This document shows positions 1 through 40,946 of a stretch of DNA of 40,946 nucleotides, in pieces. How positions within the stretch are numbered: position 1 is the first letter of the stretch; the number at the start of each line of letters is the position of its first letter. Source of the stretch: Clostridia bacterium (GTDB taxonomy: Bacteria; Bacillota; Clostridia; Peptostreptococcales; Acidaminobacteraceae); assembly GCA_016938815.1 (NCBI GenBank), contig JAFGTX010000163.1, forward strand, positions 1 to 40,946, given 5' to 3'. The notes beneath the pieces are model-generated. The model saw only the letters and a list, made by a program, of their open reading frames with translations. It made no database searches and was not told where the DNA came from. The position numbers were made by a program, and so were the translations under genes.

Positions 1-9
1 AGGAATAAA

Positions 10-234
10 ATGAATATTAGAGAGTTTAAAAAAATTGTTGCGGAATATTCTGGGTTTGATGATGCAGATGAGATCTCTATGGATATGACTTTTGGTGATG
101 ATTTGATGCTTGACGATACAACATACTATGAAATGCTGGAAGTCTTAGAAGAAGAATTTGATGTGGATATCATTTCTTATGATGGTGAATTTGATTCTTT
201 GGAGGATTTGGTTCGGATTATTAAGCAAGGATAG
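10..234 (+). CDS. Acyl-carrier-protein-like protein lacking the phosphopantetheine serine
   Basis: This 74-residue acidic protein has the size and helical pattern of an acyl carrier protein. The stretch from residue 27 (TFGDDL) through helix II (EVLEEEF, residues 43-49) aligns without gaps to the ACP core. In a true ACP the DSL serine carries 4'-phosphopantetheine; here the matching triplet is D35-D36-T37, so Asp36 replaces the serine. It therefore probably cannot carry acyl groups and may act as a protein-binding or scaffold ACP homologue, which is inference. An AGGAA ribosome site at the window edge precedes the ATG, and genes upstream are outside the window. A small basic gene follows after nine bases. 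The fold assignment is fairly secure, the function unknown. Confidence 0.7.
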   Translation: MNIREFKKIVAEYSGFDDADEISMDMTFGDDLMLDDTTYYEMLEVLEEEFDVDIISYDGEFDSLEDLVRIIKQG

Positions 235-243
235 TGAATTAAA

Positions 244-399
244 ATGAATGAAGATATAAGTTACGAAGAAATGTTGATTATCAAAGATAAAAGAAGAAAG
301 AAAGTGGAGTATAAGCATAAAGAACATGCTCCAAAGAAAAAAAACGGCTATAGTAGAAAAAACAAACGAGATTATAACGATGATTATGATTATGAGTAG
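244..399 (+). CDS. Small lysine/arginine-rich hypothetical protein (51 aa)
   Basis: The ORF starts at ATG 244, nine bases after the stop of the ACP-like gene, and runs 51 codons to TAG 397-399. The product is basic in the middle (KDKRRKK, KKKNGYSRKNKR) and ends in an acidic tyrosine-rich tail (DYNDDYDYE). Its stop codon lies in the first stem of a good terminator, so the two small genes look like the end of one transcript. There is no signal peptide or membrane segment. I do not recognise a family. A basic partner for the very acidic upstream protein, or a nucleic-acid-binding peptide, are possibilities only. Confidence 0.55.
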   Translation: MNEDISYEEMLIIKDKRRKKVEYKHKEHAPKKKNGYSRKNKRDYNDDYDYE

Positions 400-425
400 C
401 GATTGCCTTATGGCAATCGCTTTTA
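399..425 (+). terminator. Intrinsic terminator after the small-protein pair
   Basis: A perfect 9-bp stem, GCGATTGCC/GGCAATCGC (399-407 and 412-420), has a TTAT loop and is followed by TTTTAT. It overlaps the stop codon of the 51-aa gene. Confidence 0.85.
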
Positions 426-441
426 TAATAAGATGGGGAAA

Positions 442-945
442 TTATATTTTACGACTGTCATAGGCCCAATGAAGCAAGGCTTGACGTTGTTTGCGCCTGC
501 AGTCCATGTTGTAAGGCTCACAATTTTTCTTGAGCGCGCCAACATGGCGTCGAATGGCTTTCCAGCGCTTGACTTGGCGAAGGTCTTCTTCTGGTAGGCG
601 TCGCCCTAAATAATAGCGGCAGTACCATTGAAACCAACCACGTGGGTCGGCAGGATGAATCCATCCCTTTCTTTCCCATTCCCTCAGCGGCAAAGAGGCA
701 TCGACCTGAAAGTAGTTGAGTGAAATATCTTTTTTATGTGGGGAAAGTTTGGCGTGTTCGAACCATGCTTCCGGAAATTCCGCTTTGCAGTCCGTCATAT
801 ATTTGCCACCGAAGACGCCGAGTTCGAGCATTTCTTTTGGCGTCAGTTCAGGCTTGAAATCGGGATGAAAATTTTTTCCGACAGCTTCGGTCAAGAAGTA
901 ATGACCGGTCTGCATCTTGTCGTGAATGATTATTTTGTGAGCCAT
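442..945 (-). CDS. Conserved hypothetical protein, soluble, 167 aa
   Basis: The 167-residue product is rich in aromatic and basic residues, with no membrane segment or signal peptide. The middle reads like a conserved small family (LGVFGGKYMTDC near residues 42-53, then WIHPADPRGWFQWYCRYYLGRR near 95-116, both full of Trp, Tyr and Gly), and the C-terminal part is Lys/Arg-rich with three Cys. The start is well supported: AGGAGGG lies just upstream of ATG 945. It faces away from the 7TMR-DISM gene and converges on the small-protein pair. I cannot name a function; the abundance of invariant-looking aromatics suggests an ordered domain rather than a spurious ORF. Confidence 0.75.
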   Translation of the reverse strand: MAHKIIIHDKMQTGHYFLTEAVGKNFHPDFKPELTPKEMLELGVFGGKYMTDCKAEFPEAWFEHAKLSPHKKDISLNYFQVDASLPLREWERKGWIHPADPRGWFQWYCRYYLGRRLPEEDLRQVKRWKAIRRHVGALKKNCEPYNMDCRRKQRQALLHWAYDSRKI

Positions 946-1104
946 AAGCCCTCCTTCTCAAATCTTAAATCTATTGAATACATACACCGATAAAAACAGA
1001 AGTAAACATCTTCATTTTATCCGGTGAAATTAGTGAATTGTGGGGAATATATATGATATGGTATATATAATAGTAATTCAAAAATAAATCAATTGAGGTA
1101 TTAG

Positions 1105-2883
1105 ATGAGTTACAAAGATAAACACCTTATTAAAATAATAGCACTTCTCATCTTGTCTGTCTTTCTAATGGTGGGTTGCATACAGAAACCGGCCACAAGG
1201 AAAGCTTCGCAGGGCCTTTTGGATTTGACGACATGGGACGTTGAACGAGATGGTATGGTTAGTTTAGATGGTGAATGGGCGCTTTATCCGAATCGTTTTT
1301 TGACACCAGAAGAATGCAAAGATGAAACCTACACTTCAGAGGCACAATATATCGAAGTGCCCAATTCCTATAAGACGACTGTATCCGGTAGGCAACTGCC
1401 GATGTATGGTTACGGCACGATGCGCTTGGTGATTCAGATGCCAGAGGATGCACAAGGTCAGTATGGCTTAATCGTGCGACAGATCCTAAACGCTTCCAAA
1501 GTGTGGATTAACGGTGATCTAGTGTCTGAAATCGGCCGTGTAGGGACGGAATCCATAAATTCTGAAGGCAGCTTTGAACGGCAACTGATCGCTTTTTTTA
1601 GTGATGCTGATCAAGTGGATATTGTGGTCCAAATGTCGAATTTTGACAATGTTGTCGGACGCATTAGACCGATTCCTTTTGGAAATTATCAAACGCTTAA
1701 AAGACATTATACAGCGACTATGGCTTCGGATATTTTTATCAGTGGTGCGTTGTTCATCATGGCTATTTATCATTTTGCACTTTACTACAAAAGACCGAGC
1801 AACAAAATGCCACTCTACTTTGCTTTTTTTTCCATGATCATTGCATTGAGGGATGTGTTGGTGGGTGGCAGGCTGATTTATGAGCTTGTGCCGACCATTG
1901 ATTTCGGATTATTTAATAAGCTGGCCTACTTGACGGTCTATGCAGCGTTTCCTTTTATTGTCATGTTCTTTAAAGAGTTATTTCCTGATGCTCTGCTATC
2001 CAGGTTTACCAAGGGTATCATGGGGATATCTATCGTTATAAGTTTGATCACACTTTTTTCGGAGATATCGGTTTACGATCGTTTTCTTAAGTATGTGGAA
2101 GCCTTGATATTGGTTTTCTTTGCCTATCTCTTGATGCTGGTTGTCCGAGCGGTCTTTCAACAGGTAGATGGTGCGGGTATTGTGCTGTTCGGTACGGGGG
2201 TATTCTTGCTTGCTGCGACCAATGACATGCTGGTTCAGTCGGGATTGCTTCATACGCGATCACTGGCTTCTTACGGCTTCTTTGTCTTTATTTTTTCCCA
2301 GTCCTATTTGTTGGCAGCACAGTTTTCTGATGCCTATCTTAAAATCGAAAAACTGGTTCAGGAGAATAAAAAATTGTACATTGATACCTTAACGGGCATA
2401 CTTAACAGAAGAGGTTTTTACGATAAAGGGGAGGCCTTGTTGGAGCATGTGGAAACGACTGGAGAAATCTTTACCGTTTTTTATGGAGATTTGAATGGGC
2501 TAAAATCTATCAACGATAACTTTGGACATAGGGCTGGTGATGAAGCCATTAAGGCGGCAGCTGAAATTATGAAAAAATCTTTCTAATCCGATGATTTGGT
2601 AGCTAGAGTCAGCGGCGATGAGTTTATTGTTATTTCACATCATTGTGAAACCCCTAAAAAAGCGGAGGAGATCATGGCCCGAATCCATAAACGTTTCAAC
2701 CGTTTTAATGGAACATCCAGTCAACCCTTTGAATTATCCATCAGTGTGGGTTATTCCATCTATGGCAATGACTCGGATATGACCTTTGATGCTTTAATTC
2801 AGGTTGCCGATGCTATGTTGTATGAGAATAAATCAAAATTTAAGAGAAATATGGGTGCAGCCAAGCGGTTTTATGCGGAATGA
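1105..2883 (+). pseudogene. 7TMR-DISM membrane sensor with GGDEF domain, interrupted by in-frame TAA
   Basis: Read through one TAA at codon 494 (2584-2586), this is a 592-residue sensor. It has an N-terminal hydrophobic signal ending in VGC (Cys25, possible lipoprotein), a 7TMR-DISM-type extracellular beta domain (LDGEWALYP motif, roughly residues 40-200), about seven membrane helices (roughly 205-410), and a GGDEF diguanylate cyclase domain (DTLTG at 427-431, SGDEF at 503-507). The frame is kept across the stop and the downstream part is fully GGDEF-like, so this is a nonsense change, not a frameshift. The stop sits exactly where the Arg of an RxxD I-site would be (stop-S-D-D, five residues before SGDEF). 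Translation would give a 493-residue product without the SGDEF loop. A sequencing error or real gene decay are both possible. The PP-loop gene follows after 33 bases. Confidence 0.85.
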
Positions 2884-2916
2884 AGGCGTTGCTGTGATGA
2901 AGGGAGTGTGTTGTGT

Positions 2917-3693
2917 ATGATTTCAAAGGCAGGAAAAGAATTTAGCGCATCAAATTATCATTCAGAAACGGTTATTGGAGAATTTTCTGGTAGGGACAGC
3001 GTAGCTGCGATTATGAAGGCTTTTGAAGATGCATCCATTCGTTATATATTGCCGATAGCGACTTTTGCAGGCACAGAGTATGGCGATTTTGATGTACTTT
3101 ATGGCAATTATGAGAAATTGCTTAAAATCGTCCACATGCGCTATGGCGATGAAAAAACGGTATATCCGTTACTGGAGTATAGCAATATGGATATTTGGGG
3201 ACTGATGAATGGCCGTCAAATGGTGCGCGTAGTCGAAAAGTATGGCTTCATGTCGCCGTGTATCGGTTGTCATCTCTATTTTCACCTCACCAAATTGCCA
3301 TTTGCCATGGCTTTGTCCGGTAGGATTATTTCTGGCGAAAGAGAATCTCACGATGGCCGCATCAAGGTCAATCAACTGGGGCAATCCCTAGATAGCTACC
3401 AAAAGGTCATTGATCAGTGTGGCGGTGAACTTATGATGCCGATTCGAAATCTGGAAAACGGTGATGCCGTAGAGGAGCTTATTGGATGGGATTGGCAAGA
3501 GGGCAAAGACCATCCGAAGTGTGTGCTGAGCGGCAATTATCGTGATGCATCGGGTCAAGCTATTTTTGATGAAGAAAAATTAGCGGCGTATTTGCAGGAT
3601 TACTTAGAACCGTTTGGTTTGGCTGTTGGGCGCTATTTGACGGAGAAGGGTGATGATTTCTCTGCCCTTAGAGAAGAGGTGCTTAAACTTTGA
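2917..3693 (+). CDS. PP-loop (N-type ATP pyrophosphatase) family protein
   Basis: The protein has 258 residues from ATG 2917, chosen because AGGGAG (2901-2906) is ten bases upstream; the GTG at 2908 is only one base from that site. The N-terminus has a PP-loop-like ATP-binding motif, FSGRDS (residues 23-28), one residue shorter than the usual SGGxDS, followed by a Rossmann-like alternation. A PCIGCH cysteine pair in the middle recalls sulfur- or metal-handling PP-loop enzymes such as tRNA thiolation proteins. The substrate cannot be told from sequence. It overlaps the next gene by four bases (TTG start inside the TGA stop), so the two are surely translated from one mRNA, which suggests a shared pathway with the phosphoglycerate-mutase homologue. 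Confidence 0.6.
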   Translation: MISKAGKEFSASNYHSETVIGEFSGRDSVAAIMKAFEDASIRYILPIATFAGTEYGDFDVLYGNYEKLLKIVHMRYGDEKTVYPLLEYSNMDIWGLMNGRQMVRVVEKYGFMSPCIGCHLYFHLTKLPFAMALSGRIISGERESHDGRIKVNQLGQSLDSYQKVIDQCGGELMMPIRNLENGDAVEELIGWDWQEGKDHPKCVLSGNYRDASGQAIFDEEKLAAYLQDYLEPFGLAVGRYLTEKGDDFSALREEVLKL

Positions 3694-4934
3694 AGACCAT
3701 AACGGTATTACTGGATGGTGCAGGGGATCGGAGTTATGAGGTACTGGGGTGGCAAACACCTTTGCAATACGCTCGTACACCTAATCTGGATCGCTTAGCG
3801 GGCGAAAGCCAATGTGGTTTGATGACGCCATATAAACTAGGTTGTTCCTTGGGGACAGACTTGGCCCATCTCTTGCTTTTTGGTTACGATATGGCCGAAT
3901 ATCCTGGTCGTGCAGTAATTGACGGCTTGGGGGAAGCATTGACGATGTCGGCGGACTGTCTGATTTTGAGGGCTTCATTAGCAGATGTAAAAAAGTCAGA
4001 GGGCTATTTCCTCAACAGCAGATTCAGCAAGGATTTATCCGATGAGGAGATAAGAGTTCTATGTGGCAATCTGAAGATGAAAATAGGTGCGTATGATTTT
4101 GAATTCATCCATTCCTATGACAGCCATGGCTTCATTGTTGTTAAGGGAGAAGGCCTTTCGTCGGCGATTTCAGACTCAGACCCTTTCTATAATGGACAAT
4201 ATGTGATGGCTGTAGAGGCTTTCGAAACGGACTCTGAGCGGGCGCATGCAACGGCAGAATTGGTGAATGCTTATTTGAGAAAGACTTATGATGTATTGAA
4301 CGATCATCCCATCAATGTGCGACGGAAAGCAGCAGGCAAGGAGCTGGGCAATATGGTCTTATCCAAATGGGCAGGGATGACGAGAAGCGTTGAAGACTTC
4401 TACCATCGTACAGGCATGAAGGGTTTGCTGATTGGTCAGTCGAAGTTGCTGAGCGGTATCGCTGAATATATTGACATGGCTTATCATAAATATTCTGATT
4501 TTGAAAGTGGTGTAGAGGAAGCTTTGTGTACCGATGCAGATTATGTTCATTTGCATACGAAGGATCCCGATACGGCCAGTCATCACAAAGACCCCTTGGA
4601 AAAAGTTGCAGCGCTTGAAGCCATTGATAAAATGCTGACACCACTCATGGATTTTGAAGGATTGCTGATTGTGACGGCGGACCATTCGACGCCATGCAGC
4701 GGGCATATGATTCATTCGGGCGAGACCGTACCTTTTATGGCAAGAGGCACCTTCATAAGACGTGACGATGTATCTGAGTTCAATGAGATCGCCTGTGCCA
4801 AAGGCAGTGTGACTTTGTCGGCAGGAGAATTCATGTATTATATTCAAAATGCAACGGATTGTGGCGCACTCTACCACTTGAGGGCAGGACGTAGTTGGCA
4901 TAATTATCGTATTCGAGAAGTGCATAAACTATAG
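3690..4934 (+). CDS. apgM: Archaeal-type cofactor-independent phosphoglycerate mutase family protein
   Basis: This 414-residue alkaline-phosphatase-superfamily enzyme matches the aPGAM family in length and order of motifs: LLDGAGD (residues 7-13, first metal ligand), GTDLAHL with GYD (55-67), a middle HTKDPDTASHHKDP segment, and VTADHS...H near the C-terminus for the second metal site. Family members interconvert 2- and 3-phosphoglycerate through a phosphoenzyme. Archaeal members that I recall have PGSDxAHL with Ser as nucleophile; here Thr56 takes that place. Thr nucleophiles are common in related hydrolases, so activity is likely, but the substrate may differ. The start is TTG 3690 with AGAGGT nine bases upstream, overlapping the preceding stop. 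Family confidence is high, exact reaction moderate. Confidence 0.75.
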   Translation: MKTITVLLDGAGDRSYEVLGWQTPLQYARTPNLDRLAGESQCGLMTPYKLGCSLGTDLAHLLLFGYDMAEYPGRAVIDGLGEALTMSADCLILRASLADVKKSEGYFLNSRFSKDLSDEEIRVLCGNLKMKIGAYDFEFIHSYDSHGFIVVKGEGLSSAISDSDPFYNGQYVMAVEAFETDSERAHATAELVNAYLRKTYDVLNDHPINVRRKAAGKELGNMVLSKWAGMTRSVEDFYHRTGMKGLLIGQSKLLSGIAEYIDMAYHKYSDFESGVEEALCTDADYVHLHTKDPDTASHHKDPLEKVAALEAIDKMLTPLMDFEGLLIVTADHSTPCSGHMIHSGETVPFMARGTFIRRDDVSEFNEIACAKGSVTLSAGEFMYYIQNATDCGALYHLRAGRSWHNYRIREVHKL

Positions 4935-5029
4935 ATAAAATTTATAGTGAGACCAAGAAAATCAATAAATTCTATTTCTCCTTTTGGAAGTTTTGTGTAA
5001 AACTGATAATGATGGAGGAATAGAAAGTT

Positions 5030-5656
5030 ATGATTTTTGATATGCACGTACATCAAAATAGACATTCATCAGATAGTAGGTTAGACATTTACGAAGGTGT
5101 TGAATATGCTAAGAGTTTAGGTTTAGACGGCATTTGTGTGACGGATCACGACAATTTAGGACTGAAAAGTCTGGCGGCTGAGCTTACAAAAAACAGTGGC
5201 ATCCATGTTATCGTAGGTGTTGAAATATATACGCTTGATGGCGACTTATTGTGTTATGGCATCGACGAAATGCCTGAAAAACGCATGAGTGCACAAGAGA
5301 CGATTGACTATGTCAATGCTCGTGGCGGTGTATGCGTCGCGGCGCATCCCTTCAGGGATAATAGAAGAGGTCTTGAAGAGGTCTTGTATCAAGTCAATGG
5401 TTTGGCCGCGCTTGAAGGCTATAATGGCAGAACGAAACCCGAAGACAATTTCAAGTCGATATCGACAGCAGATAGTTTAGCCTTGCCGATATGTGGTGGT
5501 AGTGATGCCCATACGGTTGAGGAAATCGGCAATTTCGTGACGGTGTTCGAGGATGCTATTACAAGCGAAGCCGATCTCATTGCTGCACTGAGATCGGGAC
5601 GATTTTCAGCAGGCGTCATCAAGGGTCGCGCTGTGTCGAGAGAAGAAATCGCTTAA
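5030..5656 (+). CDS. PHP-domain metal-dependent phosphoesterase
   Basis: This 208-residue cytosolic protein consists of one PHP domain with all usual metal-binding motifs: DMHVH (residues 4-8) and His12, TDHD (38-41), VGVE (62-65), AHP (105-107) and SDAH (158-161). PHP proteins of this size hydrolyse phosphate esters such as nucleoside 3',5'-bisphosphates or small sugar phosphates using two or three metals; the substrate here is unknown. A GGAGG site precedes ATG 5030 and a strong terminator follows, so it may be a single-gene unit or the end of the upstream operon, which is separated by 95 bases with no clear terminator. Confidence 0.85.
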   Translation: MIFDMHVHQNRHSSDSRLDIYEGVEYAKSLGLDGICVTDHDNLGLKSLAAELTKNSGIHVIVGVEIYTLDGDLLCYGIDEMPEKRMSAQETIDYVNARGGVCVAAHPFRDNRRGLEEVLYQVNGLAALEGYNGRTKPEDNFKSISTADSLALPICGGSDAHTVEEIGNFVTVFEDAITSEADLIAALRSGRFSAGVIKGRAVSREEIA

Positions 5657-5681
5657 AGTTCATATGGAATCATGTATTTAA

Positions 5682-5710
5682 AATGTTACCCTTTTCGGTA
5701 ACATTTTTTT
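5682..5710 (+). terminator. Intrinsic terminator after the PHP gene
   Basis: The stem AATGTTACC/GGTAACATT (5682-5690 and 5697-5705) has a CTTTTC loop and runs into a T tract to 5710. Confidence 0.9.
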
Positions 5711-5718
5711 GTATGCCA

Positions 5719-5747
5719 TGGTCAAGGGATTTTTTTTTCTATATACT
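5719..5747 (+). promoter_or_regulatory. Possible sigma-A promoter for the sigma-54 regulator gene
   Basis: TGGTCA (5719-5724, four of six matches to TTGACA), 17 bases, then TATACT (5742-5747). It lies 38 bases before the ATG, after the preceding terminator. Confidence 0.45.
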
Positions 5748-5785
5748 AGATGCATAGATTATGGTAAGGCAGAGGAGCTTAGAAA

Positions 5786-7654
5786 ATGGCGTATAAAATT
5801 GGGATTATCGCATCCGATATAGAAATGAAAAAGAAATTGGAAGAGCTGTATCCTGAGGAAACAGCCAGTGGACAATACATGATCAAGTTGTTGGACAATC
5901 GGGTTATTTCGGCTCAAGGTCAAGAATTGGTGGCGGCGGGTGCTCAGCTGATCATTGGTAGAAGTGGTAGCTATGTCAATACCGTGGGTAATGTTTCTGT
6001 GCCGGTTTTGCGACTCAAGGTTTCCACTGGTGATATCGTGAATGCCTTGGTCAAGGCTGCGCAATACCACAAGCGGATTGATCTGTTTCTGTGGGACCAG
6101 ATTGCCTTTGATGAAGGGATTTTCGATTTGATGGCATCTAAAGTGACGGTGCATAGATTCTCTGACGGTCCTGAAATAGAAGGGCTCTTTTATGGCGTGA
6201 TTGATGAGCAGTTTGACGGCGTGATTGTTGGTGGCGGTATCGTATGCTCTTTGGCGCGTCAGCTGAATGTACCCTCTGTATTTGTCAGTCCATCCAACGA
6301 ATCCATCGATGAGTTGTTGGGTTATGCCAAGCAGGTACTGGATAGCGTACACGAAGTGCGTTATAAAAACGAGCTTTTGACGACGGTTGTTCAAGGGAGT
6401 CATGACGCGGTTTTGGCTATTGATGAACATCATGAGGTCATCCTCTTCAACGAGCGGGCGCGAGATATATTGAAAATCAGTCCTAAGTACGTCATCGGCA
6501 AGAAACTGATGGAGGTATTGCCGGAACTGGCCTTTATCGTTAAACATCTGGAGGATAAGATCGAACAGCAGGATGAACTGATTCATTACAAGGATATGGC
6601 ACTGGCCTATAATACATCCCTGATTCGCGTAGATGACTACATCAAGGGCATGTTCTTTTCCTTTCAAAACGTGACCAAACTGCAACGGCTGGAGCAAAAA
6701 ATCCGCTACGAATTGAATGAGAAAGGTTTGGTTGCCAAGTACGAGTTTTCGGATATTATTTATGAAGACGCTATTATGAGTGAGATTATAGAGCAGGCAA
6801 AAAAAGTGGGCAAAAGCCATTCGACCGCGATTATCTACGGTGAAAGCGGTACGGGAAAAGAGATCATGGCTTCCAGTCTGCACAATGTAAGTGATAGAAA
6901 GTCGGCGCCCTTTGTTGCTATCAACTGTGCCGCGTTGACCGAGTCCTTACTCGAAAGTGAGCTATTCGGTTATGAAGAAGGCGCCTTTACCGGTTCTAGA
7001 AAGGGTGGTAAACCGGGCCTTTTTGAATTGGCCCATGGTGGTACAATTTTTCTTGATGAAATCAATTCCATATCGCCAACGATACAAACCAAGCTTTTAC
7101 GTGTCGTAGAGGAAAAAGAAGTGATGCGTATCGGTTCGGATTACGTCATTCCACTGGATGTCAGGATCATCTGTGCGGCCAATGAAAACTTGACGGATAT
7201 GGTCGAGGTGGGACGTTTCAGAAAAGATCTATTCTATCGGTTGAGTCGCTTGGAAATTCATTTACCACCACTTAGGGAGCGTAAAGGGGATATCTATCCT
7301 TTATTTCAATATTTCCTTAAAGGCTCTATGCCGGATGAGGAAATCGTCTGGCCTTCTGAAGAGGGCGTCTGGAAATTGACGCAGTACGATTGGCCTGGCA
7401 ACATAAGAGAGTTGAAAAATGTTTGTGAACGCTATGTACTCTTCGGAGAAATTATGTTGCCGGATGTTGAGGGGGTTATGGAAGGGGAACTTCCGGAAAG
7501 CCTTTCCCATTATCACATTGATCTTAAGGAAATTCACCACCTGGTTGAAGTGAAACTCATCGATCAACTCTTGGCAGGAGGGTTGAACAAGACGCAGGTG
7601 GCAGAGCTTTTAGGGATCAGCCGGACGGCACTTTGGAAAAAGACACAGAAATGA
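5786..7654 (+). CDS. Sigma-54-dependent transcriptional activator, PrpR-N/PAS/AAA+/Fis type
   Basis: This 622-residue activator has a PrpR-like N-terminal sensor domain (about 5-190; IIGRSGSY near 56-63), a PAS domain (about 195-300), the sigma-54 AAA+ ATPase (320-560) and a Fis-type helix-turn-helix at the end (NKTQVAELLGISRTALWKK, 601-619). The ATPase shows Walker A GESGTGKE (352-359), Walker B IFLDE (421-425), the arginine-rich LPPLRER motif, and GAFTGS at 399-404 where most relatives have GAFTGA. PrpR-N domains bind small ligands and release inhibition of the ATPase. AGAGGAG precedes ATG 5786. The 250 bases after the gene hold phased GTTAAC sites and a -24/-12 promoter ahead of a membrane-protein gene, its likely target. 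Confidence 0.9.
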   Translation: MAYKIGIIASDIEMKKKLEELYPEETASGQYMIKLLDNRVISAQGQELVAAGAQLIIGRSGSYVNTVGNVSVPVLRLKVSTGDIVNALVKAAQYHKRIDLFLWDQIAFDEGIFDLMASKVTVHRFSDGPEIEGLFYGVIDEQFDGVIVGGGIVCSLARQLNVPSVFVSPSNESIDELLGYAKQVLDSVHEVRYKNELLTTVVQGSHDAVLAIDEHHEVILFNERARDILKISPKYVIGKKLMEVLPELAFIVKHLEDKIEQQDELIHYKDMALAYNTSLIRVDDYIKGMFFSFQNVTKLQRLEQKIRYELNEKGLVAKYEFSDIIYEDAIMSEIIEQAKKVGKSHSTAIIYGESGTGKEIMASSLHNVSDRKSAPFVAINCAALTESLLESELFGYEEGAFTGSRKGGKPGLFELAHGGTIFLDEINSISPTIQTKLLRVVEEKEVMRIGSDYVIPLDVRIICAANENLTDMVEVGRFRKDLFYRLSRLEIHLPPLRERKGDIYPLFQYFLKGSMPDEEIVWPSEEGVWKLTQYDWPGNIRELKNVCERYVLFGEIMLPDVEGVMEGELPESLSHYHIDLKEIHHLVEVKLIDQLLAGGLNKTQVAELLGISRTALWKKTQK

Positions 7655-7655
7655 T

Positions 7656-7693
7656 GTTAACTTAATGATACGTGGCGTTAACCTCAGGTTAAC
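7656..7693 (+). promoter_or_regulatory. Phased GTTAAC repeats, candidate upstream activator sites
   Basis: GTTAAC occurs three times, at 7656-7661, 7677-7682 and 7688-7693. The last two form the inverted repeat GTTAACCT-C-AGGTTAAC (7677-7693). The starts are 21 and 11 bases apart, about two and one helical turns. Lying between the activator gene and the sigma-54 promoter, about 55-90 bases upstream of the -24 element, they fit enhancer sites for the adjacent Fis-type regulator. Confidence 0.7.
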
Positions 7694-7716
7694 ACTTGGC
7701 GTGGGATGAAGCGATA

Positions 7717-7742
7717 AAAACAGGCATTTTGCTTGTTTTTTC
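7717..7742 (+). terminator. Intrinsic terminator after the sigma-54 activator gene
   Basis: The stem AAAACAGGC/GCTTGTTTT (7717-7725 and 7731-7739, one G-T pair) has an ATTTT loop and then runs into T residues. It separates the activator from the sigma-54 promoter that follows. Confidence 0.7.
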
Positions 7743-7744
7743 TT

Positions 7745-7760
7745 TGGCACAGGAATTGCT
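7745..7760 (+). promoter_or_regulatory. Sigma-54 (-24/-12) promoter
   Basis: TGGCAC-AGGAA-TTGCT matches the -24/-12 consensus TGGCAC-N5-TTGC(A/T) exactly, preceded by T. Transcription should start near 7771, about 134 bases before the membrane-protein ATG. Confidence 0.85.
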
Positions 7761-7841
7761 TTTTATATAGTGGTATAAGAAGACAGTGTCTAGCCAGATG
7801 TATCGCGTTGAATAAAGAGGCCATCCGTTTGGGGATGTCTT

Positions 7842-7850
7842 TGGTATAAT
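7842..7850 (+). promoter_or_regulatory. Extended -10 sigma-A promoter element
   Basis: TGG-TATAAT is a perfect TGn extended -10 without a recognisable -35. It could give basal expression of the membrane-protein gene besides the sigma-54 promoter about 100 bases upstream. Confidence 0.4.
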
Positions 7851-7861
7851 GGAATGATAAG

Positions 7862-7880
7862 GCCCTGTTAGAAACGGGGC
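7862..7880 (+). other. Leader hairpin before the sigma-54-controlled gene
   Basis: GCCCTGTT-AGA-AACGGGGC forms an 8-bp stem (one G-T pair) in the 5' untranslated region, 11 bases before the GGAGGAGAG ribosome site. There is no U run, so it is not a terminator; it may stabilise the mRNA or affect translation. Confidence 0.45.
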
Positions 7881-7904
7881 TAATTTAACGGAGGAGAGAG
7901 AATT

Positions 7905-8558
7905 ATGAAAAAGGGAGATTTTATTTGGGGTGCCTTATTTTTAGCGTTTGTAGCAATGCTGGCAGTACCGGGTTCGAGAGCGGCGTTTATAGGATTTACA
8001 TCGGCGCATCCGCTTCTGGGTGGTTTTATGAAATTTGGTGTGTTGGCTTCAATGGGTGAATTGTTGGCGGTAAGAGTAGGCTCCGGTGATTGGAAATTCA
8101 GTACTTTTTTTGCAGTGAGAGCAGTGATCTGGGGCTTGTTTGGTATCCTTATCACGATGATCTTCACGGTCTATGCAACTGGGGTAACGGCACTGCTTTC
8201 TAAAGGATTGCTACCAGGTGGCGATTCGGTATTGGCTTTTGCATTTTTCACTTCATTCCTGATGAATACTACTTTTGCACCAACTTTTATGTATGCCCAC
8301 AGAATTTCTGATATGTATTTGGATATGAAAGCAGCTGGAGAAAAGGACCTTTCCTTGGGTAATGTGGTAAAGCATATCGATACAGCGAGTTTTTGGACCT
8401 TTGTCGTTAAAAAGACGGTACCGTTTTTCTGGGTACCGGCACATACTTTGACTTTCTTATTGCCAGGAGAATACAGGGTATTGGCTGCGGCGATGTTGTC
8501 AATTGCTCTGGGGTTAATCTTGACGATTGCAAAACGTAGCAAATCATCGGCGGCATAA
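7905..8558 (+). CDS. Polytopic membrane protein, presumed target of the sigma-54 activator
   Basis: This 217-residue hydrophobic protein has about five or six membrane segments, the first at residues 7-27. The C-terminal third (WTFVVKKT then FFWVPAHT, and a basic KRSKSSAA tail) weakly recalls the Mpv17/PMP22 family, whose members also end in a Trp- and Pro-rich membrane pair; I treat this only as a hint. No transporter signature is visible. GGAGGAGAG precedes ATG 7905. The gene stands alone between a sigma-54 promoter and a terminator, so it is likely the single output of the adjacent PrpR-type regulator, whose ligand would indicate what the protein handles. Confidence 0.75.
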   Translation: MKKGDFIWGALFLAFVAMLAVPGSRAAFIGFTSAHPLLGGFMKFGVLASMGELLAVRVGSGDWKFSTFFAVRAVIWGLFGILITMIFTVYATGVTALLSKGLLPGGDSVLAFAFFTSFLMNTTFAPTFMYAHRISDMYLDMKAAGEKDLSLGNVVKHIDTASFWTFVVKKTVPFFWVPAHTLTFLLPGEYRVLAAAMLSIALGLILTIAKRSKSSAA

Positions 8559-8583
8559 TATATTTAAAGCATCAGATTTAAAT

Positions 8584-8613
8584 AAACCACGACTCATAGT
8601 AGTTGTGGTTTTT
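8584..8613 (+). terminator. Intrinsic terminator after the membrane-protein gene
   Basis: AAACCACGACT/AGTTGTGGTTT (8584-8594 and 8601-8611, one G-T pair) has a CATAGT loop followed by TTTAT. Confidence 0.85.
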
Positions 8614-8634
8614 ATTTGAATTTACAAGTATCAA

Positions 8635-8663
8635 TTGAAGAAATACTAAAATCTAGTTATAAT
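8635..8663 (+). promoter_or_regulatory. Sigma-A promoter for the PAS-GGDEF-HD-GYP gene
   Basis: TTGAAG (8635-8640), a 17-base spacer, and a perfect TATAAT (8658-8663). The ATG lies 75 bases downstream. Confidence 0.65.
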
Positions 8664-8737
8664 AAATATAGGAATAATGTTAAAATACGGAAATGAAACG
8701 CGCTTTTTATTCTAATAAACTACAGGAAGGTGGTTTA

Positions 8738-10522
8738 ATGCGCTTTAATGACTATGATCAGTTGTTCCATGCTTCTTTGGATGCCATGGTGCGCATTGAT
8801 AATGAAAGCAACATTCTGGAAGTGAATCGACGCTTCATAGATTTTTTCGGTTATAGTTCTGAAGACATACTGCATCGCAAACTGGATGATGTGGTAGTTT
8901 GTGCCGCGCTACGGGAAGAATCGGCACTGCTGGACCAGAGAATTTCCACAGGTGAACTGATTACGATGGATTCTACGCGTATGGATAGACATGGCGTTGA
9001 ACACCATGTATTCATAACAGGTATTCCGATTATTGAAAACAAAACATACAAAGGAGCTTATGTCATTTATCGAAACCGGACCATGGAAGTGGAGTCGGAG
9101 CGTAAGCTGTTGAACCAAAAGGTGACTTTTGAATCGCTGTTCAGAAATTCCAACGACGCGATTGTACATATTGACGTCCACCAGCGTGTGATTGACATCA
9201 ACGAGCGGTTTGAGACGTTATTTGAATACACACTGGAAGAAATCAAGGGGGAAAAGGTAGATCCTCTTATTTCGAGAATAGATTTTTTAGATGAAACCAC
9301 AGAGTTGACGGACCGATTGATGAGCGGTGAGAAAATTGTCGTCGAAGGACTGAGATACAGCAAAAATGGGTATTCTAGAATGTATTTGGTCCAAGGCGTG
9401 CCGATTGTCGCTGCTGGAACAGTGATTGGCGGATATGGTATCTATACGGACATTACCGAGCGTAAAAATGCTGAAAATGAAGTCATCTACATGAGCTATC
9501 ACGACCAATTGACAGGTCTCTATAATCGACGTTTCTTTGAAGAAGAATTCAATCGTCTGAATACCCAAAGACATATGCCGATGAGCTTGATTATGGGTGA
9601 TGTCAATGGGTTGAAACTGGTTAACGATGCCTTTGGTCATGAAGCCGGGGATGAGTTTCTCAAGCGGATTGCTTCGACATTACGGGATAATTATCGGGAA
9701 GGTGAGTTGATTGCCAGATTGAGTGGCGACGAGTTTGTCATCCTCTTGCCGAATACGACGACAGAAACATCAGAACGTATTCTTCAACGTCTAAAATTGG
9801 CTTTGAGCTGTGAGCGATTTAGAGGTATTGAACTCTCCATGTCTTTTGGCTGTAGTTCTAAAATCGATCAGGCCGAGCCGAACTCCGTACTTTTTAAACG
9901 GGTTGAGGATATGATGTATCGCCACAAGCTGGTGGAGAGCCCTAAGGTGAAGGGTGAGATATTCGAGTCGGTCATCAAGATATTACATGCTAAGAATGAA
10001 CGCGAAGAGCTTCATTCCATGTCGGTAAGCCTCTATTGCGGTGAAATTGCAGAGGCACTAGGTATGAATCCAAGATTCCTGCTGGAAATGAAAACGCTGG
10101 GCTGGTTACATGACATTGGTAAGATTGCTATCAGCGATAGCATCTTGGATAAACCGGGTGCATTGACTGAAGAGGAATGGAAAGAGGTCAAGAAACATCC
10201 GGAAATTGGCTACCGTATTTTGAATTCGGTCCATGAATTCACGGAACTGTCGGGATTTGTTTTACACCATCATGAATGGTATGATGGTAGCGGTTACCCT
10301 AAGGGTATTGCAGGCGAAGACATTCCAATTCAGTCTAGAATTTTAGCGGTGGCAGATGCCTACGAGGCGATGGTCAGCGATCGAACCTACAGGGAAGCAT
10401 TGTCCCAGGAAGAGGCGATTGAAGAGTTGAGGGTGCATAAGGGCGATCAATTCGATCCTAATATTGTCGATATTTTTGTAAGCCGCCTTAGAGGAAAACA
10501 AAACATATGGAAAAAGGAATGA
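8738..10522 (+). CDS. PAS-PAS-GGDEF-HD-GYP c-di-GMP signalling protein
   Basis: The protein has 594 residues from ATG 8738, chosen over the ATG at 8693 because AGGAAGGTGG (8724-8733) lies four bases upstream. There is no membrane segment, so it is cytosolic. Order: PAS (about 5-115), PAS (about 130-245), GGDEF (DQLTGLYNRR at 256-265, SGDEF at 329-333) and HD-GYP (HDIGK at 458-462, HHHEWYDGSGYP at 510-521). GGDEF domains make c-di-GMP and HD-GYP domains hydrolyse it. The HD-GYP metal ligands look complete, including Asp540 of ADAYEAM. The GGDEF signature has Ser for the first Gly, and the I-site position reads REGE, not RxxD, so product inhibition is unlikely. Net activity is probably degradation, by inference. 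Confidence 0.93.
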   Translation: MRFNDYDQLFHASLDAMVRIDNESNILEVNRRFIDFFGYSSEDILHRKLDDVVVCAALREESALLDQRISTGELITMDSTRMDRHGVEHHVFITGIPIIENKTYKGAYVIYRNRTMEVESERKLLNQKVTFESLFRNSNDAIVHIDVHQRVIDINERFETLFEYTLEEIKGEKVDPLISRIDFLDETTELTDRLMSGEKIVVEGLRYSKNGYSRMYLVQGVPIVAAGTVIGGYGIYTDITERKNAENEVIYMSYHDQLTGLYNRRFFEEEFNRLNTQRHMPMSLIMGDVNGLKLVNDAFGHEAGDEFLKRIASTLRDNYREGELIARLSGDEFVILLPNTTTETSERILQRLKLALSCERFRGIELSMSFGCSSKIDQAEPNSVLFKRVEDMMYRHKLVESPKVKGEIFESVIKILHAKNEREELHSMSVSLYCGEIAEALGMNPRFLLEMKTLGWLHDIGKIAISDSILDKPGALTEEEWKEVKKHPEIGYRILNSVHEFTELSGFVLHHHEWYDGSGYPKGIAGEDIPIQSRILAVADAYEAMVSDRTYREALSQEEAIEELRVHKGDQFDPNIVDIFVSRLRGKQNIWKKE

Positions 10523-10549
10523 AGCCATGGCATCTGCTGTGGCTTTTTT
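10523..10549 (+). terminator. Intrinsic terminator after the PAS-GGDEF-HD-GYP gene
   Basis: AGCCATGGC/GCTGTGGCT (10523-10531 and 10536-10544, two G-T pairs) has an ATCT loop, followed by six T. It begins just after the stop codon. Confidence 0.8.
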
Positions 10550-10626
10550 GTGAATGTAGTCCTTTTCTTGACAGGAGGCCATTCAAAGACTTATGCTAAG
10601 GATGACTAAGATGAGGAAGTGATGAT

Positions 10627-11607
10627 GTGTACCCACTGAAATTCAAACCAATATATTTTGAAAAAATTTGGGGCGGTCGAGGCCTAGAATGGTTGAAGGA
10701 CGACTTACCTGATGGTAATATAGGCGAAAGCTGGGAATTGGCATGCCATGATAATGGCATCAACGTTATTTCCAATGGTGCCATGGCCGGCAAAAAGCTG
10801 AGCGATGCTGTCGATGAATACGGCTTGACCCTTTTGGGCCATGCAATCGACCCATCGGTTTTCCCTTTGCTGATCAAATTAATATACGCGCGTGAGCCCC
10901 TTTCGGTTCAGGTGCATCCGAATGATGACTACGCTAGGATTCATGCAGGTGAGCTTGGCAAAACGGAAGCTTGGTATATCATTAAGGCGGAACCGGGTGC
11001 CAAACTCATTGTGGGTACGAAAGCGGGTCTTACCCAAGCTCAATTTGCAAGGGAAATTGAAAAGGGTACCTTGGAAACTTCTCTTAATGAGCTGGAAGTG
11101 TTCGATGGCGATGTAGTCTTTGTAAAAAGCGGCTTGGTACATGCCATCGGTGGTGGAATTTTGCTGGCCGAAGTCCAACAGAATAGCGATACCACTTATC
11201 GCGTATACGATTACAATAGAGGAAGAGAAATACATGTCGATAGGGCGCTGGATGTCGTAGACTTTGACCTAGCAGGCAAAAAAAGCGGTGGACTGACGGT
11301 CAAAAAGGCAGGTTATGACAAAACCTACCACTGTTTATGCAAAGAATTTTCTTTGGAAATTTACCATATTCATGATTTCCTAGAAGAGTCGAGTGATGCG
11401 GCACGTTTCTTTGTATTTACCTGCGTTGATGGCGGCGGCAGTATCTTTTATGATGGTGGAAGGGAAACGCTTCAGGTAGGGGAGACTGTGTTGATACCTG
11501 CGAATCTTGGTATTTACAGGATTGAAGGCAATATGAAGCTGATTAAAAGTTATGTTCCGGATGTGGCTCAAGTGGAACGGGCAGTGCTGGAAGAAATTGA
11601 GGCGTAA
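10627..11607 (+). CDS. manA: Mannose-6-phosphate isomerase, class I
   Basis: This 326-residue enzyme interconverts mannose 6-phosphate and fructose 6-phosphate using zinc. Class I features are clear: KIWGGRGL near the start, the zinc motif QVHPND (95-100), GKTEAWY (111-117), GLVHAIGGG with the third ligand, and QQNSDTTYRVYDY in the cupin core. The length is that of the short Firmicute form. The start is GTG 10627 with GAGGAAG seven bases upstream; both nearby ATGs are out of frame and stop at once. The glycerate kinase gene begins 12 bases after its stop, so the pair is probably co-transcribed, although they belong to different pathways. Confidence 0.93.
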   Translation: MYPLKFKPIYFEKIWGGRGLEWLKDDLPDGNIGESWELACHDNGINVISNGAMAGKKLSDAVDEYGLTLLGHAIDPSVFPLLIKLIYAREPLSVQVHPNDDYARIHAGELGKTEAWYIIKAEPGAKLIVGTKAGLTQAQFAREIEKGTLETSLNELEVFDGDVVFVKSGLVHAIGGGILLAEVQQNSDTTYRVYDYNRGREIHVDRALDVVDFDLAGKKSGGLTVKKAGYDKTYHCLCKEFSLEIYHIHDFLEESSDAARFFVFTCVDGGGSIFYDGGRETLQVGETVLIPANLGIYRIEGNMKLIKSYVPDVAQVERAVLEEIEA

Positions 11608-11619
11608 GGGCGGATTGAT

Positions 11620-12753
11620 ATGAAAGTAGTGATTGCACCGGATTCATTTAAAGGGAGCCTTTCGGCAAAAAAAGTGGCAGATGCTATTGAAAGTGGTTTG
11701 CTCAGAGTCAATCCATGCATTGAGACGATTAAGATACCCATGGCAGATGGTGGCGAGGGTATCGTTGAGTCCTTGATTGAGGGATCTGGTGGACGTGTGC
11801 TTTCTGTCGGCGTGCATGATCCTCTTATGCGTCCGATTGAAGCGGTTTATGGTATTATGGGTGACGGTGTCACAGCGGTGATAGAGATGGCGAAGGCTTC
11901 GGGCTTACCCTTACTTTCGGCAAAGGAAAGAAATCCTATGTTGACGACGACTTATGGAACGGGTGAACTGATTCTTGATGCGCTGAATCAAGGTTGTACA
12001 AGAATGATTATCGGATTAGGCGGCAGTGCGACCAATGATGGTGGTCAGGGCATGCTCTGTGCTCTCGGTGTCCAATTTCTCAACGAAGAAGGACAGCCGA
12101 TTGCTTTAGGTGGCGGTGCATTAGGCACACTAGCGCGCATTGATGTTAGCTGTCTAGATAAGCGTATTGCCACTTGCGATATTGTCGTTGCCTGTGATGT
12201 GTCGAATCCTTTGATTGGTGTGACAGGTGCAACCCATGTTTTTAGCCGTCAAAAAGGTGCCGATGATGAGATGATTCTGGCATTAGAACGGAATATGACC
12301 CTTTATGGGGAGCGGATCTATCAGACCTTAGGTATTTCGGTCAATGAGCTACCTGGTGCTGGTGCAGCAGGCGGTATGGGGGCTGCGGTAACGGCCTTTT
12401 TAGGCGGGGCCCTGAAAAGGGGTATCGATATTGTCATTGAAGCCAGCGGTTTAGAGAGTGCCATCCGATCTGCGGATTTGGTCATCACCGGCGAGGGTTC
12501 AATGGATCACCAAACACTTTACGGTAAGGTGCCATCTGGTGTTGCAAAGCTTGCACAACAGTATGGCAAACCGGTCATAGGCATCGCCGGTGGTCTGGGT
12601 GATGGCGCGGAGCAGTTGTATGGCCATGGGTTTAAGGCCTTGTTCTCCATTGTGGATCGTCCTATGTCCCTTGAGGAAGCCATGGCGCACGCGGAAGAAC
12701 TCCTAAGCCGCGCAGCGGAGCGGATGATGCGCACAATCATGATAGAATTATAA
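11620..12753 (+). CDS. Glycerate kinase (GarK/GlxK family)
   Basis: This 377-residue enzyme of the GarK/GlxK type phosphorylates glycerate, in this family usually to 2-phosphoglycerate, feeding lower glycolysis. The family N-terminus APDSFKGSLSA (residues 5-15), PMADGGEGIVE (about 40-50), GLGGSATNDGGQG (about 130-142) and the C-terminal GEGSMDHQT and IAGGLGDG motifs are all present and the length is full. It directly follows manA and ends in a terminator. A phosphoglycerate-mutase homologue lies 7 kb upstream, but the sequence does not show regulation that would tie the two together. Confidence 0.93.
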   Translation: MKVVIAPDSFKGSLSAKKVADAIESGLLRVNPCIETIKIPMADGGEGIVESLIEGSGGRVLSVGVHDPLMRPIEAVYGIMGDGVTAVIEMAKASGLPLLSAKERNPMLTTTYGTGELILDALNQGCTRMIIGLGGSATNDGGQGMLCALGVQFLNEEGQPIALGGGALGTLARIDVSCLDKRIATCDIVVACDVSNPLIGVTGATHVFSRQKGADDEMILALERNMTLYGERIYQTLGISVNELPGAGAAGGMGAAVTAFLGGALKRGIDIVIEASGLESAIRSADLVITGEGSMDHQTLYGKVPSGVAKLAQQYGKPVIGIAGGLGDGAEQLYGHGFKALFSIVDRPMSLEEAMAHAEELLSRAAERMMRTIMIEL

Positions 12754-12760
12754 AAGAAGA

Positions 12761-12790
12761 AGCCTTGGTTCTGAGTGAACCAAGGCTTTC
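12761..12790 (+). terminator. Hairpin terminator after the glycerate kinase gene
   Basis: A perfect 11-bp stem, AGCCTTGGTTC/GAACCAAGGCT (12761-12771 and 12777-12787), with a TGAGT loop. The following T run is short (TTTC), so termination may be partial. Confidence 0.7.
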
Positions 12791-12962
12791 AATATTTTCA
12801 ACCTAAATACTCTTTTGGTGAATATCCACATAGTCATAGCGGGGCCATGATGGTATTTTATATAGTATACGTGGTTGCACGGCAGGGAACCAGGTGTGTG
12901 ATTTCGGCGGTGTAAAAATGGTATATAGAGAATAAATGGGCATAGAAACATGGTTGTAGGAG

Positions 12963-13928
12963 ATGAAGAATTTGATAAAGAGATTGAAATTAAGTAGAGA
13001 GGCGATCCTATTCGATTCGCCGTTATATTTGATAAAAGCGTTTATGGGTGTTATGGTGTGTTATCTGGTTTTTAGCCATCATGGACTAATCGGTAAGGAT
13101 ATGGTATCGGTCCTGTTTGGCATGATGCTGACACTGGAGCCGGTTAATATTTCCGGTATCAAGAGTGGTGTGGCACAGATTGAAGCAACCTTACTAGGAG
13201 GCCTTGTGACAGCGGCCATTATTGCGATTGCAGGTGTAAACTGGCTGACAGTGCCTCTAGGGGTGATGATGACGCTCTACATTTCCATCTTATTGGATTG
13301 GAAAAACATTTCACCGGTGGCCTTCTTTACATCAATTTATATGACGCAGTTGCTTCAGTATGCTCCCGATGGTACGCCCAGTGTCCTGCTGACCTTTCAG
13401 CTTCGGATATTGGCCCTTGGTGCTGGGGTCCTTGTGGCAGTACTGTTGAATTTCATTTTTTCTATTTTATTTTATAGAAAGATGGTGACCAAGAGGACGA
13501 TATATGTTCTTATGAAACTTGGCGTGCATATGCAGCGATTGGAAACGCTTGTGAAAGAGGATCGTATGGGCGATTTGGAAGGTTTGAAGCGCGATGTCAG
13601 CGCCTTGTTTACAGAAATTGATTTTATTCACGGTCATATTAAGGATTTGGACCAAGAAAACCGTCAATCAGAGGTACTTAAAGTCTATTCGAAGGGTATT
13701 GGTGCGATGCGTCTATTCAACCATTATTTCTACGATTGGCTACTGGTGATAGAAAGTACGACAAATCCCTCCCAACTTGTTGCTGAAATTGAGGGGCTGG
13801 ATTGCAGCATTCAGGGATTGTTAAGTGGTACGAGGGTGCCCTTAGCAGATATGCCTGAGGAAGGTAGTGATCACGCTCTAAAGTTGAATGCGTGTTTGAA
13901 AAGTATGGTAGGCTCTATCATTCAATAA
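12963..13928 (+). CDS. FUSC/aromatic-acid-exporter-like inner membrane protein
   Basis: The 321-residue protein has an N-terminal membrane half (about 20-170, probably six segments, with alternating pairs such as LFGMMLTLEPVN and LLGGLVTAAIIAIAG) and a cytosolic C-terminal half rich in charged helices. This layout, plus the LEP motif and SGIKSG region after the second segment, fits the FUSC/ArAE family of putative aromatic-acid or small-molecule exporters. The substrate is unknown. TAGGAG abuts ATG 12963 with no spacer, so initiation may really be at TTG 12972, nine bases from that site. The gene sits alone between two terminators, and 175 bases upstream hold no other feature I recognise. Confidence 0.65.
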   Translation: MKNLIKRLKLSREAILFDSPLYLIKAFMGVMVCYLVFSHHGLIGKDMVSVLFGMMLTLEPVNISGIKSGVAQIEATLLGGLVTAAIIAIAGVNWLTVPLGVMMTLYISILLDWKNISPVAFFTSIYMTQLLQYAPDGTPSVLLTFQLRILALGAGVLVAVLLNFIFSILFYRKMVTKRTIYVLMKLGVHMQRLETLVKEDRMGDLEGLKRDVSALFTEIDFIHGHIKDLDQENRQSEVLKVYSKGIGAMRLFNHYFYDWLLVIESTTNPSQLVAEIEGLDCSIQGLLSGTRVPLADMPEEGSDHALKLNACLKSMVGSIIQ

Positions 13929-13931
13929 TAG

Positions 13932-13962
13932 AAAAAAGCGTCCACCAATGGACGCTTTTTTT
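13932..13962. terminator. Bidirectional intrinsic terminator
   Basis: AAAAAAGCGTCC/GGACGCTTTTTTT (13932-13943 and 13950-13962) sits between the convergent FUSC-like and PiT genes and has a T run on each strand. Confidence 0.92.
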
Positions 13963-13974
13963 ATGGTTTTAGGC

Positions 13975-15018
13975 TTAAAATACGCTTTGCATGAAGACGT
14001 TTTGCATAAAAAACAAGCTGATATAGGACAGAAGCAAGGAACCAGTTGGTGTCAGTAGCCAGCCAATGGCAATGGTGCCTAGTTTTCTAAAATTGATATT
14101 CCGGTCTCCTCTTGCTAGACCAATACCGATGACTGCGCCGACAACCGCCTGGGAACTGGATACAGGAACCAGTGGAATTGGAGGTATGTGCAGCTGGATC
14201 AGCAGGTTCTGAAGGGACGCAGAAGCAAATAGGAATAGAACCAGAGAGCTCGACAAGACTACGATGAGGGCTGTAGATGGCGACAATCTGTAAAGTCCAT
14301 TTCCGACGGTGCTCATGACGTTTTTAGAGTAGGTGAAGATACCTACGGCAATGGCAAGGGCGCCGATGAAAAATAGAATCTCTGTCTTGTTGATGGTAAA
14401 AATGAACCATGAAATGGTGGGGATATCAATGGCATTGGTAAAGACCCCCATGACATTGGAGATGTTGTTGGCACCGAGAGAATAGGCACCAAAAGCACCG
14501 ACGATAATCAAGCCAAGTCGGATGTAGTAATAGCGCATAAATAAATTCAATTTAAGCGTTCGCGTTTTCAATTTGAATAAGCGGTAGAGCAAAATCGAAA
14601 ATATTGCAGCAAGCACGGGACAGAGAATCCACGTCATGACGATTTTCGAAAGTGTTGACAGACTCGTCGGATTGGAAGTAAAGAGGTTCCAGCCGATGAT
14701 GGCACCGACGATGGCCTGCGAGGTAGATACGGGTAACCCGTAGCGCGTCATCAGAAAAACGGTGATGCCTGCTGAAAGTGCCACGATAAAGGCTCCTGAA
14801 AGCGAGGTGATGGCACCGAGTTTGCCTAGCGTGTGACTGGCACCAGCGCCACTTGCTACAGCCCCAATGATGACGAAAATACTCATGATATAAGCGGCGC
14901 TTTTAAATTTGATGACCTTGGTGCCTACTGCGGTACCGAAGAGGTTGGCTGCGTCGTTGGCACCGAGAGACCATCCTAGAAATAAGCCGCTGGTTATGAA
15001 AAAGAAAGTTGTGTTCAT
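13975..15018 (-). CDS. pit: PiT-family inorganic phosphate transporter
   Basis: This 347-residue polytopic protein carries the duplicated PiT signature: GANDAAN at residues 19-25 in the first half and GANNISNVMG in the second, each followed by membrane segments and the PVSTSQAIVGA / PVSSSQAVVGA repeats. It imports phosphate (as metal-phosphate) with a cation gradient; exporters of sulfate in the same superfamily cannot be excluded. It begins eight bases after the stop of the DUF47 gene, the standard PhoU-like partner of PiT transporters. It is the last gene of the minus-strand pflB-pflA-DUF47-pit series and ends at the shared bidirectional terminator. Confidence 0.92.
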   Translation of the reverse strand: MNTTFFFITSGLFLGWSLGANDAANLFGTAVGTKVIKFKSAAYIMSIFVIIGAVASGAGASHTLGKLGAITSLSGAFIVALSAGITVFLMTRYGLPVSTSQAIVGAIIGWNLFTSNPTSLSTLSKIVMTWILCPVLAAIFSILLYRLFKLKTRTLKLNLFMRYYYIRLGLIIVGAFGAYSLGANNISNVMGVFTNAIDIPTISWFIFTINKTEILFFIGALAIAVGIFTYSKNVMSTVGNGLYRLSPSTALIVVLSSSLVLFLFASASLQNLLIQLHIPPIPLVPVSSSQAVVGAVIGIGLARGDRNINFRKLGTIAIGWLLTPTGSLLLSYISLFFMQNVFMQSVF

Positions 15019-15026
15019 AAGATCAC

Positions 15027-15677
15027 CTATACTTCCCTTTTAATGGAGAAAATCGTCAGTTTGTCTCCAATGATTTCTGCTTCATCGGCGATGCTTGAAA
15101 TCTTGGCGATGAAATCATTCAACTGTAATTTGTATGCGAGTTCGTGGACGTCTTCTCCGTGAAAAATTTTTTCGCCTATTTTATCTTGTATGATATCGGC
15201 TTCGTGTTCATAGAATTTGATTTTGCTGATGTAGGCTGATACCATGTATAATTCGTTAAAGAAAGCCCGTGATGCCATGAGCAAAGATTCAGCAGACTTT
15301 ACGGAGTTTTCTGTTAGGGTGAGAATGTCATTGTGAAATTTTTCGGGAAAGACAGGACATTGGATATGAAAATCTTTGAAGATCTCTTCAGTCGCGTCAA
15401 TGATGTTGTCAAGGCTTTTGACAAGGGAAAGTACATCAGCTCTAGTATCTGGCAATAGCATGAACTGGTAAAGTGTGACTTTAATCTCTGTACCGAGTAG
15501 ATCGGCTTCAGTTTCAAGGTTGCTGATACGTTCATAGGTTGAGGTGACGTCGTTGAGATCTTGTTTAAGGTAACTTTTGATGCCTTTTTCAAAGAGAGTG
15601 AGACTGTTGGAAATCAGGTCGATATATTTTTCGATTTTCATGCTGAGTTCTACGGATTTTTTAAAAAAGCTGTTCAT
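15027..15677 (-). CDS. DUF47 (PhoU-like) phosphate transport accessory protein
   Basis: This 216-residue, almost entirely helical protein has no membrane segments. The spacing of acidic positions in SNLETEADLLGTEI and KFYEHEADIIQDKI (two E-x-E-A-D repeats about 110 residues apart) is the PhoU/DUF47 metal-binding pattern. DUF47 proteins accompany low-affinity PiT transporters and are thought to control them; pit follows eight bases downstream. AGGAGG lies just upstream of ATG 15677. The gene starts 39 bases after pflA ends with a small palindrome between, so it may be read from the pfl promoter or have its own. Confidence 0.88.
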   Translation of the reverse strand: MNSFFKKSVELSMKIEKYIDLISNSLTLFEKGIKSYLKQDLNDVTSTYERISNLETEADLLGTEIKVTLYQFMLLPDTRADVLSLVKSLDNIIDATEEIFKDFHIQCPVFPEKFHNDILTLTENSVKSAESLLMASRAFFNELYMVSAYISKIKFYEHEADIIQDKIGEKIFHGEDVHELAYKLQLNDFIAKISSIADEAEIIGDKLTIFSIKREV

Positions 15678-15696
15678 AAAAAGGCCTCCTAAGTGA

Positions 15697-15715
15697 TATA
15701 GATATTTTATCTATA
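15697..15715 (-). repeat. 19-bp perfect palindrome between pflA and DUF47
   Basis: TATAGATA-TTT-TATCTATA, an 8-bp inverted repeat with a 3-base centre, lies two bases from the pflA stop and upstream of the DUF47 ribosome site. It is an AT-rich operator candidate or a weak mRNA hairpin; no U run follows. Confidence 0.5.
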
Positions 15716-15716
15716 C

Positions 15717-16445
15717 CTAAATAACTACGGCATTAAACGGGAGTTTGGCCTTGTCGAGCAATTCTTTCAAATCATTTTCAGAGGTTTCTGGCAAATGTGC
15801 GAGCGGAAAGTGTCGATTCAGTTTTTCCCATTTATGGGCGGCGCTTTTATGAAAAGGCAGGAGTTCCATTCGCTGACGATAGGGGGACCGTGTTATCTCT
15901 TCCAGATACAGCAATTGTTCTGGCGTATTATTAATCGTAGGGATGATGACCTGGCGAATCCAATAGGGCTTTTCATGTCGGATGAGCTGTGACAGAAAAA
16001 AAGTCGTATCATCAAGATTTCCACCCGTCAGTGTATGATAGACAAGGGCTTCGGTGTGCTTTACATCTAGGAGGATAAGATCTACAAGATGAATCAACCT
16101 TTCTATCGCATCGTTCCATAATGCACCAGAGGTGTCGAGTGCCACATGGATATCTGCTTCTTTTAAAGCTTTTACGAGTGGTATGAGGGCCTTTGCTTGC
16201 AAAAGCGGATCGCCACCCGAAAGGGTGACGCCGCCTTTTTGAGCATAATAGGGTTTGTATTTCATAATGACATGAATAAGGTCTTCTACAGTCATGTCAT
16301 GTCCGCTAGTCATGGACCAAGTGTCTGGGTTATGGCAGTATTGACACTTAAGAGGACATCCGGAAAGGAAGATGACGGTGCGCAGCCCGGGTCCATCCAA
16401 GGCCCCTAGCGATTCAATGCTGTGAACCTTAATCGTTTCAGACAT
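15717..16445 (-). CDS. pflA: Pyruvate formate-lyase activating enzyme
   Basis: This 242-residue radical-SAM enzyme installs the glycyl radical on PflB. The CxxxCxxC iron-sulfur motif is at Cys30, Cys34 and Cys37 (SGCPLKCQYCHNPD), preceded by DGPGLRTVIFL and followed by the TLSGGDPLLQ SAM-binding region and the DTSG motif, as in PflA. The start was set at ATG 16445 because AGGAGGAAGG lies just upstream; the longer frame to 16487 would overlap pflB. The gap from the pflB stop is 13 bases, so the two are co-translated and share the upstream riboswitch. Confidence 0.95.
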   Translation of the reverse strand: MSETIKVHSIESLGALDGPGLRTVIFLSGCPLKCQYCHNPDTWSMTSGHDMTVEDLIHVIMKYKPYYAQKGGVTLSGGDPLLQAKALIPLVKALKEADIHVALDTSGALWNDAIERLIHLVDLILLDVKHTEALVYHTLTGGNLDDTTFFLSQLIRHEKPYWIRQVIIPTINNTPEQLLYLEEITRSPYRQRMELLPFHKSAAHKWEKLNRHFPLAHLPETSENDLKELLDKAKLPFNAVVI

Positions 16446-16458
16446 AAGCCTTCCTCCT

Positions 16459-18687
16459 TTAAATGGCATCGTGATAAGTCCGTGCAATGACTTCCTTTTG
16501 CTGGGCTTTGTTCAATTGGTTGAAGCGCACGGCGTAGCCGGATACCCGTATGGTTAGGGTTGGATAGCGTTCTGGATGCTGCATGGCATCTATCAGTAAG
16601 GTTCTATCGAGTACATTGACATTCAAATGATGGGCATGTTGGTTAAAATAGCCATCCATCACGGCAACGAGATTCTCACATTGGTCATTTAGTGTCCGCC
16701 CCAAGGTTTTAGGCGTGATGGAGAAGGTGCATGAAATACCATCTCTACAGTCGTCGTAAGGGAGTTTTGCAACTGAGTTGAGAGACGCTAGTGCGCCCGC
16801 CTGATCGCGTCCATGCATCGGATTGGCACCTGGCGCAAAGGCTTCGCCCGCTTTTCGACCATCCGGTGTAGCGGCGGTCTTTTTGCCGTAAACTACATTG
16901 GACGTAATGGTCAAAAGTGAGAGTGTATGCTCGGCATTTCTGTAAGTCGGGTAGTGTCGCAGTTTTTCCATAAAACTACGGGTAATGGCTACGGCGATTT
17001 GATCCACATCATCTTTATCGTTGCCAAAAGTAGGAAAACTTCCACTGATCTTAAAATCGTGAATATAGCCGTTTTCATCGTAAAGCGGCAGAGTCGCACC
17101 GTGTTTAATGGCAGAAAGCGAATCGGTGATCACGGACAGTCCAGCGATGCCAAAGGCCATATAACGATGCACATTGGTATCGTGTAAGGCCATTTGTGTT
17201 TTTTCGTAAGCGTATTTATCATGCATGAAATGGATGATGTTCATGGCGCTGACATATTGTTCAGAGAGCCATTCCATGTATTGGTTGAGACGTGCCCACA
17301 CTGTGTCATAGGTAAATTTATCCGGTGCGATGACAGGCATTTTTGGACCGATCTGTAAACCGCTTGTTGTATCATAGCCGCCGTTCAAGGCGAGTAGTAG
17401 CGTTTTCGGCAGATTGCTACGAGCGCCGAAAAACTGCATTTCTTTGCCAAGGCGCATTGCGGAAACACAACAGGCGATGCCATAGTCGTCACCATAAAGC
17501 GGACGCATCAAATCGTCGTTTTCGTATTGGATGGCATCGGTTTCTATGGACATTTTCGCGCAGTAGCGTTTGAAGTTTTCTGGCAAGGCCTGAGACCAAA
17601 GGACGGTCATATTTGGTTCTGGCGCAGGCGAGAGGTTCGTTAGCGTATGCAGGAATCGGTAACTGCTTTTTGTCACTAAGCTGTTGCCATCCGCATCCAC
17701 ACCACCGATGGATTCAGTAATCCAAAGCGGGTCGCCGGCAAAGAGTTCGTTGTAATCTGGTGTACGCAGTTGCCTTGCCATTCTGAGCTTGATGACGAAA
17801 TCATCGATGATCTCTTGAATATCGGATTCTGTCTGTGTGCCTTCCATTAAATCTCTTTCCGCATAAATGTCGATAAATGTGCTGACGCGGCCAAGGGACA
17901 TGGCAGCACCGTTTTGTTCCTTGATGGCAGCCAAATAGCCGTAGTAAATCCATTGAACCGCTTCCAGTGTGTTGGTTGCCGGTTTGGCGATATCATGTCC
18001 GTAGGCACTAGCCATGGTTTTCAATTGATTCAAAAAGTCAATTTGCTTGTAGAGTTCTTCCGACAGCTTGATACAATCTTCTGTCATGGCCTTCATGGTG
18101 AGCACGTCTTTATCGGCTTTTTTTTCAGAAATGAGTCGATCGATGCCATAGAGCGCGATGCGTCGGTAATCACCGATGATTCTTCCACGGCCGTAGGCAT
18201 CGGGCAAACCGGTGATGATGCCGGCTTTTCGCAGCTGTTTGATGGTATCTGAATAGACTCTGAAAACACCGTCGTTATGGGTGGTTTTGTATTTGAATTG
18301 AGTCTCTATGGTGTCTGATAATTGGTAGTTGTAAGCTTCACAGGCCTGTCTTGCCATGCGTATGCCACCGAAGGGATTGACGCCGCGCTTGAGTGGCGCA
18401 TCGGTTTGAAGGCCAAGAATCAATTCCTTGTGGCCCTTTAGGTAACCCGGGGCGTAACTGAGTAGTGAGGAAACGGTGTGGGTGTCGATGTCAAGTACGC
18501 CACCCTTATCGAGTTCAGCGACTTTTAATTGATTGAAGTAGGTCATGAGGGTTTGTGTTCTCTGAGTGGCTGGTGCTAGAAAGGCCTCGTCGCCGTCATA
18601 GCTTTTGCGGTTTAGATGGATAAAGTCTCTGACGTCGATGGTATCACACCAGTTGCCGGTTATAAAAGATCTCCATGCTGTGTTCAT
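16459..18687 (-). CDS. pflB: Formate C-acetyltransferase (pyruvate formate-lyase)
   Basis: This 742-residue glycyl-radical enzyme splits pyruvate plus CoA into acetyl-CoA and formate in anaerobic fermentation. The adjacent catalytic cysteines are Cys406-Cys407 ([10 protein letters not shown]), and the C-terminal radical loop RVSGYAVRF places the radical on Gly717. Domain order and length are those of authentic PFL rather than a choline- or glycerol-type relative. AGGAGG precedes ATG 18687. A ZTP riboswitch and intrinsic terminator fill the leader, tying expression to one-carbon/folate status, since formate feeds 10-formyl-THF. pflA follows immediately. Confidence 0.97.
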
Positions 18688-18737
18688 AATACCTCCTGTA
18701 TAAGCGAGGATGGGCCGTTTGGAAGGTTCAAAAAAAT

Positions 18738-18777
18738 AAAAAACGACACACCCGGGCTTTCGGTGCCCAGGCGGTCG
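18738..18777 (-). terminator. Riboswitch-controlled intrinsic terminator before pflB
   Basis: Reading the minus strand, CGAC-CGCCTGGGC pairs with GCCCGGGTG-T-GTCG around an ACCGAAA loop, followed by TTTTTT and more T after one A. The left arm contains the conserved CCGCC of the ZTP aptamer, so ligand binding and termination compete for it. Confidence 0.9.
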
Positions 18778-18847
18778 GCAAAATTTTGTTCATATTTCAT
18801 CTCAATCCCTCGTGGTAGTCTCCACTTTTTCCGCCAGTCTTGAAATG
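18738..18847 (-). promoter_or_regulatory. ZTP/ZMP riboswitch (pfl motif) controlling pflBA
   Basis: On the minus strand the leader shows the pfl-motif core: a 7-bp P1 (CATTTCA 18847-18841 with TGAGATG 18804-18798), then GACTGGCGG, a GTGG/CCAC hairpin, GAGGGA, a variable linker, and the conserved GCCGACCGCCTGGGC. GGCGG in the first half can pair with CCGCC in the second as the pseudoknot known for this class. ZTP riboswitches sense the purine intermediates ZMP/ZTP, which build up when 10-formyl-THF is short, and turn on one-carbon genes. Formate from PFL would refill that pool, so the gene context agrees. Confidence 0.93.
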
Positions 18848-18855
18848 TTATTCAG

Positions 18856-18884
18856 ATTATATACGGATATAAATGCATTGTAAA
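18856..18884 (-). promoter_or_regulatory. Sigma-A promoter of the pflBA leader
   Basis: On the minus strand TTTACA (18884-18879, five of six), a 17-base spacer and a perfect TATAAT (18861-18856). The start would fall near 18849, at the base of the riboswitch P1 stem. Confidence 0.85.
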
Positions 18885-18965
18885 GAGTAAAAAATATTTA
18901 TTATGTAAATCCTTGGGTAAATAATGGGCATTATTATTTTTAATATCAGCCAAGAAAGGAAAAAT

Positions 18966-20939
18966 ATGAGATTCATAATGTTTAAAATCAGGGCGTATAA
19001 AATACAATATGTACTTTTTGTATTGATTGCCTTTACGGTGATATTACAATTATCTATACCTAGCAGAGCCGCTATATTAAGTGAAGATTTTAATGCACTC
19101 TTTGAGAATCATGGTTCCATGATGTTGATCATTAATTTAGACAATGGCAGCATTGTTGACGTAAATAAAGCGGCGGTCAAATTTTATGGTTATAGTCGAG
19201 AAGAGCTTTTAGCCATGACCATTTATGAAATCAATACTTTATCACCAGAAGCCATTGCTGACAAGATGTCGGCTGCTGAAAGCTCTGAATGTAATTTTTT
19301 TTCTTTTGAACATGTCTTAAAGAATGGTGAAGTGAGAAATGTTGAAGTACATTCATATCCATATCAAGATGATCAAGGTCATCACTTATTGCATTCTATT
19401 ATTCACGATGTGACGGATAAAATTAAAGCGGAAGCAGAAGCGAAGCAGCAACGGATTATTATTTGGACCATTATTATAGTTAGTTTGCTTATTGTTATAG
19501 CAATTATGATACAACTCTTAAAGACACAGAGAAAACTAAGAAATATTTCAGAACGCTTTCAAGATTTATTTACCAATATGAACGAAGGCTTTGTCTTGTA
19601 TGAGATGATTTGCAATGAAAAGGGTGTAGCGACGGATTATCGTCTTTTAGAAATGAACCGTGTCTTTGAAGCCATAATGGATATTAAGAGAAAAGCGACA
19701 GACCAGAATGAAATGTCCAAAGTAATCTCTTATATGACGGTAAATCAATTTGAAAAGTATGCTGAAGTGGCTTTAAATAATAAGGAACTGTCATATGACT
19801 ATTATTCTGAGGTCTTGAAACGACACTTTACCGTTAATGTTTATAGTCCTAAGTATAAGCAATTTGCTATGATTTTTACGGATATTACAGATCGGATTGA
19901 AAAAGAATCAAAGATTGAATATTTAAGTTATCACGATCAATTGACAGGTTTGTACAATAGACGATTTTATGAAGAGGAGCGACGTCGTTTAGATATCTCA
20001 AGAAACTTACCATTTTCAACTGTTATGATGGATGTAAACGGTTTAAAACTATCCAATGATGCATTTGGCCATATTCTTGGCGATCAATTGTTACAATGCG
20101 TGGCAGAAGTGATTAAAGAAGAGTTTAGAGCAGATGATATTTTGGCTAGAGTTGGTGGTGACGAGTTTGTTGTCCTTCTGCCTAAAACATCAGAAGCAGA
20201 AGTTGCCCATATTGTATCTCGGGTCATGGAGCGTATGCAATATGAAAGGATCGATGTTCTGTCTGTTTCCGTCTCCATGGGATGGGCAACTAAAACAGAA
20301 ATGATTCAAGATATAGAAGATGTTTTTACAAAAGCTGAAGAGATGATGTATAGTCGTAAGCTAATTGAAAGTAAAGCCATGAGACTTAAGACAATTGATA
20401 TTATTTTGGATGATTTAAGACGGCGAAGTCAACAGCAGTATGAGCACTCACAAAATGTCAGTCAAATTTGTGGAGAATTTGGGCGCTTTATGAATTATGA
20501 TGATGATTTGGTCCAAGAGCTAGAACGGGCTGGTGCACTTCATGACATTGGAAAAATTAGTTTTTCTGAAAGTTTATTTGATGGGTCAAGGGGTTTATCA
20601 GACGATGAGTATGAAGAAATCAAACGTCATACTGAAATAGGCTATCATATTTTGAAATCTGTAGATGAGTATGCCACAATATCTGATTGCGCCTTGAGTC
20701 ATCATGAATGGTGGGATGGAACAGGCTATCCTCGCAATATAGCAGGTGAAAAAATACCGCTTTTGGCTAGAATTATTAGTATTGTAAATGCTTATGAAGT
20801 TATGACGTCAGAGCGGCCTTATAGAGAGACTCTGTATTGTCAAGATGCGCTTAAAGAACTTAAGCGATATTCGGGATCTCAATTTGACCCAGATTTGCTT
20901 GCAGCATTTTCCGACATGATATTAGAAAAGCATACTTAA
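18966..20939 (+). CDS. Membrane PAS-PAS-GGDEF-HD-GYP c-di-GMP signalling protein
   Basis: The protein has 657 residues from ATG 18966 (AAAGGA five bases upstream; the ATG at 18924 has no ribosome site). Order: membrane segment (about 14-31), PAS (about 40-152), second membrane segment (164-185), PAS-like region (about 195-310), GGDEF (DQLTGLYNRR 324-333, GGDEF 397-401) and HD-GYP (HDIGK 526-530, HHEWWDGTGYP 579-589). An intact I-site RADD (388-391) lies five residues before GGDEF, indicating feedback-controlled cyclase activity. In HD-GYP the late metal ligand Asp is Asn608 (VNAYEVM instead of ADAYEAM), which may cripple hydrolysis. It resembles the cytosolic homologue at 8.7 kb but is visibly more AT-rich than its neighbours. 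Confidence 0.92.
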   Translation: MRFIMFKIRAYKIQYVLFVLIAFTVILQLSIPSRAAILSEDFNALFENHGSMMLIINLDNGSIVDVNKAAVKFYGYSREELLAMTIYEINTLSPEAIADKMSAAESSECNFFSFEHVLKNGEVRNVEVHSYPYQDDQGHHLLHSIIHDVTDKIKAEAEAKQQRIIIWTIIIVSLLIVIAIMIQLLKTQRKLRNISERFQDLFTNMNEGFVLYEMICNEKGVATDYRLLEMNRVFEAIMDIKRKATDQNEMSKVISYMTVNQFEKYAEVALNNKELSYDYYSEVLKRHFTVNVYSPKYKQFAMIFTDITDRIEKESKIEYLSYHDQLTGLYNRRFYEEERRRLDISRNLPFSTVMMDVNGLKLSNDAFGHILGDQLLQCVAEVIKEEFRADDILARVGGDEFVVLLPKTSEAEVAHIVSRVMERMQYERIDVLSVSVSMGWATKTEMIQDIEDVFTKAEEMMYSRKLIESKAMRLKTIDIILDDLRRRSQQQYEHSQNVSQICGEFGRFMNYDDDLVQELERAGALHDIGKISFSESLFDGSRGLSDDEYEEIKRHTEIGYHILKSVDEYATISDCALSHHEWWDGTGYPRNIAGEKIPLLARIISIVNAYEVMTSERPYRETLYCQDALKELKRYSGSQFDPDLLAAFSDMILEKHT

Positions 20940-20949
20940 TAAGAGGCGT

Positions 20950-20978
20950 TTGCGTTCCAATAAAGTCTGTGATAATAT
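20950..20978 (+). promoter_or_regulatory. Possible sigma-A promoter for the yjdM-like gene
   Basis: TTGCGT (20950-20955), 17 bases, TAATAT (20973-20978), 37 bases before the ATG. Confidence 0.4.
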
Positions 20979-21014
20979 ATGTTACTGTGAATATAGAGAA
21001 CTGGAGGAATAGCG

Positions 21015-21353
21015 ATGCAAAATTTACCGAATTGTCCAAAGTGCAACTCGGAGTACACTTATGAGGACGGCAATATGTTGGTTTGTCCGGAATGTGCGCA
21101 TGAATGGACACCACAAGAATCTGAAGCATCAGACGAAGAAAAAGTCGTCAGAGATGCCAACGGTAATGTATTACAAGATGGCGATACGGTGACGGTCATT
21201 AAGGATTTAAAAGTAAAAGGCAGTTCATCGGTAGTGAAAATCGGAACAAAAGTAAAGAATATCAAATTGGTGGATGGCGACCATGACATCGACTGTAAAA
21301 TCGACGGCTTTGGAGCCATGTCTCTAAAGTCACAATATGTCAAAAAAGTTTAA
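21015..21353 (+). CDS. yjdM: YjdM/PhnA family zinc-ribbon protein
   Basis: This 112-residue soluble protein has an N-terminal zinc ribbon, CPKC at residues 7-10 and CPEC at 24-27, followed by the conserved [24 protein letters not shown] segment of the PhnA/YjdM family and a small beta domain. The family takes its name from the E. coli phn region, but members are usually not phosphonate enzymes and their role is unclear. A good GGAGG site precedes ATG 21015, and a strong terminator follows. It lies between two c-di-GMP genes but has its own likely promoter and terminator. Confidence 0.9.
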
Positions 21354-21367
21354 TTGTTGAAGCCTAG

Positions 21368-21396
21368 AAAGTTGGAAGCTATTCCAACTTTTTTTT
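21368..21396 (+). terminator. Intrinsic terminator after the yjdM-like gene
   Basis: AAGTTGGAA/TTCCAACTT with a GCTA loop (stem arms end at 21377 and 21390), followed by eight T in all. Confidence 0.92.
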
Positions 21397-21454
21397 ATGA
21401 ATTTTTTTAAGATATTAAGGTATAATACAAGTACAGAGTGTTTAGGGAGTAATT

Positions 21455-23254
21455 ATGAAACGAAACGAGCTTAGGAATAAACTTTCAGCGGAACAGTTAA
21501 AACAAGCCATCGATATAAGCAAAATAGGCATATGGGAGTGGTCGTTGGATACGGATCAGGTATTTGTTTCTGATGGGGTATACAAAACGATCGGCATTTT
21601 ACCGGAACAATTTGAAAATACCATGACCTTTGTTGTCGGTAGGGTGATCCATCCAGAGTCGCGTATATACTTTATGAAGGCGATGGCTTTAGCGCGCAAA
21701 GAAGGTCGTGTCAATAACGATACATACCGTGTGAACCATGTGAGTAAAGCGGTTTGTTGGGTCAGATTTTTTTCAAAGACAGTCAGAGATGCCCAAGGCA
21801 ATGTCAGCAAGATTATAGGTACGTTGATGGAAGTGACGGAGGAAGTGGTATCTCAAAAGGCGTTGATGTCAGAACTGGAGTTTATGAAGAATATGGTCGA
21901 AACTTTGCCGACGCCGATTTACTACAAAAATCCCAAAGGGCAGTATGAGTTCTGTAATCAGGCATTTTTGAATTTTTTTGGACAAAAAAGAAAGGCGGTC
22001 ATTGGCCGGTCGATTGAGGATATTACATCTCAGGAATCCGTTGACCTAATCAAATTGGCAGATGAGGAGTTGTTGAAGACCCAAAAGGCACAGACTTTTG
22101 AAGGTAAAGTTGTCCCTTCGAATGGGACGCCCCATACGGTTGTTTTCAGCCGAGCGGCACATTTTAACCAACGCGGCACTGTAGCTGGCATTGCAGGTGT
22201 GTTTCAGGATATAACAAGCCAGAAGTCCATTGAGCGCGAAATGAATATGCTCTATAAAGCTAAGGATGCCTTCCTTTCGATTAATAGAGATATGATGATG
22301 TACAAGAGTGTTAAGGAATTCTTTCAGAATCTACATATACGTTTGCAGGGGATCTTTGAAAAATCAGGGTATTCAGCGGTATTGGAATTGGATGATGCTG
22401 ATATGCTCAGGATTATTTATAGTAGTGGTTACAATGAAAGTGATGTAAAGAAATTTGAACTGCCTATAAGGGATAGTTTCTTTGAACACAGCGAAAATTT
22501 AACGACTCAGAGGTCGATGCTGCTTAGTGAAGTGGATATGACTAAAGATGGGGGCGGTTTGGTCGTCGCTACCAAAGATGGCGCGGCGATAAAATCGATT
22601 CTATTGATTCCTGTGTGTGTCACTGGAAAATTGAAATGGGTCTTATCTTTTGACAGCAGTCAGAGCCATGCTTTCGATGAAATCGACGAATTTGTAGCAG
22701 AGTATATCCATCAAGAATTGCCGATTATCTACAGAATGTATGAACTTTATCAAAAGACGTTGATGTTGTCTCGATATGATGGTTTAACGGGACTTATGAA
22801 CAGAAGGTATTTTGAGCATGTTTTCGAGGAAAAACTCAACCGTGCTATCTACAGTAAAACGCAACTGGTTGTGATGCTGTTTGATTTGGATGGTCTTAAA
22901 CGGGTTAACGACAATTATGGACATCACGCTGGAGATGCGTATATAAAAGCTTTTGTTCAACTTTTGACGGAGGCATTTGCTGGTGTGGATATGTTGGCGC
23001 GTATCGGTGGTGACGAGTTTACGGGTATTTTTGAAAAGGCAGATATTGCGCTTTTGGTCCATCAAATAGAGACCTTGCGCCAAGCTTTTGACAAACAACA
23101 AATTCAATCGGGAGATATCGTCTTTAGTGGAAGTTTCAGTTATGGTATCGCCTCGTATCCGATGGATAGCAAGGATTTACATGAATTGCAGATGATTGCT
23201 GATCAGAAGATGTATAGAGACAAGCAATCCAGACGTAAAGGAACTTCTAGCTAG
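21455..23254 (+). CDS. PAS-PAS-GAF-GGDEF diguanylate cyclase
   Basis: This 599-residue cytosolic protein has two PAS domains (about 15-130 and 143-258), a GAF-like domain (about 265-430) and a C-terminal GGDEF domain (DGLTGLMNRRYF 442-453, DLDGLKRVNDNYGH 477-490, GGDEF 518-522). It should make c-di-GMP from two GTP. The position of the I-site reads AGVD, without the Arg, so it is probably free from product inhibition. The first PAS has WEWSLDTD and CWVRFFSKTVRD, typical of the PAS_3 fold. There is no HD-GYP or EAL partner domain. A TATAAT lies 28 bases upstream of the ATG, and a terminator follows the gene. Confidence 0.93.
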   Translation: MKRNELRNKLSAEQLKQAIDISKIGIWEWSLDTDQVFVSDGVYKTIGILPEQFENTMTFVVGRVIHPESRIYFMKAMALARKEGRVNNDTYRVNHVSKAVCWVRFFSKTVRDAQGNVSKIIGTLMEVTEEVVSQKALMSELEFMKNMVETLPTPIYYKNPKGQYEFCNQAFLNFFGQKRKAVIGRSIEDITSQESVDLIKLADEELLKTQKAQTFEGKVVPSNGTPHTVVFSRAAHFNQRGTVAGIAGVFQDITSQKSIEREMNMLYKAKDAFLSINRDMMMYKSVKEFFQNLHIRLQGIFEKSGYSAVLELDDADMLRIIYSSGYNESDVKKFELPIRDSFFEHSENLTTQRSMLLSEVDMTKDGGGLVVATKDGAAIKSILLIPVCVTGKLKWVLSFDSSQSHAFDEIDEFVAEYIHQELPIIYRMYELYQKTLMLSRYDGLTGLMNRRYFEHVFEEKLNRAIYSKTQLVVMLFDLDGLKRVNDNYGHHAGDAYIKAFVQLLTEAFAGVDMLARIGGDEFTGIFEKADIALLVHQIETLRQAFDKQQIQSGDIVFSGSFSYGIASYPMDSKDLHELQMIADQKMYRDKQSRRKGTSS

Positions 23255-23262
23255 ATTATTTG

Positions 23263-23293
23263 AAAACATGCTGTGGGAATCAGCATGTTTTTT
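23263..23293 (+). terminator. Intrinsic terminator after the PAS-PAS-GAF-GGDEF gene
   Basis: AAAACATGCTG/CAGCATGTTTT with a TGGGAAT loop, running into six T. Confidence 0.92.
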
Positions 23294-23363
23294 ATATTTT
23301 GAGGGAACTTTTTTGGATAGCCTTCGTCTAAAAGATAGGCATAAAGATATTGGAGGGTAACAT

Positions 23364-24332
23364 ATGAAAAAGATAGCAAGTATTTTAATGATTTTAGTGA
23401 CGTTGACTATGGCGTTTGCGTCATTTGCGGGTACGGAAAAAGAGTCAATTTTCGAAGTGAGAATAGAAGGTGATGTCTTTACGTTGACCTTGGATGAAAA
23501 TCCATCAACCGGTTATGAATGGGTTTATGAAATTGGTGATGAAACGCATGTATCGTTTGTGAAGAGTGGGTTTGATTCGGCTGAGACAGGGTTGATTGGC
23601 GCAGGCGGTCAACGAACATTGACCTTCAAGGTACTTGGAGAGGGTGTTTCGACGATCCATTTGGATTACAAACGTTCTTGGGAAGAGACTTCAGCGGAAG
23701 CAGTGGATGTTTTGGTTTATCAGCAAGGTCAGAAGCTGATTGTTGAGGAAGACCAAGAAGTGCATATCGTTGAAAATCAAGCTTTTGAAGGTAAATGTGC
23801 AATGATCGATGGTAAAGCCATGGCACCGCTGAGAGAGGTCCTAGAAACACTAGGCTATACCGTTAAGTGGCAAGCATCGACTCAGTCTGTAGAAATCAAC
23901 AAAGGCGCCCAATGGACGTCAATCACGATTGGCAAAAACGCTTATTTCAAAAATAAGATGGCACCTCAAGAGTTGAGTTCGGCGCCGGTGATTAGAGAAG
24001 AAATGACCTATGTGCCGATTGAATTTTTTGCAGATACGCTAGGCTTAAGTGTTGTTTACACGGATGGGCTATTGAAGATTCAAGAGGGACTTACGGCGAG
24101 TGTGGAAGGCTTTATTCAGTCTATGGAGATGAAAGATGGCGAGATTGCGACCCTTGTCATCGGAGAAAATATGGAAGCGGATGGTATGGAAGGTACTACA
24201 ATCGTTCATATTTCCTCGGAAATGACCTTGATGAATACGACATTGGAGATTGGTAAAAAAGTGCGTGTGATGACAGCACCGGTGATGACGATGAGTTTAC
24301 CGCCACAAACGGCAGGCTACATCATTTATTAG
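23364..24332 (+). CDS. Secreted chagasin-like inhibitor fused to copper-amine-oxidase-N domain
   Basis: The 322-residue protein has a Sec signal peptide (residues 1-22, KK then a hydrophobic core, cleavage near SFAG). Residues 28-120 look like a chagasin/I42 cysteine-protease inhibitor domain with its three loops: NPSTGYEW (46-53), GAGGQR (79-84) and KRSWEE (103-108). Residues 144-240 match the copper-amine-oxidase N-terminal-like domain common on clostridial surfaces (PLREVLETLGYTVKW and YVPIEFFADTLGL). The last 80 residues are a beta-rich domain I cannot name. It probably inhibits papain-like cysteine proteases outside the cell or at the wall. Strong GGAGGG site; single-gene unit with its own terminator. 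Confidence 0.85.
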   Translation: MKKIASILMILVTLTMAFASFAGTEKESIFEVRIEGDVFTLTLDENPSTGYEWVYEIGDETHVSFVKSGFDSAETGLIGAGGQRTLTFKVLGEGVSTIHLDYKRSWEETSAEAVDVLVYQQGQKLIVEEDQEVHIVENQAFEGKCAMIDGKAMAPLREVLETLGYTVKWQASTQSVEINKGAQWTSITIGKNAYFKNKMAPQELSSAPVIREEMTYVPIEFFADTLGLSVVYTDGLLKIQEGLTASVEGFIQSMEMKDGEIATLVIGENMEADGMEGTTIVHISSEMTLMNTTLEIGKKVRVMTAPVMTMSLPPQTAGYIIY

Positions 24333-24347
24333 ATTTTATGCAATCGA

Positions 24348-24375
24348 TAGCAGGCGACAAGCCTGCTATTTTTGT
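24348..24375 (+). terminator. Intrinsic terminator after the chagasin fusion gene
   Basis: ATAGCAGGC/GCCTGCTAT (24348-24356 and 24362-24370) with a GACAA loop and five T. Confidence 0.9.
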
Positions 24376-24382
24376 TATAATG
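24374..24382 (+). promoter_or_regulatory. Extended -10 promoter for the mechanosensitive channel pair
   Basis: TGT-TATAAT is a perfect TGn extended -10 that begins in the U run of the preceding terminator; no clear -35. The ATG is 28 bases downstream. Confidence 0.5.
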
Positions 24383-24409
24383 AAAGTGTCTAAATAGAGG
24401 GGTGATGGT

Positions 24410-25654
24410 ATGCATTTGGTGTTATATAAATATTTTGAGGCACAGAATTTTGGTTGGTCGGATGAGTTGTTATGGAGTTTTTCCTACGGCATGGCGTTGA
24501 TTGGGATTGCCTTACTGGCCTTTATTGCCTATAAGTTCACAAAACACTATATCGTGCAAATTATCGATCATATTGTTAAGCGGTCCAAAAATCAGTTTGA
24601 TGACCTGTTACAGGAAAAAAGGGTCTTCTCATCCCTGTCTTTTATTGCGCCGGCACTGGTGGTGCACTTATTTTCCAGCTCTTTTGGACGATTTGAGGCC
24701 TTGGTAGGACAATTGCTCTACGGTTTAGTCGTGGCTATTGTGGTTTTGACAATTTTTAGAGGTATTGACGTGGTCGTGCAGATGTACAACCAATATGCGT
24801 TTGCAAAAGGACGGCCGATTAAAGGCATTATGCAGATCGTTAAAATCATCATTGCTTGTTTCGGTTTTGGCATGATCATCGTTGTTTTTGTTGGGGATAC
24901 CACGGCAACGGTGCTTCTTGGTAGTATCGGTGGTTTGTCAGCGGTTGTCATGTTGATTTTCCGGGACTCCATATTGGGCTTTGTGGCAGGTGTCCAATTA
25001 TCGACAGGGCAGCTCTTGAGCATAGGTGATTGGCTAGAGATGCCTAAGTATGACGCCGATGGTGAAGTGGTTGACATTTCGCTTACTAAGATTACCGTTC
25101 GAAACTGGGACAAAACTTACACGTCCATTCCAGCCCATAAATTTCTTGAGGATTCTTTTAAAAACTGGGAGGGTATGACGAAGTCTGGCGGTCGTAGAAT
25201 CAAACGCGCCATTTTGATTGATGTGGGTACGATTGGATTTTTGTCTCCTGCTCAAATAGAGGCTTTGCAGGAGATAGATTTGATCAGACCCTATCTTAAA
25301 GGCAAAGTTTCGGAAATTGAAGATCATAATCGATCGATTGGCGTAGATGGTAGGGTATTAGCCAATGGCAGGCGTTTAACGAATATTGGAACCCTTCGGA
25401 TGTATATTTTAGAATATCTTAAGCACAATCCCAATATCCATTCAGAGGGATTTACGCTCATGGTACGGCAGTTGCCGATTACGGAAACTGGTGTACCCTT
25501 AGAAATATATTGTTTTTCGAAGGATATAAATTGGGTAAATTATGAGAGTATACAGGCGGATATTTTTGACCATGTTCTTGCCGTGATTCCAATGTTCGGT
25601 TTGCGGGTTTTCCAGCAGCCGTCTGGAAGTGATTTTAAGACTGTTATTAAATGA
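24410..25654 (+). CDS. ybdG: YbdG-type mechanosensitive ion channel (MscS superfamily)
   Basis: The 414-residue protein matches E. coli YbdG in length and layout: about five membrane segments (first near 22-45), a pore-lining segment SIGGLSAVVMLIFRDSILGFVAG, then the MscS beta domain with GDWLEMPKYDADGEVVDISLTKITVRNWD, and SFKNWEGMTKSGGRRIKR. These channels open on membrane tension and protect against hypo-osmotic shock; YbdG itself has a small conductance. A second, shorter MscS gene follows 15 bases later with its own ribosome site, so both are likely made together. Confidence 0.92.
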   Translation: MHLVLYKYFEAQNFGWSDELLWSFSYGMALIGIALLAFIAYKFTKHYIVQIIDHIVKRSKNQFDDLLQEKRVFSSLSFIAPALVVHLFSSSFGRFEALVGQLLYGLVVAIVVLTIFRGIDVVVQMYNQYAFAKGRPIKGIMQIVKIIIACFGFGMIIVVFVGDTTATVLLGSIGGLSAVVMLIFRDSILGFVAGVQLSTGQLLSIGDWLEMPKYDADGEVVDISLTKITVRNWDKTYTSIPAHKFLEDSFKNWEGMTKSGGRRIKRAILIDVGTIGFLSPAQIEALQEIDLIRPYLKGKVSEIEDHNRSIGVDGRVLANGRRLTNIGTLRMYILEYLKHNPNIHSEGFTLMVRQLPITETGVPLEIYCFSKDINWVNYESIQADIFDHVLAVIPMFGLRVFQQPSGSDFKTVIK

Positions 25655-25669
25655 TGAGGAGGTTCTGCT

Positions 25670-26542
25670 TTGAATCAAATTATTCTCACCTTGCAAAGAA
25701 TGCCCCATGTCACGGAACTTCTTGGGACCTTGATGGTGATTTTCGTTATTGGCGTGATTCGCCGCGTCATCAATCGCTTGCTGCACTCTTATATTGAGGA
25801 TGTGCAAATGTACCACAAATATAGAAGCATTACGAACAAGACCTGTTTTACGGCGATTTTCGTGTTGCTCCTCTTAATATGGTTTAAAACGGGGACTTCT
25901 TTAGGCACCTTTTTTGGGCTTTTATCTGCTGGTATTGCCATTGCCTTAAAGGACCTATTGGCCAATATTGCGGCATGGCTATTCATTATTGCCAGAAAAC
26001 CCTTTGTTATCGGGGACCGTATTGAGATTGGAAATGTCGCGGGCGATGTCGTAGACTCGAGAATATTCCAGTTTACCATTATGGAAATCGGTAACTGGGT
26101 GGATGCTGACCAGAGTACAGGCAGAATCATCCATGTCCCCAACCACAAGGTCTTGACGGATAATTTGGCGAATTATTCCGCTGGGTTTGAACATATTTGG
26201 AACGAGATACAGGTGGTGATCACTTTTGAAAGTGACCGTGTTAAGGCACGTGCCCTACTGGAAGACGTTCTGAACGAGCATGGTGAGAAATACATTCAGG
26301 AAGTGGATCAGAAATTGAAAAAAGCTTCGAAAAAGTACCACATTCTTTATAAGAACCTGACGCCAATTATCTACACCGATGTGGTGGACTACGGCGTTAA
26401 AATGACGCTGAGATATTTATGTAAACCTCGTTCCAGAAGGACAACCGTAGACAACATCTGGCGTGATTTGCTGGACCGAATTGATGCGGAACCTTCGGTG
26501 GAGCTGGCTTATCCAACTCAGCGCATTGTTTTGCCTAAGTAA
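25670..26542 (+). CDS. Small MscS-family mechanosensitive channel
   Basis: The 290-residue protein has three N-terminal membrane segments (about 15-35, 50-72, 77-110) with the pore helix GTFFGLLSAGIAIALKDLLANIAAW, then the MscS beta and alpha/beta domains (KPFVIGDRIEIGNVAGDVVD, then VPNHKVLTDNLANY). Start TTG 25670 is supported by GAGGAGG seven bases upstream. It is the minimal MscS layout, unlike its YbdG-type neighbour, so the pair likely differs in conductance or threshold. A sigma-A-like promoter for the RidA gene overlaps its last codons. Confidence 0.9.
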   Translation: MNQIILTLQRMPHVTELLGTLMVIFVIGVIRRVINRLLHSYIEDVQMYHKYRSITNKTCFTAIFVLLLLIWFKTGTSLGTFFGLLSAGIAIALKDLLANIAAWLFIIARKPFVIGDRIEIGNVAGDVVDSRIFQFTIMEIGNWVDADQSTGRIIHVPNHKVLTDNLANYSAGFEHIWNEIQVVITFESDRVKARALLEDVLNEHGEKYIQEVDQKLKKASKKYHILYKNLTPIIYTDVVDYGVKMTLRYLCKPRSRRTTVDNIWRDLLDRIDAEPSVELAYPTQRIVLPK

Positions 26543-26554
26543 ATTTAGTATACT
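26526..26554 (+). promoter_or_regulatory. Possible sigma-A promoter for the RidA-family gene
   Basis: TTGTTT (26526-26531), 17 bases, TATACT (26549-26554); overlaps the 3' end of the small MscS gene and lies 34 bases before the next ATG. Confidence 0.45.
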
Positions 26555-26587
26555 GATGAAGAAAATACGTGTATTGGAGGCTTTTAG

Positions 26588-26938
26588 ATGGAGATTAAAA
26601 GATACGAAAGCACCGGTAGAATGAGTAGAGCCGTTGTGTGCAACGGTACGATATACCTGTGTGGTCAGACTTGCGGTGATAGAGAAGGTGTTATTGAGCA
26701 AACCAAGGGCTGCCTTGAAAAGGTAGAAGCCTTACTGGATCAATATGGATCAGACAAATATCATATTTTGTCTACAACGATTTATTTGAAAGACATGAGT
26801 CTATTTGAAGAGATGAACAGTGTTTGGGATGCTTGGGTAGAAGAAGGCTACGAGCCAGCTAGAGCTTGTGTGGAAGCAAAATTAGCGCGAGAACATATTC
26901 TTGTGGAGTTATCGGTTATAGCGGCACTAAAGGAATAA
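26588..26938 (+). CDS. RidA/YjgF-family protein
   Basis: This 116-residue protein belongs to the RidA/YER057c/UK114 group: N-terminal SRAVVCNGTIYLCGQTCGD, then the C-terminal EPARACVEAKLA with the conserved substrate-carboxylate-binding Arg92, and the closing VELSVIAA strand. RidA itself deaminates reactive enamines and imines made by PLP enzymes; many subfamilies have other roles. The sequence is nearer to the Rid subgroups with extra cysteines than to archetypal RidA, so the exact activity is open. GGAGG precedes the ATG, and a terminator follows. Confidence 0.88.
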   Translation: MEIKRYESTGRMSRAVVCNGTIYLCGQTCGDREGVIEQTKGCLEKVEALLDQYGSDKYHILSTTIYLKDMSLFEEMNSVWDAWVEEGYEPARACVEAKLAREHILVELSVIAALKE

Positions 26939-26951
26939 ATCCGGGTATGAT

Positions 26952-26984
26952 AAAAGGTGTGTCTTTTAGGACACACCTTTTTTT
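26952..26984. terminator. Bidirectional intrinsic terminator
   Basis: AAAAGGTGTGTC/GACACACCTTTTTTT with a TTTTAG loop between the RidA gene and the convergent polyferredoxin gene; T runs lie on both strands. Confidence 0.92.
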
Positions 26985-27017
26985 ATGGAACAATTATATT
27001 TAGGATTATATTGTAGG

Positions 27018-28211
27018 CTAATTGATTGGCGGTAATCCAAGGGCATCCTTTGTGGCATTGATGATGCCACGGGATGAATAGGTTGCACCGGAAACGGTGT
27101 CGACATCGGTCGTTTGTCCGTCCAGCATCTCTTGAATGACGGATACGGCTTGATTGAACCAGCGTCGATCCTCTCTCTGCGAAAGGACGGTAATGCTATC
27201 GATGGTATCACCAGTCTTTTGGACTTGAACGGTGATGGTGCCTTTATAGCCTTTGGCGCTACCTTCTAAGATTTCTGTTTCAACTTGTGGTTCTGTGACG
27301 GTAAGCTCGGCATTTTCATTGACTTTGGTGCTTTCATCAACGCTAGGTGTGGTCTCAATAATTTGCACTGGTGATTCAGAAGATTCTGTTGTTGATGCTT
27401 CTGGTGCTGCAACAACTTCTTGTGTTATTACAACTTCTGGTGTCACGCTTTGTGTGATGCTGTAGTCTGCTGCTGCCGTCGTTTTGGATGCGTCGATTGT
27501 ATCTAAAACAAGTGGCATAACCAGAAGGACGATGATGACAATGGAACTTGCTAAGCGTTTCCATGAAAAAGCGGGTTTCATCTGTATTGCACCTTGCACC
27601 GGACAAGCATCGATGCAAGCGAGGCAACCGATGCATTCTGCATCATGTACAACAGGTTTCTTTGTGATGTTGATACCCATAGGACATGCGCCATCGCAGC
27701 GATTACAGTTTACACAAGCGTCGTTGCGCTGAATTTTAAAAAGGCGACCACCGGAAATGATGGACTGTTTCGCACCTTCGATACAAAGGTATTTACAGAA
27801 GAAGCGATCGCTAAACAGAGCAGCAAGGAGGAATAGGGTTAAAATGATGCCGTTTAAGATCGTCAATTCTTTGACCTGTAGAAACTGTTGGAAGTTGCCT
27901 CGCGGATCTCGGGAAAGAATCTGCAAAATAAGGCTACTTCCGTTTACTAAAGTTATGATAAAGAGGACATAACGCAACCACTTGAGTTGATGATGACCTC
28001 TAAGTTTCAAGGTAGGCAGATTCAATTTTCGTCTTAAAAAAACGAGCGCATCCTGAAGGGCGCCAAAGGGGCACATCCACCCGCAAAAAATCGGTCCTGT
28101 CAATAATGCGAATATAATAATCCAGCCGATTTGAGGACTGGTAAAAAGACCAAGTGCCGTTAGAGCGACAAATATGATTTGTATCAGAGGTCGTAATCTT
28201 GAGTATTTCAT
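27018..28211 (-). CDS. NapH-like membrane polyferredoxin fused to an FMN-binding domain
   Basis: The 397-residue protein has several N-terminal membrane helices, with CGWMCPFG (43-50) and FFCKYLC (138-143) as in NapH/NosR/RnfD-linked proteins, two cytosolic 4Fe-4S clusters (Cys166, 169, 172, 176 and Cys193, 196, 199, 203), another membrane segment (about 219-237), a Thr/Ser/Glu/Val-rich linker (about 241-310) and a C-terminal FMN-binding domain. That last domain holds the DTVSGATYSS motif in which ApbE-type transferases attach FMN to Thr377. The layout implies electron transfer from cytosolic iron-sulfur centres across the membrane to an exposed flavin. No apbE or electron-acceptor gene is in the window. 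Confidence 0.9.
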   Translation of the reverse strand: MKYSRLRPLIQIIFVALTALGLFTSPQIGWIIIFALLTGPIFCGWMCPFGALQDALVFLRRKLNLPTLKLRGHHQLKWLRYVLFIITLVNGSSLILQILSRDPRGNFQQFLQVKELTILNGIILTLFLLAALFSDRFFCKYLCIEGAKQSIISGGRLFKIQRNDACVNCNRCDGACPMGINITKKPVVHDAECIGCLACIDACPVQGAIQMKPAFSWKRLASSIVIIVLLVMPLVLDTIDASKTTAAADYSITQSVTPEVVITQEVVAAPEASTTESSESPVQIIETTPSVDESTKVNENAELTVTEPQVETEILEGSAKGYKGTITVQVQKTGDTIDSITVLSQREDRRWFNQAVSVIQEMLDGQTTDVDTVSGATYSSRGIINATKDALGLPPIN

Positions 28212-28346
28212 AAAATCACCTTTCTTTTCCTTATGTTTTAGTGATTATCAGTATAAGGTGAGGATATAGACAAAAGTTTATATAATTATAAACGAAATTT
28301 TAAATAAATCAAAATAGGGTATTAATTAATAAAAGGAGGTCTTGTT

Positions 28347-28679
28347 ATGCAAGCAGAATTGAATAGGGAAAAATGCATACCATGTTCTTTGGATACACCT
28401 CCTCTACGAGGAGATATTCTCTATGAATTGTTAGATAGATTGCATCCGCAGTGGCTTTTGGTGGAGGAGGAGCATCTTGAGCGACAATTCAAATTTAAAG
28501 ATTTTCTGGAAGCACTGAATTTTGTAAATAGGGTAGGCGCACTGGCAGAAGAAGAGGGGCATCATCCCGATATTCAGCTGAGCTGGGGAAAGGTAATTAT
28601 AAAGCTGATGACATATAAGATCAAGGGGCTCTCGCGAAATGATTTCGTTTTAGCGTCAAAGATCGATCAGTTACTCTAA
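28347..28679 (+). CDS. phhB: Pterin-4a-carbinolamine dehydratase
   Basis: This 110-residue protein has the PCD fold: RQFKFKDFLEALNFVNRVGALAEEEGHHPDI with the active-site histidines His72 and His73, then the SWGKVIIKLMTY strand. PCDs recycle the 4a-carbinolamine formed by aromatic amino acid hydroxylases, and in bacteria without those enzymes may serve folate or molybdopterin metabolism. No hydroxylase gene is visible here. AAAGGAGG precedes ATG 28347, and a terminator follows directly. Confidence 0.93.
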   Translation: MQAELNREKCIPCSLDTPPLRGDILYELLDRLHPQWLLVEEEHLERQFKFKDFLEALNFVNRVGALAEEEGHHPDIQLSWGKVIIKLMTYKIKGLSRNDFVLASKIDQLL

Positions 28680-28683
28680 TGCA

Positions 28684-28710
28684 GGATAGTTCATTTGAAC
28701 TATCCTTTTT
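28684..28710 (+). terminator. Intrinsic terminator after phhB
   Basis: GGATAGTTCA/TGAACTATCC with a TT loop, followed by five T. Confidence 0.92.
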
Positions 28711-28750
28711 GAATACTTTTTGTTATACTATGGACGTTGTTAGAGGATAG

Positions 28751-29977
28751 ATGTCGAAAAGAGGTCATATGAAGTGGTCAGAATTTAAATCGTTGAAGAA
28801 AGAAGTTAAAATTTATTTTATGATTTTAGCTTTTACGGCGTTGGCACTAGGCATGAGCAATCAAGTCTTGTCGAATTATTTCAAAGATGCCTATAATGTT
28901 ACGGCGTTTCAGCGTGGGATTATCGAATTTCCAAGGGAAATTCCAGGATTTATCGGCGTTTTTATCATTGCGGCTCTGGTTTCGCTAAACGATATCCGTT
29001 TATCGATGTTTGCCCAAGTGCTGAGTATCTTTGGAATTGTTGTTTTGGGTTTTGTCACACCGAAATTTTCAATCATGTTGATTTTTCTATTTATCAATTC
29101 TCTGGGGATGCACCTGTTTATGCCGATGTCGGATAGTATCGGGATGTCCCTAGTGGATCAAGATAAGTTGGGTATGCGTATGGGACAGTTCAAGGGTACG
29201 TCAACGGCCTTTACCATGATCTCAGCCATGATTGTTTTTGTATGTTTTAGATGGGATGTTTTCAGTTTCACCACACCACTGAAATGGCCGTTTATACTTG
29301 CTGGATTACTATTGACGGTTGTTCTGTTTTTGCTGGTCTACTTGGAAAAGACGACCCATCATCAGAAGATTCATCATGAAAAAATCAAGTTTATCGTGAG
29401 AAAAGAATATAAATTGTACTATACCCTTGTCGTCCTATTTGGTGCGCAGAAACAGATTATGATGGTTTACGGGCCTTGGGTTTTGATAGAGCTTTTGGGT
29501 AAAAAGGCCGATACGTTAGCCCTATTGGCGATTGCTGGTGCCTTTATCGGGATATTCTTTATTCCGGCACTCGGCAGATGGCTGGATCGCTTTGGTGTCC
29601 AAAAATTGCTTTATGCCGATGGAATCTCTTTCGTTGTGGTTTATGCTTTATTTGGATTTTTGACCATGGGCTATGTCAGCGGTGTGTTGCCAACAACGGG
29701 TTGGGCGGTATTGCTTGGGTATTTCATGGTAGTCTTGGACAAGATGTCCACTCAGATGAGTTTTATCAGAACCGTTTACCTCAGAAAGATTGCGGTAGAT
29801 TCAAAGGATATTACGCCAACTTTATCTCTGGGGATGAGTATGGACCACTTTGTTTCCATTACCTGCGCCGTTTTAGGTGGCGTGGTTTGGGGGACATGGG
29901 GGCCGCAGTACATTTTCTTCTTGGCGGCGGCGATTTCTTTCATTAACATTTATGTGGCTTATAAAGTGGAAATATAG
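28751..29977 (+). CDS. Major facilitator superfamily transporter
   Basis: The 408-residue protein has about twelve hydrophobic segments and a central hydrophilic, histidine-rich loop (TTHHQKIHHEKIK, about residues 203-215), the usual MFS 6+6 layout. The substrate cannot be read from the sequence; SMSDSIGMSLVDQDKLG-type and GRWLDRFG motifs match the family loops 4-5 and 8-9. Two starts are possible: ATG 28751 (AGAGGA three bases upstream) and ATG 28769 (AGAGGT three bases upstream), both spaced tightly. An extended -10 TGT-TATACT lies at 28721-28729. Confidence 0.82.
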   Translation: MSKRGHMKWSEFKSLKKEVKIYFMILAFTALALGMSNQVLSNYFKDAYNVTAFQRGIIEFPREIPGFIGVFIIAALVSLNDIRLSMFAQVLSIFGIVVLGFVTPKFSIMLIFLFINSLGMHLFMPMSDSIGMSLVDQDKLGMRMGQFKGTSTAFTMISAMIVFVCFRWDVFSFTTPLKWPFILAGLLLTVVLFLLVYLEKTTHHQKIHHEKIKFIVRKEYKLYYTLVVLFGAQKQIMMVYGPWVLIELLGKKADTLALLAIAGAFIGIFFIPALGRWLDRFGVQKLLYADGISFVVVYALFGFLTMGYVSGVLPTTGWAVLLGYFMVVLDKMSTQMSFIRTVYLRKIAVDSKDITPTLSLGMSMDHFVSITCAVLGGVVWGTWGPQYIFFLAAAISFINIYVAYKVEI

Positions 29978-29982
29978 ACATG

Positions 29983-30023
29983 AAAAAACCTGATGACTTC
30001 TATAGGAGACCATCAGGTTTTTT
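29983..30023. terminator. Bidirectional intrinsic terminator
   Basis: AAAAAACCTGATG/CATCAGGTTTTTT with a 15-base loop between the convergent MFS and aldolase genes. Confidence 0.88.
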
Positions 30024-30071
30024 GAGCATATGTGCTCGGTGATTATTTTTTTATATTAGGTTGGGTACCAA

Positions 30072-30935
30072 TTAGGCTTTGTTTACAGAACCAAATAGTT
30101 CCATTTTAGCTTTTACGGTTGCCTTGATGGCTTCGAAGCCAGGTGATAGAAGTTTTCTAGGGTCAAATCCTTTACCTTCTTTGTCTTTGCCATCTTCGAT
30201 GTATTTTCTTGTCGCATCTGCGAATGCCCATTGACATTCTGTATTCACGTTGATTTTAGCAACGCCAAGAGAAATGGCTTCCTTGATCATTTCTTCAGGG
30301 ATACCAGTGCCGCCGTGGAGTACGAGTGGCATACCGCCAGTTGAACCTTGAATAGCAGCAAGGGCTGTAAAATCAAGACCTTTCCAGTTATCAGGATATT
30401 TGCCGTGGATGTTGCCGATACCAGCAGCAAGAATGTTGACGCCTAGTTCGGCGATTTGTTGACATTCTTTAGGATCAGCGATTTCACCTGCACCAACGAC
30501 GCCATCTTCTTCACCGCCGATTGAGCCTACTTCCGCTTCCACAGAAATGTTTTTAGCCTTGGCATACGCAATGATTTCTTTCGTTTTTTCAATGTTTTCA
30601 TCAATGTCATAGTGTGAGCCGTCAAACATAACTGAAGAGAAACCTGCGTCGATACATTTTTTAGCGCCTTCGTAAGAACCGTGGTCTAAGTGAAGGGCAA
30701 CTGGAACAGTGATGTTGAGTTCCTCAATCATGCCGTTAACCATACCTACGATTGTCTTATAACCGCCCATGTACTTTCCAGCACCTTCCGATACACCCAA
30801 AATTACTGGTGATTTGTTTTCTTCTGCAGTCAAAAGTACTGCTTTTGTCCATTCAAGGTTGTTGATGTTAAAGTGGCCAACTGCATAACGCTCTTTTCTC
30901 GCCTTTAATAACATTTCTTTAGCATTTACTAACAT
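30072..30935 (-). CDS. fba: Class II fructose-1,6-bisphosphate aldolase
   Basis: This 287-residue zinc enzyme cleaves fructose 1,6-bisphosphate in glycolysis. LHLDHGSY (81-88) holds the catalytic Asp84 and zinc His85; EAEVGSIGGEEDG, the NIHGKYP zinc loop and VLHGGTGIP are typical of the FbaA/GatY group. The start was set at ATG 30935, six bases after GGAGGA; an in-frame ATG at 30953 would place the ribosome site inside the gene. It stands alone in a divergent arrangement with the antiporter, separated by a 313-base region with DnaA-box-like sequences. Confidence 0.95.
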   Translation of the reverse strand: MLVNAKEMLLKARKERYAVGHFNINNLEWTKAVLLTAEENKSPVILGVSEGAGKYMGGYKTIVGMVNGMIEELNITVPVALHLDHGSYEGAKKCIDAGFSSVMFDGSHYDIDENIEKTKEIIAYAKAKNISVEAEVGSIGGEEDGVVGAGEIADPKECQQIAELGVNILAAGIGNIHGKYPDNWKGLDFTALAAIQGSTGGMPLVLHGGTGIPEEMIKEAISLGVAKINVNTECQWAFADATRKYIEDGKDKEGKGFDPRKLLSPGFEAIKATVKAKMELFGSVNKA

Positions 30936-31248
30936 ATCATTCCTCCGTATCAATCATTTGCGCCATAGGCACTCAATTTTTATCCACATATTTATAGGAA
31001 AAGTATATTAAAATCAGTCGGTTTTTTATATGGGATAATCTACAAAATACTTTGTCACTTTGTAGTCCTTTCTACCCCTAAAAATGATGTCCAACCAAAA
31101 GACGGCCTATTCTCATCTTATTAGGCAATCATATTTGTGGATTGTGTGGATATTGGTGATGCAATCCTTGATTCATCCACAAGTTTTATTCTATCCTAAA
31201 AAAAAGTATGTTATAATGAGGAGCGTATTAAAAAAAGGTGGTGGGTAA
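30936..31248. other. Intergenic region with four DnaA-box-like 9-mers
   Basis: This 313-base divergent spacer between fba and the antiporter holds no gene. It contains a perfect DnaA box TTATCCACA (30980-30988) and near matches: on the minus strand the complement of TGTGGATTG (31136-31144, 7/9) and of TGTGGATAT (31145-31153, 8/9), and TCATCCACA (31173-31181, 8/9). It also has the imperfect repeat TACAAAATACTTTGTCACTTTGTAG (31031-31055), and an extended -10 promoter near its right end. The rest is AT-rich with no structure I recognise. Confidence 0.5.
31209..31217 (+). promoter_or_regulatory. Extended -10 promoter of the antiporter gene
   Basis: TGT-TATAAT, a perfect TGn extended -10, lies 31 bases before the antiporter ATG. 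The nearest DnaA-like 9-mer ends 27 bases upstream, close enough to affect polymerase binding. Confidence 0.6.
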
Positions 31249-32445
31249 ATGGCACTGAGTTTAGCGGTAATTATGATACTGGGACTTGCCTTTAATAAAT
31301 TGTTTGAAAAGTTTAAAATGCCAGGACTTCTAGGGATGTTGATTCTTGGAGTTATCCTTGGGCCTTACGGTTTGGACTGGCTATTTAAAGATTTTTTGAG
31401 AACGGAAGATGTCATCAATCTGTCTTCAGATTTTAGGAAGATTGCCTTGATTGTTATCCTTCTCAGAGCTGGATTTGGCATCAAGAAGGAAACCCTTGCC
31501 AAAGTAGGGGTGCCTGCGCTTAAATTGAGTTGTATTCCTGGCATCATGGAAGGCTTTGCGATTATGGGCCTTAGCATGCATTTTCTGAAGTTTAGTTTTG
31601 CTGAAGCGGGTATGCTGGGTTTTATCATAGCGGCGGTGTCGCCAGCGGTAGTTGTACCTTCTATGTTGGCACTGGTTGAAAAGGGCAAGGGTGCCGCCAA
31701 GGGTATTCCTACGATGATTTTGGCAGGTGCTTCCATAGACGATGTGGTTGCCATTACGATTTTTTCCACATTCTTAGGGATGTATGGTGGTGGCAAAGTG
31801 AATTTGGGACGGCAACTGTTGAACATCCCGATTTCCATTATAATGGGTGGTTTGATTGGTGCCGGTATGGGATTCTTATTGGTGTGGTTTTTCAAGAAAT
31901 ACCATTTGCGCGATACCAAGAAAGTATTGATTATTTTAAGTATTGCCATTCTCTTCAACGCATTTGAAGAAGTGATGGCGTCTTTTTTCCCTGTAGCGAG
32001 CTTGCTGGGCGTGATGACCATCGGTTTTATCATCTTGGAGAAATATCCTGAATTGGCCAAACGCTTGTCGCTTAAGTTCAATAAAATCTGGGTATTTGCA
32101 GAGATTCTGCTCTTTGTGTTGGTGGGTGCTCAGGTGAATATCGGCGTCGCCTTTCAAATGGGGCTGGTTGGTCTCGTGATTATAGCGGGTGGACTTCTTG
32201 CAAGGAGTATTGGCGTCTGGATCAGTTTGTTGGGTACCCATTTGACAACCAAAGAGAGGCTATTCTGCGTCATCGCTTATACGCCAAAAGCGACGGTACA
32301 AGCGGCCATTGGGGCTGTACCACTAGCGGCGGGCGTGGCCGGTGGTGATATGATTTTGGCGATGGCTGTTATGGCGATTATGATAACGGCACCGCTGGGC
32401 GCCATTGGCATCCGAATATCGGGTGAAGCATTTTTAGAAATGTAA
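31249..32445 (+). CDS. Cation:proton antiporter (CPA superfamily)
   Basis: This 398-residue protein has about twelve membrane segments and the monovalent cation/proton antiporter fold: GMLILGVILGPYGLDWL near the start, the conserved SPAVVVPSMLALVEKGKGAAKGIPTMILAGASIDDVVAITIFS stretch containing the paired acidic residues of the ion site, and a second discontinuous helix near KATVQAAIGAVPL. It exchanges Na+ or K+ for H+; the sequence alone does not settle which. There is no KTN/RCK regulatory domain. AAAGGTGGTGG precedes the ATG, and the methyltransferase gene starts 12 bases after its stop. Confidence 0.88.
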   Translation: MALSLAVIMILGLAFNKLFEKFKMPGLLGMLILGVILGPYGLDWLFKDFLRTEDVINLSSDFRKIALIVILLRAGFGIKKETLAKVGVPALKLSCIPGIMEGFAIMGLSMHFLKFSFAEAGMLGFIIAAVSPAVVVPSMLALVEKGKGAAKGIPTMILAGASIDDVVAITIFSTFLGMYGGGKVNLGRQLLNIPISIIMGGLIGAGMGFLLVWFFKKYHLRDTKKVLIILSIAILFNAFEEVMASFFPVASLLGVMTIGFIILEKYPELAKRLSLKFNKIWVFAEILLFVLVGAQVNIGVAFQMGLVGLVIIAGGLLARSIGVWISLLGTHLTTKERLFCVIAYTPKATVQAAIGAVPLAAGVAGGDMILAMAVMAIMITAPLGAIGIRISGEAFLEM

Positions 32446-32457
32446 AGGAATGAAGAA

Positions 32458-33105
32458 ATGATTAAATGTAAAATCTGTCAATCGTTGACACGGGAATTTT
32501 ATGACAAGCAGTTTGATGATCATTATTATTACTGTGAAATATGTGAATTTATCTCAAAGGACGATGCTAAAATAGTAACAGTTGAACGAGAGAAAGAGAA
32601 GTACGATGAACATAATAACACCTATGAAAACGAGGGTTATGTGAATATGTTCAGGGATTTTTTAGACCGTGCGGTCATGCCTTTTGTGTCATCAGGCAAA
32701 GAGGGCTTGGATTTTGGGAGTGGACCGGGTCCGGTACTGTCTCAAGTGCTTTCGAGGGAGTACGGTTACGACATGACAATTTACGATCTCTTTTATGCAC
32801 CGGATACCGATTATCAAAATCGTAAGTACGATTTGTTGACCTGTACGGAGGTCGTGGAGCATCTCAAGGACCCTCTGTCTTACTTCGAGCATTTCAAATT
32901 GCTGGTGAAGTCGGGTGGCCTTATCGGTATCATGACCCTCTTTCATCCGAAAAACGACGCTGTATTTTGTGATTGGCATTATCGGCGAGATGTTACCCAT
33001 ATCTCGTTCTTTACACCGAAGACGATGCAAAAGATCGCATACCTTTTGGATATGGAGCTGACCTATTGCGATGAAAAGAGATGTTGCAGCTTTAAAGTCA
33101 AATAG
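32458..33105 (+). CDS. SAM-dependent methyltransferase with N-terminal zinc ribbon
   Basis: The 215-residue protein begins with a zinc ribbon (CKIC at 4-7, CEIC at 26-29) and continues into a class I methyltransferase: motif I LDFGSGPGPV (84-93), DLLTCTEVVEHLKDP and SGGLIGIMTLFHP. The pattern matches the Methyltransf_23 group. The target is unknown; zinc-ribbon forms often act on large substrates. It is coupled to the antiporter gene (12-base gap) and ends in a terminator. Confidence 0.88.
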   Translation: MIKCKICQSLTREFYDKQFDDHYYYCEICEFISKDDAKIVTVEREKEKYDEHNNTYENEGYVNMFRDFLDRAVMPFVSSGKEGLDFGSGPGPVLSQVLSREYGYDMTIYDLFYAPDTDYQNRKYDLLTCTEVVEHLKDPLSYFEHFKLLVKSGGLIGIMTLFHPKNDAVFCDWHYRRDVTHISFFTPKTMQKIAYLLDMELTYCDEKRCCSFKVK

Positions 33106-33112
33106 ACAAAAT

Positions 33113-33152
33113 AAAACCACTTGATGGCTTTTGGCCGACGAGTGGTTTTTTA
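33113..33152. terminator. Bidirectional hairpin terminator
   Basis: AAAACCACT/AGTGGTTTTTT around a structured loop (GGC-TTTT-GCC inside) between the convergent methyltransferase and alcohol-dehydrogenase genes. Confidence 0.8.
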
Positions 33153-33161
33153 GCGTATAAT

Positions 33162-34274
33162 TTAATAAAGCGCGCTGTAAATGGCCTTGATTTCTTCTTC
33201 TGATAGGGCCACGTAATTGTTGGCCAGAAGACGTTGCTGTTCGTTCATGACGCTTTGGGTGAAGGCTTCGATGTCGCTTTCCGTCATGCCATAGGATTTC
33301 AACGGTGGCTTTGCTGTCAAAGTGACCAACAAGTGATCGATTCGGTTGAATACGTGATTTTTCGGACAGTCCAAAACTTGGGCAATTACTTTAACTAGTT
33401 CGTTCATATTACCAGATGGTGCCTTTTCGTAATAACAGTTGAATACAGCGGTGAAAAACTGAAAATTAGCTTCGCCGTGAGGCACGTGATAGGTGCCACC
33501 GAGTGGGTAACTTAAAGCGTGTACCGCGCCAACGCCTGCATTTCCAAAAGCGATGCCGGCATAACAAGAAGCGATTAGAAATTCATCAAGAAAGTCCATC
33601 CGTTTTTCTACACCGTGAAAGGCCATCTGTTGAAAGCCCTTGAGAATCTTTCTGATGGCTTCTAAACTGAGGATGCGGGTCAAGTTGGAAGCCTTTGGCG
33701 ATAGATATGACTCTGAAGCGTGAATGAGTGCATCAATGGCTGCGTGCATAAAAGGTTTGATTGGCAAATCCTTAAGCAGTTCCGGAATCAGAATCGCTTC
33801 ATCCGGCTGTAGGGCTGGATGGGAAAGACCTTTTTTCGTATTTAACTGGGTCAACTCTGCTACGGTGACTGCGGTGACTTCGCTGCCCGTGCCACAAGTG
33901 GTCGGGATGCAAATCAATGGTAGGGCTTTCACCAGTGGGTGTTTGCCGGTAAAGGCATCTTCGGCATCCACAAGGCCTTCGATGACCATCAGTTTTGCGC
34001 AATCCATGACGGTACCGCCTCCAATGGCAATAATCTTGTCATGGTCGTATTTATTTTTTTCTGCAATCATTTGCGTAATTTTGGTGTCGGTAGGTTCGCC
34101 TTTTCCAAATTGGTCATGGCATATCATCGGCGTTTCTGATTTGAGGAAAGAAAGATAACTTCCCTTTATGCCGGTGCTTGTCACAATTAATGCGCCATTT
34201 AACAGCTCATCCGAGAAATAATGTGCCAGTGTATCAAATTGTTGAATATGTGTGCTCATATTTAATAGATTCAT
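33162..34274 (-). CDS. 4hbD: 4-hydroxybutyrate dehydrogenase (iron-containing ADH family)
   Basis: This 370-residue NAD-dependent enzyme converts succinate semialdehyde to 4-hydroxybutyrate. It follows the C. kluyveri 4HbD sequence closely, as I recall it: IAIGGGTVMDCAKL, LICIPTTCGTGSEVTAVTVAEL, the His/Asp metal sites DALIHASESYLSP and GAVHALSYPLGGTYHVPHGEAN, and the C-terminal QQRLLANNY. The start was set at ATG 34274, seven bases after GGAGG; 31 codons of in-frame sequence upstream lack a ribosome site. Partner genes of the succinate-to-butyrate path (CoA transferase, 4-hydroxybutyryl-CoA dehydratase) are not in the window. Confidence 0.93.
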   Translation of the reverse strand: MNLLNMSTHIQQFDTLAHYFSDELLNGALIVTSTGIKGSYLSFLKSETPMICHDQFGKGEPTDTKITQMIAEKNKYDHDKIIAIGGGTVMDCAKLMVIEGLVDAEDAFTGKHPLVKALPLICIPTTCGTGSEVTAVTVAELTQLNTKKGLSHPALQPDEAILIPELLKDLPIKPFMHAAIDALIHASESYLSPKASNLTRILSLEAIRKILKGFQQMAFHGVEKRMDFLDEFLIASCYAGIAFGNAGVGAVHALSYPLGGTYHVPHGEANFQFFTAVFNCYYEKAPSGNMNELVKVIAQVLDCPKNHVFNRIDHLLVTLTAKPPLKSYGMTESDIEAFTQSVMNEQQRLLANNYVALSEEEIKAIYSALY

Positions 34275-34418
34275 GATGTATGCCTCCTTTGAGAACTTTT
34301 TATCATCATAACCGATATTGGACGATAATGCTAGTCCTATTGGCGAACAGGATGAAACGTGATACAATGGGATACAAGAAAACGACCCCGAGGCAGAGGG
34401 GTAGAATGGAGTGATTAA

Positions 34419-34811
34419 ATGGCTTTAATGGAAGTGTCTTTTCCAGGAGGTAAAATAGTGGATGCCTCGATGAAGGGATTCACCGTCCGAACGGATCAAC
34501 CTGAACGAGCGGGTGGTAGCGGTACAGCACCAGCGCCCTTTGACTTGTTTTTATCGTCTATAGGTACGTGTACAGGCATCTACGCTTTGAATTTCTGCGA
34601 GAGCAAAGGTCTTTCAACAGAGGGCTTGAAACTGACCTTGGACGTCGAGAAGGATTCGGAGACTCGGATGTTGAGCAAGATTAGGATGGTACTTACCTTA
34701 CCTGAGGATTTTCCGCCTAAATATGAACGTGCGATTCTACGTGCCATGAATCTATGTGCGGTTAAACGACATATGCTTGAAGCGCCGGAATTCGAAATCG
34801 TCACAGAATAA
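34419..34811 (+). CDS. OsmC-family protein
   Basis: This 130-residue protein has the OsmC/Ohr fold with both redox cysteines, Cys51 (SSIGTCTGIY) and Cys113 (MNLCAVKRHM), and the FDLFLSSI motif before the first. OsmC-group proteins reduce organic peroxides with thiol donors; the sequence is nearer to the general OsmC/YhfA type than to Ohr. An upstream hairpin (ACCCC/GGGGT at 34384-34401) lies in the leader. It is divergent from 4hbD. Confidence 0.88.
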   Translation: MALMEVSFPGGKIVDASMKGFTVRTDQPERAGGSGTAPAPFDLFLSSIGTCTGIYALNFCESKGLSTEGLKLTLDVEKDSETRMLSKIRMVLTLPEDFPPKYERAILRAMNLCAVKRHMLEAPEFEIVTE

Positions 34812-34832
34812 AAAATTGAATGTTAGAGAAGG

Positions 34833-34870
34833 AAAGAATGACCAAAAATGTTTGTAGGTCATTCTTTTTT
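34833..34870 (+). terminator. Intrinsic terminator after the OsmC gene
   Basis: AAAGAATGACC/GGTCATTCTTT with a 13-base loop, followed by T residues. Confidence 0.85.
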
Positions 34871-34918
34871 AGTATAATGTAAATGTGCACGTAGAAAGGG
34901 CTAGGAGAGGACAAAGGT

Positions 34919-35854
34919 ATGGAAGAAATTATTCGATGGATCACATCTGAAGATGTGTCGTTTTATACTCGGGTATGGCGCAATGAAACTTTGCCACCGA
35001 AAGCGATAATTTTTTTGGTGCATGGATCGGTGGAACATGGTGGTCGCTATAAGGCATTTGCAGAACATCTGACCCAGCAGGGTTACGTGGTGGTAGCGCC
35101 GGATTTACGTGGCCACGGCGAAACAGGCATCCATGGCGATGGCTTGGGCTATTTTTCGGATGCGCCTATGGGTTGGGAAATTTGCGTACATGATCTGAAG
35201 GTGATTTACGATCAATGTGTCGATTGGTACCCGGGATTGCCGCTTATTGTCTTTGGGCATAGCATGGGGTCCTATTTGGTGCGGTGTTTCATCAAGGAAT
35301 ATCCTGTTGCGATGCAGGGTGTCGTTTTATCGGGCACGGGTCATTTTGCTACGGGGATAGGGGATCTGGCGCTTGGACTTTCAAAAGTATTGATGCATAC
35401 CAAGGGCAAACGTTATAAAAGTCGGTTTTTGACGTCACTGGTCTATGGTACTTTAAACAAACGTATCGGGAAAACGGAGACGGATTTTGATTTTCTCTCA
35501 CGGGATACAGAGCAGGTCAGACGCTATATTGAGGATCCTCTTTGCGGTTACATTTGTACGGTTGATTACCTGCATGAAATGTTGTTTGGCACAAAAAAAG
35601 CCAATCGCGCGGCTATGTTTGAACTCGCGAATCGGCAGTTGCCTCTTCTGTTGATATCGGGTGGAGAAGACCCGGTTGCAGATAGAGGTGGCAAGGGATT
35701 TAAAAAAGTTTTCGACAGTTACAAGCATAGGATGGACGACGTGACGGCACATGTCTATGAAGGTGCGCGTCATGAAGTGCTCAACGAAACCAATCGGGAA
35801 ACGGTGATGGCGGATATTTGCGCTTGGCTGAAAACGATAGAAAAATATAAGTGA
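34919..35854 (+). CDS. Alpha/beta hydrolase, lysophospholipase/monoacylglycerol-lipase-like
   Basis: This 311-residue serine hydrolase has the oxyanion motif HGSVEHGGRY (35-44), the nucleophile elbow GHSMGS (113-118, Ser115), catalytic Asp251 in SGGEDPVAD and His285 in GARHEVLNE. DLRGHGET follows the third strand as in the Hydrolase_4 (monoacylglycerol lipase) group. There is no signal peptide. TATAAT (34873-34878) lies 40 bases upstream, and the M3 peptidase gene begins 16 bases after its stop. Confidence 0.88.
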   Translation: MEEIIRWITSEDVSFYTRVWRNETLPPKAIIFLVHGSVEHGGRYKAFAEHLTQQGYVVVAPDLRGHGETGIHGDGLGYFSDAPMGWEICVHDLKVIYDQCVDWYPGLPLIVFGHSMGSYLVRCFIKEYPVAMQGVVLSGTGHFATGIGDLALGLSKVLMHTKGKRYKSRFLTSLVYGTLNKRIGKTETDFDFLSRDTEQVRRYIEDPLCGYICTVDYLHEMLFGTKKANRAAMFELANRQLPLLLISGGEDPVADRGGKGFKKVFDSYKHRMDDVTAHVYEGARHEVLNETNRETVMADICAWLKTIEKYK

Positions 35855-35870
35855 TATTGGAGGAGTAAGG

Positions 35871-37565
35871 ATGAAATTCAGTGATTATGTATATACGCGT
35901 CCAGATATGGAGGCGTTGGAAAAAAATATCAAAGAAGCACTAGAAACGTTCAAGGCAGCGGATACAAGTGAACAGCAAATTTCGGCTATCGAAGCCATCA
36001 ATCATTTGAGAAATGCTTTCGAAACTCAATGCGTCCTAGTAGAAATTCGCCATTCAGTGGATACAACAGATGCCTTTTATGAGGCAGAGAACAATTATCT
36101 GGACGAAGTGCGCCCGATTGCCGAAGGCTTGGTCAATCAGTATTATGAAGCACTTTTAGCCTCACCTTTCAAAGAGGCGCTTAAGGTCGCTTTTGGCGAG
36201 CAGATTTTCAGAATTGCTGAAATGGTATCTAAGACATTCAAACCTGAAATTATAGAAGATTTACAGTTGGAAAATAAACTCTCCAGCGAATATGTGAAAT
36301 TGAGAGCGTCGTCTAAAATCGATTTCGAGGGTGAAGAACGCAATCTTTCTCAAATGGAACCTTTTTTACAATCCGCAGATCAGTCGATGCGCAAAAGAGC
36401 GCAAAAGGCGGTGAACGGCTTTTTCGAAGATCATGAAGAGGATTTTGACCGAATTTATGACGAGTTGGTGAAGGTCCGCACGAAGATGGCCCATACGCTG
36501 GGTTTTAAAAATTTTGTGGAGCTGGGCTATGCTCGACTGATGCGATCGGATTACGATGCCAGCATGGTAGCTGGATATCGTAAGCAGGTCTACGATGATT
36601 TGGTGCCGGTTGCAACGGCATTAAGAAAACGTCAAGCGAAGCGGTTGGGTGTTGACTCTTTGAAGTATTATGATGAGCCACTGGAATTCTTGTCGGGCAA
36701 TGCTTGTCCAAAGGGGGACGCCCAGTGGATTATGAATCATGGTGCTACCATGTACAAGGAGCTATCGAGAGAAACCGATGATTTCTTCAATTTTATGATG
36801 AACCATGAGTTGATGGACTTGATTGCAAAAAAAGGAAAAGCTGGTGGCGGCTACTGTACCTTCATCAGCGATTATAAGGCACCTTTTATTTTCTCTAATT
36901 TCAATGGTACCTCCGGAGATGTGGATGTACTGACGCATGAGGCGGGGCACGCTTTCCAAGTCTATTCCAGCAGAAATTACGTTTTGCCGGAATATATATG
37001 GCCGACACTGGAAGCTTGTGAAATTCATTCCATGAGCATGGAGTTCTTAACGTGGCCGTGGATGTCGCATTTCTTTGAAGAGGAGACTGAAAAATACAAG
37101 TTTTCTCATCTATCAGGCGCACTCCTATTCATACCATATGGTGTCACTGTCGATGAATTCCAACATTGGGTTTATGAGCACCCTGAAGTAACACCAATGG
37201 AACGTCGCACTAAATGGCGAGAAATCGAGAGCAGATATTTACCTCATAAGGATTATGAAGGCTGTGACTTCTTAGAGCGTGGCGGTTATTGGTTCAAACA
37301 GGGTCATATTTTCATGAATCCTTTCTATTATATCGATTATACCCTTGCCCAAGTGTGTGCCTTTGAATTTTGGGCAAAATCAAGAGAAAACCGTGAACAG
37401 GCTTGGATGGATTATTTGAGACTTTGCCAGGCGGGTGGCAGTAAATCCTTCTTAGAACTGGTTGAACTCGCTAACCTAAACAATCCATTTGTAGCAGGTA
37501 CAATCAAGAAAGTGGTAGAGCCGATTCAAAGGTACCTGGCAGATGTTGATGACACGGAGATGTAG
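35871..37565 (+). CDS. M3-family oligoendopeptidase
   Basis: This 564-residue zinc peptidase has the HEAGH metal motif at 356-360 and a downstream glutamate ligand in the EIHSMSMEF segment about 25 residues later. The helical N-terminal half matches oligoendopeptidase F-like enzymes, which degrade short cytosolic peptides. GGAGGAG precedes ATG 35871. The alkyltransferase-like gene begins three bases after its stop, so hydrolase, peptidase and ATL genes form one operon. Confidence 0.93.
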   Translation: MKFSDYVYTRPDMEALEKNIKEALETFKAADTSEQQISAIEAINHLRNAFETQCVLVEIRHSVDTTDAFYEAENNYLDEVRPIAEGLVNQYYEALLASPFKEALKVAFGEQIFRIAEMVSKTFKPEIIEDLQLENKLSSEYVKLRASSKIDFEGEERNLSQMEPFLQSADQSMRKRAQKAVNGFFEDHEEDFDRIYDELVKVRTKMAHTLGFKNFVELGYARLMRSDYDASMVAGYRKQVYDDLVPVATALRKRQAKRLGVDSLKYYDEPLEFLSGNACPKGDAQWIMNHGATMYKELSRETDDFFNFMMNHELMDLIAKKGKAGGGYCTFISDYKAPFIFSNFNGTSGDVDVLTHEAGHAFQVYSSRNYVLPEYIWPTLEACEIHSMSMEFLTWPWMSHFFEEETEKYKFSHLSGALLFIPYGVTVDEFQHWVYEHPEVTPMERRTKWREIESRYLPHKDYEGCDFLERGGYWFKQGHIFMNPFYYIDYTLAQVCAFEFWAKSRENREQAWMDYLRLCQAGGSKSFLELVELANLNNPFVAGTIKKVVEPIQRYLADVDDTEM

Positions 37566-37568
37566 ACT

Positions 37569-37892
37569 ATGACAGTGTTTACGGAACATGTTGTCCAGAT
37601 TATAAAAAGTATACCCATAGGTCGTGTGATGACCTATGGGCAAATTGCTGCTGAAGCGGGTAATCCGAGAGCGGCGCGTCAAGTGGCGCGTATTCTTCAT
37701 TCCATGAGTGCCAAATACGATTTACCTTGGCACCGTGTCGTGAACCGGAAGGGTGAGTTGCCAAGAATCGGTGGCGAAAAAGGACACCTCCAGAAGCAAT
37801 TGCTTGAATCGGAAGGTGTCGATGTTTTTGTAAACTATTCGGTGGATTTGATGCGTTACGGCTTCAACACTGATGAAGGTAGCGTGATGTGA
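37569..37892 (+). CDS. Alkyltransferase-like protein (ATL, MGMT family)
   Basis: This 107-residue protein carries the DNA-binding domain of O6-alkylguanine-DNA methyltransferase (GRVMTYGQIAAEAGNPRAARQVARIL), but the acceptor Cys of PCHRVV is replaced by Trp54 (PWHRVV, 53-58). That is the hallmark of ATL proteins, which bind alkylated guanine and pass the lesion to nucleotide-excision repair without repairing it themselves. The gene ends inside the convergent kinase gene: the two coding regions overlap by 37 bases (37856-37892), with no terminator between. Confidence 0.9.
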   Translation: MTVFTEHVVQIIKSIPIGRVMTYGQIAAEAGNPRAARQVARILHSMSAKYDLPWHRVVNRKGELPRIGGEKGHLQKQLLESEGVDVFVNYSVDLMRYGFNTDEGSVM

Positions 37893-39730
37893 AAACCGAG
37901 GTGCCCATCGGGTGTTTCAAAGGCTTCGATCGAACCTAAAAAGCCCTTCACAATAGTGTGTTTGACGATGTATAAATCCAATCCAGAGGCATCGCTGATG
38001 AACTGATTCCTGAAATATGGATTGAAGATACGTTCACCGAGGCCGGATTGCCAAGGGATGATGTCGTAGTAGAGAATGTGGATGGCCTCCTCTTCTTTGT
38101 AGACTCGAATGGAGAGAGTCGCTGCCGGACAATTTTTTGAGGCTCTGATCGAGTGATGGATTAAATTGCTCATCAGTTTTGAAAATAGGTCCATGGGCAG
38201 ATAGGCCATTAACTGATCGTCACCCTCTACGATGGTCTGAAGCTCGGTGGCAAGATTGACGCTGAGCTCATTCCGAATCGTGTGACTTAAGTGGGCACGT
38301 ATTGGGAAATACCTAGGCATTTCCTCGTTGAAATTCATCATCAGCTGTTTTAGACTGTCTATGATGGTCTTCATCTGCTGCTGATTGTTGAGTATCAGCG
38401 TCAAACTGTCCTGAACATCGTCAGCTTTATTTTTCGACAAAAGGAAACTGGATGCCGTGATGCTGTTCGCAATAGGATTGGACAGCTTGTTGGTGATATG
38501 CTGAATCAGGTCGTTGATCACTTCCTGCTCGCGTAATTCAAAAATAGTTTGCTGTGCATGTTTCAAGGATTCGTTGCTTGTCTCCAGATCTTTGATTAGT
38601 CGGTTGACATCATCCGATTTTTCTATAATCAGATGGTTCATTTTCTTGTTCTGTTCACTTAACTGTTCTAGGGTTGTGTGTTGGTTCTTTTGTGCCTGCA
38701 TGGCACTTCTCTTCTCAGAGGAACGGGTGCGGTATCTCATCGTAATGAGGGTAGCCATAATCAGCAGGACAACGCAGGTGGCAAGAGCTGGATAAACAAT
38801 CTTTTTAGTCGAGAAGAAGGTTTGCTGGAGGGACTCGGCGTTAGATTCAATCCCGATAATCCAGCCATTATGCAAATGGGTATAGCCCATGATTTTTTCT
38901 TGGTTGTAGAAATTATAATGTTGGGCGCCGTAGTCGTTAAGGCCAATTTTGTTACTGATTGGTACAAGTAGTCCATTTTCCATGGTACGCATATTGGTGT
39001 TGGTGTCAAAAATCGGATGAACCAGATAATCGTGGTTGCTATTCATTAGAAAGGCGTAACCGCTATTTGGCGCATCAACAGCATTGATGAAATCGGTTAA
39101 GTCGTTAAAGAGCAAATTGACACCGACGACACCGACGACTTGATTGTCGATAAGGATGGGTTCAGAATACCTCATGACCAAGGCACTGGCATTGTCACTT
39201 AAGACAGGCTCAGTCCAGTGGGCTTTTCGCTGTAGCATGGGTAGATAAAACCAGTTGGTTTCATAGGTGTGCTGTTGAAGTTTAGCGGTAATTTCGGACG
39301 TGTTTATGGCACGAAGTCCGCCGTCTTCCTGCCGAGTATAGATTATCGCTTGCGCATCGCTCACATGGTCCTTTTCTAAAATCAGAAAAACGGATTCGAT
39401 GGCAGTTTTTTGATCGAAGGCATGATGAATGACACGGTCCAAATCGTGGCGGTAAGGCGTTAATTCCAGCTTGGTCGCTTCGCCGACAGGACCTTGATTT
39501 TCGAAGGTGATTTGAGAAATTGTATTGAGATGGCTTACATCCGATTCAATGGCATATATTTTAGTTTCCAGTTCCAGTGCGGTGTTCAGTGTCAATGTCT
39601 CCAACTGGGTAGTGGCTTCGTTGACTAATTCGTCTTTTGCGTTCAATAGTGCAATAAATCCCGTTAAAGTAAGCGATAGAATAATGAACGTGGTTATAAA
39701 TGCAATTATGGTTACGGCTATTTTACGCAT
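37856..39730 (-). CDS. dCache sensor with degenerate histidine-kinase core
   Basis: The protein has 624 residues from ATG 39730, supported by AGGAG seven bases upstream; 19 in-frame codons further upstream lack a site. Layout: membrane segment (about 5-28), dCache extracellular sensor (about 35-300), second membrane segment (about 310-330), long coiled coil (about 340-405), then an HK-like dimerisation and ATPase region. The H-box aligns as NKLSNPIA where HELNNPLA is expected, so the phosphoacceptor His appears to be Asn. The usual DxGxG is absent and the GxGLGL loop reads ASGLDL. The protein is likely a signalling relay that lost kinase activity. No response regulator is beside it. Transcription converges on the ATL gene. 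Confidence 0.8.
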   Translation of the reverse strand: MRKIAVTIIAFITTFIILSLTLTGFIALLNAKDELVNEATTQLETLTLNTALELETKIYAIESDVSHLNTISQITFENQGPVGEATKLELTPYRHDLDRVIHHAFDQKTAIESVFLILEKDHVSDAQAIIYTRQEDGGLRAINTSEITAKLQQHTYETNWFYLPMLQRKAHWTEPVLSDNASALVMRYSEPILIDNQVVGVVGVNLLFNDLTDFINAVDAPNSGYAFLMNSNHDYLVHPIFDTNTNMRTMENGLLVPISNKIGLNDYGAQHYNFYNQEKIMGYTHLHNGWIIGIESNAESLQQTFFSTKKIVYPALATCVVLLIMATLITMRYRTRSSEKRSAMQAQKNQHTTLEQLSEQNKKMNHLIIEKSDDVNRLIKDLETSNESLKHAQQTIFELREQEVINDLIQHITNKLSNPIANSITASSFLLSKNKADDVQDSLTLILNNQQQMKTIIDSLKQLMMNFNEEMPRYFPIRAHLSHTIRNELSVNLATELQTIVEGDDQLMAYLPMDLFSKLMSNLIHHSIRASKNCPAATLSIRVYKEEEAIHILYYDIIPWQSGLGERIFNPYFRNQFISDASGLDLYIVKHTIVKGFLGSIEAFETPDGHLGFHITLPSSVLKP

Positions 39731-39816
39731 GAGCATTCTCCTATTTCTATAATTATTAACATTGTTACCCGCATACAGATTGTTCATTCAGTGAGATGAT
39801 GATAAGAGGTTGCTTT

Positions 39817-40476
39817 ATGAAAAGAAGTATAAAAAAATTAGTAATGACGGTTTTTTGCTTTATAGGTATGATGATGCTGTTATTCGAGAGCGTGACCAAG
39901 GGCATTTTTCTTATTGCTTTTGCCTGGCTGGGATTGATGATTGTGGAATTACGCCAGATTAAGCGCCTATGTGTCTATTGTGAGCCAACCTTATTTCGTT
40001 GTGGTAGAACGGAGCTTGTTGCAGAACACCTCCAACATTTGTCTGATTCCTTGCTTTTTTATGAGATATTGAAAAATCGAATGGCTTACCTTGAAGTGGG
40101 CAGAAGAAATGTGATGGGGGATTACGAAACGGCACTTGGACTTTCAGAAATCTATAGTGGGCGATTTTCTCAAAAATCCAAGGCCCTCTTCAACCGAGAA
40201 ATATGTTACGCTGAATTGAAAATGGGACGTGAAGGCATCCTTTATGTAGCAACAGACGACTATAGAGATGATCTTATCCAAGCCTTGAGGCTGATTCAGG
40301 AAGGAAATGAAAGGGCGGCGCTTGGCGTATTGTCAGAACTTAGAGAAGAGGAAGCTGGCAATGTGATATTCAGAGAAGTCAATCAACTGATGGCTGGACT
40401 GCTTAAGGAAAGTCAGCCGGAAATGTCGGCTTATTATGGACATATTGCAGCTGTGTTCTATGACGAGGACGAGTAA
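39817..40476 (+). CDS. Hypothetical membrane-anchored protein with helical repeats
   Basis: The protein has 219 residues from ATG 39817 (AAGAGGT seven bases upstream). Two N-terminal membrane segments (about 8-24 and 28-43) are followed by a cytosolic helical domain with TPR-like alternation (LLFYEILKNRMAYLEVGRR, ETALGLSEIYSGRF, KALFNREICYAELKMG and AALGVLSELREEEAG). I do not recognise a family; a TPR-like scaffold is only an impression from the spacing of Ala, Leu and Tyr. It is divergent from the Cache kinase-like gene and precedes another Cache sensor. Confidence 0.65.
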   Translation: MKRSIKKLVMTVFCFIGMMMLLFESVTKGIFLIAFAWLGLMIVELRQIKRLCVYCEPTLFRCGRTELVAEHLQHLSDSLLFYEILKNRMAYLEVGRRNVMGDYETALGLSEIYSGRFSQKSKALFNREICYAELKMGREGILYVATDDYRDDLIQALRLIQEGNERAALGVLSELREEEAGNVIFREVNQLMAGLLKESQPEMSAYYGHIAAVFYDEDE

Positions 40477-40558
40477 AGCGAAACTTACTTGAGGGTAGGC
40501 GCTTAAAAATGTGATAGCGCGGGTATATAATCACTAAAGAGTGTAAAGGGTGATTGGT

Positions 40559-40946
40559 ATGAAAAAGAATTCATTGAGCCTATTTGCCGTCTTAATCGTC
40601 TTATTAGGCCTATTTTTATTTTATAATGTACGTTCTGTTAGAGATGATGCCCGTAGATTTGTGGAAATGGAATTGATTAACGAGTTGAGCCAGCTGTCCG
40701 TGGACATTGAATCCTGGATAGGTGGTGAGATGCGTGTGCTTGAAGTCATGAGAGAGATTATTAAGCATGTACCTAAGGAGGAATTGATTGCGCAGGCGCA
40801 ATACAATCCTTTTTTAGTTATGCGGGATGATGAATTGGACCCTTACATTGGTTTGGCAGACGGTACTACTTTAGATAACCGCGATCGATTTACCGGCGTG
40901 GCTTATGATCCTCGGGAGCGCATTTGGTATCAGAAGGCACTAGAGC
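40559..40946 (+). CDS. Cache-domain sensor protein, partial (N-terminus)
   Basis: An ORF opens at ATG 40559 (AAAGGG upstream) and runs off the window after 129 codons. It has a membrane anchor (residues 6-22), then an extracellular helix and the start of a dCache_1 domain: YIGLADGT followed by YDPRERIWYQKA, the typical ligand-pocket signature. Such domains sense small molecules; the output (chemoreceptor, GGDEF or kinase) lies outside the window. Confidence 0.85.
   Translation, partial: MKKNSLSLFAVLIVLLGLFLFYNVRSVRDDARRFVEMELINELSQLSVDIESWIGGEMRVLEVMREIIKHVPKEELIAQAQYNPFLVMRDDELDPYIGLADGTTLDNRDRFTGVAYDPRERIWYQKALE

Follow-up and report, generated by a model that had tools for sequence, protein, structure and literature searches.

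A single in-frame TAA interrupts a 7TMR-DISM-GGDEF diguanylate cyclase gene at an I-site column where its orthologs carry no arginine

Within the window, the whole 40,946-nucleotide stretch of Clostridia DNA analysed here, a gene for a membrane diguanylate cyclase of the 7TMR-DISM-GGDEF type is broken by one in-frame TAA, which we explain, with a little more than even confidence, as one recent nonsense mutation in a gene whose family is large and redundant. The stop occupies the alignment column of the I-site arginine of the GGDEF domain, but the orthologs of this gene have no arginine at that position. No new mechanism is needed to account for the interruption, which is an event of an ordinary kind.

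Translation of the frame at 1105-2883 (plus strand, 592 codons) reveals the TAA as its only internal stop, after which reading goes on as S-D-D-LVARV-SGDEF (Table 1). The membrane region upstream is assigned to the 7TMR-DISM_7TM family, with 78.2 bits against a gathering cut-off of 29. The TAA falls inside the GGDEF domain, after profile position 69 and before position 73, ahead of the SGDEF signature. Both halves match PF00990 separately, and a genome search with stops read through returned a single continuous match at 2377-2838 (126 bits, annotated as '1 TAA'), so that this is one interrupted domain rather than two chance open reading frames. A continuous GGDEF domain with its GG(D/E)EF loop requires readthrough of the stop; in standard translation the signature, encoded as SGDEF 3' of the stop, is absent from the predicted product. 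Translation and the two Pfam halves thus bear out what a previous sequence-only reading of this DNA had described, namely a 7TMR-DISM/GGDEF frame with one TAA, leaving a shortened protein that retains the sensor and is deprived of the catalytic loop. The 493-residue product would comprise the sensor, the membrane spans and half a GGDEF domain and, with the SGDEF loop missing, would be expected to have no diguanylate cyclase activity, a loss that may well be tolerable given some 40 other GGDEF domains in the genome.

Table 1. Features of the interrupted gene, in window coordinates.
Feature	Positions	Strand	Description	Source
Translated part	1105-2586	+	N-terminal extracellular region, 7TMR-DISM_7TM, first GGDEF half; 493 aa	Pfam scan, translation
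7TMR-DISM_7TM (PF07695)	1732-2319	+	Residues 210-405	Pfam scan
GGDEF first half	2377-2583	+	PF00990 profile 2-69, E 5e-14	Pfam scan
In-frame TAA	2584-2586	+	Alignment column of the I-site Arg of RxxD-type domains; orthologs have Gly, Ala or His	
Frame remnant, GGDEF second half	2587-2883	+	98 codons, normal end TGA 2881-2883; PF00990 profile 73-157, E 5.7e-15	
SGDEF active-site signature	2611-2625	+	3' of the stop; common to 9/9 orthologs	

Relatives of the gene were sought in samples of the family, order, class and phylum, in GTDB contigs and in the genera of the GTDB Clostridium matches, the genus sample consisting of the bacterium's own genome alone. The family sample supplied one relative (G019) and the GTDB contigs three Clostridium loci; besides G019, the order, class and phylum samples yielded only relatives with 30-33% identity, and no close relative was found on plasmids. 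Nine orthologs, 45-49% identical to the window protein (49% for the nearest relative found), form a single clade with it, apart from the 30% relatives with 100/100 support. The clade (loci L010-L013 and L055-L059) is made of 7TMR-DISM-GGDEF proteins with an SGDEF signature and no I-site arginine, scattered among Clostridia.

The sequence-only reading had also proposed that the stop replaces the arginine of an RxxD I-site, deduced from the spacing to the signature. Its geometry is correct, with five residues from the Asp column to the signature, and alignment to the solved DosC domain indeed places the TAA in the column of the Arg of RSSD. The second part of the proposal does not hold. When the codon was compared in relatives, none of the nine orthologs showed either a stop or an Arg: the column is filled by Gly in seven (all with codon GGA), Ala in one and His in one. 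The Asp three residues further on is kept, so that the orthologs read GxxD, AxxD or HxxD (as GKDD, GRED, AESD and HKSD), followed by five residues and SGDEF. The RxxD arrangement, with Arg first and five residues between Asp and signature, is therefore found neither in the window gene, where the stop stands, nor in any ortholog, and this group has no RxxD I-site to lose. Arg does occur in the column, only in the distant, 30%-identical relatives of the GGEEF type (L014, L016 and L051). Moreover, all six Arg codons lie at least two bases away from TAA, and a single-step mutation could thus not have replaced Arg. The spacing to the signature is itself weak evidence, close to a coin toss, since a motif scan found Arg at the I-site position in 13 of 28 other GGDEF domains of the same genome, and the frequency of RxxD in the literature is about 53% (PMC3974145). 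The claim of a replaced I-site Arg fails, and under a nonsense mutation the position of the stop in this column would be a coincidence.

The sequence 3' of the stop contains no second stop and no frameshift. Among the residues invariant in the nine orthologs, 20/22 are kept after the stop, and likewise 20/22 before it within the GGDEF domain. The remnant is 39-48% identical to the orthologs, versus 37-44% between the intact G019 ortholog and the others over the same stretch. A rough simulation of neutral change placed 15 substitutions in the 294 bases (0.05 per site); both the frame and the invariant residues survived in 4.6% of runs. The good preservation of these codons indicates that the interruption is either recent or an artefact that is not in the organism. 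The organism itself probably carries the stop; the relatives compared were at most 49% identical.

The genome, of 3.2 Mb, harbors about 43 GGDEF matches, which implies a large redundancy. Three further GGDEF proteins are encoded in the 41-kb window (8693-10522, 18924-20939 and 21455-23254), two of them with a PAS-GGDEF-HD (HD_5) organization. The window gene is the only one of the 43 GGDEF matches with an internal stop, and none of the 58 HATPase_c matches has one, these rates being taken from domain searches. Genes in the window end most often in TAA, which terminates 19 of the 34 counted; the base that follows the interrupting TAA is T, a common context that seven of these 19 stops share. 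A genome-wide reassignment of TAA was considered and ruled out on the counts of TAA-ended window genes and of uninterrupted HATPase_c matches. A second GGDEF gene (L032, G000:C49:15300-16050, minus strand) carries a frameshift close to the C-terminus of its domain, with profile positions 1-135 and 135-161 in different frames, and is compatible with either gene decay or an assembly error.

Isolated consensus errors are common, as are lone nonsense mutations in genes of redundant signalling families, and an assembly or consensus error would leave the same picture, which sequence alone does not separate from a nonsense mutation. A sequencing, assembly or minor-variant error, with a sense codon and a full-length, ordinary diguanylate cyclase in the organism, is the main competitor, a substantial possibility that we nonetheless place below an even chance. 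It would fit an assembly of 438 contigs with 94.7% completeness, a remnant that looks fully functional, and the isolated frameshift in the C49 gene, of a sort typical of error-prone assemblies; yet the TAA site lies outside any long homopolymer and internal stops are otherwise rare in this assembly, a rarity for which we slightly prefer a nonsense mutation over a consensus error.

A regulated role for the stop, either bypassed by TAA readthrough or recoding or separating a GGDEF domain made in two pieces, is highly improbable. The downstream half is preserved, in-frame starts are available past the stop (TTG 2596 before SGDEF, and ATG 2674, with GGAGG upstream, after it), and interrupted diguanylate cyclase genes of Shigella flexneri still give c-di-GMP (PMC11327459). 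However, the stop is located inside the domain, so any restart yields half a GGDEF only, and rescue by a restart at TTG 2596 or ATG 2674 was rejected, neither producing a complete domain. The features of programmed readthrough are missing, the stop being absent from all nine orthologs and the RNA folding 3' of it unremarkable (z -0.63); a search of Rfam gave no match to a known RNA element, and in this genome TAA serves as an ordinary stop codon. Slightly less probable again is fixation of the TAA in the species with the interrupted gene in use, whether through readthrough or as a shortened 7TMR-DISM sensor that retains half of the GGDEF domain. We give the least credence to the idea that the 493-aa protein is retained as a sensor devoid of catalysis or as a dominant-negative partner, for although its sensor and membrane region are intact and match the orthologs at 43-49%, the undecayed remnant leaves little time for the truncation to settle as a stable design, and no other case was found among the relatives.

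The interruption matters little on its own, and the useful part of the work is a correction: an RxxD motif should not be deduced from spacing to the signature alone, as the orthologs here lack it. If active, the SGDEF-type 7TMR-DISM group would escape inhibition through the canonical I-site, and the orthologs may be diguanylate cyclases that lack canonical product inhibition. An SGDEF signature can be active, as in ECA3270 of Pectobacterium, an SGDEF-type diguanylate cyclase cited in PMC3974145 as reported active, so that the orthologs may be active enzymes as well. ECA3270 carries SGDEF instead of GGDEF, as does the window gene, but is uninterrupted; the likeness was compared at the signature only.

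The closest known counterparts are the Clostridia 7TMR-DISM-GGDEF proteins, such as those of Clostridium magnum (L010) and C. folliculivorans (L011), which share the domain order, the SGDEF signature and 45-49% identity over most of their length. All nine read through the column at which the window gene has its stop. Single nonsense mutations with an intact downstream part, as found here, have been described in the dgcE, dgcM, dgcN and dgcQ genes of S. flexneri, and these genes still yield c-di-GMP, with proteins that correspond to downstream starts or to full length (PMC11327459). In S. flexneri, however, the stops precede the GGDEF domain and a downstream start can supply it whole (PMC11327459), which is not possible in the window gene, where the stop lies within the domain.
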